A stretch of DNA of 39,793 nucleotides from a virus. The stretch is from positions 1-39,793 of IMG/VR virus record IMGVR_UViG_3300046665_000767. One strand, given 5' to 3'. The translations under genes were made by a program, and so were the position numbers. How positions within the stretch are numbered: position 1 is the first letter of the stretch; the number at the start of each line of letters is the position of its first letter. The notes beneath the pieces are model-generated. The model saw only the letters and a program-made list of their open reading frames with translations, had not been told where the DNA came from and made no database searches. Below, piece after piece: positions 1 through 39,793 of the stretch.

Positions 1-522
1 TCACATCTTCGGCTCGAAGCCGTACTGCATTGGCGGAGGCCCTATGTCGGCAAGTGATTTAACTGATAAACCCATCGAGGACGCTTTTTTCGTCAAGCCA
101 ATATCATGTGTCCATATCTCAGAAACGCCAGCCGCCACCGCGATAGCAAGGATCTGCCTGTCCACGCGAAGTTTTGCTTTCGAAGCGTCTGGGTCCATCT
201 GCTTCTGTTCGGCGTCAGACACCAACATCGCGCACTCAATTGCTGCGACCTGATCAAACGCCGCGACTTCGATAGATTTTACGGAGTTGATGATGTCTAG
301 GTGAGCCTGGAAAGCTGCTTTATCAATTCCGAATAGATACTCAGATAGCACCGGAGCAGGCAATACAACCAAGCCTCCAACGGCATCTACGTGATCAACA
401 AGAGCGACCGCTCTCTCGAATGGCCGATCTACAATTTCTCCGGTTTCCGGGTGTCGCAGATCGGTCGATCTTTGGTTTTGCATGATCTGAACAAGCACGT
501 TGGTATCAATTACGATTTTCAC
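1..522 (-). CDS. PIN-domain ribonuclease, VapC-like toxin or exclusion effector
   Basis: Encodes a 173-aa protein that fits the PIN nuclease fold, a metal-dependent RNase family that includes VapC toxins. The acidic residues expected of the active site are visible: D6 in IVIDTNVL, E61 in LSEYLFG, D121 in RVDRQILA and D140 in IWTHD. At 173 aa it is somewhat longer than a typical VapC (about 130 aa). I chose the GTG start because a purine-rich GGGGCTAGG precedes it and it lies 1 nt beyond the stop of the upstream gene; a longer reading starting at 570 would overlap that gene. It is the last gene of a cI > unknown > PIN row and probably shares the repressor transcript, so it should be expressed in the lysogen. 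Family is well supported; toxin versus anti-phage effector is inference. Confidence 0.8.
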   Translation of the reverse strand: MKIVIDTNVLVQIMQNQRSTDLRHPETGEIVDRPFERAVALVDHVDAVGGLVVLPAPVLSEYLFGIDKAAFQAHLDIINSVKSIEVAAFDQVAAIECAMLVSDAEQKQMDPDASKAKLRVDRQILAIAVAAGVSEIWTHDIGLTKKASSMGLSVKSLADIGPPPMQYGFEPKM

Positions 523-523
523 C

Positions 524-1255
524 CTAGCCCCTAGATTCCAAAATTTCCGAGTGAGGGCTAGGCATGTCATCCCATTTGACGCCCCCTGCAGCTTTCAGCT
601 TTGCAATAGCAGCCTTGAAGCCAACATCTTCAAGTCGTACATAGGAAGAAATCACAAGCTTGATCAGACGCCAGCTGCCGTCGGGACGGCGCTCCCATTC
701 TCCCTCGCCCTGAAGTCGAACTGGCTTGAAAAGGAGCTGGGCGAGGCGCTCTGCTAATTGGACGTTTGTTTCGCATAGCAACGTCTCTCCGTCTGCACCT
801 TCTAGCCTGACAGGGACAGTGGAGTCTTTGCCACCAACGCTATAGAGCCGGCCCTGCACGCTCGAGCTTTTAATGACGCGTAGCGGCGGCTCAGCTAGTT
901 TCCCTTTAGGAAACTGTATGATTTGGGCGCCTTCGGCTTTCAGATACCCATCGACACGATCATCAAGCATGAAATCGGAAAGCTTGCGATACGACCTAGT
1001 CGGCCGTTTCCCGCCTATCCCGCTGGCTACCTCGCGCACCTGGTTCAAGACGATTGGATAGCTGGAATCCTCGACCCTACAAATGAGCTGCGCAGACCCC
1101 TCTTTCACCGAATCAAAATGCACTGATGGTTCAGACCCGTAGAAGGAAGAGAGCTCGCGCAGGTACTCAGCGAGACGTTTCATCGAAAGTCTGTCAGGGG
1201 TAGTTCCGTCGAGATAGAGCGTTATATCTTTCATCATCTGATTATAGACAGCCAT
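524..1255 (-). CDS. Unknown protein paired with the PIN nuclease, possible antitoxin or sensor
   Basis: A 243-aa soluble protein that I do not recognise. It lacks the AbrB, ribbon-helix-helix and Phd signatures of ordinary VapB antitoxins and is about three times their size. The first 75 residues look like an alpha/beta domain (YLDGTTPDRLSMKRLAEYL region). Residues about 120-215 alternate hydrophobic strands with a conserved-looking PVRLQGEGEWERRPDGSW segment, which could be an OB-like barrel and hence bind nucleic acid; this is a guess from pattern only. It sits 42 nt after cI and 1 nt before the PIN gene, so the pair is very likely co-translated. The ATG directly abuts AAGG with no usual spacing, so initiation may be weak or may use M7 or M8. 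A TATAGT hexamer at 1267-1272 (read on the minus strand) could be a separate -10, but no good -35 is present. Confidence 0.75.
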   Translation of the reverse strand: MAVYNQMMKDITLYLDGTTPDRLSMKRLAEYLRELSSFYGSEPSVHFDSVKEGSAQLICRVEDSSYPIVLNQVREVASGIGGKRPTRSYRKLSDFMLDDRVDGYLKAEGAQIIQFPKGKLAEPPLRVIKSSSVQGRLYSVGGKDSTVPVRLEGADGETLLCETNVQLAERLAQLLFKPVRLQGEGEWERRPDGSWRLIKLVISSYVRLEDVGFKAAIAKLKAAGGVKWDDMPSPHSEILESRG

Positions 1256-1297
1256 CCTTGGTGTTCACTATAGGCATTCATCACCAGATGCCCACCT

Positions 1298-2101
1298 TCA
1301 CAAATCCCCGCCGCGCCAGATAACCCGGCCGATTACGCGGTGCTCATTAACTTCACTGCGCGAAAGCAGCAGATCCGGGTACGCGTCTTTGTCCTCGTTG
1401 TCGCTGCGGATAATCCAGCTGCCCAACGGGCTTTGAACCAGACGCTTTACGATGGAGCCTTTGTCGTTGCTGGTAAGGACGAAGACGTAGCCGTCCGCCG
1501 GCTCGGCGCGAGACGTGTCCACCAACAACACGTCATGGTCATCAATCGTTGGCCACATGCTGTCGCCATCTGCGTACATCACAAACAAGCTTTCAGCCTT
1601 GACGCCTTTAGTGCGCAGCCAATCAAGCTTGAAGGCGAGGGTGGCAAGGGTCTCGACGTGAGGGTTTTCGTAGCCGAAGCCGGCTGCAGCCCTGGCCGAA
1701 TATTGCGGGATATGGGCGTATCGATCTTCGGTCGCCTCAGCGTCCCCGCCGACAGGGAAGGGCGTGCTGGCGACACTGGCACTATCAGTCGGAGACGCCG
1801 TGCTTGTTACTCGCTTGATTCCGCCAGCCAGAGTAGGGCTGATCTTCCACGGCTCTATGTCGAGTACCTCGGACAGCTTTATAAGGGCATCCAGGTTTAA
1901 CGCCACCTTCCCATTCAGATACTGGCTGACAGTGCTCTGGGGAGAATTCCAGCCGCATTTTGCCCCAACCTCGCTCTGATTGAGTGTCGGCCGTTCGCCT
2001 TTGTCTTTGGATTCAGCGACCTTTCGCAGATACGCCTTCTTGAGGCGCTCGGCATCGTCGAGCTGATCTTGAGTGAGTGGGGTTCGGATAGGTTTGCTCA
2101 T
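1298..2101 (-). CDS. cI: CI-type prophage repressor (XRE HTH plus S24 peptidase)
   Basis: 267-aa repressor that keeps the prophage silent. The N-terminal part (about residues 15-85) is an XRE helix-turn-helix domain (NQSEVGAKCG...STVSQYLNGK). After an Ala/Ser/Thr-rich hinge, residues about 130-267 form a LexA/S24 autoprotease: nucleophile S181 in GDSMWPTI, catalytic K219 in SIVKRL, and a probable self-cleavage bond A140-G141 in ARAAAGFG. SOS/RecA-stimulated self-cleavage is therefore expected, giving DNA-damage induction. It is transcribed divergently from cro. No Shine-Dalgarno sequence precedes the ATG, and the predicted promoter places the transcript start almost on the ATG, as with the lambda pRM message. 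Family assignment is firm; induction behaviour follows from the family. Confidence 0.93.
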   Translation of the reverse strand: MSKPIRTPLTQDQLDDAERLKKAYLRKVAESKDKGERPTLNQSEVGAKCGWNSPQSTVSQYLNGKVALNLDALIKLSEVLDIEPWKISPTLAGGIKRVTSTASPTDSASVASTPFPVGGDAEATEDRYAHIPQYSARAAAGFGYENPHVETLATLAFKLDWLRTKGVKAESLFVMYADGDSMWPTIDDHDVLLVDTSRAEPADGYVFVLTSNDKGSIVKRLVQSPLGSWIIRSDNEDKDAYPDLLLSRSEVNEHRVIGRVIWRGGDL

Positions 2102-2108
2102 GCGCGTG

Positions 2109-2137
2109 ATTAAGTAGCACCGCTGTTATTTGTGCAA
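2109..2137 (-). promoter_or_regulatory. Putative pRM promoter for the repressor
   Basis: Read on the minus strand: -35 TTGCAC (2132-2137), 17-nt spacer, -10 CTTAAT (2109-2114). The start of transcription would fall about 1-2 nt before the repressor ATG, so the message would be essentially leaderless. Operator 1 fills the spacer. Only 3/6 and 4/6 matches to the consensus hexamers. Confidence 0.45.
2115..2127. promoter_or_regulatory. Operator 1 of the immunity region
   Basis: TAGCACCGCTGTT, the reverse-oriented copy of the 13-bp operator, with one mismatch in the AGCAnTGCT core. It lies in the spacer of the predicted repressor promoter, so binding here would block repressor transcription. Confidence 0.6.
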
Positions 2138-2149
2138 ACAGCAGTGCTA
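2137..2149. promoter_or_regulatory. Operator 2 of the immunity region
   Basis: AACAGCAGTGCTA, perfect AGCAnTGCT core; identical to operator 3 and inverted relative to operator 1. Start-to-start spacings are 22 bp to operator 1 and 35 bp to operator 3. Probable CI/Cro binding site. Confidence 0.65.
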
Positions 2150-2158
2150 ATCCTCTCC

Positions 2159-2188
2159 TTGTTTTTTACAAAACAGCAGTGCTAATAT
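2159..2188 (+). promoter_or_regulatory. Putative pR promoter for cro and early genes
   Basis: -35 TTGTTT (2159-2164), 18-nt spacer and -10 TAATAT (2183-2188). Operator 3 overlaps the spacer and the -10, as expected for a promoter repressed by CI and Cro. The hexamers are only moderate matches. Confidence 0.45.
2172..2184. promoter_or_regulatory. Operator 3 of the immunity region
   Basis: Second perfect copy of AACAGCAGTGCTA, overlapping the predicted -10 of the rightward promoter. Probable CI/Cro site controlling early transcription. Confidence 0.65.
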
Positions 2189-2215
2189 CCGGGTTAATTA
2201 ACCGGAGAACCGCCA

Positions 2216-2413
2216 ATGAAGACCGTAACCCTTGGGGAGTACCTGGCATTGCACGGCACCCAGAGCGATCTCGCCAAGGCTCTGGGTGTTCAGCAAAGCG
2301 CCGTCTCCCAGATGCATCGTTCAAATCGCACCATCACCATCACATTGATGGACGACGGCTCGCTTGAGGCCAATGAAATTCGGCCGATTCCGGCCCGTAA
2401 ATCCGCCGCCTAA
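2216..2413 (+). CDS. cro: Cro-like repressor
   Basis: 65-aa DNA-binding protein. Residues about 15-37 (TQSDLAKALGVQQSAVSQMH) are a helix-turn-helix, and the following short strands (RTITITLMDDG) match the small Cro fold, which ends in a basic tail. It is divergent from cI across a 114-bp control region, the expected position for Cro. Start supported by GGAG 8 nt upstream. Role: compete with CI at the same operators to favour lytic growth. Confidence 0.88.
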   Translation: MKTVTLGEYLALHGTQSDLAKALGVQQSAVSQMHRSNRTITITLMDDGSLEANEIRPIPARKSAA

Positions 2414-2443
2414 CCCATTTCCCATAACGCAAGGAGCAACACC

Positions 2444-2656
2444 ATGACCGAAGAGCCACGCACCCCCGAAGAGCCACGACTAAACGAAAAGCACGTCAAC
2501 CAGATCAAGGTTTTGCTGGATGACAAGTACGAAGGGCTTTTGGACTACGCCGCCCAGATTCACGGCACAAAGAAGTCAGTCCTGGCCCGCGAAGTTTTGA
2601 AGTCCTGGCTTCTTGATCTTGTTGGCAAGTCTATCCGCGACGACCGCGCAGCCTGA
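2444..2656 (+). CDS. Small putative ribbon-helix-helix DNA-binding protein
   Basis: 70 aa, with an AAGGAG ribosome-binding site. After an acidic Pro/Glu-rich N-terminus, residues about 18-57 (NQIKVLLDDKYEGLLDYAAQ then KKSVLAREVLKSWL) have the strand-helix-turn-helix rhythm of ribbon-helix-helix regulators. It occupies the position of lambda cII between cro and the replication genes, so it may be an early or lysogeny regulator. The triple repeat immediately after its stop is a candidate target. Not recognised by sequence beyond the fold. Confidence 0.7.
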   Translation: MTEEPRTPEEPRLNEKHVNQIKVLLDDKYEGLLDYAAQIHGTKKSVLAREVLKSWLLDLVGKSIRDDRAA

Positions 2657-2665
2657 AGTGAATCC

Positions 2666-2698
2666 GTAGGGACCCAGTAGGGACCTCGTAGGGACTGG
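2666..2698. repeat. Three 11-bp direct repeats
   Basis: GTAGGGAC occurs three times (2666, 2677, 2688) at an exact 11-bp period, so all copies face the same side of the helix. The array fills the gap between two small regulator-like genes and ends in the GGAGG of the next one. It could be a protein-binding array (DNA) or a translational operator (RNA). Confidence 0.75.
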
Positions 2699-2705
2699 AG
2701 GCGAT

Positions 2706-2900
2706 ATGCCAGAAGAAAAAGGCATGGAGCTTGGAGAGTTGCTTGATCCAGAGGAATTGAAATTGCTGGAAGCAGAGGCGGCGAAACGGGGGATGACCCC
2801 GGTGGAACTGGCAAAGCTTGGAATCCAGCAAGAGCTGACCAGAAGGACAAGGCCAAGAGCCATGAGCGGGACGATTCAAGCGTTCCGTAAGAAAGACTGA
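2706..2900 (+). CDS. Small hypothetical early protein, possible helical DNA-binding
   Basis: 64-aa, strongly charged protein. Residues about 8-46 (LGELLDPEELKLLEAEAAKR then MTPVELAKLGIQQEL) form two predicted helices reminiscent of ribbon-helix-helix or small dimeric regulators; the C-terminal tail is basic (RRTRPRAM). Excellent GGAGG site 4 nt upstream. It lies between the triple direct repeat and a terminator ahead of the replication genes. Function unknown. Confidence 0.65.
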   Translation: MPEEKGMELGELLDPEELKLLEAEAAKRGMTPVELAKLGIQQELTRRTRPRAMSGTIQAFRKKD

Positions 2901-2924
2901 ACTGCCGAATTCCAGACACAAAAA

Positions 2925-2949
2925 AACCACCGGGCCTGGTGGTTCTTTT
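2925..2949. terminator. Bidirectional intrinsic terminator before replication genes
   Basis: AACCACC / GGTGGTT 7-bp stem with a GGGCCT loop, an A-tract on the left and CTTTT on the right. It would limit early transcription into the replication genes unless antiterminated, like tR1 in lambda. Confidence 0.8.
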
Positions 2950-2973
2950 AACAGCAATTCAACGAGATGAATC

Positions 2974-3813
2974 ATGACAAATATTACCCACATACACAAG
3001 TCCCGAGGGTTCACCCGAATGGACAATCAGATTATGGATGGCCTGATGGCTATCGATCTGCCAGGGCGTGAGTTGAAGGTGGCACTGTACATCGCCAAAG
3101 CCACCATCAACTTCGAGGCCGGGGCTGTGCGCATCAAGGCTACCGACGTAGCCAAAGCGACGAACATTCACCCTGACGTTGCCTCCAAGGCCATCAGTCA
3201 TCTGCTGAAGCGTCGGGTGATCCATCGCGAAGGTGGTTCGCGTGGTGATATCAGCATTTGCGACCCAAAGGAGTGGATGTATTTCGAATGTCCGACTCGG
3301 ACCATACGGTCTGATTCGGATGATATGAGCCGAGTCGTCAACTTCCCGAGTCAGACCAAAACTGACGACTCCCTTCTTTATACTAAGAAAGAACCCCTAT
3401 TAACTCTTTCTACGAAAGAGATTAATGAGCCCCCTGTTGAAAATCCTCCGGTTGCCGCCGAGGTTAGGCCATCCCGCAAGACTCCGTTCGGCATGGTCCA
3501 GATGCGGGACTCAAATCCACACCAAGTCCCTGATCAACTGCTTGTCGATTGGCTGGCTCTGCGCAAGACCAAGCGCGCCGCCGTCAGCGTGACCGTGTGG
3601 GAAGCCCTGAATGCAGAGCTGGCCAAGTGTGCCGATCTGGGCATCACAGCTGCCGACGCTATGACCGAGGCGTTGTCCGCTGGCTGGCAGGGCTTCAAGG
3701 CCGACTGGATTGTCAATCGTCTCGCCCAAGCTGGCCGAGCCCAGTCTACCGCCTCGACCGCCCCGGATTTCTACAGCACCGCATGGCGTACCGACACGAG
3801 TAGCGACCTATGA
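2974..3813 (+). CDS. O: Replication initiator, lambda O-like
   Basis: 279-aa protein. The N-terminal 100 residues (GFTRMDNQIMDGLMAIDLPGRELKVAL..., TDVAKATNIHPDVASKAISHLLKRRVIHREG) are a winged helix-turn-helix of the phage replication protein O family, which binds origin iterons. The middle (about 105-180) is a low-complexity linker whose DNA carries the candidate iterons. The C-terminal domain (about 185-265) should contact the P/helicase-loader partner. Its stop overlaps the start of the next gene by 4 nt. The initiation site is weak, with only GAGATGA nearby. Confidence 0.88.
   Translation: MTNITHIHKSRGFTRMDNQIMDGLMAIDLPGRELKVALYIAKATINFEAGAVRIKATDVAKATNIHPDVASKAISHLLKRRVIHREGGSRGDISICDPKEWMYFECPTRTIRSDSDDMSRVVNFPSQTKTDDSLLYTKKEPLLTLSTKEINEPPVENPPVAAEVRPSRKTPFGMVQMRDSNPHQVPDQLLVDWLALRKTKRAAVSVTVWEALNAELAKCADLGITAADAMTEALSAGWQGFKADWIVNRLAQAGRAQSTASTAPDFYSTAWRTDTSSDL
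3291..3435. other. Candidate phage replication origin (iterons plus AT-rich stretch) inside O
   Basis: Five copies of a GA(C/T)TCGG-type element occur within 80 bp: forward at 3291-3303 and 3309-3321, inverted at 3329-3339 and 3345-3357, and a degenerate forward copy at 3362-3373. They are followed by an AT-rich segment (about 3374-3432), which could unwind. The arrangement, iterons then an AT-rich tract inside the linker-coding part of the initiator gene, matches lambda ori. Confidence 0.65.
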
Positions 3814-4535
3814 AGCGCGTCGTTCATCTGACTCGTCAGGCGCAGGCCATGGTCGCAACTGGTGCAAATTCTGCACCCGTTGTGCAAGCGCCTCTTGGCA
3901 ATGTCGATGAATCCACTGGCGCCGTTGTCGAGAAGATCTTCCGCCAGTTGCAGGCGATCTTCCCGGCATGGAGGCAGGCATGGCCGGATGAAGCCTCCAA
4001 GAACACTGCAATGCGCAGCTGGACCAAGGGATTCATCGACGCCGGTATCAGCCAGATTGCCCAGGTTGAATTCGGGATCAAGAAATGCCGCCGCAGTGGT
4101 TCGCCATTCGCACCGAGCATCGGCCAGTTCATCGAGTGGTGCACACCGGGTCCGGAAGAGTTCGGCATGCCTGTGGTAGCGGATGCGTGGATGCAAGCGC
4201 TTATGGGCACCTACGGACATGAGGCTGTGCGCATCGCGGCCAACGAAACAGGCGTGTTCGACCTGCGATCTGCCAGCCAGGACGACAAGCGTCTGCGGGA
4301 GCGCTTCGACCGCAACTACGAAATCGTCTTGCGCCGCGCCCAGTCCGGGCAACCACTCGACGGCAAGATACTGACCGCTATCGGGCATGACAGCCAAAAG
4401 ACCGAACTCGAATTGGCCGATGAACTGGCCGAACAAGAAAACCAGAACCGTATCGCCAGGCAAGGTATCCCCGCTGACGGCAAGTCTGCGCGTGAACTGC
4501 TGATGGCGAAATTCGGGAAGAGGGCAACGCGATGA
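3810..4535 (+). CDS. P: Replication protein P-like helicase loader
   Basis: 241-aa protein following O with an ATGA overlap. The IFRQLQAIFPAWRQAWPD...SWTKGFIDAGI segment (residues about 45-80) and the FAPSIGQFIEWCTPG segment are characteristic of the lambda replication protein P family, which recruits the host DnaB helicase to the O-origin complex. The C-terminal half is helical and charged. The O-P pairing strengthens the call. Confidence 0.87.
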   Translation: MKRVVHLTRQAQAMVATGANSAPVVQAPLGNVDESTGAVVEKIFRQLQAIFPAWRQAWPDEASKNTAMRSWTKGFIDAGISQIAQVEFGIKKCRRSGSPFAPSIGQFIEWCTPGPEEFGMPVVADAWMQALMGTYGHEAVRIAANETGVFDLRSASQDDKRLRERFDRNYEIVLRRAQSGQPLDGKILTAIGHDSQKTELELADELAEQENQNRIARQGIPADGKSARELLMAKFGKRATR

Positions 4536-4711
4536 CCCCCACCCAAAAACAAGCCGTAGACCAGCTCAAGTCCGAAGGCTTTGAAATCCATCCCAGCGCC
4601 TCCGACATGGTGCTGATGAGCAAGGGCGCCGATGTCCGCTTTGTGCGTCAGGACGGCAGTCAGAAGCGGGCAGACGCAAGCAATGTGAAGGTTATTCGGG
4701 GGTTGGTATGA
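4532..4711 (+). CDS. Small hypothetical early protein (59 aa)
   Basis: 59 aa, starting MTPTQKQAVDQLKSEGFEI and ending VKVIRGLV, with ATGA overlaps to both neighbours, which supports translational coupling and a real gene. The two halves (a helix with QAVDQLKSEGFEI, then strands around DMVLMSKGADVRFVRQDG) resemble small alpha/beta phage proteins. Function unknown. Confidence 0.75.
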   Translation: MTPTQKQAVDQLKSEGFEIHPSASDMVLMSKGADVRFVRQDGSQKRADASNVKVIRGLV

Positions 4712-4959
4712 GCGACGGACTTGGCGTGACCACACAAACGACCGTATTCCTTCCAGTCGACAAGCTGGTCAAGGAAATGGATGCCGAAGACATCGGCGGC
4801 TTCTGCAGTGCCGTGGCCCAGCGACTCGACAAAGAGTTCAGTCAGCGCGCCTCGGCAGCATCAGAGTTCGCCGGCGGCCTATCTGAGAGCGGCGCCCGAT
4901 TCCTGGCTGAGGTAGTCACCAGCTTCTTTCAGCGTCAACCACGGGAGCCTCGCCCATGA
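4708..4959 (+). CDS. Hypothetical early phage protein (83 aa)
   Basis: 83-aa acidic, mostly helical protein with no recognised motif (DKLVKEMDAEDIGGFCSAVAQRLDKEF). It overlaps the upstream and downstream genes by 4 nt each, placing it in the coupled early operon between replication P and ninB. Function unknown. Confidence 0.7.
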   Translation: MSDGLGVTTQTTVFLPVDKLVKEMDAEDIGGFCSAVAQRLDKEFSQRASAASEFAGGLSESGARFLAEVVTSFFQRQPREPRP

Positions 4960-5072
4960 AACTCCCCCTCCTAATCATCACCCTCACAGTGTTCATCACA
5001 GCCGTACAGATGAATCACCCGGTTATTGCTGAGAAGCGCGTCGTGGCTTTGTCGGAGGTGTTGTTCAGATGA
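4956..5072 (+). CDS. Tiny membrane or exported protein (38 aa)
   Basis: 38 aa. Residues 3-18 (LPLLIITLTVFITAVQ) form one hydrophobic segment, either a transmembrane helix or a signal sequence, followed by a short polar tail. ATG and TGA overlaps on both sides argue that it is translated as part of the coupled early operon. Function unknown. Confidence 0.65.
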   Translation: MKLPLLIITLTVFITAVQMNHPVIAEKRVVALSEVLFR

Positions 5073-5488
5073 GTGAGATCACCAGGGGCGTCATCGGGAT
5101 GCCATTCGAACTTGCCATGAGCAGCGATCTTTCGCGCCGACAGTTCTATGCCTGTGCTCAGAGGCTATTCGCCGAGAACGAATCGCTTCGCGGTAGCTGC
5201 AAGGCGATGGGCTCCGATATGGGCAAGCTCACCAGAGAGCGGAATTCGTTTCGTGCGAAGGTCGAGAAGTGTAAGGGCGAGAATAAACAGCTTCGCAGGT
5301 CGCTGGAGGATTGCTCGGATTCTCTGCACAGCGAAATGCTGCAGAAGTTCGGCGGCCAGATGCCGGACGATATGCATCCGGTAACTCGTCGCAACTACGA
5401 CTGCGACATGGCGGAGGTTGCTGGTTATCGCGCGGCCTTGAGGGGTGTCGACCCTGACCTTGACACCCCTGCGGAGGCGCAGTCATGA
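5069..5488 (+). CDS. Hypothetical coiled-coil early protein
   Basis: 139 aa. Residues about 32-90 (AENESLRGSCKAMGSDMGKL...CKGENKQLRRSLEDCSDSL) form a coiled coil with several cysteines; the N-terminus (SDLSRRQFYACAQRLF) is helical. Overlaps both neighbours by 4 nt. Similar coiled-coil proteins are common in Pseudomonas phage early operons, but I know of no function. Confidence 0.7.
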   Translation: MSEITRGVIGMPFELAMSSDLSRRQFYACAQRLFAENESLRGSCKAMGSDMGKLTRERNSFRAKVEKCKGENKQLRRSLEDCSDSLHSEMLQKFGGQMPDDMHPVTRRNYDCDMAEVAGYRAALRGVDPDLDTPAEAQS

Positions 5489-5574
5489 AAATGATCGTGA
5501 TCCTGTATGCGCTTGACCTGCCGATAGAGCACGAACTGCGCACCTACCTTCGTCGTCGCTGGAGGATGCGCTAA
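5485..5574 (+). CDS. Micro-ORF in the early operon (29 aa)
   Basis: 29 aa (MKMIVILYALDLPIEHELRT then a very basic RRRWRMR tail). It starts inside the previous stop (ATGA) and its TAA overlaps the ninB ATG, the same coupling used by its neighbours. Either a small protein or a coupling device that carries ribosomes to ninB, whose own upstream sequence includes GGAGG. Confidence 0.5.
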   Translation: MKMIVILYALDLPIEHELRTYLRRRWRMR

Positions 5575-6032
5575 TGGCTGAGAAGATCCGCATCAACTCA
5601 CTGGCCGAGCTTTCCAGCATCACCGCTGCGATCCGCACGAAGGGATTCCCCTGCAACGTGACGATCACCGGCGCCGTCCGCAGCCTTCCACAGAACGCCC
5701 TGTTCCACAAGTGGTGCGAATGTGCTGCCCAGTTCTTCGTGAGCATGGGTAAGACCACGTTCGCTACCGGCGCGCCGATGAACATGGAAAACATGAAGCG
5801 CAACCTGAAGCTGACCTTCCTTGGTGAGGAGGTGGTGCGCGACATCAACCTGAAAACCGGCGAAGTCACTGAGCGCTACGAGCTCAAGCACACCAGCGAG
5901 CTGGACAAGGGAGCGATGCACTCCTTCATGACCTGCATCGACGCTTGGGCGCAAGAGCACGGCATCTATCTGCCGCACCCTGAAGACAGTGAGTACATGA
6001 AAATGCGCTGCAACATGGGGGAGGCGGCATGA
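5574..6032 (+). CDS. ninB: NinB recombination protein
   Basis: 152 aa. The RSLPQNALFHKWCECAAQFF segment and the C-terminal helical region (KGAMHSFMTCIDAWAQEHGIYLPHPE) match NinB (lambda Orf), a recombination mediator that binds SSB and single-stranded DNA and can replace RecFOR in phage recombination. It is followed by ninG three genes later, as in lambdoid nin regions. Length fits the family. Confidence 0.9.
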   Translation: MAEKIRINSLAELSSITAAIRTKGFPCNVTITGAVRSLPQNALFHKWCECAAQFFVSMGKTTFATGAPMNMENMKRNLKLTFLGEEVVRDINLKTGEVTERYELKHTSELDKGAMHSFMTCIDAWAQEHGIYLPHPEDSEYMKMRCNMGEAA

Positions 6033-6139
6033 AGCGGCTAAAAGATTTTGCCCGGGTGGTCGACTGCTTCATGGCGATGATGGAATGCGCGGCGCTCGAA
6101 CCATCAACGGCCCAGTTCCAGATCGGAGGTGGGTTGTGA
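6029..6139 (+). CDS. Micro-ORF after ninB (36 aa)
   Basis: 36 aa, start overlapping the ninB stop and stop overlapping the next GTG. Its last codons contain the GGAGG that serves the following gene. Sequence (MKRLKDFARVVDCFMAMMEC) is amphipathic with no known match. Its tight overlaps are the main support. Confidence 0.5.
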   Translation: MKRLKDFARVVDCFMAMMECAALEPSTAQFQIGGGL

Positions 6140-6387
6140 GCAATCATCCGCATTACTTCAAGGATGTGTCGCACCTCGACCAGGTAGACGTATATCGGGT
6201 TCTTGAGTTGTTCAATGTGACCAACCCCTGCATCCAGCACGCGATCAAGAAGCTGTTGTGCGCCGGCACTCGCGGTGTAAAGGACCACGAGAAGGATCTG
6301 CGCGAGGCTGTCGATTCAATCCACCGTGCGCTCCAAATGATCGCGGAGGATTGCAGCAAGCATTATCCGGCGGGGATGGTGGAATGA
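6136..6387 (+). CDS. Conserved hypothetical phage protein of the ninB-ninG interval
   Basis: 83 aa from a GTG start (SNHPHYFKDVSHLDQVDVYR...). The start is fixed by GGAGGT 6 nt upstream and by the 4-nt overlap with the preceding stop. The sequence resembles small phage proteins of the DUF3310 type (HPHYFKDV, VDVYRVLELF, CIQHAIKKLL), which recur in nucleotide-metabolism and nin regions; that assignment is from memory and tentative. Function unknown. Confidence 0.72.
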   Translation: MSNHPHYFKDVSHLDQVDVYRVLELFNVTNPCIQHAIKKLLCAGTRGVKDHEKDLREAVDSIHRALQMIAEDCSKHYPAGMVE

Positions 6388-6968
6388 ACCGAACATCCAT
6401 CACGCGCAAGAAGAAGACCTGCGCCAATCCAGTCTGCGACGTCCAGTTCGTGCCAGCCCAGCTCGGCCAAAAGGTCTGCGGCTGGGCATGCGGCCTAGCC
6501 ATCGCGCCGGCGAATCAGGACAAAGCGCGCAAGGCCATTGAGCAGCGCGAGCGCAGGGAGATTCGGGTTCGTAAGGAGAAGCTGAAGAGTAGGGCGGATC
6601 ACCTCAAGGACACGCAGCATGCCTTCAATGCTTGGATACGTCAGCGCGACGCAGGCGATCCGTGCATCAGCTGCGGGACCACTGCGGACGTTCAATATTG
6701 CGCGGGCCACTACCGGACAACCGCGGCCGCTCCAGAGCTTCGCTTCGAACCGCTCAATGTGCATCTGCAGTGCAATCGCAACTGCAACATGGGCAAGTCC
6801 GGGAATCTTTTGGGCTACCGGCCGAGGCTGATCGAGAAGATCGGCGCCGAAAAGGTTGAGTGGCTGGAGGGCCCGCATGAGCCGAAGAAATACACGATCG
6901 AAGAGTTGCAGGCGATGACCGCGCATTACCGCGCACTGGTCCGAGAACTGAAGGGGAGAGCAGCATGA
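6384..6968 (+). CDS. ninG: NinG recombination protein
   Basis: 194 aa. Paired cysteines near the N-terminus (C13, C18, then KVCGWACG) form a zinc site; a long basic helix follows (RERREIRVRKEKLKSRADHL); the C-terminal half has an HNH-like zinc/nuclease region (CISCG...YCAGHYRT...LQCNRNCNMGKSGN). This is the NinG (lambda Rap) architecture, a junction-resolving endonuclease in phage recombination. Start chosen at the ATG overlapping the previous stop; an upstream in-frame extension would lie over another gene. Confidence 0.9.
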   Translation: MNRTSITRKKKTCANPVCDVQFVPAQLGQKVCGWACGLAIAPANQDKARKAIEQRERREIRVRKEKLKSRADHLKDTQHAFNAWIRQRDAGDPCISCGTTADVQYCAGHYRTTAAAPELRFEPLNVHLQCNRNCNMGKSGNLLGYRPRLIEKIGAEKVEWLEGPHEPKKYTIEELQAMTAHYRALVRELKGRAA

Positions 6969-7546
6969 ATATCAACTCGGCTCGGCAGGCTTGGCACGAT
7001 TGCACCTATAACCCGGCGCCCGGCCAGAGTTCGGACGTCGTCCAGCTTGGCGTTGTTGTGCAAAACACCGAGCGCGGACCTACTGCAAATCACGCGGTGC
7101 ACAGTGCGCTCGCGGGCCACATCCAGTCAGCGATTGCCCGGCTTCACCCTCAGGTTCGAGTATTTGGCGAGTACATGTACGCCGCGAACCGCGATAACGA
7201 TATCCGCGAGGCTGCCGAAGAGGTGGTTTGCACCATGGTGCTCTCCAAGTCTAAGCGAATGACTGCTGCCAAGCGCGAGAAGCTGGAGTATGTCGTCAAG
7301 GGAGTAATGCGCCGCTATCGCTATATGCATCAGGGTGGGCAGTCAGCGAATGACGACCCACTGCCTAGCCCCGAGAAGTTCCGAGCCTGGCTGTGGAACG
7401 AATACGGTGTGCGGCTGGAGTCATGTGCCTGGGCTCGCGATTGGGAGCCGGTTATCAAGCTGATCTTTGAATGCTGCGAGGACCTGGATCGGATGGCGTT
7501 GAGCCCAGTCGGGGCGGTCATTTACCAGATGAAAGAGGCAGCGTAG
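6965..7546 (+). CDS. Putative late-gene regulator in the Q position
   Basis: 193-aa helical protein (VRVFGEYMYAANRDNDIREAAEEVV..., KREKLEYVVKGVMRRYRYMHQGG) with no motif I can name with certainty. It is the last gene of the early/middle operon, directly after ninG and directly before a promoter-terminator pair that leads into the lysis genes; in lambdoid phages that place belongs to the antiterminator Q. Assignment rests on position, not similarity. ATGA overlap with ninG. Confidence 0.5.
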   Translation: MNINSARQAWHDCTYNPAPGQSSDVVQLGVVVQNTERGPTANHAVHSALAGHIQSAIARLHPQVRVFGEYMYAANRDNDIREAAEEVVCTMVLSKSKRMTAAKREKLEYVVKGVMRRYRYMHQGGQSANDDPLPSPEKFRAWLWNEYGVRLESCAWARDWEPVIKLIFECCEDLDRMALSPVGAVIYQMKEAA

Positions 7547-7559
7547 CGTCCTGTTGAGT

Positions 7560-7582
7560 CCCACTGCATCCAGTGGGATTTT
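7560..7582 (+). terminator. Short intrinsic terminator after the early operon
   Basis: CCCACTG / CAGTGGG 7-bp stem with a CATC tetraloop, followed by ATTTT. The T-run is short, so termination may be partial. Confidence 0.6.
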
Positions 7583-7588
7583 AAGGTG

Positions 7589-7617
7589 TTGACTTCCCGC
7601 ACGGCTGAGGGCATCAT
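7589..7617 (+). promoter_or_regulatory. Putative late promoter (pR'-like)
   Basis: -35 TTGACT (7589-7594), exact 17-nt spacer, -10 CATCAT (7612-7617). Transcription would begin near 7624 and meet a strong terminator about 50 nt later. Promoter followed at once by a terminator, just after a Q-position gene, is the lambdoid late-control layout. Confidence 0.5.
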
Positions 7618-7666
7618 TTTGCCACATTGAGTATTTTGCCTACGGCAACTTGCTCGCTGATACAAG

Positions 7667-7693
7667 AAAACCCGGCCGCCGCGCCGGGTTTTT
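7667..7693. terminator. Bidirectional intrinsic terminator
   Basis: CCCGGC / GCCGGG stem with a CGCCGC loop, flanked by AAAA on the left and TTTTT on the right. Rightward it would stop unmodified late transcripts (tR'-like); leftward it ends the minus-strand gene next to it. Confidence 0.85.
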
Positions 7694-7697
7694 GCAT

Positions 7698-7925
7698 TCA
7701 TGGACGGTATTCTTTTCCGAATCCTGCGCATATAGGGCAGGTAAGCCCGTCTTCACGACCGGTTCCCGAGCATCGGGTGCACGTGTGCAAATCATTCGGT
7801 CCAAAGGAATGGAGTGCTGCCTTGCAGCGTTGGCCGCCCCCAATATCCGACACACACGCATCGTTGGAATGCTTGGCGCTAGGCCGTCCGCAGGATCTGC
7901 ACACTGAGTTAGGCATCGACTGCAT
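7698..7925 (-). CDS. Small cysteine-rich, zinc-ribbon-like protein
   Basis: 75 aa with three CxxC pairs: CRSC, CTRCSGTG and CPICAGFG. The last two resemble the CxxCxGxG zinc modules of DnaJ, so a zinc-binding, possibly nucleic-acid or protein-binding role is likely. The ATG is chosen because GAGG lies 8 nt upstream; a GTG three codons earlier is possible. It points against the late operon and ends 5 nt from a bidirectional terminator. A TACAAT hexamer at 7954-7959 (minus strand) is a possible -10. Likely an accessory gene expressed separately from the late operon. Confidence 0.65.
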   Translation of the reverse strand: MQSMPNSVCRSCGRPSAKHSNDACVSDIGGGQRCKAALHSFGPNDLHTCTRCSGTGREDGLTCPICAGFGKEYRP

Positions 7926-8075
7926 GAAATCCACCTCACTTCAATTTTCATGAATTGTAGCTCAGCCATTCCGGGCCTTTGCATTTGCAGGGGCCTTTTC
8001 ATTTTCGGCTCACCCACGCCCATCGCCCCGAGCTGGGAGTGCCGGTGAAGCCGACTTAATTGCGCTCCCTCCCTT

Positions 8076-8097
8076 GGCCGCTTACCCGGCCTTTTTT
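8076..8097 (+). terminator. Intrinsic terminator ahead of the lysis genes
   Basis: GGCCG / CGGCC stem, CTTACC loop, six T residues. Together with the terminator at 7667 it forms a double barrier that late transcription must pass to reach the holin. The rest of the 7926-8128 interval holds no gene that I can support. Confidence 0.75.
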
Positions 8098-8128
8098 AAT
8101 TCAGCTCCCTTCAGGGGAGGACAGTCGG

Positions 8129-8455
8129 ATGTCCAACATGCCCGAGAAAAACCCTGATTTCTGGGCGCAAGTCTGGATCGTCGTCACGACGCCGCTTTGG
8201 CAGGGCGCAATCATGTCGGCAACCATCTCGATGCTGCGCGTCCTCTATGAAGGGAAAGAAGCAAACAAGCGCCGCGTCTTGCTCGAAGCGCTCATGTGCG
8301 GCGGCTTGAGCTTGTCGGCCAGTAGCGTCATCGAGTGGATGGCCTGGCCTTCCAGTCTTTCGGTGGGAGCGGGCGGCGCCATCGGCTTCATCGGAGTGAC
8401 CGCCATTCGTGAATTGATCATCAGGTTTCTCGGTCGCAAGGCGGATTCAGCATGA
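8129..8455 (+). CDS. Holin, lambda-family (phage holin 3 type)
   Basis: 108 aa. The motif PLWQGAIMSATISMLRVLYEGKE followed by two further hydrophobic stretches (LLEALMCGGLSLSASSVIEWM and SVGAGGAIGFIGV) is typical of the lambda-type holin family found in Pseudomonas phages. It forms the inner-membrane lesion that triggers lysis. Start fixed by GGGGAGG 8 nt upstream. Coupled by an ATGA overlap to the spanin gene. Confidence 0.88.
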   Translation: MSNMPEKNPDFWAQVWIVVTTPLWQGAIMSATISMLRVLYEGKEANKRRVLLEALMCGGLSLSASSVIEWMAWPSSLSVGAGGAIGFIGVTAIRELIIRFLGRKADSA

Positions 8456-8883
8456 ACCTCGAACCTGTTGTCGCAGTGACCAAATCAGTCTCCACTCTGC
8501 GTGCCATTGCGGCTGCCATCGTGATCGCCATTGTCATGGGGCTGCTCATAGCTATCCAGCAGATCCGTGTTGTGTCGCTCCAAGGCAACCTCACGTTGGA
8601 ACGTGGCGCCACCGCGACCGCCCTGAGTGCCAACGCCGAGAGCCTGGCTACCATCACCACGCTGCGAGCCGAGGCCGCACGCAATGAGACTTACCGTCTC
8701 GATCTCGATAAGCGGCTGAAAGCCAGCGAGCAAAAAGCCGTACAGGCGAGGAAAGACTTTGAAGACCTCAAACGCAAAAGCCCGGCTGTTCGTAAGTGGG
8801 CTGATCAGCCTTTGCCTGACGGCCTGCGCGGGAAGCCAGCCAGCACCAGTAAAGACAACAACGGTAAGGCTCGAGCCCCCTGA
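8452..8883 (+). CDS. Rz: Inner-membrane spanin Rz
   Basis: 143 aa. One N-terminal transmembrane helix (about residues 15-37, LRAIAAAIVIAIVMGLLIAI) and a long periplasmic coiled coil (about 40-115) define the i-spanin type. It joins with Rz1 to fuse inner and outer membranes in the last step of lysis. The Rz1 gene begins out of frame inside its 3' part. Confidence 0.9.
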   Translation: MNLEPVVAVTKSVSTLRAIAAAIVIAIVMGLLIAIQQIRVVSLQGNLTLERGATATALSANAESLATITTLRAEAARNETYRLDLDKRLKASEQKAVQARKDFEDLKRKSPAVRKWADQPLPDGLRGKPASTSKDNNGKARAP

Positions 8884-9031
8884 ATTGGTCTCATGTGAGC
8901 GCATCACCACAACCGATGACGACCTCGCGCTGAATGGCGACCTTTGGGCGTTGAAGGATCGAGCCGTAAACCTACTCGACACCTGCGCCGATCAGGTCGA
9001 CGCCCAGATCCTCCGAAGCAAAACCAAGTAA
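8759..9031 (+). CDS. Rz1: Outer-membrane spanin lipoprotein Rz1
   Basis: 90 aa, starting at TTG in the alternative frame inside Rz and running 148 nt past the Rz stop. A signal peptide ends at the lipobox LTAC (lipidated C23), followed by Pro residues typical of o-spanins. The TTG is preceded by GAGGAAAG. The weak start codon and embedding are usual for Rz1, which needs to match Rz levels. It is longer than lambda Rz1 (60 aa). Confidence 0.88.
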   Translation: MKTSNAKARLFVSGLISLCLTACAGSQPAPVKTTTVRLEPPELVSCERITTTDDDLALNGDLWALKDRAVNLLDTCADQVDAQILRSKTK

Positions 9032-9033
9032 TC

Positions 9034-9069
9034 CGCGCCACGTTTCGTCAGCGACGGTTTCGTGGCGCG
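9034..9069. other. Strong two-tier hairpin after the lysis genes
   Basis: A perfect 9-bp stem CGCGCCACG / CGTGGCGCG encloses a second stem CGTC / GACG with an AGC loop. There is no T-run, so it is not a standard terminator. It could be an RNA-processing or stabilising structure separating the lysis and downstream messages, or a DNA-level site. Confidence 0.7.
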
Positions 9070-9120
9070 CTCACATATTCCTAGTTCTTGCCGAGCCCCG
9101 GCAATTCTCCGAGGTATGAC

Positions 9121-9393
9121 ATGACCAAGCAGCTCGTTAAGCCGCCTACCAAGAAGCGCGCGCGCTTGAAACCCGAGATTTCGGAAGGCCCCTCCGAGGC
9201 GTTGGCGCCAGACATGTCGATCTCGCCTGCTGTGGCTTCGGAAGTTGATGGCCTGAATCAACGCATCATCGACGCTGTGAATTACGCGAAGACCACCGGC
9301 GTAGCGCAAGGATTCATCGTTGCGGTGCTTCATGGCGCGGCACTGCGGGAGACCGAGATGATGAACCGGCCTGTTCCGGCCGCTCAAGGCTGA
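9121..9393 (+). CDS. Hypothetical protein, faint RebB-like resemblance
   Basis: 90 aa with a basic N-terminus (KPPTKKRARLKPE) and a helical C-terminal half (LNQRIIDAVNYAKTTGVAQG). The N-Q-I-DAV pattern is faintly like RebB-family killing-trait proteins, but length and context are weak support. Start chosen because GAGG precedes the ATG; it heads a group of accessory genes between lysis and packaging. Confidence 0.6.
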   Translation: MTKQLVKPPTKKRARLKPEISEGPSEALAPDMSISPAVASEVDGLNQRIIDAVNYAKTTGVAQGFIVAVLHGAALRETEMMNRPVPAAQG

Positions 9394-9398
9394 TAGGT

Positions 9399-9608
9399 AT
9401 GAAGATCATCGTCAGCAAGCTCCTCGGCTCTGCGGAGGTCGAATTTCTGCGTGAGGGTACAGTCGTGCACGTCGAGCGCTTCAAGGGCAAGACAGCGAGC
9501 CCATATGAGCGCGCGATCCGGACCGCCGAAGCGTTCGACGATCACCGATGCCGCTTTGTGACAGTGATGCCGGATGACTGGAAGTTCGAGTATGAGGTGG
9601 TGGCGTGA
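9399..9608 (+). CDS. Small hypothetical protein (69 aa)
   Basis: 69 aa alpha/beta protein (MKIIVSKLLGSAEVEFLREG ... DDWKFEYEVVA), unrecognised. It overlaps the start of the HslV-like gene by GTGA, so the two are probably translated together and may act together. Confidence 0.65.
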   Translation: MKIIVSKLLGSAEVEFLREGTVVHVERFKGKTASPYERAIRTAEAFDDHRCRFVTVMPDDWKFEYEVVA

Positions 9609-10051
9609 CGACAATTGCCTACAAAGATGGCGTGATCGCCTATGACTCCAGAATTACCAACGGCAGCACGATTACCCACGACGATTTCGAAAAGCTCCAG
9701 GAAGTGAAAGGCGTGAAGTTCGTCTTGGCTGGATGCGTGTGTGATTACGCGAAATTGATCTGTGCGTGGTTCGGCGAGTCATTTAGCGTCTCTGTTGAAG
9801 CATCAGCCTTGGTGTTCGACGGTGAGTCACTTTGCTATTTCGCCTATAGCGAGAAGGACGGGCCCTGCAAAACCCCTGTTTGGCTCGAACGCCCGTACGT
9901 GTTGGGCAGCGGCTCTGACTTCGCATTGACAGCCATGGACATGGGCGCGACCGCCGCCGAGGCTGTTGAGATGGCGAAGAAGCGAGACACATGCACCGGC
10001 GGGCTTGTGCGTAGATTGTTCATTTGCGAGCAGAGTGTGCCGCAGGATTAG
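9605..10051 (+). CDS. HslV/proteasome-like Ntn-hydrolase fold protein
   Basis: 148 aa. The opening MTTIAYKDGVIAYDSR followed by LAGCVCDYAKLI, then YVLGSGSDFALTAMDMGATAAEAVEMA, follows the HslV/20S proteasome subunit pattern. Removal of Met would expose Thr2 as the nucleophile. Such single-gene phage homologues occur in tailed phages with no HslU partner. Whether it degrades proteins, matures virion proteins or is inactive cannot be told from sequence. GTG start overlapping the previous stop. Confidence 0.72.
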   Translation: MTTIAYKDGVIAYDSRITNGSTITHDDFEKLQEVKGVKFVLAGCVCDYAKLICAWFGESFSVSVEASALVFDGESLCYFAYSEKDGPCKTPVWLERPYVLGSGSDFALTAMDMGATAAEAVEMAKKRDTCTGGLVRRLFICEQSVPQD

Positions 10052-10062
10052 TGCGGCATATT
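10038..10062. terminator. Weak hairpin between convergent genes
   Basis: TGCCGCA / TGCGGCA 7-bp stem with a 7-nt loop that includes the stop codon of the HslV-like gene, followed by TATTT. Possible weak terminator at a convergent junction. Confidence 0.45.
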
Positions 10063-10067
10063 TCCTA

Positions 10068-10304
10068 CTACCTTGCGGCCTGCATCTTTTCCGCAACCCC
10101 TTGAAGGTAACCGATCAGGTATTTCACCTGCTCAGGGGTTGTCGCAATAGGGTATTCGCCGAGTACTGCCCTCAGAACGTCATGATGATCGATGAAGAAG
10201 AGTCCCCCATCAACATAGGTGGCGTACTGGTCGGCAGGAAGTTTGTACATGGTTGGAATATCGATTGCATTGTCTTCGGTATCGATAGTCACGTTGATCT
10301 TCAT
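10068..10304 (-). CDS. Hypothetical protein on the antisense strand (78 aa)
   Basis: 78 aa, acidic (KINVTIDTEDNAIDIPTMYKL ... LIGYLQGVAEKMQAA), unrecognised. The ATG is supported by GAGGT 8 nt upstream; in-frame extension further upstream is unlikely because it would run antisense through the neighbouring gene. It points against the late operon, so it is probably an accessory gene with its own control. Confidence 0.6.
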   Translation of the reverse strand: MKINVTIDTEDNAIDIPTMYKLPADQYATYVDGGLFFIDHHDVLRAVLGEYPIATTPEQVKYLIGYLQGVAEKMQAAR

Positions 10305-10349
10305 TGCATTACCTCGCATCGAATGATTCCCACAAATACCGGCATCGAG

Positions 10350-10368
10350 CCGCTTATTCAAGCGGAGG
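10350..10368 (+). promoter_or_regulatory. Hairpin overlapping the ribosome-binding site
   Basis: CCGCTT / AAGCGG perfect 6-bp stem with an ATTC loop. The last two G of the stem are the first two of the GGAGG used by the metalloprotease gene, so folding would reduce its translation. Confidence 0.6.
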
Positions 10369-10375
10369 TGTGAAA

Positions 10376-10999
10376 GTGAACAGGCCATCACCACCGGCGA
10401 CATTGTTGGAAATGTCTGACCTTTCCGATTTCGGAATTCGCCTGACGCCTGCTCCGGATATATGGAACTGGGTCCAGACAACAGTCCTTGCTGACACGGG
10501 CAGCATCCATAACAAAGACCATGCTCATCTGATTGATGCCGACGTCGCGGTGATGTGGGCATCGGCGGCATTCACAAAGAAAGGCCGGACAGTCGTAGGC
10601 CAGGCCGAGCAGGTCGCCTTCCGTGCAGGAGGGTGGCAGAAAGCCCGGATGGAACAACAGATGATGGATTGGTTCGGTCGTGTGCCGACGTACATCATCA
10701 CCTTGGCTGCCGATTACTGCTCCCAGTGCAGCGATGCTGACTTCTGCGCTCTGGTCGAGCATGAGCTTTACCACATCGCCCAGGCACAGGATCAGCACGG
10801 CGCGCCCAAGTTCACGCAGGAAGGTCTGCCCAAGCTTGAGATGCGCGGTCACGACGTCGAAGAGTTCGTTGGTGTCGTCCGCCGCTATGGTGCGAGCCCT
10901 GAAGTTCAGGTGATGGTCGATGCAGCAAACAAACCTGCCGAGGTAGGCAAATTGAACATTTCGAGGGCCTGCGGAACCTGTCTGCTCAAGTCCGCCTGA
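10376..10999 (+). CDS. Putative phage zinc metallopeptidase
   Basis: 207 aa. HELYH (H129, E130, H133) in EHELYHIAQ is the HExxH zinc-binding motif of metallopeptidases; the surrounding pattern (DADVAVMWA..., ITLAADYC) fits the putative phage metallopeptidase family often found next to the small terminase gene. A CGTC pair lies at the C-terminus. GTG start chosen for its 7-nt spacing from GGAGG. The substrate is unknown; virion-protein processing or interference with the host are possibilities. Confidence 0.75.
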   Translation: MNRPSPPATLLEMSDLSDFGIRLTPAPDIWNWVQTTVLADTGSIHNKDHAHLIDADVAVMWASAAFTKKGRTVVGQAEQVAFRAGGWQKARMEQQMMDWFGRVPTYIITLAADYCSQCSDADFCALVEHELYHIAQAQDQHGAPKFTQEGLPKLEMRGHDVEEFVGVVRRYGASPEVQVMVDAANKPAEVGKLNISRACGTCLLKSA

Positions 11000-11013
11000 C
11001 TCCATGACAGGTA

Positions 11014-11508
11014 ATGACGGGTGTCAACCATATGGCAGTACTACGAAGCGAGGTCAAAGCCTTCATCGTTCAGGCTTTGGCCTGCTTCGATACGCCATCC
11101 CAAGTGGTAGCGCAGGTCAAGACGGAATTCGGGATTGAAATAACTCGCCAGCAGTGCGAATCCCACGATCCCACGAAGTTCGCAGGACAACGGCTCGGCA
11201 AGACCTGGGCTGATTTGTTCCACGTTGCACGCAAGCGCTTTCGAGAGGAAACGCTGGATATCCCGATCGCCAACCGCGCGCACCGACTGAGAACGCTCGG
11301 TCGCATGGCTGAGCGAGCCGAAAACATGAAGAACATATCGCTGACAGCTCAATTACTTGAGCAGGCAGCCAAGGAAGTGGGCGACGTTTTCGTGAATCGC
11401 CGTCTCGAACCTGAAAAGCCTCTTGGCTCCCAAGCTGATCAGCAACACGCGGTCGCTGAATACAGGCTGGAGCCCGACGAGAATGTCCCGACTACCCCGC
11501 ACCTTTGA
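11014..11508 (+). CDS. terS: Terminase small subunit (DUF2280 family)
   Basis: 164 aa. VKAFIVQALACFDTPSQVVAQVKTEFGIEITRQQCESHDP is the DUF2280 signature, an N-terminal helix-turn-helix region linked to small terminases of Pseudomonas and related phages. It recognises phage DNA for packaging. The alternative start M7 (11032) is possible, since neither site has a strong ribosome-binding sequence. It overlaps the large subunit gene by 26 nt. Confidence 0.83.
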   Translation: MTGVNHMAVLRSEVKAFIVQALACFDTPSQVVAQVKTEFGIEITRQQCESHDPTKFAGQRLGKTWADLFHVARKRFREETLDIPIANRAHRLRTLGRMAERAENMKNISLTAQLLEQAAKEVGDVFVNRRLEPEKPLGSQADQQHAVAEYRLEPDENVPTTPHL

Positions 11509-12808
11509 TCAGCCGGTAAAGCTGACGCCGAAGCAGGCCAACATCTACGTTTGGGGCTTCCAGCCTGAAGCGCGCTTCCGTGATGCAGTGTGCGGCCGTC
11601 GGTTCGGCAAAACGTTTCTCGGTAAGGCAGAGATGCGCCGCGCTGCGAGGCTGGCAGCAGATTGGGGCGTCAGCGTTGAGGATGAAATCTGGTACGGCGC
11701 TCCTACATTCAAGCAAGCGAAACGCGTGTTCTGGCGTCGCCTCAAGCAGGCGATCCCGGAAGCGTGGCGCGCGCACCGGCCGAACGAGACTGAATGCTCG
11801 ATCACACTGAAGTCTGGTCACGTCATGCGCGTGGTCGGGCTCGACAACTACGACAACCTGCGCGGCTCTGGCCTCTTCTTCGTCCTGGTGGATGAATGGG
11901 CGGACTGCCCATGGGCTGCCTGGGAAGAAGTGCTCCGGCCGATGCTGTCGACCTGTCAGTACACGTTGCCGGGCGGCGAGACGCGAAAGGGCGGACATGC
12001 CCTGCGCATTGGCACGCCGAAAGGCTTTAACCACTGCTATGACACGTACCTTGATGGCCAGCCAGACGCCGAACCTGATCACAAGAGCTGGCAGTACACG
12101 TCCTTGCAGGGTGGCAACGTTCCTGCCGAAGAGTTGGAAGCGGCTCGTCGCAAGATGGACCCGCGAACGTTTCGGCAAGAGTACGAGGCTGGCTTCGAGA
12201 GCTATTCCGGGATTGTCTACTACACGTTCAGCAGGACTGAAAGCGCGACCACGGAGCGCATAAAGCCCGGCGAAGCGCTGCATATCGGCATGGACTTCAA
12301 CGTCATGAAGATGGCTGCGGTGGTCTACGTGGTTCGAGACGGGCTACCACTTGCCCTTGATGAGTTCCATGGGGTCCGCGACACGCCAGACATGATCGAG
12401 AAGATTCAGGCGAGATTCCAAGGGCACAGTATCGCGGTCTATCCGGATGCCAGCGGGCAGAACACTAGCAGCAAGAATGCCAGCGAATCCGACCTGTCCC
12501 TGCTGAGGAAAGCAGGATTCACCGTAGTGGTGGATTCAACGAACCCAGGGGTCAAGGATCGCGTGAATGCATTGAACGCCGTGCTTTTGAACACCTACGG
12601 CGAGCGGCGCTTAAAGGTCAACATAGATCAATGCCCTCAACTCACGCTGTGCCTGGAGCGTCAGACCTACACCAAAAAAGGTGAGCCGGACAAAGATCCG
12701 AAGAAAGGTCACGACCACATGAACGACGCGGCTGGTTACTTCATCGCCAAACGCTACCCGATCAAAACTCAAACCGCCGGCGTCCGCCGTATTGGAGGAT
12801 TGGCCTGA
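11483..12808 (+). CDS. terL: Terminase large subunit
   Basis: 441-aa packaging motor and nuclease. The ATPase domain carries a Walker A variant CGRRFGKT (K43) and a Walker B LFFVLVDEWAD (D137, E138). The C-terminal RNase H-like nuclease shows D271 in HIGMDFN, a further acidic site in VYPDASG, and a final D in DHMNDAAGY. The start overlapping the small-subunit gene is favoured over a longer version. Its stop shares one base with the portal start. Confidence 0.95.
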   Translation: MSRLPRTFDQPVKLTPKQANIYVWGFQPEARFRDAVCGRRFGKTFLGKAEMRRAARLAADWGVSVEDEIWYGAPTFKQAKRVFWRRLKQAIPEAWRAHRPNETECSITLKSGHVMRVVGLDNYDNLRGSGLFFVLVDEWADCPWAAWEEVLRPMLSTCQYTLPGGETRKGGHALRIGTPKGFNHCYDTYLDGQPDAEPDHKSWQYTSLQGGNVPAEELEAARRKMDPRTFRQEYEAGFESYSGIVYYTFSRTESATTERIKPGEALHIGMDFNVMKMAAVVYVVRDGLPLALDEFHGVRDTPDMIEKIQARFQGHSIAVYPDASGQNTSSKNASESDLSLLRKAGFTVVVDSTNPGVKDRVNALNAVLLNTYGERRLKVNIDQCPQLTLCLERQTYTKKGEPDKDPKKGHDHMNDAAGYFIAKRYPIKTQTAGVRRIGGLA

Positions 12809-14256
12809 TGCCAGTGCAATCAACAAACCCCGAGTACGACGATCACCTTGCCGAATGGCAGATGATGGACGACGCGCTCGAAGGCGAATGCGCAATCACT
12901 CGCAACGACAAGTATCTGCCCAAGCCATCCGGCATGGTCGAAGCTGAAAAGCTGGACTCGACCGGTAACGCTTACCTCTACACGAATTACCGTGACCGTG
13001 CCCAGTACGAACATTGGGTACGCGACTCGCTGCGCTCAATGATGGGCCTGGTGTCGCGGCTTATCCCCGAGATCACGCTACCGGGGGGGCTGAAGGGGAT
13101 TGAAGAAAACGCCACCGCTGACGGCTTTAGCCTGAAGCAGTTGTTCATGCGGATGGTTCGTCAGACGATTTCCCACGGCCGTGTGCCGCTGGTGGTGAAC
13201 GTCGACGATCGCAGCGAACCGTATTTCTCCACGTACGCGGCGCGCAACGCGATTAACTGGGGCACCGCTGATCAGGGCGGCCGTCAGGACCTGGTGCTAG
13301 CAGTGTTCCGCGAGTTCAGGAAGAAGGGCGGGGATCGGTACAGCCACGAATGCGATGTAGTGTTCCGCGAGTTCTTCATGCGCGACGATGTTTGCTACAC
13401 CTCGGTCCGCAATGATGGTGGCGACGTAGTCGAGGACGAACGCCCGCTTGGCACCACCGGCAACGACAATCGTTTGATTCGCGGGCTGCCTTACATCCCG
13501 GTAATTTTCGGTGGCTCAACCGACAATTCTCCGGAAGTGGATGAGGTGCCGCTGTTGACCATGGCGCGCGCTGCCGTGAAGTCCTACCAGCTCAGCGCCG
13601 ACTACTTCACCGCGCTGCACCAAACCAGTCACCCGCAACCTTGGGTGTCCGGTCTGGACGAAAATGTCGAATTGAGCGTGACTGGACCATCTGCGGCATG
13701 GGATCTCGGCCGAGATGGCAAGTGCGGCTACCTGGAGTTTCAGGGGGCTGGCATCGAGGCCGTACGCCAAGCGATGGCCGACCAAAAAGGCGCAGCCCTC
13801 GAAGCCGGCGCCAAGGTCATGGACGTTTCGGGTGATGCCGAATCAGGCGAGGCCCGCAAGACGCGCCAGAACGATCAGCACGCCACGCTGCACAGCATCG
13901 TCATGTCGGTGGCCGAGGCCATCGAACAGGGCCTTCGCTACGCAGCAGAGTGGAAGGGCTACAAGCCAGAAGACGTCGTCTTCATGGTCAAGCCTGAGTT
14001 CATCACGCCGGTCGTGGATGCCCAGGTGTTAGCCGAGCTGCAAAAGGCCGTCATGGCGGGCACAGTCAGTGCCGAAACCTACTGGCTCTACCTCACCACC
14101 GGCAAGCTGCCAGAACGCGCCTACGACGAAGAGTCCGACCTGATCAGCGAAGAGCGCGAGTCGGCTGGCATCAATCTGGACAAAGACGATGGCGACGGCA
14201 CCAGCAACAAACCGGACGGCGGACAGCCTGCTGCTGGAGCAATCGACGCGGCATAG
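12808..14256 (+). CDS. Portal protein (DUF4055 family)
   Basis: 482 aa. The N-terminal YRDRAQYEHWVRDSLRSMMGLVSRLIPEI, the central HGRVPLVVNVDD and the helix-rich C-terminus match the DUF4055 group of phage portal proteins, the dodecameric ring through which DNA enters the head. Position between TerL and the head morphogenesis protein supports this. The 3' end overlaps the next gene by 68 nt. Confidence 0.88.
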   Translation: MPVQSTNPEYDDHLAEWQMMDDALEGECAITRNDKYLPKPSGMVEAEKLDSTGNAYLYTNYRDRAQYEHWVRDSLRSMMGLVSRLIPEITLPGGLKGIEENATADGFSLKQLFMRMVRQTISHGRVPLVVNVDDRSEPYFSTYAARNAINWGTADQGGRQDLVLAVFREFRKKGGDRYSHECDVVFREFFMRDDVCYTSVRNDGGDVVEDERPLGTTGNDNRLIRGLPYIPVIFGGSTDNSPEVDEVPLLTMARAAVKSYQLSADYFTALHQTSHPQPWVSGLDENVELSVTGPSAAWDLGRDGKCGYLEFQGAGIEAVRQAMADQKGAALEAGAKVMDVSGDAESGEARKTRQNDQHATLHSIVMSVAEAIEQGLRYAAEWKGYKPEDVVFMVKPEFITPVVDAQVLAELQKAVMAGTVSAETYWLYLTTGKLPERAYDEESDLISEERESAGINLDKDDGDGTSNKPDGGQPAAGAIDAA

Positions 14257-15289
14257 CGTCATGCTCGAGCGGCTGAAAGCAGGCGAGGTCAAGAAGTTCG
14301 AGAAATACCTGCGCCAGATCGACACGGTTGTGCGTGATCAGCTAACCCGCAAGGAGCTGACCACCTACGGCCGTGACCGGCTGGAACAGTTCCTCGCCCG
14401 CGTCGATGGAAAGCTGCTCGACATCTACACGGCGTACGGCGACGTGGTGCAGGCCGATCTAGTCGACATCGCGATCTACGAATCAACCTTCGAAGCCAGC
14501 AGCCTCAATCATGCGTTCACGATCGACGCTGTGGTTCCGACCAATGCGGTGATCCGCGCTGCTGTCTTCTCGTATCCGCTACAAGTGACCGGGATCGACG
14601 GCGGCAAGCTGCTCAAGCCTTTCCTGAGCGGCTGGACGCGTACCGAGACAATGCGGGTGACGAACACGATCAGGCTCGGCTTCGGCCAGGGCCAGACGAA
14701 TGCTCAGATCATCCAGGCCATTCGCGGAACCGCGGCGCAGAACTTCACCGATGGCGTACTCGCAATCAGCAATCGCAACGCCGCGTCGGTCGTGCAGACG
14801 GCGGTTCAGCATGTGGCAACCACGGCGCGCATGGAAACGCTGAAGGCCAACCCGGACGTTGTGAAGGGCTACCGCTGGATATCGACGCTTGATAGCAAGA
14901 CGTCATTGCAGTGCAAGGGGCTGGATGGCCGCGTGTTCGAGGTTGGTAAAGGGCCGGTGCCGCCGGCGCACATTAAGTGTCGATCCTCGATTACAGCGGT
15001 GACTGCACTCGAAGCCCTGTTTTCAAAGGGCGCCACGCGCGCGTCAGTTGGCGACAACGGCGGTGGACAGGTCGATGCGAGCCTCACGTATTACAAATGG
15101 CTCGCCACGCAGCCAGCGAGCTTTCAGGATGCGGCGCTCGGGCCGGTGCGCGGCAGGCTGTTCCGCAAAGGCGGGTTAACCCCTGAGAAGTTCGCCACGC
15201 TGCAGCTCAACTCCAAGTTCAAGCCGTTGACTCTGGCCGAGCTCAAAGCGATCGAGCCGGAAATGTTTGTGAGAGCCGGTGTAAACTGA
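14189..15289 (+). CDS. Phage head morphogenesis protein (Mu F / SPP1 gp7 type)
   Basis: 366 aa. The C-terminal signature RWISTLDSKTSLQCKGLDG ... PPAHIKCRSSI is diagnostic of the Mu gpF/SPP1 gp7 minor head protein domain. Starts within the end of the portal gene; the upstream start is preferred because STRHSVMLERLKAGEV resembles the conserved N-terminus of the family. It is thought to join the capsid inside the shell with the portal. Confidence 0.9.
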   Translation: MATAPATNRTADSLLLEQSTRHSVMLERLKAGEVKKFEKYLRQIDTVVRDQLTRKELTTYGRDRLEQFLARVDGKLLDIYTAYGDVVQADLVDIAIYESTFEASSLNHAFTIDAVVPTNAVIRAAVFSYPLQVTGIDGGKLLKPFLSGWTRTETMRVTNTIRLGFGQGQTNAQIIQAIRGTAAQNFTDGVLAISNRNAASVVQTAVQHVATTARMETLKANPDVVKGYRWISTLDSKTSLQCKGLDGRVFEVGKGPVPPAHIKCRSSITAVTALEALFSKGATRASVGDNGGGQVDASLTYYKWLATQPASFQDAALGPVRGRLFRKGGLTPEKFATLQLNSKFKPLTLAELKAIEPEMFVRAGVN

Positions 15290-15312
15290 GCGCCCACCAC
15301 GCAGGGCCGCCC

Positions 15313-15801
15313 ATGATCATTGTTGAGCACGGCGAAGGTAACGACAGCGCTGCGAACAGCTACGCCGATCTCGAATCGCTGCTTTTCCATGGCAGCTATT
15401 ACCGGTATCCGATACCTGACAGCACTGAATGTCAGATCGATTACCTGATCCGGGCGTGCGCAGCTATGGATCGCATGCAGTGGAAAGGTCACCCAGCGTT
15501 TTTGCATCAGCCGCTGGCCTGGCCTCGCGCCGATATCGTCATGAATGGCGAGTTCCTAAGCAAGACGTCTATCCCGTACGGTATCCGGCACGGGCAGGTC
15601 ATGCTCGCGATTGAGATGTACGCGGCCGATAGGGGAATCCCTGTCGCGTTGCCTACTTACGGATACGACGGCGACAAGGTCGTGCCGCTTATGCGCAGCA
15701 CTGCCAAGGTCAATCTCGGTCCGCCGCTATGGGTGCCGAGCAGGACGCAGTTTGCTGATTATCTGGTGATGCGAGGGCTATCGGTGGTCATGATTCATTG
15801 A
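15313..15801 (+). CDS. DnaT-like / head-tail connector-type protein
   Basis: 162 aa. NSYADLESL ... ECQIDYLIRACAAMDRMQWKG ... QPLAWPRADIVMNGEFLSKTSIP matches the phage family labelled putative DnaT-like ssDNA-binding protein, which in tailed phages is mostly a head-completion or connector component. Here it lies before the scaffold and capsid, not after them, and a second connector candidate occurs at 18648. The structural role is inference. Confidence 0.7.
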   Translation: MIIVEHGEGNDSAANSYADLESLLFHGSYYRYPIPDSTECQIDYLIRACAAMDRMQWKGHPAFLHQPLAWPRADIVMNGEFLSKTSIPYGIRHGQVMLAIEMYAADRGIPVALPTYGYDGDKVVPLMRSTAKVNLGPPLWVPSRTQFADYLVMRGLSVVMIH

Positions 15802-15826
15802 GCAGGCCCGCAAGCGCTGATATAAA
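15798..15826 (+). promoter_or_regulatory. Putative sigma-70 promoter of the 15848 accessory gene
   Basis: -35 TTGAGC (15798-15803), exact 17-nt spacer, -10 TATAAA (15821-15826). It overlaps the stop codon of the upstream gene. Predicted start of transcription near 15833, inside the hairpin that covers the ribosome-binding site. Confidence 0.65.
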
Positions 15827-15827
15827 G

Positions 15828-15845
15828 CCGCTCTTTAAGGAGCGG
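15828..15845 (+). promoter_or_regulatory. Hairpin hiding the ribosome-binding site
   Basis: CCGCTC / GAGCGG perfect stem with a TTTAAG loop. AAGGAG (15837-15842), the Shine-Dalgarno of the 15848 gene, is split between the loop and the 3' arm. Read-through RNA would contain both arms; RNA from the adjacent promoter would lack most of the 5' arm. Confidence 0.65.
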
Positions 15846-15847
15846 TC

Positions 15848-16471
15848 ATGAACCTATTGCTTGGGATTATCGCTGTAGTGGCAGTCTTCATCAGCGGGCT
15901 GCTTGGCTTGACCGCCGGGATAAATCTAAACCCTATATCCACAGTTAGCTACGTTCCGAACTGGGGCAGTCTAGGGGATTGGGTGTCAGGCATTGGCGCT
16001 TTTCTAGCAATCATTTCCAGCTTCATTCTAGTTAAGCGCAACGAAGAGCAGCAGCGGGATCGCGAGCGTGAAAGATTCCTCGTTGATCAATTCGGATCCT
16101 TACTTCATGTATCTATCACGGTCGTTTCAACCGGATACCTGCCGTGCGCCATCAAAGGGGTCTTTATTGAAAGCCTCAGCAAAAGCGCTGTTCCTCTGCA
16201 CCGGTATCTGCCGGAAGATGTAACGGTAGTGATGCCTCAGCGCCTCGAAAGCAAAGCCGATATTCACTTTTCCTGGAGATTTGATCAGCTAGAGCCACTT
16301 CTTCAAGCGATTTCATGGATGAGGGTGGGGAGACTAGAAGACCTGACCATCTTGGTCGTCACCTCCATAGGCGAAGATCGGACGCCAATTACGGCTGAGG
16401 TCGCCGAAATCCTTCTAGGTGTTGCTCGCGGGGCAGGGATAGCAGTACTTGAAACCGACGAACCATTTTAA
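15848..16471 (+). CDS. Membrane-anchored accessory (moron) protein, unknown
   Basis: 207 aa. Two N-terminal hydrophobic helices (about 3-25 and 46-62, WVSGIGAFLAIISSFILV) are followed by a charged coil (KRNEEQQRDRERERF) and a soluble domain of about 130 residues. Similar topology is seen in uncharacterised membrane-tethered sensors or exclusion proteins, but I do not recognise the family. It sits between head genes with its own promoter and terminator, and its base composition looks more AT-rich than its neighbours, all marks of a recently acquired moron likely expressed in the lysogen. Confidence 0.75.
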   Translation: MNLLLGIIAVVAVFISGLLGLTAGINLNPISTVSYVPNWGSLGDWVSGIGAFLAIISSFILVKRNEEQQRDRERERFLVDQFGSLLHVSITVVSTGYLPCAIKGVFIESLSKSAVPLHRYLPEDVTVVMPQRLESKADIHFSWRFDQLEPLLQAISWMRVGRLEDLTILVVTSIGEDRTPITAEVAEILLGVARGAGIAVLETDEPF

Positions 16472-16493
16472 TTTTCACTACCAAACCACCAAA

Positions 16494-16517
16494 CCTCGGC
16501 CATGCCGGGGTTTTTTT
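16494..16517 (+). terminator. Intrinsic terminator of the 15848 unit
   Basis: CCTCGGC / GCCGGGG 7-bp stem (one T-G pair), CAT loop, seven T. A second small hairpin (CCCGC AAA GCGGG, 16521-16533) follows at once. The head operon must be antiterminated, or read through, to reach the scaffold and capsid. Confidence 0.85.
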
Positions 16518-16558
16518 ATGCCCGCAAAGCGGGAAACCAAACCCAAGGGGTGTGCCAA

Positions 16559-17296
16559 GTGGCAGACGAAAATCAGATTGATCTTGAAGACCCGGCGATC
16601 AAAACCGCCATTTCCGCCGCCGTTGAGGCTGCGACCTTGGGGCTCAAGAACAAGAATTCAGAGCTTCTCGGCTCTCTCCGGACCACCAAAACCGAACTGG
16701 ACGGCTTCAAGACCCAGTTCGAGGGCCTGGATATCAATGCGGTGAAGGGCCTGCTGAACAAGGTGGGCCAAGACGAAGAGACCCGCCTGCTCGCGGAAGG
16801 CAAGCTCGACGAAGTGATCAATAAGCGCACCGAGCGCCTGCGTGGCGACTACGACACCAAGCTGGCAGCCGAGAAAACTCGCGCTGACAAGGCCGAGGCC
16901 TTCGCTGCCAAGTACAGCGATAAGGTGCTGGCCGACTCCATTCGTGCTGCCGCCATCAAGGCCGGCGCTCTCCCTGAAGCTGCCGAGGACATCATTCTCC
17001 GCGCCCGGGGTACCTTCAAACTCAGTGAAGACGGCGAGGCCATTGCCACCGACCGGGACGGCGAAGTCGTTTACGGCAAGGACGGCAAGACCCCTCTGTC
17101 GCCGCTCGAATGGGCGGAATCGCTGCGTGAATCAGCAACACACCTTTGGCCAAGGGCTCAGGGTGCCGGACAGACCGGCGACAACGGTGGCAAGGCTACC
17201 AAAAAGTGGGGGGAGCACACCGAACAAGAGCGCGCCGCGCTCGCACGGGACAACCCCGAAGCATACAAGCGACTCAAAGCCACTCAAGGAACCTAA
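16559..17296 (+). CDS. Capsid scaffold protein
   Basis: 245 aa, very charged and helical: a long coiled-coil region (about 20-130, LKNKNSELLGSLRTTKTEL, TERLRGDYDTKLAAEKTRAD) and an acidic, Gly-rich C-terminal half, as in scaffolds that direct capsid assembly. It is directly upstream of the major capsid gene. GTG start chosen because AAGGGG lies 8 nt before it; a longer ORF from 16502 would begin within the terminator. Confidence 0.82.
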   Translation: MADENQIDLEDPAIKTAISAAVEAATLGLKNKNSELLGSLRTTKTELDGFKTQFEGLDINAVKGLLNKVGQDEETRLLAEGKLDEVINKRTERLRGDYDTKLAAEKTRADKAEAFAAKYSDKVLADSIRAAAIKAGALPEAAEDIILRARGTFKLSEDGEAIATDRDGEVVYGKDGKTPLSPLEWAESLRESATHLWPRAQGAGQTGDNGGKATKKWGEHTEQERAALARDNPEAYKRLKATQGT

Positions 17297-17299
17297 TCC

Positions 17300-18277
17300 A
17301 TGGCCACCACGCAACTCGCGGACATCTTCGTCAGCGACTACTACGCCGATCTGGCGCCGGTTAACTTGCCGGAAAAGACCGCTGTTTTTGACTCCGGCAT
17401 CATCGTCAAATCCCCCGAACTGGATGCCATCGCGTCCAACGGCCAGGGCACCGCAGAGATTGCCTACTGGCAGGATCTGGATGCAGACGAAGAGCCGAAC
17501 ATCTCCAATGACGACCCGGATGACCTGGGCCTGGTTGGCAAGGCCGAGATGGGCAGCATGCGTGCGCGCACTCTGTACCTCAACAAAGGCTATGGCGTAG
17601 CCGACTTGACCACCGAGTTAGCCCGCACCGAGCCAATGCAGCACATCCGCAACCGTTTCGGCACCTACTGGACTCGTCGCTGGCAGCGTTACCTGCTGGG
17701 CGCTGCTCGCGGCATCATTGCCTCGAACATCGCCAACGATGCGGGTGACATGGTTGTCGATGCTGGTGCGGCCATCAGTGCCGGCGCATTCCAGGATGCC
17801 GCTTTCACTTCTGGCGATGCTGCCGATGTGTTCTCCGCTATCGGCGTGCACTCGGTCGTGATGAACCAGATGGTCAAGCAGGACCTCATCGAGTACCTGC
17901 GCGACTCCGACGGCCGCATCATCCTTTCCACCTACCTGGGCAAGCCAGTGTTTATGGACGACAGCCTGGTCTACGGTGCCGGTCGTTACCTGTCTGTGTT
18001 CTTCGGTCAGGGCGCATTCGGTTACGGCGAAGGCAGCCCGGCGAATCCGGTCGAACTGGAGCGCAAGCCATCCGGCGGTAACGGCGGTGGTGCCGAAGTC
18101 CTCTGGGAACGGAAGACCATGATCCTGCAGCCGGCTGGTTTCAGCTGGAAAGGCGGGGAGAACCGCAACCTGAGCCCGACCGCGACGCAATACGCGGCCG
18201 CTGCCAACTGGGAGCGCGTGTTCGACCGCAAGCAGGTTCCTTTTGCCGCCGTCATCAGCGGCACCACCACCCCGTAA
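17300..18277 (+). CDS. Major capsid protein
   Basis: 325 aa. Order (after scaffold), length and composition fit an HK97-fold coat protein of the gp13-like group: TTQLADIFVSDYYADLAP at the start, FGTYWTRRWQRYLLGAARGI in the middle and LILQPAGFSWKGG-type strands near the end. Only 3 nt separate it from the scaffold gene. Most abundant virion protein; a strong hairpin follows the stop. Confidence 0.9.
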   Translation: MATTQLADIFVSDYYADLAPVNLPEKTAVFDSGIIVKSPELDAIASNGQGTAEIAYWQDLDADEEPNISNDDPDDLGLVGKAEMGSMRARTLYLNKGYGVADLTTELARTEPMQHIRNRFGTYWTRRWQRYLLGAARGIIASNIANDAGDMVVDAGAAISAGAFQDAAFTSGDAADVFSAIGVHSVVMNQMVKQDLIEYLRDSDGRIILSTYLGKPVFMDDSLVYGAGRYLSVFFGQGAFGYGEGSPANPVELERKPSGGNGGGAEVLWERKTMILQPAGFSWKGGENRNLSPTATQYAAAANWERVFDRKQVPFAAVISGTTTP

Positions 18278-18289
18278 TCCAATTGTGGC

Positions 18290-18309
18290 GAGGCGTCTTC
18301 GGACGCTTC
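18290..18309 (+). other. UUCG-tetraloop hairpin after the capsid gene
   Basis: An 8-bp stem (one G-U pair) capped by C(TTCG)G, the exceptionally stable RNA tetraloop. No T-run follows. Probably a message-stabilising end or a partial barrier that sets high capsid expression relative to downstream genes. Confidence 0.7.
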
Positions 18310-18328
18310 CGCTGCATGGGAGTGAATC

Positions 18329-18637
18329 ATGAAAGTGATCTATACCGACAAACCGGGCAACGAGCCTGGCGTCTGCTATCGCCTGCTCAACGAGTTCTTC
18401 GGGGTGATCAGTGCGGCCAAGGAAGTGGTGGTGGACGGCGACAAGCCCGATATCGTCGCGGCCTACCAACGTGCGGGCATTGCTGTTACCGGCCCGGCCG
18501 AGAAGGAGGAAGAGGTCGAAACCGATCCTCTGAAAATGAAGGTCGACGACCTGAAAGCGTGGCTGACTGCCAAAGGCATCGAGTTCGCTGCCGACGCGAA
18601 GAAAGACGACCTGAAGGCCCTGGTTCCAGCAGAATAA
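18329..18637 (+). CDS. Head protein with C-terminal HeH/LEM-like domain
   Basis: 102 aa. The N-terminal half has a small alpha/beta pattern (VVVDGDKPDIVAAYQRAGI) and the C-terminal 35 residues (MKVDDLKAWLTAKGIEFAADAKKDDLKALV) form a helix-extension-helix (HeH/LEM) fold, common in small phage head proteins encoded after the capsid. Probably a minor head or completion protein. Good GGGAG site. Confidence 0.75.
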   Translation: MKVIYTDKPGNEPGVCYRLLNEFFGVISAAKEVVVDGDKPDIVAAYQRAGIAVTGPAEKEEEVETDPLKMKVDDLKAWLTAKGIEFAADAKKDDLKALVPAE

Positions 18638-18647
18638 GGACAGACAC

Positions 18648-19025
18648 ATGACCGACTTCATCACCGTTGCCGATGTTACTGCCCAGCTTGGTCCTAACTG
18701 GGCTGGCACTGGTGATCCGGTCCTTGCCGTGACCATGGCTAACGCATGGCTCACGGCCGAGATTCTGCGGGCTGTCCCTGATCCGGTTCCCGCCGCGATC
18801 AAGACGGCCGGCGCCTACATCGCGAAAGAGGCGGCGGCGGGCAATCTGTACAAGGCCACCAAGAAAGAGGTGGTCAGCAGCACTGTGTCGGCGCAGTCCG
18901 GTACTTCTGTCAGCAAAACTTTCGCCGCCGGCTCTACAGATCTCACCCAGGGCGAGAATTTCGCCTTGGCGTTGATCAATCCATGGATCAAGCGTCCCGG
19001 CACCATCATGCTCAAGAGGGTTTGA
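18648..19025 (+). CDS. Head-tail connector protein
   Basis: 125 aa. Position straight after capsid/HeH genes, length and helical N-terminal part (VTAQLGPNWAGTGDPVLAVTMANAWLTAEIL) fit the adaptor that binds the portal. Assignment rests on synteny and size; sequence similarity is not strong. A connector-type gene also occurs at 15313. Confidence 0.65.
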   Translation: MTDFITVADVTAQLGPNWAGTGDPVLAVTMANAWLTAEILRAVPDPVPAAIKTAGAYIAKEAAAGNLYKATKKEVVSSTVSAQSGTSVSKTFAAGSTDLTQGENFALALINPWIKRPGTIMLKRV

Positions 19026-19027
19026 GC

Positions 19028-19417
19028 GTGGGCATGCGCGAAGAGGTGCAGGCTGAACTGGCAGAGGCCTTCGACGATGACGACGGCCTAGCTGATGCGG
19101 TAAAGCCGGTCGCTGGAAGTCGGAAAGAAGCGGCGATCTACGATCCTGCTACCGGCAAAAATACCAGCGCGACTACAACCTACGCGGGGCGCGGTGTCTT
19201 CGGTAGCTACCTCTCCAAGGAGATCGATGGCTCGCTGATCCAGACGACGGATGAGAAATTGCTGATCCTGCAGAACGAGCTGTTCGTCTCAGTGGCAGGC
19301 GTGACCACCACGACGCGCACCGAGCCAAGGATCGGCGACCTGATAGGCGGCAAGCGCGCGCTCAACGTCAGCCAAGATCCCGCAGGCGCTACATGGACCG
19401 TCCAGCTGAGGAAATGA
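19028..19417 (+). CDS. Putative head-tail stopper / joining protein
   Basis: 129 aa, helical start then beta-rich (GRGVFGSYLSKEIDGSLIQTTDEKLLIL..., PRIGDLIGG), the profile of a phage stopper or head-closure protein. Start assigned to a GTG 7 nt after AGAGGG, two nt after the previous stop. Its place between adaptor and gp10-like gene agrees. Confidence 0.65.
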   Translation: MGMREEVQAELAEAFDDDDGLADAVKPVAGSRKEAAIYDPATGKNTSATTTYAGRGVFGSYLSKEIDGSLIQTTDEKLLILQNELFVSVAGVTTTTRTEPRIGDLIGGKRALNVSQDPAGATWTVQLRK

Positions 19418-19418
19418 C

Positions 19419-20075
19419 ATGGCGTCGAAGTACTCAGGACAGAAGGGCGGCTTTGCTGCGCAGATACGCGAATTCGCCGATCAGTCGAATGCGGCCATCG
19501 AAACCACCATGCGCGAGATCATCATCGAGCTTGGTTCTAGCGTCATCCGCATGTCGCCGGTGGGCAATCCCGAGATATGGGCTGAGAACGTCGCTCACCG
19601 TGCAGCGAATACACCCTCCGCTGACGATTACGACTTCAAGGTTGCCGTCCGCAACACAGTCATCAACCTGACCGAATCCAATTTCACCAAGTCCGGCAAT
19701 CTGAAGAAGGGCGTGAAGTACGCTAAGCCGCTGACCAAAGCCGAGCGGGTGCAGAACTTCAACGTTAACGGGCTGGTATCTGGGAAGGATTACGTCGGCG
19801 GCCGATTCCGCGGCAACTGGATGTTCAGCATCGGCAGTCCTGACAACACCACGACTGAAACAGTCGACCCGAATGGCACGAAGTCCACATCGCGCATCGT
19901 CGCCGGGGCGATTGAGTTTAAGGCGGGCGATACGGCCTACATCACCAACTCGCTGCCGTATTCAATTCCATTGGAGTTTGGGCACTCGACCCAGGCGCCG
20001 GGTGGCATGGTCCGCATCACTGTCGCGCGCTTCCAGCAGATCGTACTGGAGGCCATCAGGAACAACAAACTATGA
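19419..20075 (+). CDS. HK97 gp10-like neck/tail completion protein
   Basis: 218 aa. TTMREIIIELGSSVIRMSPVG, the FRGNWMFSIG segment and the ITNSLPYSIPLEFGHSTQAPGGMVRITV end are typical of HK97 gp10/lambda Z-like proteins, which are needed for a tail able to join the head. Clear GAGGAAA site; ATGA overlap with the tail terminator gene. Confidence 0.85.
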   Translation: MASKYSGQKGGFAAQIREFADQSNAAIETTMREIIIELGSSVIRMSPVGNPEIWAENVAHRAANTPSADDYDFKVAVRNTVINLTESNFTKSGNLKKGVKYAKPLTKAERVQNFNVNGLVSGKDYVGGRFRGNWMFSIGSPDNTTTETVDPNGTKSTSRIVAGAIEFKAGDTAYITNSLPYSIPLEFGHSTQAPGGMVRITVARFQQIVLEAIRNNKL

Positions 20076-20482
20076 GCCACCTCACCATCCGCCTGCTGTA
20101 TCAGCAGCGTTTAGACGCATGGGCCGCCAACAAAGGCCTGCGCGTCTCGTACGAAGGCGCCGAGTTCATCCCTGAATCTGACGAGACCTACCTGAGCTGC
20201 TTTGCGCTGCCGGCAGGCACGGACACGAACACCCTGGCCGGGGACCACCGCGCGTACACCGGCGTGTTTCAGATCAATGTCGTGACGCCAGTCGGTAATG
20301 GCACCGGTGACACTGAAGGGCTGGTCGACGAACTGGGCGATCTGTTCCCCGCGTATCTCCGGCTCAAGCGGGACGACTTCGAAGTGATCGTGCTGACACC
20401 GGTTGAGCAAAGCCCGCCAATCCCCGGCGACACAACTCTCTCCGTGTCGGCATCGTTTCAGTACCGCGCTGACACTGACTAG
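20072..20482 (+). CDS. Tail terminator protein (lambda U-like, DUF4128 type)
   Basis: 136 aa. LLYQQRLDAWAANKGLRVSYEGAEFIPESDETYLSCFALPA and the closing TTLSVSASFQYRADTD fit the DUF4128/gpU-like tail terminator that caps the tail tube and contacts the head. It ends 4 nt from a convergent minus-strand gene. Confidence 0.82.
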   Translation: MSHLTIRLLYQQRLDAWAANKGLRVSYEGAEFIPESDETYLSCFALPAGTDTNTLAGDHRAYTGVFQINVVTPVGNGTGDTEGLVDELGDLFPAYLRLKRDDFEVIVLTPVEQSPPIPGDTTLSVSASFQYRADTD

Positions 20483-20486
20483 TTCG

Positions 20487-20906
20487 TCAAGCTTGCTTTG
20501 GAAGCAGCTCCTCGGGGATCGTCGGTTTTCTATCCAGAATATCCTTCAGTTTAGTGATTTCATCCATCACGCTGGACCCTGACAAATCGGAATCGTGAAA
20601 CTCGAAGTTGTCGCCTTGGAATGAGGTGACGTACATGTAGAAAGGAAGTTTTCCCTTTTCTTTAAGGTAGTCGAGTTGTTTTTTGTAATACATCGCTGCG
20701 CCTAAGCCGGTCGCCTTCGCTCCTACAAATTTGGCGATGTTGGAAACACCGATGCCAAATCCCGGCCATGGCAGGCCGGAAAGTTCTCTGCAGGCTCGTT
20801 GTGCAGCCCAAGCCTCTGTCGCCTCTTTACTGCCAGCGAGACCAAAATCCTTAATGTTGCTGAGGCGAATGTTGTGACTGCCAATCTGATGAAAATCCTG
20901 TTTCAT
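20487..20906 (-). CDS. Antisense accessory protein within the tail operon, unknown
   Basis: 139 aa that I do not recognise. It has a glycine-rich, weakly hydrophobic centre (LPWPGFGIGVSNIAKFVGAKATGLGAAMYYK) followed by a charged C-terminal third. The DNA is visibly more AT-rich than the flanking tail genes. GGGGG lies upstream of its ATG. Located between tail terminator and tail tube genes, opposite to them: a moron likely expressed from its own promoter in the lysogen. No promoter is convincing in the 138-nt gap. Confidence 0.7.
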   Translation of the reverse strand: MKQDFHQIGSHNIRLSNIKDFGLAGSKEATEAWAAQRACRELSGLPWPGFGIGVSNIAKFVGAKATGLGAAMYYKKQLDYLKEKGKLPFYMYVTSFQGDNFEFHDSDLSGSSVMDEITKLKDILDRKPTIPEELLPKQA

Positions 20907-20998
20907 TTGCGTACCCCCGAATAAGCCTAAATAGGATATCGGAGCCTCTACTGAATTCTTTAGCCTACTTACTCACACGCCCACTGGGCAAACCATAA

Positions 20999-21018
20999 CC
21001 CGCCTTCGAGCGGGTTTT
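20999..21018. terminator. Terminator ahead of the tail tube gene
   Basis: CCCGC / GCGGG stem with a CTTCGA loop and TTTT. It lies 27 nt before the tail tube start and may end transcription arriving from the head genes or isolate the antisense gene. Confidence 0.75.
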
Positions 21019-21044
21019 GTCATTTCTGCAATGAGGAAAATCCA

Positions 21045-21692
21045 ATGGGCTACAAAATCCCGAACGGTGGCACGTTTCAACACGCCGCTACCTACGCCGC
21101 TCCACTTGCTGTGTCCGCAATCAGCAACGCGACCGAAGCCGTGGCCACTGTCACTGGGGCCACTCTGGCCGTAGGCGATATCGTCTTGGTCAGTTCTGGC
21201 TGGACTCAGTTGAACGGCCGTGTCGCTCGGGTGAAAGCAGCCACCGCGACAGCGATCACTCTGGAAGGTATCGATACCACCAACACCCAGATCTTTCCTG
21301 CGCTGGGCGGCGTTGGCTCGCTGAAGAAGGTGCTGACGTGGGTGCTGATCCCGCAGATTACTGACGTCGCATTTTCCGGCGGCGATCAGAACTATCTGGC
21401 AGTCGTATTCCTGGAGGATGCCCAGGGCCGCGAAATGCCAACGGACAAGGCTGCCGCTCGAATGACGCTGACAGTGGCCGATGACCCGGCCCAGGCGTAC
21501 GTCCCCATTGTTGTCGCGGCCGACGCCAGCGGCGCACCGCAAGCGTCCCGTCTCAATCTTCCAGGCAACGACACGATCTATTACGGCGCTTGCACATCTT
21601 GGTCCGCGCAGCCTGTTGTCGCTCGGGGCGCTCTCCTGACCCGGACTATCACCCTCGCGTTGCAAGCCCCAATCACCCGTTATCTGTCGTAA
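21045..21692 (+). CDS. Tail tube protein (major tail protein)
   Basis: 215 aa, beta-rich (GATLAVGDIVLVSSGWTQLN, RVARVKAATATAITLEGIDT), with the insertion-domain pattern of lambda V-type tail tube proteins. It is preceded by a strong GAGGAAAA site, befitting an abundant protein, and followed by the tail chaperone. It polymerises around the tape measure. Confidence 0.85.
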   Translation: MGYKIPNGGTFQHAATYAAPLAVSAISNATEAVATVTGATLAVGDIVLVSSGWTQLNGRVARVKAATATAITLEGIDTTNTQIFPALGGVGSLKKVLTWVLIPQITDVAFSGGDQNYLAVVFLEDAQGREMPTDKAAARMTLTVADDPAQAYVPIVVAADASGAPQASRLNLPGNDTIYYGACTSWSAQPVVARGALLTRTITLALQAPITRYLS

Positions 21693-21701
21693 GGGGCAAC
21701 C

Positions 21702-22091
21702 ATGGCCAAGTTCAAGATTGCGCAGGACCCCACGTTCAAAAAAGACGTGGATATCCCTCGCGTGAACGGCACCGTGAACAAGGTGCCATTTGAGTTCAAG
21801 TACCGAGACCGCAAGGAGCTGGCGAAGCTCTTCGCATCATGGAACGAGGCAATCAAGGATGACCAGGAGCGTTTCGCTGAGAAGGGTGACGACATCACCT
21901 TGATCGACATCACTGATGCTCACATTGATCGACAGATTGAGCAGGTCACTGAGTTGGTAGTGGGCTGGGGGTTTGATGACAAGCTGAGCCCTGAATCAAT
22001 CCGCGCTTTGGTGGAAACCTCCGCTGGTGCCGGAGACGCAATCGTGAAGGCCTACCAGGAAGCGTTCGCTGCAGTCCGCCTGGGAAACTGA
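21702..22091 (+). CDS. Tail assembly chaperone, G-type zero-frame product
   Basis: 129 aa. NKVPFEFKYRDRKELAKLFASWNEAI and the charged middle are typical of phage tail assembly chaperones (lambda gpG-like). The last codons contain GGGAAAC directly before the stop, so part of the ribosomes should shift to the -1 frame and make a 232-aa fusion with the downstream T-like segment. It keeps the tape measure soluble and recruits tube subunits. Confidence 0.87.
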   Translation: MAKFKIAQDPTFKKDVDIPRVNGTVNKVPFEFKYRDRKELAKLFASWNEAIKDDQERFAEKGDDITLIDITDAHIDRQIEQVTELVVGWGFDDKLSPESIRALVETSAGAGDAIVKAYQEAFAAVRLGN

Positions 22092-22128
22092 AAGAGGTGT
22101 CGCAGGCGCTGTACACGTCCGCGACACC
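22082..22128 (+). promoter_or_regulatory. Programmed -1 ribosomal frameshift element
   Basis: Slippery heptamer G GGA AAC (22082-22088) in the correct phase, stop TGA next, a 7-nt spacer and a perfect 8-bp stem GGTGTCGC / GCGACACC (22096-22103 with 22121-22128, 17-nt loop). Lambda uses GGGAAAG at the same place for its G-GT product. Confidence 0.9.
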
Positions 22129-22399
22129 GGCTGATCAGCTTGCGATGTTTGGCATCACATCGACCGATCTCGACGAGACCATCGACGTGCTGCCGGACAA
22201 CTGGGGGGCGTTTGTTCTTTTCGATGCGATGTCCACGCAATGGCGCACAGGATATGCCGGTCGGACAGGCCTCGATTACTCCGCACTCCCCACGGTGATG
22301 AGCCTGTTAGGCCTCCCCAAAAAGAACAGAAACAGCCTTTTTCAAGACGTCATTGTCATGGAAACCGAGGCGCTGCTCGTCATGAGCGAAGAAAAATAG
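22088..22399 (+). CDS. T-like extension of the tail chaperone (made by frameshift)
   Basis: The -1 frame adds 103 residues (LKEVSQALYTSATPADQLAM ... VMETEALLVMSEEK) to the chaperone, equivalent to the T part of lambda gpGT, with a DUF1799-like appearance (PADQLAMFGITSTDLDE). An in-frame GTG (22097) exists but has no clear ribosome-binding site, so I regard this as an extension, not a separate gene. The T part is expected to bind the tape measure or tube protein. Confidence 0.85.
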   Translation: MKEVSQALYTSATPADQLAMFGITSTDLDETIDVLPDNWGAFVLFDAMSTQWRTGYAGRTGLDYSALPTVMSLLGLPKKNRNSLFQDVIVMETEALLVMSEEK

Positions 22400-22409
22400 C
22401 GGAGCGACC

Positions 22410-25400
22410 ATGTCGGGCACAATTGCGCAGTTAGGCCTTGAGGTCGACTCGGGTGATGCCGTTCAGGCCGCCACGGATTTGGACAAGCTCACGGCGGCAG
22501 GCGTCAAGGCAGAAAAGGCCGCCGAGGATGTGGCGGCCGGCTTCAAGAAGACCGCAGCGTCGGCTAACGAACTGGCAGCCGCCGAAGACAAGGCCTCCCA
22601 AGCGACTGACAACGCCAAGGCGCGATTGCTGGAGACGGCCAAGGCCTCACTGGAGGCGAGCCAGTATTACCAGTCGCTCACGACTGGCGTGAAGAACAAC
22701 GCCTCAGCCATGGACGCCGGGCGCGCTTCAACCACCAATTACGTCGACCTGCAAAATCGCCTAAAAGCGATGTCGGACTCGCTGGTCGGCACCACCGACA
22801 AGGTTGCGGTTTCGACCAAGCAGGCCGCTGCCGCGACCGGCGTTCAAGCTGAAGGTCTTCAGGCGCTTCTGGGCAAAATCACTCCAGCGTTGGCAGCACT
22901 GCAAAAGCTGGATGATCAGCAAGAAGAGCTGAATAAGCATCACGCGGCCGGCACCATCGGCGCCGACGACTTCAAAACCTACTCCGCTGACATCGACGCA
23001 GCACGGCAGCGCATCAAAGGCCTGGGCGACGACACGTCGAAGTTCAGCCTGAATACCAAAGGTGCGCGCGAAAACGTGCTCCAGCTCGGCAACGCTTTGG
23101 CCGAAGGCAACATCCGCGTAGCGGCGCACAACCTTCTGGAGATCGGCACGAGTGCTGGCACGTCGGCGCTGCGCCTGGCTGCATTGCTTGCGCCAATCGC
23201 CGCGGTGGTCGCTGTTGTTGCCGCTCTCGGCGTTGCCTATTACAAAGGCAGCGAGGAATCCGACAGCTACAACAAGTCGGTGATCCTCACGGGAAGCGCC
23301 GCGGGCGTCAGCGCCGTGCAGCTCGGGGAAATGGCCCGTCAGGTAAGTGCGACGGTCGGAACCACGGGCGCGGCCGCTGAAACGCTTGCCGCGCTGGCAA
23401 GCAACGGCAAGATCGCAGGTGAAAGCTTTCTCTCGATCGCCACCGCTGCTCAGTCGATGCAGGAAGCGACGGGCCAGGCAGTAAGCGAGACGATCGCAGA
23501 GTTCGTTAAGCTGGCCGACGATCCAGTGAAGGCTTCGGCCGCGCTGAACGATCAATACCACTACCTCACCGCGTCGGTTTACTCCCAAATTGCCGCATTG
23601 GAAGAGCAGGGCAACCATGCGGGCGCGGTTAAGCTGGCGACCGAACAGTTCGCGGACGCCATCAACGAGCGCACCCCGAAGATTCTGGAGAACCTAAGTT
23701 TCTGGGAGAAGGGCTACAACGCTGTAGCAAAAGCGGCAGACTCGCTGAAAAACGTCGGCCGGTCCGACATTGTTTCGGATATTGCCAAAGCTCAAGACGA
23801 TCTGGATCGAGCGCAGAGGGGCGAAGTCGGCCTCTTCCAAAACAAAGCCGTGATGGTCGAGTACTACACGGACAAGCTCAACTTTCTGAAGGACACCAAG
23901 GCCGCCCAGGATGATGATGCGAAGTACGCGGGCGAGCAGGCCAAAGCCCAGCAAGATTCGATCACCGCCATGGGCAAGATCGATGCGCTTACGAAATCCT
24001 CATACACCAATGAGCAGAAGCGCACCGAGGCGATCAAGGATTATCGGCGCTCGCTCGATGCCATTCGCAAGACCGATCCGAACGATGCGCGGCTGAATCA
24101 GGCGGCCATCGATAAGAACATCGCGAACATCAATGACAAGTTCAAGGACGCCAAAGGGCCTGCAAATCAGCTGGACCTCAGCGGCGTCAATGACACCCAG
24201 AACCAGCTGAAATCGATTGTCGGCTATTACCAGAACATCCAGAAGGAACTGGATGCGGCTCAGAAAGCTGGCCTGGTCTCCGCCGAGTCTTACAGCAGCC
24301 AGCGCACAGCCATTGTCGAGCAAGAGAAAGGGGACGTCACAGCTGCGTACGAGGCAGAGATTGCCGCGCTCGAAGCGACCAAGGGCAAGTCGTCGACGTC
24401 CGCTCAGCAGCGAATTCAGCTTGATCAGAAAATCGCTGATGCGCGCACCAGTATGGTCAAGGCGCAGCGTGACGCTGACAGCCAGCTCGAAGTGTTGGCG
24501 ACAAACGAGCAAGGCCGTATGGCCAAGCAAGAGCGGTCGATCAACTCATACGTCCAGGCTCTCAGCCAGCAGCAAAAGGCGCTGGAGTTGGCCGGGCAGC
24601 GCGCCGTGCTGGGCGTTGGCCGTGGTGATCGTGCAAACGCGCTCAATGGCGAGCTGAACAGCCAGCAGGACCGGTTTGCTCAGCAGTCGCTTGAACTCGC
24701 GAATCAGAAGTCCGATCCGTCGCGCAACATGTCGGAAGACGAGTTCGCGAAGAAGTCGCAGGCGCTGGCCGACGCCAACAAAAACGCCACCGACCAGATC
24801 CGGCAGAATTACGCGGATGTCGAAGCAGCCCAGGGCAGTTGGACGAGTGGCGCAAGCGCGGCATGGGAAAATTACCTGGACAGCGCCAAGAACATTTCCG
24901 GGCAGACCAAGAGCCTTTTCGGCAACGCGTTCAGCTCCATGGAAGACGCTGTCGTCAACTTTGCGCTAACGGGAAAGCTGTCGTTCTCCAGCTTCGCAAA
25001 ATCGATCCTTGCGGACATGGCGCGTATCGCTACACGGCAAGCGTCGTCTTCTTTGCTCAGCTCTCTGTTTGGGGCGGGGTTGAGTTACTTCAGTGGTAGC
25101 GGCACCGGGTCCGAATCGTTGGGGGCGAGCCAGGCAGGCTATTCGCAAACGTACTTCCCGCAGGCCAAAGGCGGCGCATGGTCGAACGGCGTGCAGATGT
25201 TTGCCGAGGGCGCGGCGTTCACCAACAGTGTTGTCAGTACACCGACTGCGTTCGGGATGGCCGGTGGCAAGACTGGTGTCATGGGCGAGGCGGGCGATGA
25301 GGCGATCATGCCGCTGACTCGAACCTCAAGCGGCGCCCTCGGCGTCCGCTCTGTAGGTGGCGGCGGTTCGAGCATCTCGATTAACGCGCCAGTGAGCGTC

Positions 25401-25556
25401 GTGACACAGGATCGAAGCGGCGAAGGGATGCAGCTTGATCAAACAGCTCTTCAGCAGAATCTGCAAAAGCAGATGAAAAGTGCTGCGGAGAAAGCCGTGG
25501 CTGATTCTTGGCGCGCCGGCGGCGTCAGTTACCGCAACAGCACTGGGAGAGGGTGA
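22410..25556 (+). CDS. Tail tape measure protein
   Basis: 1048 aa. Long helical protein with Ala/Lys/Asp-rich repeats, a hydrophobic stretch at about 248-272 (ALRLAALLAPIAAVVAVVAALGVAYY) and a C-terminal part (NAFSSMEDAVVNFALTGKLSFSSFAKSI) that matches the lambda H-type tape measure C-terminal domain. It sets tail length and probably enters the host envelope with the DNA. By the usual 1.5 A per residue rule the tail would be about 150 nm; this is a family-based estimate. GGAG site; follows the chaperone as expected. Confidence 0.93.
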   Translation: MSGTIAQLGLEVDSGDAVQAATDLDKLTAAGVKAEKAAEDVAAGFKKTAASANELAAAEDKASQATDNAKARLLETAKASLEASQYYQSLTTGVKNNASAMDAGRASTTNYVDLQNRLKAMSDSLVGTTDKVAVSTKQAAAATGVQAEGLQALLGKITPALAALQKLDDQQEELNKHHAAGTIGADDFKTYSADIDAARQRIKGLGDDTSKFSLNTKGARENVLQLGNALAEGNIRVAAHNLLEIGTSAGTSALRLAALLAPIAAVVAVVAALGVAYYKGSEESDSYNKSVILTGSAAGVSAVQLGEMARQVSATVGTTGAAAETLAALASNGKIAGESFLSIATAAQSMQEATGQAVSETIAEFVKLADDPVKASAALNDQYHYLTASVYSQIAALEEQGNHAGAVKLATEQFADAINERTPKILENLSFWEKGYNAVAKAADSLKNVGRSDIVSDIAKAQDDLDRAQRGEVGLFQNKAVMVEYYTDKLNFLKDTKAAQDDDAKYAGEQAKAQQDSITAMGKIDALTKSSYTNEQKRTEAIKDYRRSLDAIRKTDPNDARLNQAAIDKNIANINDKFKDAKGPANQLDLSGVNDTQNQLKSIVGYYQNIQKELDAAQKAGLVSAESYSSQRTAIVEQEKGDVTAAYEAEIAALEATKGKSSTSAQQRIQLDQKIADARTSMVKAQRDADSQLEVLATNEQGRMAKQERSINSYVQALSQQQKALELAGQRAVLGVGRGDRANALNGELNSQQDRFAQQSLELANQKSDPSRNMSEDEFAKKSQALADANKNATDQIRQNYADVEAAQGSWTSGASAAWENYLDSAKNISGQTKSLFGNAFSSMEDAVVNFALTGKLSFSSFAKSILADMARIATRQASSSLLSSLFGAGLSYFSGSGTGSESLGASQAGYSQTYFPQAKGGAWSNGVQMFAEGAAFTNSVVSTPTAFGMAGGKTGVMGEAGDEAIMPLTRTSSGALGVRSVGGGGSSISINAPVSVVTQDRSGEGMQLDQTALQQNLQKQMKSAAEKAVADSWRAGGVSYRNSTGRG

Positions 25557-25558
25557 GC

Positions 25559-25897
25559 ATGGCGACTGAAACATTCACCTGGCCAACACAGCCGGGTGAC
25601 GCCCCTGATATTGATTACCGAACGCGGACCTCTCAGTTCGGAAATGGGTACAAGCAGGTCGTCGGTGACGGGCCGAACAACAAGGAGTGCTCATACCCCA
25701 TCACCTACACAGGCTCCAAGTCTGAGGTAATCAAAATAATGGCTTTCTTCGACCGTCACGCAAGTGCCAAAGCATTCCTCTGGACGCCTCCACTCGGCGG
25801 TCTAGGGCTGTTCTTGTGCGCCAAGCCTGTCCCGACGCCCATGGGCGGCAACGTGTACCGCATCACAGCGACCTTCGAACAAGCCTTCCGACCATAA
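25559..25897 (+). CDS. Minor tail protein M-like
   Basis: 112 aa. FTWPTQPGDAPDIDYRTRTSQFGNGYKQVVGDG and FFDRHASAKAFLWTPPLGG are the lambda gpM (phage minor tail protein) signature; a distal tail component linking tape measure and tip. ATG chosen 2 nt after the tape measure stop with GGGAGAGGG upstream. Confidence 0.9.
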   Translation: MATETFTWPTQPGDAPDIDYRTRTSQFGNGYKQVVGDGPNNKECSYPITYTGSKSEVIKIMAFFDRHASAKAFLWTPPLGGLGLFLCAKPVPTPMGGNVYRITATFEQAFRP

Positions 25898-25906
25898 GGA
25901 TCACCC

Positions 25907-26656
25907 ATGCCGTTAATCAGCGATCTCCAGGTTCTTGAGCCTGGGAGCGAAGTGTTGCTGTTCGAGCTGGACGGCTCGGATTACGGCGCGGATATCCTGC
26001 GCTTTCACGGGCATTCGATCCCATACACGTCTGCTGAATTAATGGTGGCTGGCGTGAACGCTGATCAGTTGCCCGCAAAGGCTATCTGGTGGCAGGGCGA
26101 AGAATACGGCGCGTGGCCGGTCCAGATTGAGGGCGTTGAGGCGAATGGGGACGGCACGGCGGTGCGCCCGACGCTTTCCGTGGGGAACGTTGGCGGCCGC
26201 ATTACGGCGTTATGCCTGGCGTTCGAAGACCTCCTTGAGTTCAAGATGACTATGCGGCACACGCTCGGTCGATACCTTGACGCAGTGAACTTCGAAAGTG
26301 GCAACGCCGAGGCTGATCCCACCCAGGAATCGATTGAAGTCTGGTATCTCGACCAGAAGACGAACGAGGACGGTGAAAACGTTTCGTGGGAACTGGCCAG
26401 TCCGGGCGACGTCGGCGGCGAATCGATTGGTCGCCAGATGACGACGCTCTGTCACTGGTGCCTCACTGGGGGGTACCGGGGGCCGAACTGTGGCTACACC
26501 GGCGGATACGTCGACAAGGACGGTCTGCCCACGGACAACCCTGAACTCGACGAATGCGACGCGACCCTTGGCCGTGGTTGCGAGCCGCGCTTTGGCGCAA
26601 ACAACGAACTACCCTTTGGCGGATTCCCTGCCGTCTCCCTCATCGCTCGGAGCTGA
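25907..26656 (+). CDS. Minor tail protein L-like, probable Fe-S protein
   Basis: 249 aa, beta-rich N-terminal two thirds as in lambda gpL. The C-terminal part carries cysteines C182, C185, C195, C217 and C225 (LCHWC..., PNCGY, ECDATLGRGC); lambda gpL binds a [4Fe-4S] cluster through four C-terminal cysteines, and the pattern here is compatible. Part of the tail tip, between M and K. Confidence 0.88.
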   Translation: MPLISDLQVLEPGSEVLLFELDGSDYGADILRFHGHSIPYTSAELMVAGVNADQLPAKAIWWQGEEYGAWPVQIEGVEANGDGTAVRPTLSVGNVGGRITALCLAFEDLLEFKMTMRHTLGRYLDAVNFESGNAEADPTQESIEVWYLDQKTNEDGENVSWELASPGDVGGESIGRQMTTLCHWCLTGGYRGPNCGYTGGYVDKDGLPTDNPELDECDATLGRGCEPRFGANNELPFGGFPAVSLIARS

Positions 26657-26658
26657 TC

Positions 26659-27414
26659 ATGCTCAAGTACATCCTGGAAGCGGTGCGCAAGCACGCGGCG
26701 GCGGAATATCCGCGCGAGTGCTGCGGATTGCTGCTGACCGTGGGGCGCAAGCAGCAATACTTCCCCTGCGCGAACACGGCCAGTGAGCCGAACGAAGAAT
26801 TCCGAATCGACCCTGAGGACTACGGTCGGGCCGAGGATGTTGGTGAGGTCATTGGCATTGTGCACTCTCATCCTGATGCGACCAGTCGGCCGTCACCGCG
26901 CGACCTCGCGATGTGCGAAGCGACCGAGCTGCCCTGGCACATTCTGAGCTGGCCTGAAGGCGACCTCAGAACCATCACACCGACTGGCAGCACGCCCTTG
27001 CTCAAGCGCCCATTCGTTCATGGCGCCTGGGATTGCTGGCAGGTATGCGCTGACTGGTACAAGCGCGAGTGGGGGATTGAATTCGAGGCATTCCAGCGCG
27101 AAGACGGCTGGTGGGAGCAGGCAGACGGGCCGAGCCTCTACGAGCAGGCTTACGAAGCGGCGGGCTTTGAGCGTGTCGGAACGCCTCAGCGCGGCGACAT
27201 GATCGTCATGGATGTGGGGCGCACCAAACATCCAAGTCACGCAGGAATTTATCTGGGCACTGATGCATCGTTGCCTGACGAAGAAAGCGGTGTGCACGGG
27301 CCCGGGCCCTTCATGCTGCATCACATGTACGGTCGGCCTTCCGAGATCATAGTGTTCGGTGGTCCCTGGCTCAACAGAACAAGACTGGTCCTTCGACATC
27401 GCGATGCGCGGTGA
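26659..27414 (+). CDS. Tail assembly protein K-like (JAMM plus NlpC/P60)
   Basis: 251 aa with two enzyme domains. N-terminal JAMM/MPN metalloprotease: E20 and the HSHPDATSRPSPRD motif (H69, H71, S79, D82). C-terminal NlpC/P60 cysteine peptidase: C126 in AWDCWQ and H194 in HPSHAGIYLG. This is the lambda gpK architecture, required for tail tip assembly and perhaps local peptidoglycan cleavage at entry. Start 2 nt after the L stop. Confidence 0.92.
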   Translation: MLKYILEAVRKHAAAEYPRECCGLLLTVGRKQQYFPCANTASEPNEEFRIDPEDYGRAEDVGEVIGIVHSHPDATSRPSPRDLAMCEATELPWHILSWPEGDLRTITPTGSTPLLKRPFVHGAWDCWQVCADWYKREWGIEFEAFQREDGWWEQADGPSLYEQAYEAAGFERVGTPQRGDMIVMDVGRTKHPSHAGIYLGTDASLPDEESGVHGPGPFMLHHMYGRPSEIIVFGGPWLNRTRLVLRHRDAR

Positions 27415-27499
27415 TAATCTCGAGCTTCATCAATGAGGGATCATGATGCGTATTTTGATAGGAGCGCTAACTTTTGCTTTTCCTGCGCGGTGAGCGACA

Positions 27500-27528
27500 T
27501 TCAGCGCTGCTCAATATGGTGATAGCAT
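27500..27528 (+). promoter_or_regulatory. Weak candidate promoter for the immunity cassette
   Basis: TTCAGC (27500-27505), 17-nt spacer, TAGCAT (27523-27528). Only 3/6 and 4/6 matches, but the 162-nt gap before an otherwise independent two-gene unit suggests a promoter here. The gap also holds a 16-codon remnant (MMRILIGALT..., 27443-27493) with its own GAGGG site. Confidence 0.3.
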
Positions 27529-27576
27529 CCTACGGGTGGTCATGGATGAGCCGTGCCAAATGAGCAAGGGGGTCGT

Positions 27577-28014
27577 ATGTTCGTTGTCAGGCTTTTAGTC
27601 CTGGGATTTCTGGCGTTCTTCAGCTATTCAATGGGCGCAGAGCATGGCCCTCTCAATGCCTTCGGTAAGTTGATCGCGTATAGCGGCGTCGTCTTTATTC
27701 CACTTTTCTACATGCTTCCAACAATCGAAGCAGCCATCCGCAAAAACAGCAACCTGCCCGCTATCGCGGCAGTGAACTTCTTTCTTGGGTGGAGCTTGCT
27801 CGGATGGGTTGCTGCGCTGGTATGGGCCTTCAAAAAGCCGGCTCACGTCATCGTCACGGAAAGTGTCACCAGTCATCCATATAGTGAGCCGGTGATTGCC
27901 GATCGCAAGCCGAAGAAAGACTGTCCTTTCTGTGGTGAGGAGGTTTTGGCGGTGGCCGTAAAGTGCAAGCATTGCGGCAGTGATCTTCATGAGACTGCTG
28001 GGGGTGTTGCATGA
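27577..28014 (+). CDS. Superinfection immunity protein (T4 Imm-like) with C-terminal zinc ribbon
   Basis: 145 aa. Residues 47-86 (LPTIEAAIRKNSNLPAIAAV then NFFLGWSLLGWVAALVWAF) are the superinfection immunity domain related to T4 Imm, a membrane protein that blocks DNA entry of related phages. There are about three hydrophobic helices (2-20, 32-50, 62-85). The added C-terminal tail has a zinc ribbon C116, C119, C130, C133 (CPFCG and CKHCG), probably cytosolic. ATG chosen for AAGGGGG 5-6 nt upstream. It overlaps the following lipoprotein gene, suggesting joint action in superinfection exclusion. Confidence 0.87.
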   Translation: MFVVRLLVLGFLAFFSYSMGAEHGPLNAFGKLIAYSGVVFIPLFYMLPTIEAAIRKNSNLPAIAAVNFFLGWSLLGWVAALVWAFKKPAHVIVTESVTSHPYSEPVIADRKPKKDCPFCGEEVLAVAVKCKHCGSDLHETAGGVA

Positions 28015-28361
28015 AGATCCGGCTATTGGTTCTGGCGGTGGCATTGTTGGGTGGATGTATGGCCCGTCCGATGAACGAGGTGAGGCAGGGCGGCCCGAAC
28101 AAAATCCTCTATTCGAAGAAATCTGATAAGGCTGTCGCTCAGTGCGTTCAATACGAGTGGCAAAACCAGTCGCTTTTTGGCGTAACACCCGAGGCCACGA
28201 TGCAGGCGGGTCGAGATTCTGGCTACACGGTTTTTACCGCCGCGTCCGAGTACTTCGTGGATATCAAGGCAGGAGCATCCGGATCGGAAGCGAGGTACTA
28301 CGTCATCGCCGACAACTGGATAGCTAAGGCGAGGCTGGATAAACTTCAATCCTGTCTCTGA
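28011..28361 (+). CDS. Small lipoprotein linked to the immunity gene
   Basis: 116 aa. A signal peptide ends in the lipobox LLGGC (C16), giving an outer- or inner-membrane lipoprotein with a 100-residue periplasmic domain containing two more cysteines (QCVQYEWQNQSLFGVTP..., LQSCL). The ATGA overlap with the Imm-like gene and the terminator behind it define a two-gene cargo unit. Phage-encoded lipoproteins of this kind often block receptors or DNA injection; that role is inferred. Confidence 0.8.
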   Translation: MKIRLLVLAVALLGGCMARPMNEVRQGGPNKILYSKKSDKAVAQCVQYEWQNQSLFGVTPEATMQAGRDSGYTVFTAASEYFVDIKAGASGSEARYYVIADNWIAKARLDKLQSCL

Positions 28362-28373
28362 AGAATCAACGAA

Positions 28374-28393
28374 CCCGCTCCGGCGGGTTTTTT
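28374..28393 (+). terminator. Terminator of the immunity cassette
   Basis: CCCGC / GCGGG stem with a TCCG loop followed by six T. It closes the accessory unit just before the I-like tail gene. Confidence 0.87.
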
Positions 28394-28407
28394 ATTGGGA
28401 CAAATAA

Positions 28408-29019
28408 ATGGCCGCTACATACACCCCCATGACCGTGATCAAGCTTTCTGGCTCGCTTGCGAGGCGATTCGGCCGAGAGCATCGGCGCGCAATCGACAGC
28501 CAAAGCGTTTGGGAGGCTTTTCGAGCACTCAAGGCGACGCTTCTCGGATTCGAGGATGAGATCAAGCGACTAGATCGGCTTGGGCTTCGGTTCGCGATCT
28601 TTCGGAACAAGAAAAACACCGGAACAGAATCCTTCGAAATGGCCGGCACGCGCGAGCTCAGGATTGTCCCTGTCCTTGAGGGCAGCAAACGAGCGGGCTC
28701 GCTGCAAACGATCCTGGGCGCGGTACTGATAGTCGTCGGGTTGGTTATCACTGGTGGCACATTCGGTGCGGGCGCCCCGTTTGGGTCTGCCCTGATCACC
28801 CTTGGCGCTTCTATGGTGGCAGGCGGCGTTATCCAGATGCTTAGTCCTCAGCAAAGCGGGCTTTCCCAAAGCGCCTCACCCGAAAACCTACCGTCATACG
28901 CCTTCGGCAGTGCCCGCAATACCACGGCCAGCGGTAACCCGGTGCCGATTTGCATCGGAAAGCGGCGGTGGGGCGGCGCAATTATCTCGGCATCGATTTT
29001 GGCCGAAGACAAAACCTGA
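28408..29019 (+). CDS. Tail assembly protein I-like
   Basis: 203 aa. VIKLSGSLARRFGREHRRAI at the start, a hydrophobic glycine-rich stretch (about 100-150, TILGAVLIVVGLVITGGTFGAGAP) and the end PVPICIGKRRWGGAIISASI match lambda gpI. It works with K and J in tip assembly. Its upstream ribosome-binding site is poor (GGGAC), perhaps because the cargo insertion altered it. Confidence 0.88.
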   Translation: MAATYTPMTVIKLSGSLARRFGREHRRAIDSQSVWEAFRALKATLLGFEDEIKRLDRLGLRFAIFRNKKNTGTESFEMAGTRELRIVPVLEGSKRAGSLQTILGAVLIVVGLVITGGTFGAGAPFGSALITLGASMVAGGVIQMLSPQQSGLSQSASPENLPSYAFGSARNTTASGNPVPICIGKRRWGGAIISASILAEDKT

Positions 29020-29037
29020 TCTGACTCGCGTCATCCG

Positions 29038-29059
29038 ACCGCCTCTGGGCGGTTTTTTT
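29038..29059 (+). terminator. Terminator between I and J
   Basis: ACCGCC / GGCGGT stem with a TCTG loop and seven T, only 18 nt after the I stop and 16 nt before the J start. A strong terminator here, with no gene attached, must be bypassed for J expression. Confidence 0.85.
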
Positions 29060-29075
29060 ATGCCTGGAGAAAAGC

Positions 29076-32000
29076 ATGGGCGCAGCACAGCAGTTAGATA
29101 TTCATGGCGCCAAGGGCGGCAGCACCACACCAAAGTCGCCAACAGAAGCCACCGACAGCCTGCGCTCAACGAACCTTGCAAAGATCCTGATTGCGGTCGG
29201 TGAGGGCGAGTTTGACGGCGTCCCTACGGCAAAGGACATCTACCTCGACAACACCCCGATCGAGGACGTGAACGGCAACGTCAACTTCCCAAATGTGCAA
29301 TGGGAATGGCGTTCTGGCGCCGTCGAGCAGTCCTACATTCCCGGCATCCCGTCCGTTGAAAACGAAACGACCGTCAACGTTGAGCTGCGCAACGACGCGC
29401 CTTGGGTTCGCTCGATCACCAATGTTCAGCTTTCGGCAGTGCGCGTGCGCCTGGCGTGGCCGGCACTTCAGCAGCAGGACGATGAAGGCAACGTCGGCGG
29501 GTACCGGATCGAATATGCAATCGACATCGCGACAGATGGCGGCGCTTATCAGCAGGTGCTGAGCGAAGCCGTCGACGGAAAAACCACCACCCGTTACGAG
29601 CGTTCGCGCCGCGTCGACTTGCCGGTTGCGACCACTGGCTGGCAGATCCGCGTCCGCCGCATCACCGCAAACCAGAACACCAATAAGGTCGCTGACACCA
29701 TGCTGGTGGCTGGTCTGACTGAAGTCATCGACAAAAAGCTGCGCTACCCGAACACCGCTTTGCTCTACATCGAGTTCGATGCCGAGCAGTTCACCAACAT
29801 TCCCGCCGTTACCGTCGACTGTAAGGCCAAGAAGTGGCAGGTGCCGAGCAACTACGATCCTGTCGCACGAACCTACACCGGAGTGTGGGACGGCACATTC
29901 AAGGAGGATTGGACCAACAACGCAGCCTGGATAACTTTCGGCGTCTGCACTGAAGACCGGTTCGGCCTGGGCAAGCGCATCAAACCCTTCATGGTCGACA
30001 AGTGGGAACTGTACCGGATCGCGCAGTACTGCGACGTGATGGTATCCGATGGGGTGGGTGGCCAAGAGCCGCGATTCCTTTGCGACATGAACATCCAGGG
30101 GAAGTCCGACGCTTGGGGACTTCTGCGCGATATTTCTGCGATCTATCGGGGCATGACCTACTGGGCCCAGGGTCAGCTTGTGATGCAAGCTGACATGCCG
30201 CGCGCGCAGGATTTCGATTACGTCTTCACCCGTTCAAACGTGATCGACGGCAAGTTCTCCTACGGTAGTGCCTCCTCTAAAACCCGCTACACCCGCGCGA
30301 TCGTCAGTTACGATAATCCGGCGAACAACTACGACACCGACGTCGTGGCCTATTCCGACCTGCCCCTTCAGCGCCGCTTTGGCGACAAGCCAGTGGAGAT
30401 CAGCGCAATCGGCTGCACTCGCGCATCCGAAGCGCAACGTCGTGGCAAATGGGCGGTGCTCACCAACAACTTCGACCGTACCGTCAGCTTCAAGACCGGC
30501 ATGGAGGGTGCAATCCCTCTGCCTGGCTACATCATCCCGATTGCCGACTCGCTGTTGGCAGGCCGGGAGATCGGCGGGCGGATCTCGGCCGTTGCCGGGC
30601 GCGTCGTGACGCTTGACCGTGACAGCCAGGCGAAGGCGGGCGACCGTCTGATCATCAACCTGCCAAGCGGCAAAGCCGAGGCTCGCACCGTTCAATCGGT
30701 CGCTGGGCGCGCCGTGACTGTCACGACCGCCTACAGCGAGACCCCTGTCGCCCAGCTGCAATGGGCGATCGATGCTGATGATCTGGCAATCCCGCTGTAT
30801 CGCGTGATGAGCACCAAGCGCACGACTGAGGGCGATTACGAAATCACGGCTTTGCAGTATGAGCCGAGCAAGTTCGCGGCGATCGACACCGGCGCGCGCC
30901 TGGAAGAACGTCCGATCAGTGTGATCCCGATCACCGTCGTTCCGGCGCCGGCGAGCGTGACGCTGACGTCGACCTCGGCCGTGTCGCAAGGCATCGCGGT
31001 CACCACCATGACGATCGCCTGGCCCGCGGTGAGCGGCGCAGTGGCGTACGACGTGGAGTGGCGCAAAGACAACGGTAACTGGATCTCCGTCCAGCGCACC
31101 GGCATGACCAACGTCGACATTACCGGCATCTACTCGGGCGGCTATCTGGCCCGCGTGCGCGCTGTCAGCGCATACGACATCACCTCGGTCTGGAAAAGCT
31201 CGAACCTCACTCAGCTGAACGGCAAGGAAGGCCTGCCGCCGGCGGTGACCTCGCTCACCACCACCAGTCTGCTGTTTGGTATCGGCCTGAAATGGAACTT
31301 CCCGGCTGGCGCGGAAGACACCCAGCGCACCGAGATATGGTACAGCCAGTCGCCTACGCTGGAGACCGCGACCAAACTGGCTGACCTGTCTTACCCGCAA
31401 TCTGATTATTCGCTGCAGCAGCTCAAAGCCGCGATCACGTTGTTTTTCTGGGCGCGCCTGGTGGACCGTTCCGGCAACGTCGGTCCGTGGTATCCAGCCG
31501 GTAACGGTGTAGCCGGGCAAACGAGCTCCGATGCTGACGCCGTGCTCGATCTGCTCGTGGGCCAGATCACCGAGAGCCAGCTTGGCCATGAGCTGCTTTC
31601 CGATATCCAGACTGGCGGCTCAGGTCCTGGCTCTATCAGTGAGCGTTTGACCGAGATTGACGGGGACTTAATTGATCTTGGCAATCAGTCGATCACGATC
31701 CGCGACAACCTGCAAAGCCAGATCACCTCGGTGAACGGCACGCTGACGTCCGTAAAAAATGACCTTCAAGGTCAGATCACCGCGGCGAACGGCACCCTCA
31801 CGTCTGTAAAAAATGACCTGCAGGGACAGATCACAGCGGCCAACACTGCAATCACCGCCACCAACACCGCGTTGAACGCAGCGAAGACCAACCTGCAATC
31901 GCAGATTGACGCCGTGAACGTGATCGCGGGCTCTCTGCCGTACAAGGCGAGCAGCACCTACACGACCGGAAAAGCGACTCTCGGCTCTGACGGGATCATC

Positions 32001-35000
32001 TATCAGGCGACGCAGAACGTCCCGATCAACACGCCGCCGCCGAACACCACCTACTGGCTGAACATCGGCCAGGCCGCCGCCGCAGGTTCTGCGCTCAGCA
32101 CTCGCGTGCAAACTCTCGAGACTCGCGCGACCAGCATCGAAGGCGTGAATAGCACGCAGGCGACGCAAATCACCGGCCTGACCAGCTCTGTCGCCAACAA
32201 GGCAGACGCGTCGGCGGTCACGTCGCTGACCACTCGCGTGACCACTGCCGAGGGCAACATCACTTCGCAGGGCAATGCGATCACCGGCCTGACGAACACT
32301 GTCGCGGGCAAGGCTGATTCGACCACTGTCACGAACCTGACCAACACCGTGACGCAGCAAGGGACGGCGATCACGGCGCAGGGAACGGCGATCACTGGCA
32401 TTACTGCCAGCTTGGGTGACGTAGGCGGGCAAAACCTGTTCTACAACCCATCGTTCGACTATCTGCTGGCTGGCGGATCGACAACCATTGCTGACGGCTT
32501 CGCCGTAGGCGTGTCCTCGGGCTCGACTGGCGTTGCAAGCGTCGTACCTTCAACCCTGGACACAAAAGGGAAAGCGCAGCGCCTCGACATTACTACCACT
32601 GCCTCGTCGTATGTCGACCTGACCACGAGCGGCGCGAGGCGTCCGGTGGCTATTCAAGGCCAGAGCATCATGCTGTCCGTTTACTTCCGCGCAACGGCTG
32701 GCCTTGCCGTGCGGATGTACATGCAGACCGTCAACTCGGCAGGCGCCACATTCGCCACTCGCACCGGCGCGTCCGTCATTGCTACCGGCGAATGGCAGCG
32801 CATTCAGCTCGACTACGCGAACCTGCCGGCCAACACCGTGTCGATCAACTCGATTTTCCGTGCGGGCGGCGCCCTTGGCGGATCTGTTCTGTCGGGCTTC
32901 GTCGAGTGGGATCGCGCGCAGCTTCAACTCGGGACGGTCGTCACAGGCTGGCAGGACAATGCGACCACGCTGGCGACAGACGTAGCCGCGAACGCTACAG
33001 CGACAACCGCGCTCACTGGCCGGGTTGCGACCGTTGAAGGCACTGTGACGAGTCAGGGGACGTCGATCACCAACCTGACGAACAGCATCAGCGCAGCGGG
33101 TAGCCAGAACATGGCCTATAACCCTGCGTTCGTGCGCGACGGCACTCAGGCGAACATCGCTGACGGCTGGTACAACGACAACGCCACTGGCCCGACAAAG
33201 AGCTTCACCCTCGTTCCTTCGTGGATTACGGCGACAGAGCGGGCACAGCATTACGATCTGTCCGGACTGAGCCCGTCGCTCTACCACGGTCTGTCGAACA
33301 CCGCTTTGATTCCCGTTTCAGAGGGCCAGCCTTTCGCGGTATCCGCCTACCTGCGCGGAACTGCTGGTCTGGTCGTTCGCATCCGTACCAGCGCGCGCGA
33401 TTCGACAGGCGCAGAGATCGGCGCCGTGACGAGCGGCGCCGTCACGCTGACCGGTAACAATGATCAGCGGATCTCGGTCGTCTATCCATCGTTGCCGGTC
33501 GGCACAACGCAAGTGCGCTTCTATTTCCGCACCTACGGCACCGCCACCGTGACAGCGGGATACGTTGAATTCACACGCGCGCAAGCAGAGATCAGCTCGG
33601 TCGTGAGCGGCTGGAGAGACAACAACGGCACGCTGGCTGCGGAAGTTACTGCGAACGCAACCGCAACCAATGCCCTAACGACCCGTATCACCCTTGCAGA
33701 AGGCAACATCTCAACGCAGTCGGGCCAGATCACCACCCTGACCAATGACGTCGCTGGTAAGGCCAGCTCGGCGACCGTGTCTGCGCTCGACTCGCGCGTC
33801 ACATCGGCGGAAGGGACAATCTCGTCGCAGGGTTCGGCCATCACGAACCTGACAAACACGGTCGCCGGTAAAGCTGACGCGTCCGCCCTGAATGCTCTGA
33901 CGACTCGCGTGACGAGCGCAGAGGGCACAATCATAAGCCAGGGCAACTCGATCACCAGCTTGACCAGCACGGTCAACAACAAGGCCGACGCATCCGCCGT
34001 CACTGCCTTGACTACCCGCGTGACCGCGACCGAGAGCAAAAATAGCTCGCAAGATTCGACGATCACCAGTCAAGGGACGGCGATCACCAATCTGCAAAAC
34101 GCCCTGCCAGGCAAGGCAGACGCATCTGCTGTGACCGCCCTCACAACTCGCGTATCGAGCGCGGAGGGTACGATTTCGAGTCAGGGCTCAGCGATCACGA
34201 GCCTCCAAAACGCGTTGCCAGGCAAAGCAGACGCGTCGACCGTGAGCGCCTTGTCGAACACAGTCACGCAGCAGGGAGCGGCGATCACGGCTCAGGGAAC
34301 GGCGATCACTGGCATCACGGCGAGCCTCGGCGACGTCGGCGGCCAAAACCTGCTGTTCAACCCGTCGTTTGATGTGCTCGGTACGGTCGCCGGATCTGCA
34401 AGCGGCTGGAGCCATGGCACAACGGGCGGCGCCCTGCGCACTCCGACGCTCGTCACGTCGACGCTCGACACCGCTGGCAAGGCGCAGCGCCTGGACGTTA
34501 CAGGCATGAACGCTACCAACTCCTACGCACAGATGTACATCGCGACCGGCAAGCTGCCAGCCTGCGTCGAGGCGCAATCAATCGCGGGCTCGACCTACGT
34601 GCGAGGCACTGTCGGTTTCACTTTGCGGTTCTTCCTCGAGTTTTGGGACACGGGCGTCATCAACCTGCTGCAACGCACCACCGAATCAGCCCTCGTAATG
34701 ACGGGCGATTGGCAGCGCGTGAGCAAGATCGCCGTAGCGCCTGCCGGGACCGCTGCTGTTCAGTTCCTATTCCGCATGTTCGGCACCGCGTCGGTATCGG
34801 CTGGGTTCTTCGAGTTCGACCGCGCGCAGGCTCAGCTAAGCACGGTCGTAAGCGGATGGCAGGACAACACCGGAACTATCGTTGCCGACGTCGCCGCGCA
34901 GGCAACGGCGACCAACGCTTTGACTGGCCGCGTCACAACCGTAGAGGGAACCGTCAGCACTCAGTCGAGCCAGATCACGGCGCTGACAAACAATTTGACG

Positions 35001-37145
35001 AACAGCGGCGGCGATAACCTGCTACCGAACAGCTCGTTCGAGGATATGGCGACCACTCTCCGCCCTAAATACTGGCAAGTGGGCGGGAGCGCCTCGTGGA
35101 CCGATTCCGTTCCTGCTTCGCCGCTGACCTTGAGCACGCAGTCGTATCGCGCTACATCTGCGGCGGCGGTTCCGGTTGCGGGAACGCTTGAAATTCGATT
35201 CAACACCGCAGAGGGTCCACGTCCGAAGGTCACTGGCGGCAACACCTACACGCTCAGCTCTTTCATCCGTGGATCGACTGGCGGCTTCCGTATCTCGATG
35301 TACATTCAGTTCATGAACGCGGCAGGGACAGTGCTCAGCACTCCCACGATGACCGAAACCCTCGTGACTGACACGTTCACGCGCTACACGCTGACCGGCG
35401 TCGCTCCTGCTCTTGCCGTGAGCGCGAACGTTTACGCCGCGCGGATCTTTAACCGCACTGCTGCTGCCGCTGATATGTTCGTCGAGGTCGATAACGTCCA
35501 GCTCCAGGAAGGCCCGGTGGCGACCGCGTACAGCCCTGCTGTCAAGATCGCGATCGACGCGCAGTCCGCAGCAACCGCCGCTCTCACCTCTCAGGTCGCG
35601 CAGCAAGGGACTGACATCACCAGCGCATCGACGCGCGTCACCAATCTGGAAAACAGCGTGAACAACGCTACGACCGGCCTGGCTACCAAAGCGAGCAGCG
35701 CTGCGCTTGATTCCCTGACGTCGACCGTCACGACTCAGGGAACCAACATCACCAGCGCGACAAACCGCGTGACGACTCTTGAGAACAGCGTAAACAACGC
35801 CTCGACCGGTCTGGCGACGAAGGCAAGCAGCACCGCCCTCAACTCGCTGTCGGGCACGGTGACGACCCAGGGCAAAACGATTACGTCGCAAGGGACCGCG
35901 ATCACGAACCTGACCAACACGGTCAACAGCACCACTGACGGCCTGGCAACGAAGGCGAGTGCGGCGGCGCTCACGGCCGTGACCAATCGCGTGACCGCTG
36001 TCGAGGGCGTCAACACGAGTCAGTCGACCAGCATCACGAACCTCACCAACTCGATCAACTCGATTCAGGGTGATCTAAACGGGGCGGAACTGGACGCAGC
36101 ACTTGGAGCAAACTGGAACTTCGACGGTTCCCTCGATAGCTGGTTCGGCCAGAACGCAGCAGTCGGTATCGTCGCCGGGACGTACATGCGGGTGACTTCG
36201 TCGAGCAGCACCAACCCGATTTTTGCCCGAGGCGCACTGGCGATCGATGGCTCTCTGTTCAACCTGGTCCGCATGAAAATCACACGTCGAACGAATACAA
36301 CGACCGACTGGATCGGCGCCATGTATTACGCCACGGCAGGTCACGGCGTGAGCTCGAGCTACTACAAGATCGCTGCAAACCCAAACCTCGCGGCAAACCA
36401 AAGCGCGATCGTTGAATGGGATATGTCCACGCTGACCGCTGGCGGCACGGACTGGACCACCAGCCTCATCAACACGATCCGTTTCGACCTCGGCAAAAAC
36501 ACCGACAGTGTTTTCGATATCGACTGGGTCGTTGTAGGTCGTAAAGGCCCTGGAGCATCAAGCCAGGCGCTGGCGTCGCTGTCTTCGACGGTAACGCAGC
36601 AGGGGGCCACCCTGACGTCCCAGGCGTCGCAGATCACGAACCTGAACGCCACTGTTGGGAATCAAGGCGCGGCGATCCAGACTCAGGCCACGGCCATCGC
36701 TGACACTGCCGGGAAGGTTTCAACCTCCTACGTCGTGAAAATGCAGGCCATGGTCGATGGACGCCTGTTCGCCGCAGGGTTCGCAGCCGGTCTCGATAAT
36801 AGTCAGGGGCCGACACAGTCGCAATTCATCGTCAGCGCCGACCGCTTTGGCGTTCTCAATGCCGACCTGAACGGCACGGTCACATCGCCCTTCATCATTG
36901 AAGGCGGGCAAGTGTTTATATCCGACGCGGTGATCAAGAAGGCAACGATCACCAATGCCTTGGTCGGGCAGGCAGTTAACTCGCTCGCTATGACCAACTT
37001 TGGTGAACCCGCGATGACGTCAAATTACTCTGACGGTAGCCAGGTAATTCGCAGCCGAACCAAAGCAAATACCTACACGCTGAGCAACTCGACCGGCTTT
37101 TACTTGGTTGACTCTAACGTTGTAGTCGTAGAGTTAAGCATGTGA
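29076..37145 (+). CDS. J: Host specificity / tail tip protein J, giant repeat-built form
   Basis: 2689 aa, more than twice lambda gpJ (1132 aa). Residues 1-620 are the conserved J tip domains; about 625-715 and 718-815 are fibronectin III-like; 880-950 carries an 18-residue tandem helical repeat; 952-1000 looks like a CBM5/12 carbohydrate-binding module (ends YWLNIG). Then five jelly-roll-like modules (1117-1295, 1342-1516, 1755-1931, 1978-2157, 2334-2492), the first four opening with G(G/S)(Q/D)N and ending in a domain-closing Gly-Trp or Thr-Ala-Tyr motif, are joined by coiled-coil repeats of 37 or 44 residues. The last 150 residues resemble the DUF1983 tip segment. It binds the receptor and opens the tail. 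Start has GGAG upstream. Confidence 0.93.
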   Translation: MGAAQQLDIHGAKGGSTTPKSPTEATDSLRSTNLAKILIAVGEGEFDGVPTAKDIYLDNTPIEDVNGNVNFPNVQWEWRSGAVEQSYIPGIPSVENETTVNVELRNDAPWVRSITNVQLSAVRVRLAWPALQQQDDEGNVGGYRIEYAIDIATDGGAYQQVLSEAVDGKTTTRYERSRRVDLPVATTGWQIRVRRITANQNTNKVADTMLVAGLTEVIDKKLRYPNTALLYIEFDAEQFTNIPAVTVDCKAKKWQVPSNYDPVARTYTGVWDGTFKEDWTNNAAWITFGVCTEDRFGLGKRIKPFMVDKWELYRIAQYCDVMVSDGVGGQEPRFLCDMNIQGKSDAWGLLRDISAIYRGMTYWAQGQLVMQADMPRAQDFDYVFTRSNVIDGKFSYGSASSKTRYTRAIVSYDNPANNYDTDVVAYSDLPLQRRFGDKPVEISAIGCTRASEAQRRGKWAVLTNNFDRTVSFKTGMEGAIPLPGYIIPIADSLLAGREIGGRISAVAGRVVTLDRDSQAKAGDRLIINLPSGKAEARTVQSVAGRAVTVTTAYSETPVAQLQWAIDADDLAIPLYRVMSTKRTTEGDYEITALQYEPSKFAAIDTGARLEERPISVIPITVVPAPASVTLTSTSAVSQGIAVTTMTIAWPAVSGAVAYDVEWRKDNGNWISVQRTGMTNVDITGIYSGGYLARVRAVSAYDITSVWKSSNLTQLNGKEGLPPAVTSLTTTSLLFGIGLKWNFPAGAEDTQRTEIWYSQSPTLETATKLADLSYPQSDYSLQQLKAAITLFFWARLVDRSGNVGPWYPAGNGVAGQTSSDADAVLDLLVGQITESQLGHELLSDIQTGGSGPGSISERLTEIDGDLIDLGNQSITIRDNLQSQITSVNGTLTSVKNDLQGQITAANGTLTSVKNDLQGQITAANTAITATNTALNAAKTNLQSQIDAVNVIAGSLPYKASSTYTTGKATLGSDGIIYQATQNVPINTPPPNTTYWLNIGQAAAAGSALSTRVQTLETRATSIEGVNSTQATQITGLTSSVANKADASAVTSLTTRVTTAEGNITSQGNAITGLTNTVAGKADSTTVTNLTNTVTQQGTAITAQGTAITGITASLGDVGGQNLFYNPSFDYLLAGGSTTIADGFAVGVSSGSTGVASVVPSTLDTKGKAQRLDITTTASSYVDLTTSGARRPVAIQGQSIMLSVYFRATAGLAVRMYMQTVNSAGATFATRTGASVIATGEWQRIQLDYANLPANTVSINSIFRAGGALGGSVLSGFVEWDRAQLQLGTVVTGWQDNATTLATDVAANATATTALTGRVATVEGTVTSQGTSITNLTNSISAAGSQNMAYNPAFVRDGTQANIADGWYNDNATGPTKSFTLVPSWITATERAQHYDLSGLSPSLYHGLSNTALIPVSEGQPFAVSAYLRGTAGLVVRIRTSARDSTGAEIGAVTSGAVTLTGNNDQRISVVYPSLPVGTTQVRFYFRTYGTATVTAGYVEFTRAQAEISSVVSGWRDNNGTLAAEVTANATATNALTTRITLAEGNISTQSGQITTLTNDVAGKASSATVSALDSRVTSAEGTISSQGSAITNLTNTVAGKADASALNALTTRVTSAEGTIISQGNSITSLTSTVNNKADASAVTALTTRVTATESKNSSQDSTITSQGTAITNLQNALPGKADASAVTALTTRVSSAEGTISSQGSAITSLQNALPGKADASTVSALSNTVTQQGAAITAQGTAITGITASLGDVGGQNLLFNPSFDVLGTVAGSASGWSHGTTGGALRTPTLVTSTLDTAGKAQRLDVTGMNATNSYAQMYIATGKLPACVEAQSIAGSTYVRGTVGFTLRFFLEFWDTGVINLLQRTTESALVMTGDWQRVSKIAVAPAGTAAVQFLFRMFGTASVSAGFFEFDRAQAQLSTVVSGWQDNTGTIVADVAAQATATNALTGRVTTVEGTVSTQSSQITALTNNLTNSGGDNLLPNSSFEDMATTLRPKYWQVGGSASWTDSVPASPLTLSTQSYRATSAAAVPVAGTLEIRFNTAEGPRPKVTGGNTYTLSSFIRGSTGGFRISMYIQFMNAAGTVLSTPTMTETLVTDTFTRYTLTGVAPALAVSANVYAARIFNRTAAAADMFVEVDNVQLQEGPVATAYSPAVKIAIDAQSAATAALTSQVAQQGTDITSASTRVTNLENSVNNATTGLATKASSAALDSLTSTVTTQGTNITSATNRVTTLENSVNNASTGLATKASSTALNSLSGTVTTQGKTITSQGTAITNLTNTVNSTTDGLATKASAAALTAVTNRVTAVEGVNTSQSTSITNLTNSINSIQGDLNGAELDAALGANWNFDGSLDSWFGQNAAVGIVAGTYMRVTSSSSTNPIFARGALAIDGSLFNLVRMKITRRTNTTTDWIGAMYYATAGHGVSSSYYKIAANPNLAANQSAIVEWDMSTLTAGGTDWTTSLINTIRFDLGKNTDSVFDIDWVVVGRKGPGASSQALASLSSTVTQQGATLTSQASQITNLNATVGNQGAAIQTQATAIADTAGKVSTSYVVKMQAMVDGRLFAAGFAAGLDNSQGPTQSQFIVSADRFGVLNADLNGTVTSPFIIEGGQVFISDAVIKKATITNALVGQAVNSLAMTNFGEPAMTSNYSDGSQVIRSRTKANTYTLSNSTGFYLVDSNVVVVELSM
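31741..31848 (+). repeat. 54-bp tandem repeat in J
   Basis: Two near-identical 54-nt units encode the 18-residue repeat NDLQGQITAANGTLTSVK in the helical linker of J. Small nucleotide differences are mostly silent. Confidence 0.75.
33759..34337 (+). repeat. 111-nt coiled-coil repeat array in J
   Basis: Units beginning KA(D/S)(A/S) start at 33759, 33870, 33981, 34113 and 34224: spacings of 111, 111, 132 and 111 nt (37, 37, 44, 37 residues). The single long unit has one extra heptad, so the coiled-coil register is kept. Confidence 0.85.
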
Positions 37146-37154
37146 GGAGGTTTA

Positions 37155-37430
37155 ATGGCGGGGCTTAGAATTCGCAGGAAAGATACGGGTGCGGTTATCC
37201 TCGAGATCACCGATCGTCTCACCCGGCTAATTGGTACTTTGTCGATCAGCGGAAGCAATAGCTTTACGTTTCCTGCAGCGGAGGGAACACCATTCTTTTA
37301 TGTGCGCTATCCCACGAACGTGGATCAGAACAATACAGCGGCATCAATCACCCTTGGGGGCGCGGGTAACAGAGTTCTCACCTGGGTGGATGCGACGCCG
37401 GGAACGCAGATCGTTGTGGGGCTCTACTGA
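37155..37430 (+). CDS. Hypothetical distal tail protein (91 aa)
   Basis: 91 aa, beta-strand rich (LRIRRKDTGAVILEITDRLT, RVLTWVDATPGTQIVVGLY). GAGGAGG lies 7 nt upstream, an especially strong ribosome-binding site, implying good expression. Sits right after J and is coupled to the next gene by one shared base, so it is probably a small tail-tip or fibre accessory. Function unknown. Confidence 0.7.
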   Translation: MAGLRIRRKDTGAVILEITDRLTRLIGTLSISGSNSFTFPAAEGTPFFYVRYPTNVDQNNTAASITLGGAGNRVLTWVDATPGTQIVVGLY

Positions 37431-38128
37431 TGGCCGTCGCGAGGTTCAGGAACGCCAATAACGTCCTCACGATTGATCAGGATTATTTCAACCTGGCGTT
37501 ACGGTCTCGGGGGGTGGTGACGACTGGCGCAGTCCAGCCGGCGAGTGGCTGCTCGTTCGTAACGCTGACGCTGCCGCATGATCAGAGCGTATTGGCTCTG
37601 AACAGCGCTAGTCCTGTCTGCGTTCTGTACACGGCCTATGGATCAGGCTCGGTGACTTACACCCTGTATGCGCAGGGCGCGAACGTGGCTATCGAGTATT
37701 TCAACTTCGACTTGCCGGAGTACGCGGCAATGAACGCCGCGGATGGCAAAATGATCATCCGCAGGCCCGGCGATGGCCGCGTGGCGTTTGACTCGCGTCT
37801 TCCCTATATCCGCGTTATCGACTTTGTTGCACAGAGCCTGAACGACAGCACGCCGAATCCCTACACCACCTCTTACCCAGGGAAGAAGGTCGCGATCATT
37901 CAGGCAAAAAGAGGTTATGAGGTCCGCAGTGAAGTGGCAGGCGTTGGCCCACCCCCGTTGCTGGTGGTAGTTGCTGCTGTCTCTTCGTTCTTCAAGGCTA
38001 CTGGCTCAACAGCAACCATATATAAAGGTATAAACTACTCGTCATTTAATACCACAACAGACTTCGTTACATACAATACGAAAAGTCCTGAAATATTTTC
38101 GATAGTTATCGATGTCACAAACTTTTAA
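37430..38128 (+). CDS. Hypothetical tail-tip protein (232 aa)
   Basis: 232 aa, beta-rich with little charge (GCSFVTLTLPHDQSVLALNS, SGSVTYTLYAQGANVAIEYF), the profile of small receptor-binding or tail-decorating proteins found after J in Pseudomonas phages. The final 40 codons (TIYKGINYSSFNTTTDFVTY) are clearly more AT-rich than the rest, which hints at a separately acquired tip. Function unknown. Confidence 0.7.
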   Translation: MAVARFRNANNVLTIDQDYFNLALRSRGVVTTGAVQPASGCSFVTLTLPHDQSVLALNSASPVCVLYTAYGSGSVTYTLYAQGANVAIEYFNFDLPEYAAMNAADGKMIIRRPGDGRVAFDSRLPYIRVIDFVAQSLNDSTPNPYTTSYPGKKVAIIQAKRGYEVRSEVAGVGPPPLLVVVAAVSSFFKATGSTATIYKGINYSSFNTTTDFVTYNTKSPEIFSIVIDVTNF

Positions 38129-38144
38129 CCACCGGAGAAATACC

Positions 38145-38369
38145 ATGCCTTACATTGTAATCAACTCCAGCAACGCCTTTGATCCATCCAACCAAATCGA
38201 ATACGCGACTGCTGACGATGCCGACACCAAAGCTCGCGAGCTCCTGCAGGCCAACCCTCAGGCAAGCGTACGGACCGCCCAGTTGCTGAACACCTATTCC
38301 GCGAAGGTGACCATCACCTCGAAAGCGGTACCTGAGGCGCCGGCCGCACAAGAGCCGGCTACGGCATGA
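38145..38369 (+). CDS. Hypothetical distal tail protein (74 aa)
   Basis: 74 aa (MPYIVINSSNAFDPSNQIEY ... TITSKAVPEAPAAQEPATA), unrecognised, with an Ala/Pro-rich tail. ATG chosen for CCGGAGAAA 6-9 nt before it. Last gene of the tail operon, followed by a strong terminator. Confidence 0.68.
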   Translation: MPYIVINSSNAFDPSNQIEYATADDADTKARELLQANPQASVRTAQLLNTYSAKVTITSKAVPEAPAAQEPATA

Positions 38370-38387
38370 CCACTGCTGACAACCGAT

Positions 38388-38411
38388 GCCCGCTATGTGC
38401 GGGCTTTTTTT
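38388..38411 (+). terminator. Terminator ending the tail operon
   Basis: GCCCGC / GCGGGC stem with a TATGT loop and seven T. It separates the tail operon from the convergent XRE regulator gene. Confidence 0.9.
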
Positions 38412-38450
38412 CGAGCTGGCTTCAATTTCTGCTATCTGAGAAGGTCGGGC

Positions 38451-38945
38451 CTATCTCTCACAACGACCGCCTATGGCTTTTAAGAAAGCCGCATCAAGCA
38501 GTTTTACCGAAGCTGTTATCAAGTTCTCCATTTCATTTTGCAACGCCAAGTCGCTCGCTGTGTCGGGGGCAGGATTGAATATATGCGCCGCGTTCGAGAT
38601 AGCTTGGGCAGAGGCTTGAAGACTTATTCTGAGCGGGTCGAACAGGTCATGCATAGACTTGCGATCAGGGTGCCCGTCAATGTATCCATCGGGTTCGGTT
38701 ATCATCAATATACGTTTCGCCACCACCGCCTGCTCATGGGGGCCTAGCGTTGGCTTGGTGAGCAGGAACATCAGGTCAACGCCTGCGCCGCCGACCCGTT
38801 GCAAATAATCGGCTTTAGGGTTGCGCCACCCGCTTTCATAGTGACCCTGGGCGTTAGGCTCAACGCCGCCAATTCTTGCGAAATTCGCTTGGGTGAGGCC
38901 TAGCCTATTTCTTTCTTTCCGTAAACGTAATCCAAAATCTTTCAC
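38451..38945 (-). CDS. XRE-family transcriptional regulator
   Basis: 164 aa. Residues about 5-60 (LRLRKERNRLGLTQANFARI...EPNAQGHYESGWRNPKADYL) are an XRE helix-turn-helix domain; the rest is helical (EQAVVAKRILMI, MENLITASVKLLDAAFL) and probably dimerises. GTG start chosen because AGGAG lies 7 nt upstream; an ATG at 38972 is the alternative. An imperfect palindrome TTTCG-TTCT-CGAAA just upstream may be its operator. It is transcribed against the late genes, between tail and endolysin, so it may act in the lysogen on host or phage genes. Target unknown. Confidence 0.78.
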   Translation of the reverse strand: MKDFGLRLRKERNRLGLTQANFARIGGVEPNAQGHYESGWRNPKADYLQRVGGAGVDLMFLLTKPTLGPHEQAVVAKRILMITEPDGYIDGHPDRKSMHDLFDPLRISLQASAQAISNAAHIFNPAPDTASDLALQNEMENLITASVKLLDAAFLKAIGGRCER

Positions 38946-38972
38946 GAGCATACTCCTGCGAAATCCACTCAT

Positions 38973-38986
38973 TTTCGTTCTCGAAA
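38973..38986. promoter_or_regulatory. Possible autoregulatory operator
   Basis: TTTCG TTCT CGAAA inverted repeat located immediately upstream of the XRE regulator gene. Position fits autoregulation; a single short site is weak evidence. Confidence 0.35.
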
Positions 38987-39084
38987 GGAGTGTGATGGGG
39001 GCTGGAGCACGAGGTTCTCAGAGATAAGCCACTGCCTCGTACGAGATTGATCAGTAACCATAGTCTGTATTGAGAAATTTGCTG

Positions 39085-39106
39085 CCCGCCTCGTGCGGGT
39101 TTTTTT
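39085..39106 (+). terminator. Terminator before the cell-wall hydrolase
   Basis: CCCGC / GCGGG stem with a CTCGT loop and seven T, followed by CGCCTGGAGAAAAG, the same terminator-plus-ribosome-site arrangement found before J (29038-29075). Confidence 0.87.
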
Positions 39107-39123
39107 CGCCTGGAGAAAAGTGA

Positions 39124-39549
39124 ATGACCGTAACTGATAAAGACCGTGACGTGCTGGCGCGTACCCTTTGGGGCGAAGCGCGAGGCGAGGGGCTTGCCGG
39201 AATAGTGGCCGTGGCCTGGACGATCCGCAACCGCGTGGACGACGGCAAGGCCAAATCGTGGTGGGGCGAAGGATACGTGGGGGTTTGTCAAAAGCCGTGG
39301 CAGTTCAGCTGCTGGAACGCGAACGATCCGAATTATCCGTTCCTGAGTGGCGCCAAGCCGATCCCGAAGGCTGAGTTCGCCATGTGCCAGTTGGCGGCGC
39401 AGCAGGTCATTAATGGTTTGAAACCCGACCCAACCGGCGGGGCGACTCACTACTATGCGACGACTATGGCGAAAGCGCCCGCCTGGACTGTGGGAGCAAA
39501 ACAGACGCTTAAGCTGGGGCATCACGTTTTCTTCAAGGATGTGCCGTAG
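39124..39549 (+). CDS. Cell-wall hydrolase, SleB-type endolysin
   Basis: 141 aa. DVLARTLWGEARGEGLAG (E18 probable catalytic), IVAVAWTIRNRV, WQFSCWNANDPN and the ATHYYATTMAKAPAW end are the SleB/Hydrolase_2 family, which cleaves peptidoglycan glycan strands. No other muralytic gene of the classical lysozyme type is present, so this is probably the endolysin. It lies 30 kb from holin and spanins. No signal peptide, so it should need the holin for release. GGAGAAAAG site upstream. Confidence 0.87.
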   Translation: MTVTDKDRDVLARTLWGEARGEGLAGIVAVAWTIRNRVDDGKAKSWWGEGYVGVCQKPWQFSCWNANDPNYPFLSGAKPIPKAEFAMCQLAAQQVINGLKPDPTGGATHYYATTMAKAPAWTVGAKQTLKLGHHVFFKDVP

Positions 39550-39559
39550 CCTTCGCTGG

Positions 39560-39793
39560 TCATTCGAATCGGGCTTTGCTGGCATTCTGGTTTACCGGAC
39601 CTGCTGGGCTGATGCTGTCCAGTTCTATCCATGGATTGAGGCTTGCTAAGGCGGTGGCACAGCCGTGGCAGTGTTGGAACGGGGAGCTCCTGTCACTCTC
39701 TGACTGCGACGCATGGCAAGCTCGACAACTGACCACCGTCTTAGATATCCGCCAGGTAAAGTGCCAGCGAATCAGGCGGTCTTGTGCATTCAT
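39560..39793 (-). CDS. Small cysteine-rich protein at the window edge
   Basis: 77 aa, with its start codon exactly at the window end. CRACHASQ (residues 23-30) and CHGCATALASLNPW (42-55) form two CxxC pairs suited to one zinc ion. It resembles small zinc-binding proteins at prophage ends in Pseudomonas, but I cannot name a family. No ribosome-binding site can be checked because the upstream DNA is missing. Confidence 0.5.
   Translation of the reverse strand: MNAQDRLIRWHFTWRISKTVVSCRACHASQSESDRSSPFQHCHGCATALASLNPWIELDSISPAGPVNQNASKARFE

Follow-up and report, generated by a model that had tools for sequence, protein, structure and literature searches.

A 243-aa protein, below called the partner, and the PIN nuclease encoded behind it form a real unit, which is a mobile cassette common to phages, plasmids, and chromosomes. 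We read the pair as a toxin–antitoxin-like unit, in which the partner would restrain a PIN RNase and release it upon a cue from nucleic acid or infection, and we give this reading about an even chance of being right. The window, i.e., the whole stretch of DNA that was analyzed, is an IMG/VR virus record of 39,793 bases, whose first base already belongs to the PIN stop codon. The gene row cI > 243-aa protein > PIN, as described in the initial annotation, is borne out by three tightly spaced minus-strand ORFs (cI, 1298-2101; partner, 524-1255; PIN, 1-522). The features are as follows:

1298..2101, minus strand: cI-like repressor, 267 aa, matching Pfam HTH_3 (1.2e-7) and Peptidase_S24 (9.1e-14)
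524..1255, minus strand: partner protein, 243 aa (start may be 1234), PHROG 19868
914..1234, minus strand: N-terminal alpha/beta (RRM-like), TRADD-N-like domain of the partner, residues 8-114, from the predicted model
1094..1099, minus strand: G53-S54 in the beta2-beta3 turn of this domain, the position of the TRADD-N uS motif
626..880, minus strand: predicted OB fold of the partner (SSB/PriB/RPA-like), residues 126-210
520..526, minus strand: junction of the partner TAG (524-526) and the PIN GTG (520-522), with a 1-nt gap
1..522, minus strand: PIN-domain nuclease, 173 aa, GTG start at 522, PHROG 21691 (1.6e-35)

Given a partner start at 1255, the gap between cI and the partner gene is 42 nt. 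To judge from most relatives, the partner starts at about 1234 (MKD) and not at 1255, the longer form being common to the window and one related locus (L002). The PIN frame is open up to an ATG at 570 (1-570), but the start of most aligned PIN relatives coincides with the GTG at 522 (KIVIDTNVL), which lies one base behind the partner TAG and has an AGGGG just upstream.

Relatives were gathered by tblastn and pattern scans. Relatives turned up in two Pseudomonas phages, Ostro and Pacha_bin_1, in plasmids of Cupriavidus, Methylobacterium, Pleomorphomonas, and Kingella from the plasmid collection, as well as on 11 genome contigs and 44 viral contigs. Two further records that are filed as plasmids, from Sinorhizobium and Proteus (3.5 and 4.1 Mb), also hold relatives and are probably chromosomes, judged from their size and, for Sinorhizobium, from the neighbouring genes. 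A distant DNA search of 20,395 E. coli records with the pair from Proteus gave no match. A PIN gene directly follows the partner in 63 of 67 partner loci, a set in which a few contigs are represented twice. Of the remaining four loci, three end at the partner, and the fourth (L053) turns into unrelated DNA within the last ~40 codons of the partner gene. Clustering at 90% identity resulted in 39 groups, 38 of which have PIN. In the opposite direction, the PIN profile (E<=1e-10) matched 8/398 Pseudomonas-genus genomes and 9/398 genomes of the phylum sample, with one genome shared, and in all 16 of these PIN genomes a partner gene lies directly beside PIN, among at most the best eight PIN and six partner candidates per genome; an unpaired PIN further down the ranking may have escaped this search. 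Since one of them (G001) was the centre of the draw, 15 of the 16 pair genomes are independent draws. The partner profile, among its best six candidates per genome, recovered the same 16 genomes together with three others, namely G272, which holds a partner remnant with stop codons and no PIN, and G487 and G574, which have weak, OB-only matches and no PIN. Roughly 2% of the genomes sampled, both from the Pseudomonas genus and from the phylum, thus carry the pair. Chance neighbourhood was set aside because the association is found in both directions (16/16 genomes), and a conserved association, on which the proposal made in the initial annotation depended, is present at 63/67 loci and in 16/16 genomes.

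Wherever both genes were found, the partner precedes PIN. Of 37 cluster representatives, 32 have a gap of -4 to +3 nt between the two genes. PIN starts with TTG in 19 of the 37, with ATG in 12, and with GTG in six; starts and gaps were chosen automatically, as the start nearest to the profile start, and are misplaced in L007 and L012, where the PIN frame is broken. Via this stop/start junction, partner and PIN are likely translationally coupled. PIN is broken and the partner intact in three lineages (L007 from Sinorhizobium, L012 from a Kingella plasmid, and L072 from Pseudomonas); the opposite case, a broken partner beside an intact PIN, did not turn up at any of the loci examined. Such a decay of PIN with the partner kept fits what would be expected of a toxin and its keeper, whereby the three cases are few and could include sequencing errors. 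Both genes are under strong purifying selection, with dN/dS values of 0.018-0.054 in the 6 of 10 gene comparisons for which they could be calculated, which are rough values as synonymous sites are near or at saturation.

The initial annotation had likened the row to lambda cI-rexA-rexB and suggested looking for the same pair behind other prophage repressors. In the window, the two genes do lie directly behind cI. As a general rule, the Rex-like layout does not hold: an S24 repressor gene on the same strand was detected within 2.5 kb upstream in 18 of the 39 clusters, mostly viral records, and within ~700 nt in 13 of the 39, including the window. The sample is weighted towards viruses, some loci have little upstream DNA, and the S24 search model, which derives from five repressors found at these loci, may overlook divergent repressors or those with an HTH alone. 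An HTH_3 gene lies upstream in L039. The upstream-ORF set comprised 52 of 64 ORFs, and 10 of these 52 were scanned for families. Among the upstream genes listed for the 15 drawn pair genomes, S24 is present in one (L111) and absent in 14, a count that HTH-only repressors would escape, and in four of the six loci from the plasmid collection (L007, L009, L010, and L011) an S24 upstream gene was not found. A comparison of the window with L002 gave 94% identity for the partner but 24% for cI overall and 18% over its first 90 residues. Near-identical pairs hence follow unrelated repressors, and therefore the cassette has been placed behind different ones; the position behind a repressor is recurrent for phages but not constitutive.

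These data bear on the view that cI, partner, and PIN are one evolved operon for excluding other phages, i.e., a Rex-type lysogen module. The S24 gene within ~700 nt upstream in a third of the clusters and the short cI-partner gap of the window would speak for it, as would the RexAB of P. putida, which likewise stands downstream of a CI-like repressor, though separated from it by two genes (PMC12894663). With lambda RexAB and P. putida RexAB, the pair shares two genes behind a repressor, the first of which is a candidate sensor. However, the second protein matches a PIN domain and not a RexB-like membrane protein, and the pair is not tied to cI, as follows from the unrelated repressors and from the plasmid and genome loci for which no S24 gene was found upstream. 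RexA was not among the matches listed in the fold searches with either partner domain (Foldseek, VIA), which by itself says nothing against a RexA fold. As the repressor is not shared among the pairs, a Rex operon was set aside as the general explanation, and we regard such a module as unlikely.

The pair is found on a conjugative plasmid and on other plasmids, in prophages, and amid housekeeping genes. Four Pseudomonas copies (L107, L109, L110, and L112) are flanked by the same chromosomal DNA on both sides, with a sigma-factor/vWA block upstream of the pair; on the downstream side, L107 has a gene named as a gabD-type succinate-semialdehyde dehydrogenase. In L113 the upstream flank is the same as at this site, and the downstream match begins only after ~6.7 kb of other sequence. 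One more copy lies near bioC-bioD (L108) and another near alaS (L114).

The PIN assignment of the second protein is based on a match of the window protein to the Pfam PIN family PF01850 just over the cut-off (E 7.1e-5 / 5.1e-5) and on matches to Pfam PIN at E<=0.01 in 26 of the 30 aligned members. This alignment covers 30 of the 39 cluster representatives, seven from phage or plasmid records and two without PIN DNA (L041 and L043) having been omitted. All four expected acidic residues had been reported as kept in the window protein, and D6, E61, D121, and D140 are indeed invariant in 30/30 sequences. PHROG 21691 is listed without function, and the PIN profile matched no PDB sequence at E<=0.01. 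In phages, tblastn with the window PIN gave no match, though Ostro and Pacha_bin_1 carry a divergent PIN.

The partner belongs to an uncurated family, for which no Pfam, NCBIfam, or PADLOC model was found. The window protein had no match in Pfam and PADLOC and gave noise only in NCBIfam (best E 0.13). The partner alignment comprises 31 of the 39 cluster representatives, with L037 omitted by hand together with seven from phage or plasmid records. At E<=10, these 31 members matched ten Pfam families, each by one member and with a best E of 0.024, which is noise; against PADLOC they gave four one-member matches (best E 0.0096). The partner profile reached a best E of 0.15 against PDB sequences. 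PHROG 19868 takes in 31/31 members and is listed without function. The absence of a usual VapB antitoxin fold, already suspected at annotation, agrees with the ten matched Pfam families, among which antitoxin models of the RHH, AbrB, Phd, and HTH types are absent.

The structure of the partner was predicted with AlphaFold2 from 31 sequences. The model consists of two confident domains whose mutual placement is uncertain (mean pLDDT 84.9, pTM 0.52), an N-terminal alpha/beta domain and an OB fold at residues ~127-210. The OB-like second half that had been proposed from the strand pattern is thus supported by prediction and by fold comparison: Foldseek yielded 41 PDB matches of the barrel at E<=0.001, among them SSB, CST, RPA, ExoVII, OBody, and tRNA-synthetase entries, and VIA aligned residues 127-213 with the SSB Rim1 (6cqm_F, Z 9.6, 3.7 A, 83 residues aligned) and the OB domain with PriB (1txy_A, Z 9.3, 2.7 A, 73 residues aligned). 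That SSB and PriB are the best matches of this domain would suit a pair for replication, recombination, or plasmid maintenance, with an OB protein like PriB or SSB, a PIN that processes RNA, and no conflict system involved. Against such a function stand the patchy presence of the pair, the varied, cargo-like locations, the fixed PIN partner, and the decay of PIN in three lineages, so that we consider it very improbable. As a side observation, the best BFVD match is a DUF6575 protein (261 columns, E 1.1e-8), with a TM of only 0.35 at 9.0 A.

The N-terminal domain, modelled alone (residues 1-122), reached a pLDDT of 89.4 and a pTM of 0.83. Foldseek found nothing for it at E<=0.001 (best E 0.015). 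The top row of the VIA search was human TRADD-N (1f3v_A, Z 7.5, 3.5 A, 101 residues), a level of Z that unrelated folds reach as well and that taken alone may mean just a common arrangement; the next row, a cadherin chain with Z 6.7, is a tie by the rule of the tool, and further rows comprise a range of ferredoxin-like folds and a second TRADD-N entry (1f2h, Z 5.1). For the TRADD-N superfamily, a uS motif with strong conservation has been described in the turn between beta2 and beta3, where Cys at times takes the place of Ser, and profiles of the superfamily are reported to match ACT and dystroglycan domains (Kaur et al., PMC8195603). In the model of the partner, the G53-S54 turn lies between strands 45-51 and 55-62, and the turn residues are GS in 28, GC in two, and AS in one of the 31 partner sequences. 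Likewise, the fold lists of the N-terminal domain include entries with ACT domains and one chain from the dystrophin glycoprotein complex, for which the subunit is unstated. Because both features are among those described in PMC8195603, the likeness to TRADD-N gains independent support. At the sequence level, TRADD-N Pfam models were matched by 0/31 partner members at E<=10 (PF20694 being the TRADD-like model), and a search for reference bacterial TRADD-N sequences in the phylum sample gave matches in 13/398 genomes, none over the family cut-off. Since a sequence-level link to a TRADD-N model was not found and the fold match is weak, the N-terminal domain, as modelled, most resembles TRADD-N and is called TRADD-N-like, not a member.

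With VapBC modules the pair has in common the two-gene format with the regulator first and PIN second, the coupling, the four acidic PIN residues, and the occurrence on plasmids, prophages, and chromosomes. However, the partner is ~240 aa long with predicted TRADD-N-like and OB domains, whereas VapB proteins are small and DNA-binding. The partner resembles none of the PIN-associated antitoxin families named in section 9 of PMC2701414, which are COG2442, COG2886, COG2880, COG1753, and MerR-like. A standard VapBC, which had been doubted from the start, was set aside on the grounds of this wrong partner fold.

The toxin–antitoxin-like reading is preferred because the pair is obligate, the keeper comes first, PIN is coupled and weakly started, its active-site residues are intact, PIN decays in several lineages, and the spread is cargo-like. 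We infer the inhibition, the trigger, the RNA target, and the exclusion of phages by the pair as follows. The first gene would encode a two-domain controller, whose TRADD-N-like alpha/beta domain probably docks onto the PIN protein and whose OB domain probably binds single-stranded nucleic acid. The PIN RNase would be translated weakly by stop/start coupling and would appear only with its controller, which in the resting cell would keep it inactive. The cue at the OB domain could be single-stranded DNA or RNA, or else a phage replication or SSB protein. Either such a cue or a loss of the controller would set PIN free to cut RNA, probably tRNA or rRNA, so that growth stops. For TRADD-N domains, a model has been put forward in which an interface is held inactive until a signal reshapes it, and this model provides a concrete mechanism for the pair (Kaur et al., PMC8195603). 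In the prophage of the window, the pair adjoins cI and would thus be expressed in the lysogen, where it could exclude other phages; on a plasmid it might serve maintenance or defence, and elsewhere it is an independent cassette. If this mechanism were true, the controller of this PIN system would have a nucleic-acid-binding domain of its own and would replace the DNA-binding antitoxin. PIN toxins with new partners are already a known kind (PMC2701414), but an OB/TRADD-N-like partner is unusual. We recognised no description of the pair in the open-access literature searched, so that this two-gene PIN RNase unit with an uncurated partner seems to be widespread yet undescribed.

The same genes could also make up a two-component phage defence, in which the OB/TRADD-N-like partner would act as a positive sensor and bring PIN to phage nucleic acid or activate it there. 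PIN alone would then be non-toxic, and the pair would not be a toxin–antitoxin system. Work by Brenes and Laub from 2025 and by Payne et al. from 2024 is said to concern PIN or related defences. The partner is large and has a predicted nucleic-acid-binding fold, the pair occurs in prophage immunity regions, and in two loci it adjoins restriction genes, of the MmeI type in L020 and of the Mrr type in L023, all of which would be in line with defence. The window PIN also matches the PADLOC candidate-defence model PDC-M11A, although weakly (E 3.3e-4, 17.5 bits) and over a short part of the 486-position profile. DS-5, as outlined for DefensePredictor (PMC13092281), is a published PIN pair of such logic; it shares with the present pair the PIN RNase effector, which is also that of DS-3, and the two-gene format. 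A defence pair that requires both proteins and whose partner does not serve as an antitoxin, as reported for DS-5 (PMC13092281), would fit the genomic data about as well. DS-5 differs in its partner, which has DUF5830 and an AcrIF4-like domain, and DS-3 is a single gene (PMC13092281); a DS-5 of the DUF5830 type was set aside, as DUF5830 is absent from the ten families matched by the 31 partner members at E<=10. On the other hand, PIN is the second gene and mostly has a weak start, and the three losses of PIN with the partner kept fit an antitoxin better. Moreover, a scan of 16 distinct neighbour proteins, out of 116 listed, covered 10 of the 16 genome loci and gave no match to defence families, six of the 16 being without any match. 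Altogether, we hold the defence reading to be the main rival, though less likely than the preferred reading.

A further version would take the partner for a genuine TRADD-N adaptor joined to an OB sensor, whereby single-stranded nucleic acid or an SSB-like phage protein would flip the TRADD-N domain off the separate PIN RNase, which would then kill the infected cell. We put this version forward tentatively. Bacterial TRADD-N conflict proteins have in common with the partner an RRM-like fold, which for the partner is predicted, a uS motif with an occasional change from S to C, and a link to an effector (PMC8195603). They differ in being multidomain proteins that are over-represented in multicellular bacteria, and neither an OB fusion nor a separate PIN partner is named for them in sections 8, 9, and 12 of that work (PMC8195603), whereas the TRADD-N-like partner described here is cargo of phages, plasmids, and proteobacteria. 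If the adaptor version were true, the pair would represent a minimal, phage- or plasmid-borne form of the death-signalling adaptors of bacteria and animals, and TRADD-N would move from large multidomain proteins of multicellular bacteria to a two-gene mobile suicide switch. The pair would also provide a compact system for experiments on the control of killer enzymes by TRADD-N-like domains. As for the virus itself, the first 25 kb of the window have near DNA relatives in 14 records of the phage collection, most of which (8) are Pseudomonas phages.

The copies of the pair in five Pseudomonas genomes (L107, L109, L110, L112 and L113) occupy one common chromosomal site, whereby both flanks are common to L107, L109, L110 and L112, and L113 shares the upstream flank. 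Despite this common site, the pair is present in few genomes of the Pseudomonas genus sample. The site could be either an insertion hotspot or an old locus that was lost from most genomes.

The pair is not intact everywhere. In three lineages, represented by L007 (Sinorhizobium), L012 (a Kingella plasmid) and L072 (Pseudomonas), an intact partner gene is accompanied by a broken PIN gene. At the partner locus L053, the homology of the partner gene to the copy of Pseudomonas phage Ostro (99.2%) breaks off sharply within the gene at about position 5671, where unrelated sequence takes over, and no PIN gene was found at this locus. The break may have resulted from recombination, excision or an assembly chimera.

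The following neighbor genes were recorded at three further loci carrying partner homologues:

L003:5754-6416, minus strand, ORF of NYN/LabA-like appearance (motif by eye), directly behind the pair
L020:1204-4878, MmeI-type restriction-modification gene, immediately upstream of the pair
L023:3845-4765, Mrr-type restriction endonuclease gene, immediately upstream of the pair

The L003 ORF contains the residues VLIDAGF ... GDSDF, which we take to resemble the NYN/LabA-like motif, and its product is a possible candidate for a second PIN-like nuclease at that locus. Among 52 upstream ORFs, counted together without assignment to individual loci, there were also two MqsA-type antitoxin matches and one RelE-type match.

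For the partner itself, the whole predicted model (524-1255) was matched in BFVD by the DUF6575 phage protein A0A8S5QA00 (261 columns, Foldseek E-value 1.1e-8, TM-score 0.35), with which it may share its two-domain layout.

Two other ORFs of the window were considered:

2216-2413, plus strand, small ORF, divergent from and opposite cI
29076-37145, plus strand, single ORF of 2689 aa

In a lambdoid switch, a Cro-like gene is expected opposite cI, and the small ORF looks by eye like a Cro-like candidate. Judging by its size, the 2689-aa product probably belongs to the phage tail or serves in interaction with the host.

Follow-up and report, generated by a model that had tools for sequence, protein, structure and literature searches.

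A putative promoter-in-hairpin leader before a moron gene in the head operon of a lambda-like temperate phage

A moron gene in the head operon of a lambda-like temperate phage was found to carry a leader that combines a host-type promoter with a hairpin over the ribosome site. A putative promoter-in-hairpin switch as in gene e of phage T4 is well supported here by the sequence, its computed fold and comparative tests. The moron is probably translationally insulated, i.e., its translation would proceed mainly from self-started RNA, while the late read-through RNA would hide the Shine-Dalgarno (SD) sequence. The parallel with T4 gene e had been drawn in the first-pass annotation and holds, the layout of promoter and hairpin being the same (PMC3014915).

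The Moron and Its Leader

The window, i.e., the whole stretch of DNA that was analysed (39,793 nucleotides), is by gene content a fragment of a lambda-like temperate phage. It contains genes for a CI-type repressor, O- and P-like replication proteins, NinB, NinG, a holin, and Rz, as well as the virion genes for terminase, portal, MuF-like head protein, head-tail adaptor, scaffold, capsid, and tail. The moron gene (15848-16471) lies between the adaptor gene and the scaffold gene, all on one strand. The features referred to below are the following.

1298..2101, minus strand: CI-like repressor (Peptidase_S24), marking the temperate lifestyle
15313..15801, plus strand: upstream late gene (DnaT_2 / head-tail adaptor Ad1-like), which stops 26 nt short of the hairpin
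15798..15803, plus strand: weak -35-like hexamer TTGAGC (4/6), which shares bases with the upstream gene's stop codon
15818..15826, plus strand: extended -10 TGATATAAA, identified by sequence; a TGn-type -10 is present in 34 related leaders
15827..15834, plus strand: 5' arm (8 nt) of the SD-sequestering hairpin, between the -10 and the expected start
15833, plus strand: transcription start as predicted by promoter geometry, about 7 nt past the -10
15837..15842, plus strand: Shine-Dalgarno AAGGAG, identified by sequence; ATG at 15848
15839..15846, plus strand: 3' arm of the hairpin, containing most of the Shine-Dalgarno (sequence and fold)
15848..16471, plus strand: moron; the 207-aa protein has a beta-rich C-terminal domain after two predicted TM helices (2-25, 39-73)
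16491..16513, plus strand: intrinsic terminator 5' of the scaffold gene, also present in empty sites
16559..17296, plus strand: head scaffolding gene, 3' of the moron

The motif evidence indicates that the moron has its own promoter. TGA at 15818-15820 directly precedes TATAAA (15821-15826), which makes an extended -10 (TGn), and the spacing between TTGAGC and TATAAA is 17 nt. The motif TGNTATAA occurs only once in the window, both strands counted, at this very element. A consensus promoter scan of the window did not list the moron promoter, since the scan requires T as the last -10 base and TATAAA lacks it. The T4 late promoter TATAAATA is not the element present; the window has TGATATAAA, a host-type extended -10, in a phage that is lambda-like.

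The hairpin, GCCGCTCT/TTAA/GGAGCGGT, occupies 15827-15846 directly after the -10. Its energy is -13 kcal/mol, with a z of -2.3 against dinucleotide shuffles, 5 of 200 of which fold equally well. The SD accessibility of the moron (0.23) is only the tenth lowest among the 38 gene starts in the window, and is ordinary for this G+C-rich phage. The Rfam 15 cis-regulatory RNA families gave no match at the leader, although hits with E up to 1 were admitted. The evidence from the window alone that the leader exceeds chance is only moderate. With a start near 15833, about 7 nt past the -10, at most 2 nt of the 8-nt 5' arm would be left in the RNA. The first-pass annotation was right about the coordinates of the hairpin over AAGGAG and about its geometry relative to the promoter, and its placement of the start where the 5' arm ends fits the promoter geometry. 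Elsewhere in the window, at the holin gene start (8094-8129), a hairpin (CTCCC-TTCA-GGGGAG) immediately 5' of the apparent start at 8129 pairs the SD GGGGAGG.

The moron protein gave no confident sequence match in Pfam, PHROGs, NCBIfam, PADLOC, or PDB. AlphaFold2 modeled two long N-terminal helices and a beta-sandwich-like domain with a mean pLDDT of 86, low at about residues 21-40, for which Foldseek returned weak beta-sandwich matches and nothing stronger. The N-terminus is conserved among relatives (GLTAGINLNP..STV..VPNWGSLGDWVSG), the C-terminus far less so, and several kinds of C-terminal domain were found behind one leader and TM module. Such a build, with a conserved TM module and a variable C-terminus, would be in keeping with a role at the surface or in exclusion, the specificity varying between phages.

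Insertion Site and Sister Genes

The site 5' of the scaffold gene is an insertion hotspot, both occupied and empty in close relatives, and this presence or absence at the same site confirms that the gene is a moron, as the first-pass annotation had it. In the empty sites (Medea1, L049; L118, L126, L134, L170 and others) the upstream stop codon is followed by the terminator and then the scaffold gene. A terminator of its own is usual, though not obligatory, for a moron; the one that had been credited to this gene stands at the same place in phages without it and therefore belongs to the phage backbone, i.e., to the head operon, so that the gene has none of its own. The backbone terminator would still end the local moron transcript. 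Transcripts of the late genes have to cross this terminator whether or not the moron is present, which suggests antitermination at this point.

At the same hotspot L120 (about 2645-2721; also L121 and L173) carries an unrelated moron for an acidic protein of 45 aa. Its leader consists of TTGCCG-17-TATAAA with an SD-covering hairpin directly after, the energy of which falls from -12.5 to -3.7 kcal/mol with an RNA start at +7.

Three sister genes at this site (L129 2316-2909, L190 2200-2793, and L174 2108-2878) have a different N-terminus and no promoter-hairpin leader, and their start codons adjoin the upstream stop codon. Scans of their leaders yielded promoter matches at chance level only, and the genes are apparently expressed late. 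Their C-terminal domains resemble those of L133/L020 and L180, so by these genes the leader and TM module appear to have been swapped against the C-terminal domain.

Leaders of Related Genes

Relatives were gathered by protein search, by a profile search of viral contigs, and by a search with the downstream scaffold protein. Altogether 40-odd related genes were found, some of them about 20-35% identical overall to the protein of the window. The loci found via the moron protein or the scaffold gene provided 34 leaders, 23 dissimilar ones of which were used in the tests. A tblastn search of the moron protein against annotated phages gave no match, a DNA-level search of annotated phages matched the scaffold region and nothing else, and 369 genomes drawn from the class of the Methylotenera MAG contained no further relatives. 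Pseudomonas phage PseuP_222 (L048, 5370-5975) has a diverged relative with the same promoter-hairpin leader; it is annotated as 'pilin', which looks doubtful.

Among 20 carrier records, the window included, 15 contain an integrase and 19 a CI/LexA-type (S24-type) repressor; the carriers of the promoter-hairpin leader are temperate phages.

The leaders share a common plan, in which TGnTATAA or TGnTAnAnT is followed by the 5' arm, a short loop, and a 3' arm with the Shine-Dalgarno. Examples are L007 (TGGTATAAC GCCTCC tttcaaac GGAGGC), L142 (TGATATAAC GCTCCT ctttttt AGGAGC) and, with G-U pairs, L040 (TGTTATAAC GCTTTTC ttggaat GGAGAGT) and L034 (TGGTAGAGT GCCGACTTT ctttttc AGAGGTTGGC). L025, alone among the 23, lacks a good hairpin, and in several other leaders the hairpin is weak. 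The closest relatives (L001-L004 and L013-L017) have a diverged leader outside the tested set, where TTAAAG followed by a TGACGA/TCGTCG or CGACGA/TTGTCG hairpin was seen by eye.

The conserved part of the promoter is the extended -10. The -35 is barely conserved: in the related leaders it scores on average 3.0/6, compared with 2.3 at random places, and about 2/6 where its position falls inside the upstream coding sequence. The promoter had been called good in the first-pass annotation, but its -35 (4/6) is poor and hardly conserved.

MAFFT alignment left the short, variable arms out of register, and swap, shuffle, and strand tests were therefore used in place of a covariance model. The mean hairpin energy of the 23 dissimilar leaders was -8.81 kcal/mol. 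When the 3' parts were exchanged between phages the mean was -6.72 (SD 0.46), and when the 5' part was shuffled it was -5.01 (SD 0.45); in neither case were any of 500 trials as good. The leaders are related to each other, and the comparative tests are thus not fully independent.

The register of the hairpin is fixed as well. The 5' arm corresponds to nucleotides 1-7 after the -10 (medians of the 23 dissimilar leaders), bases that a promoter leaves out of its RNA, and in the related leaders TGNTATAA or TGnTAnAnT stands immediately 5' of it. In 901,583 bases, i.e., the window and the partly redundant loci, TGNTATAA was found 44 times on the gene's strand, every time in a moron leader, and never on the other strand, where about 8 and 7, respectively, were expected by chance; the loci overlap and are related, and these counts are not independent events. 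The RNA start was also scanned over the related leaders. The probability of the SD being unpaired was 0.20-0.23 (about 0.21) for all starts from -40 to +2 and climbed across starts +3 to +8 to about 0.5. For the window the value rose from 0.23 to 0.69, and the SD was exposed once the RNA began at about +5 or beyond. A start at +7, as expected from the -10, lies slightly past the computed switch point. Since the fusion is kept in more than 20 different versions in related phages, the leader appears to be a real device and no chance hairpin.

Proposed Mechanism and Alternatives

The promoter motif, the hairpin with its fixed register, the co-variation of the arms, the sense-strand asymmetry described below and the temperate carriers were all shown by computation, and from them we infer the exact start, the strength of repression, the expression in the lysogen and the low yield per late mRNA. 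According to the proposed mechanism, the moron would carry its own sigma-70 extended -10 promoter, with the 5' arm fitted into the short gap from the -10 to the start and thus nearly absent from the local RNA. This RNA would start at or just past the arm and have a leader of about 15 nt with a free ribosome site. Read-through RNA from the upstream head genes would include the 5' arm and have its ribosome site hidden. With the read-through RNA masked and the local RNA open, the output would be set mainly by the local promoter. In the lysogen, where the late genes are off, the moron could be on, and after induction the abundant late mRNA would contribute little moron protein.

The first-pass annotation had gone further and claimed silence during lytic growth, for which we found no support. 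The local promoter may keep firing on many replicated genomes unless it is occluded by late transcription, so the hairpin by itself would remove the late read-through contribution only. In addition, sister genes with the same C-terminal domain and neither promoter nor hairpin look late-expressed, which suggests that a protein of this kind can sometimes be made late without harm.

The distance between the upstream stop codon and the hairpin bears on a different explanation, translational coupling, in which translation of the moron on the late mRNA would need ribosomes finishing the upstream gene; the moron would then be a late product and its promoter secondary. In about ten leaders (e.g., L005, L007, L012, and L048) the upstream stop TAA lies inside the -10 and ends 2 nt 5' of the arm, within reach of the terminating ribosome, which could therefore open the hairpin on the late mRNA. 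The promoterless sister genes at the same site, which begin beside the upstream stop codon, would also fit. In the window and most other TGNTATAA leaders, however, the gap is 23-44 nt (26 nt in the window), too far for a terminating ribosome given its footprint size, yet the register of hairpin and -10 is kept. We consider coupling unlikely as the main role of the leader.

The arms could also act as a DNA element at the start, either a repressor operator or a G+C-rich stringent-type (growth-rate) discriminator as in rRNA promoters, with the SD pairing as a by-product. A palindrome across the start site is a common operator layout, and G+C-rich bases after the -10 are frequent (GCCACCT, GCGCCTC), although some arms are not G+C-rich (GCTTTTC, GTTCCAT). 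The arms differ between phages and pair best with their own partners. Furthermore, G-U accounts for 29 of the 149 arm pairs, and folding favours the sense strand over its complement (-8.1 vs. -5.6; 19 of the 23 leaders, p 0.002), none of 200 shuffled null sets reaching the observed mean difference. This asymmetry is as expected for a selected RNA with G-U pairs and not for a DNA palindrome; an operator would need neither the G-U pairs nor the better fold of the sense strand, and a role of this kind seems quite improbable.

That the hairpin is incidental, or a mere mRNA stabiliser or spacer with the promoter alone governing expression, would agree with the weak single-sequence signal (z -2.3) and with the predicted pairing of the SDs of many genes in the phage of the window, but is contradicted by the arm-swap, shuffle, and strand tests over the 23 dissimilar leaders and by the constant position of the 5' arm, downstream of the -10 and ahead of the start, and is thus very improbable.

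Relation to Known Systems

In T4 gene e (lysozyme), soc, 49, and I-TevI, the ribosome site is locked in a hairpin on the long read-through RNA, while a promoter within the 5' side, as in gene e, yields an arm-less, well-translated RNA; similar leaders occur in related phages (PMC3014915). The moron shares the SD hairpin on the long RNA, according to computed folding, and the promoter whose RNA would lack the 5' arm, according to the sequence of 34 leaders and a predicted start. In contrast, gene e relies on phage late promoters (TATAAATA) and is silent early and on late, whereas the moron has a host-type extended -10 and resides in temperate phages. Since it is the late RNA that reads through into the moron, its timing would be the opposite of that of gene e.

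Closer in setting are the hairpin-regulated homing endonucleases I-TevI, I-TevII, I-TevIII, segB, and mobE of Aeh1, which are likewise inserted in phage operons with the site hidden on the operon RNA and free on the RNA from their own promoter (PMC2988022). The principle itself is thus known from T4 gene e, soc, 49, and I-TevI (PMC3014915; PMC2988022). The endonucleases differ from the moron in belonging to lytic T4-like phages with phage late promoters, whereas the moron encodes a membrane protein behind a host-type promoter. The principle is shared also by the fold-back inhibition of IS10, where a hairpin formed by transposase read-through RNA alone guards against outside promoters. The moron, too, would be a mobile gene shielded by a hairpin that only read-through RNA forms; IS10 encodes a transposase and has its arm within the terminal repeat, while the arm of the moron lies between -10 and start, in phage head operons.

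The Tab moron of Pseudomonas phage JBD26 is situated in the late region of the prophage and is expressed constitutively from its own promoter (PMC10884400). It resembles the moron described here as a late-region moron with its own promoter, but it is on the opposite strand and its action on its own phage is removed by an anti-Tab protein instead of an RNA hairpin. In the open literature, subscription papers being outside the search, no direct precedent for the design was found in prophage genes. Novel features are that the extended -10 is of host type, that the setting is temperate and the timing would run the other way round, and that the leader is widely conserved within a single moron family.

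A tentative extension, for which the acidic moron of L120 and the leaders of L276, L281, and L296 serve as pointers, is that promoter and SD hairpin form a portable, read-through-proof cassette by which unrelated inserted genes of temperate phages possibly keep their output independent of the operon around them. In the latter three loci, consensus-like promoters (TTGACA or TTGACG, and TATAAA/TATAAT) followed directly by an SD-covering hairpin precede other phage genes. Scans of viral contigs for the leader pattern in front of other genes mostly yielded no more than chance would; of the 51 unrelated hits that had an ORF, 4 had a -35 of at least 5/6 (about 1 expected) and 10 had TGn (about 4 expected).

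Two further arrangements were noticed in the collected loci. The same order of promoter and SD hairpin stands before a RelE-like toxin gene in L252/L263/L275. In L203, L204, L212-L215, L217, L219, L229, L239, L240, L242, and L243, HNH-like genes (MEDVAIPYADKERQ...) stand directly behind TGATATAAG and a hairpin resembling a terminator, GGCTCC-TACG-GGAGCC-T6, which reaches the ATG.

Implications

All morons face the problem that genes of benefit to the lysogen lie inside a late operon and have to escape late expression. One of the known answers is the opposite strand combined with a counter-protein, as in Tab/anti-Tab. At about 30 bp, a hairpin with its 5' arm in the gap from -10 to start would be an inexpensive solution. 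The signature of TGNTATAA followed by an anti-SD arm could be used to find other lysogen-expressed genes, and the leader would extend the principle of T4 gene e to the host-type promoters of temperate phages.
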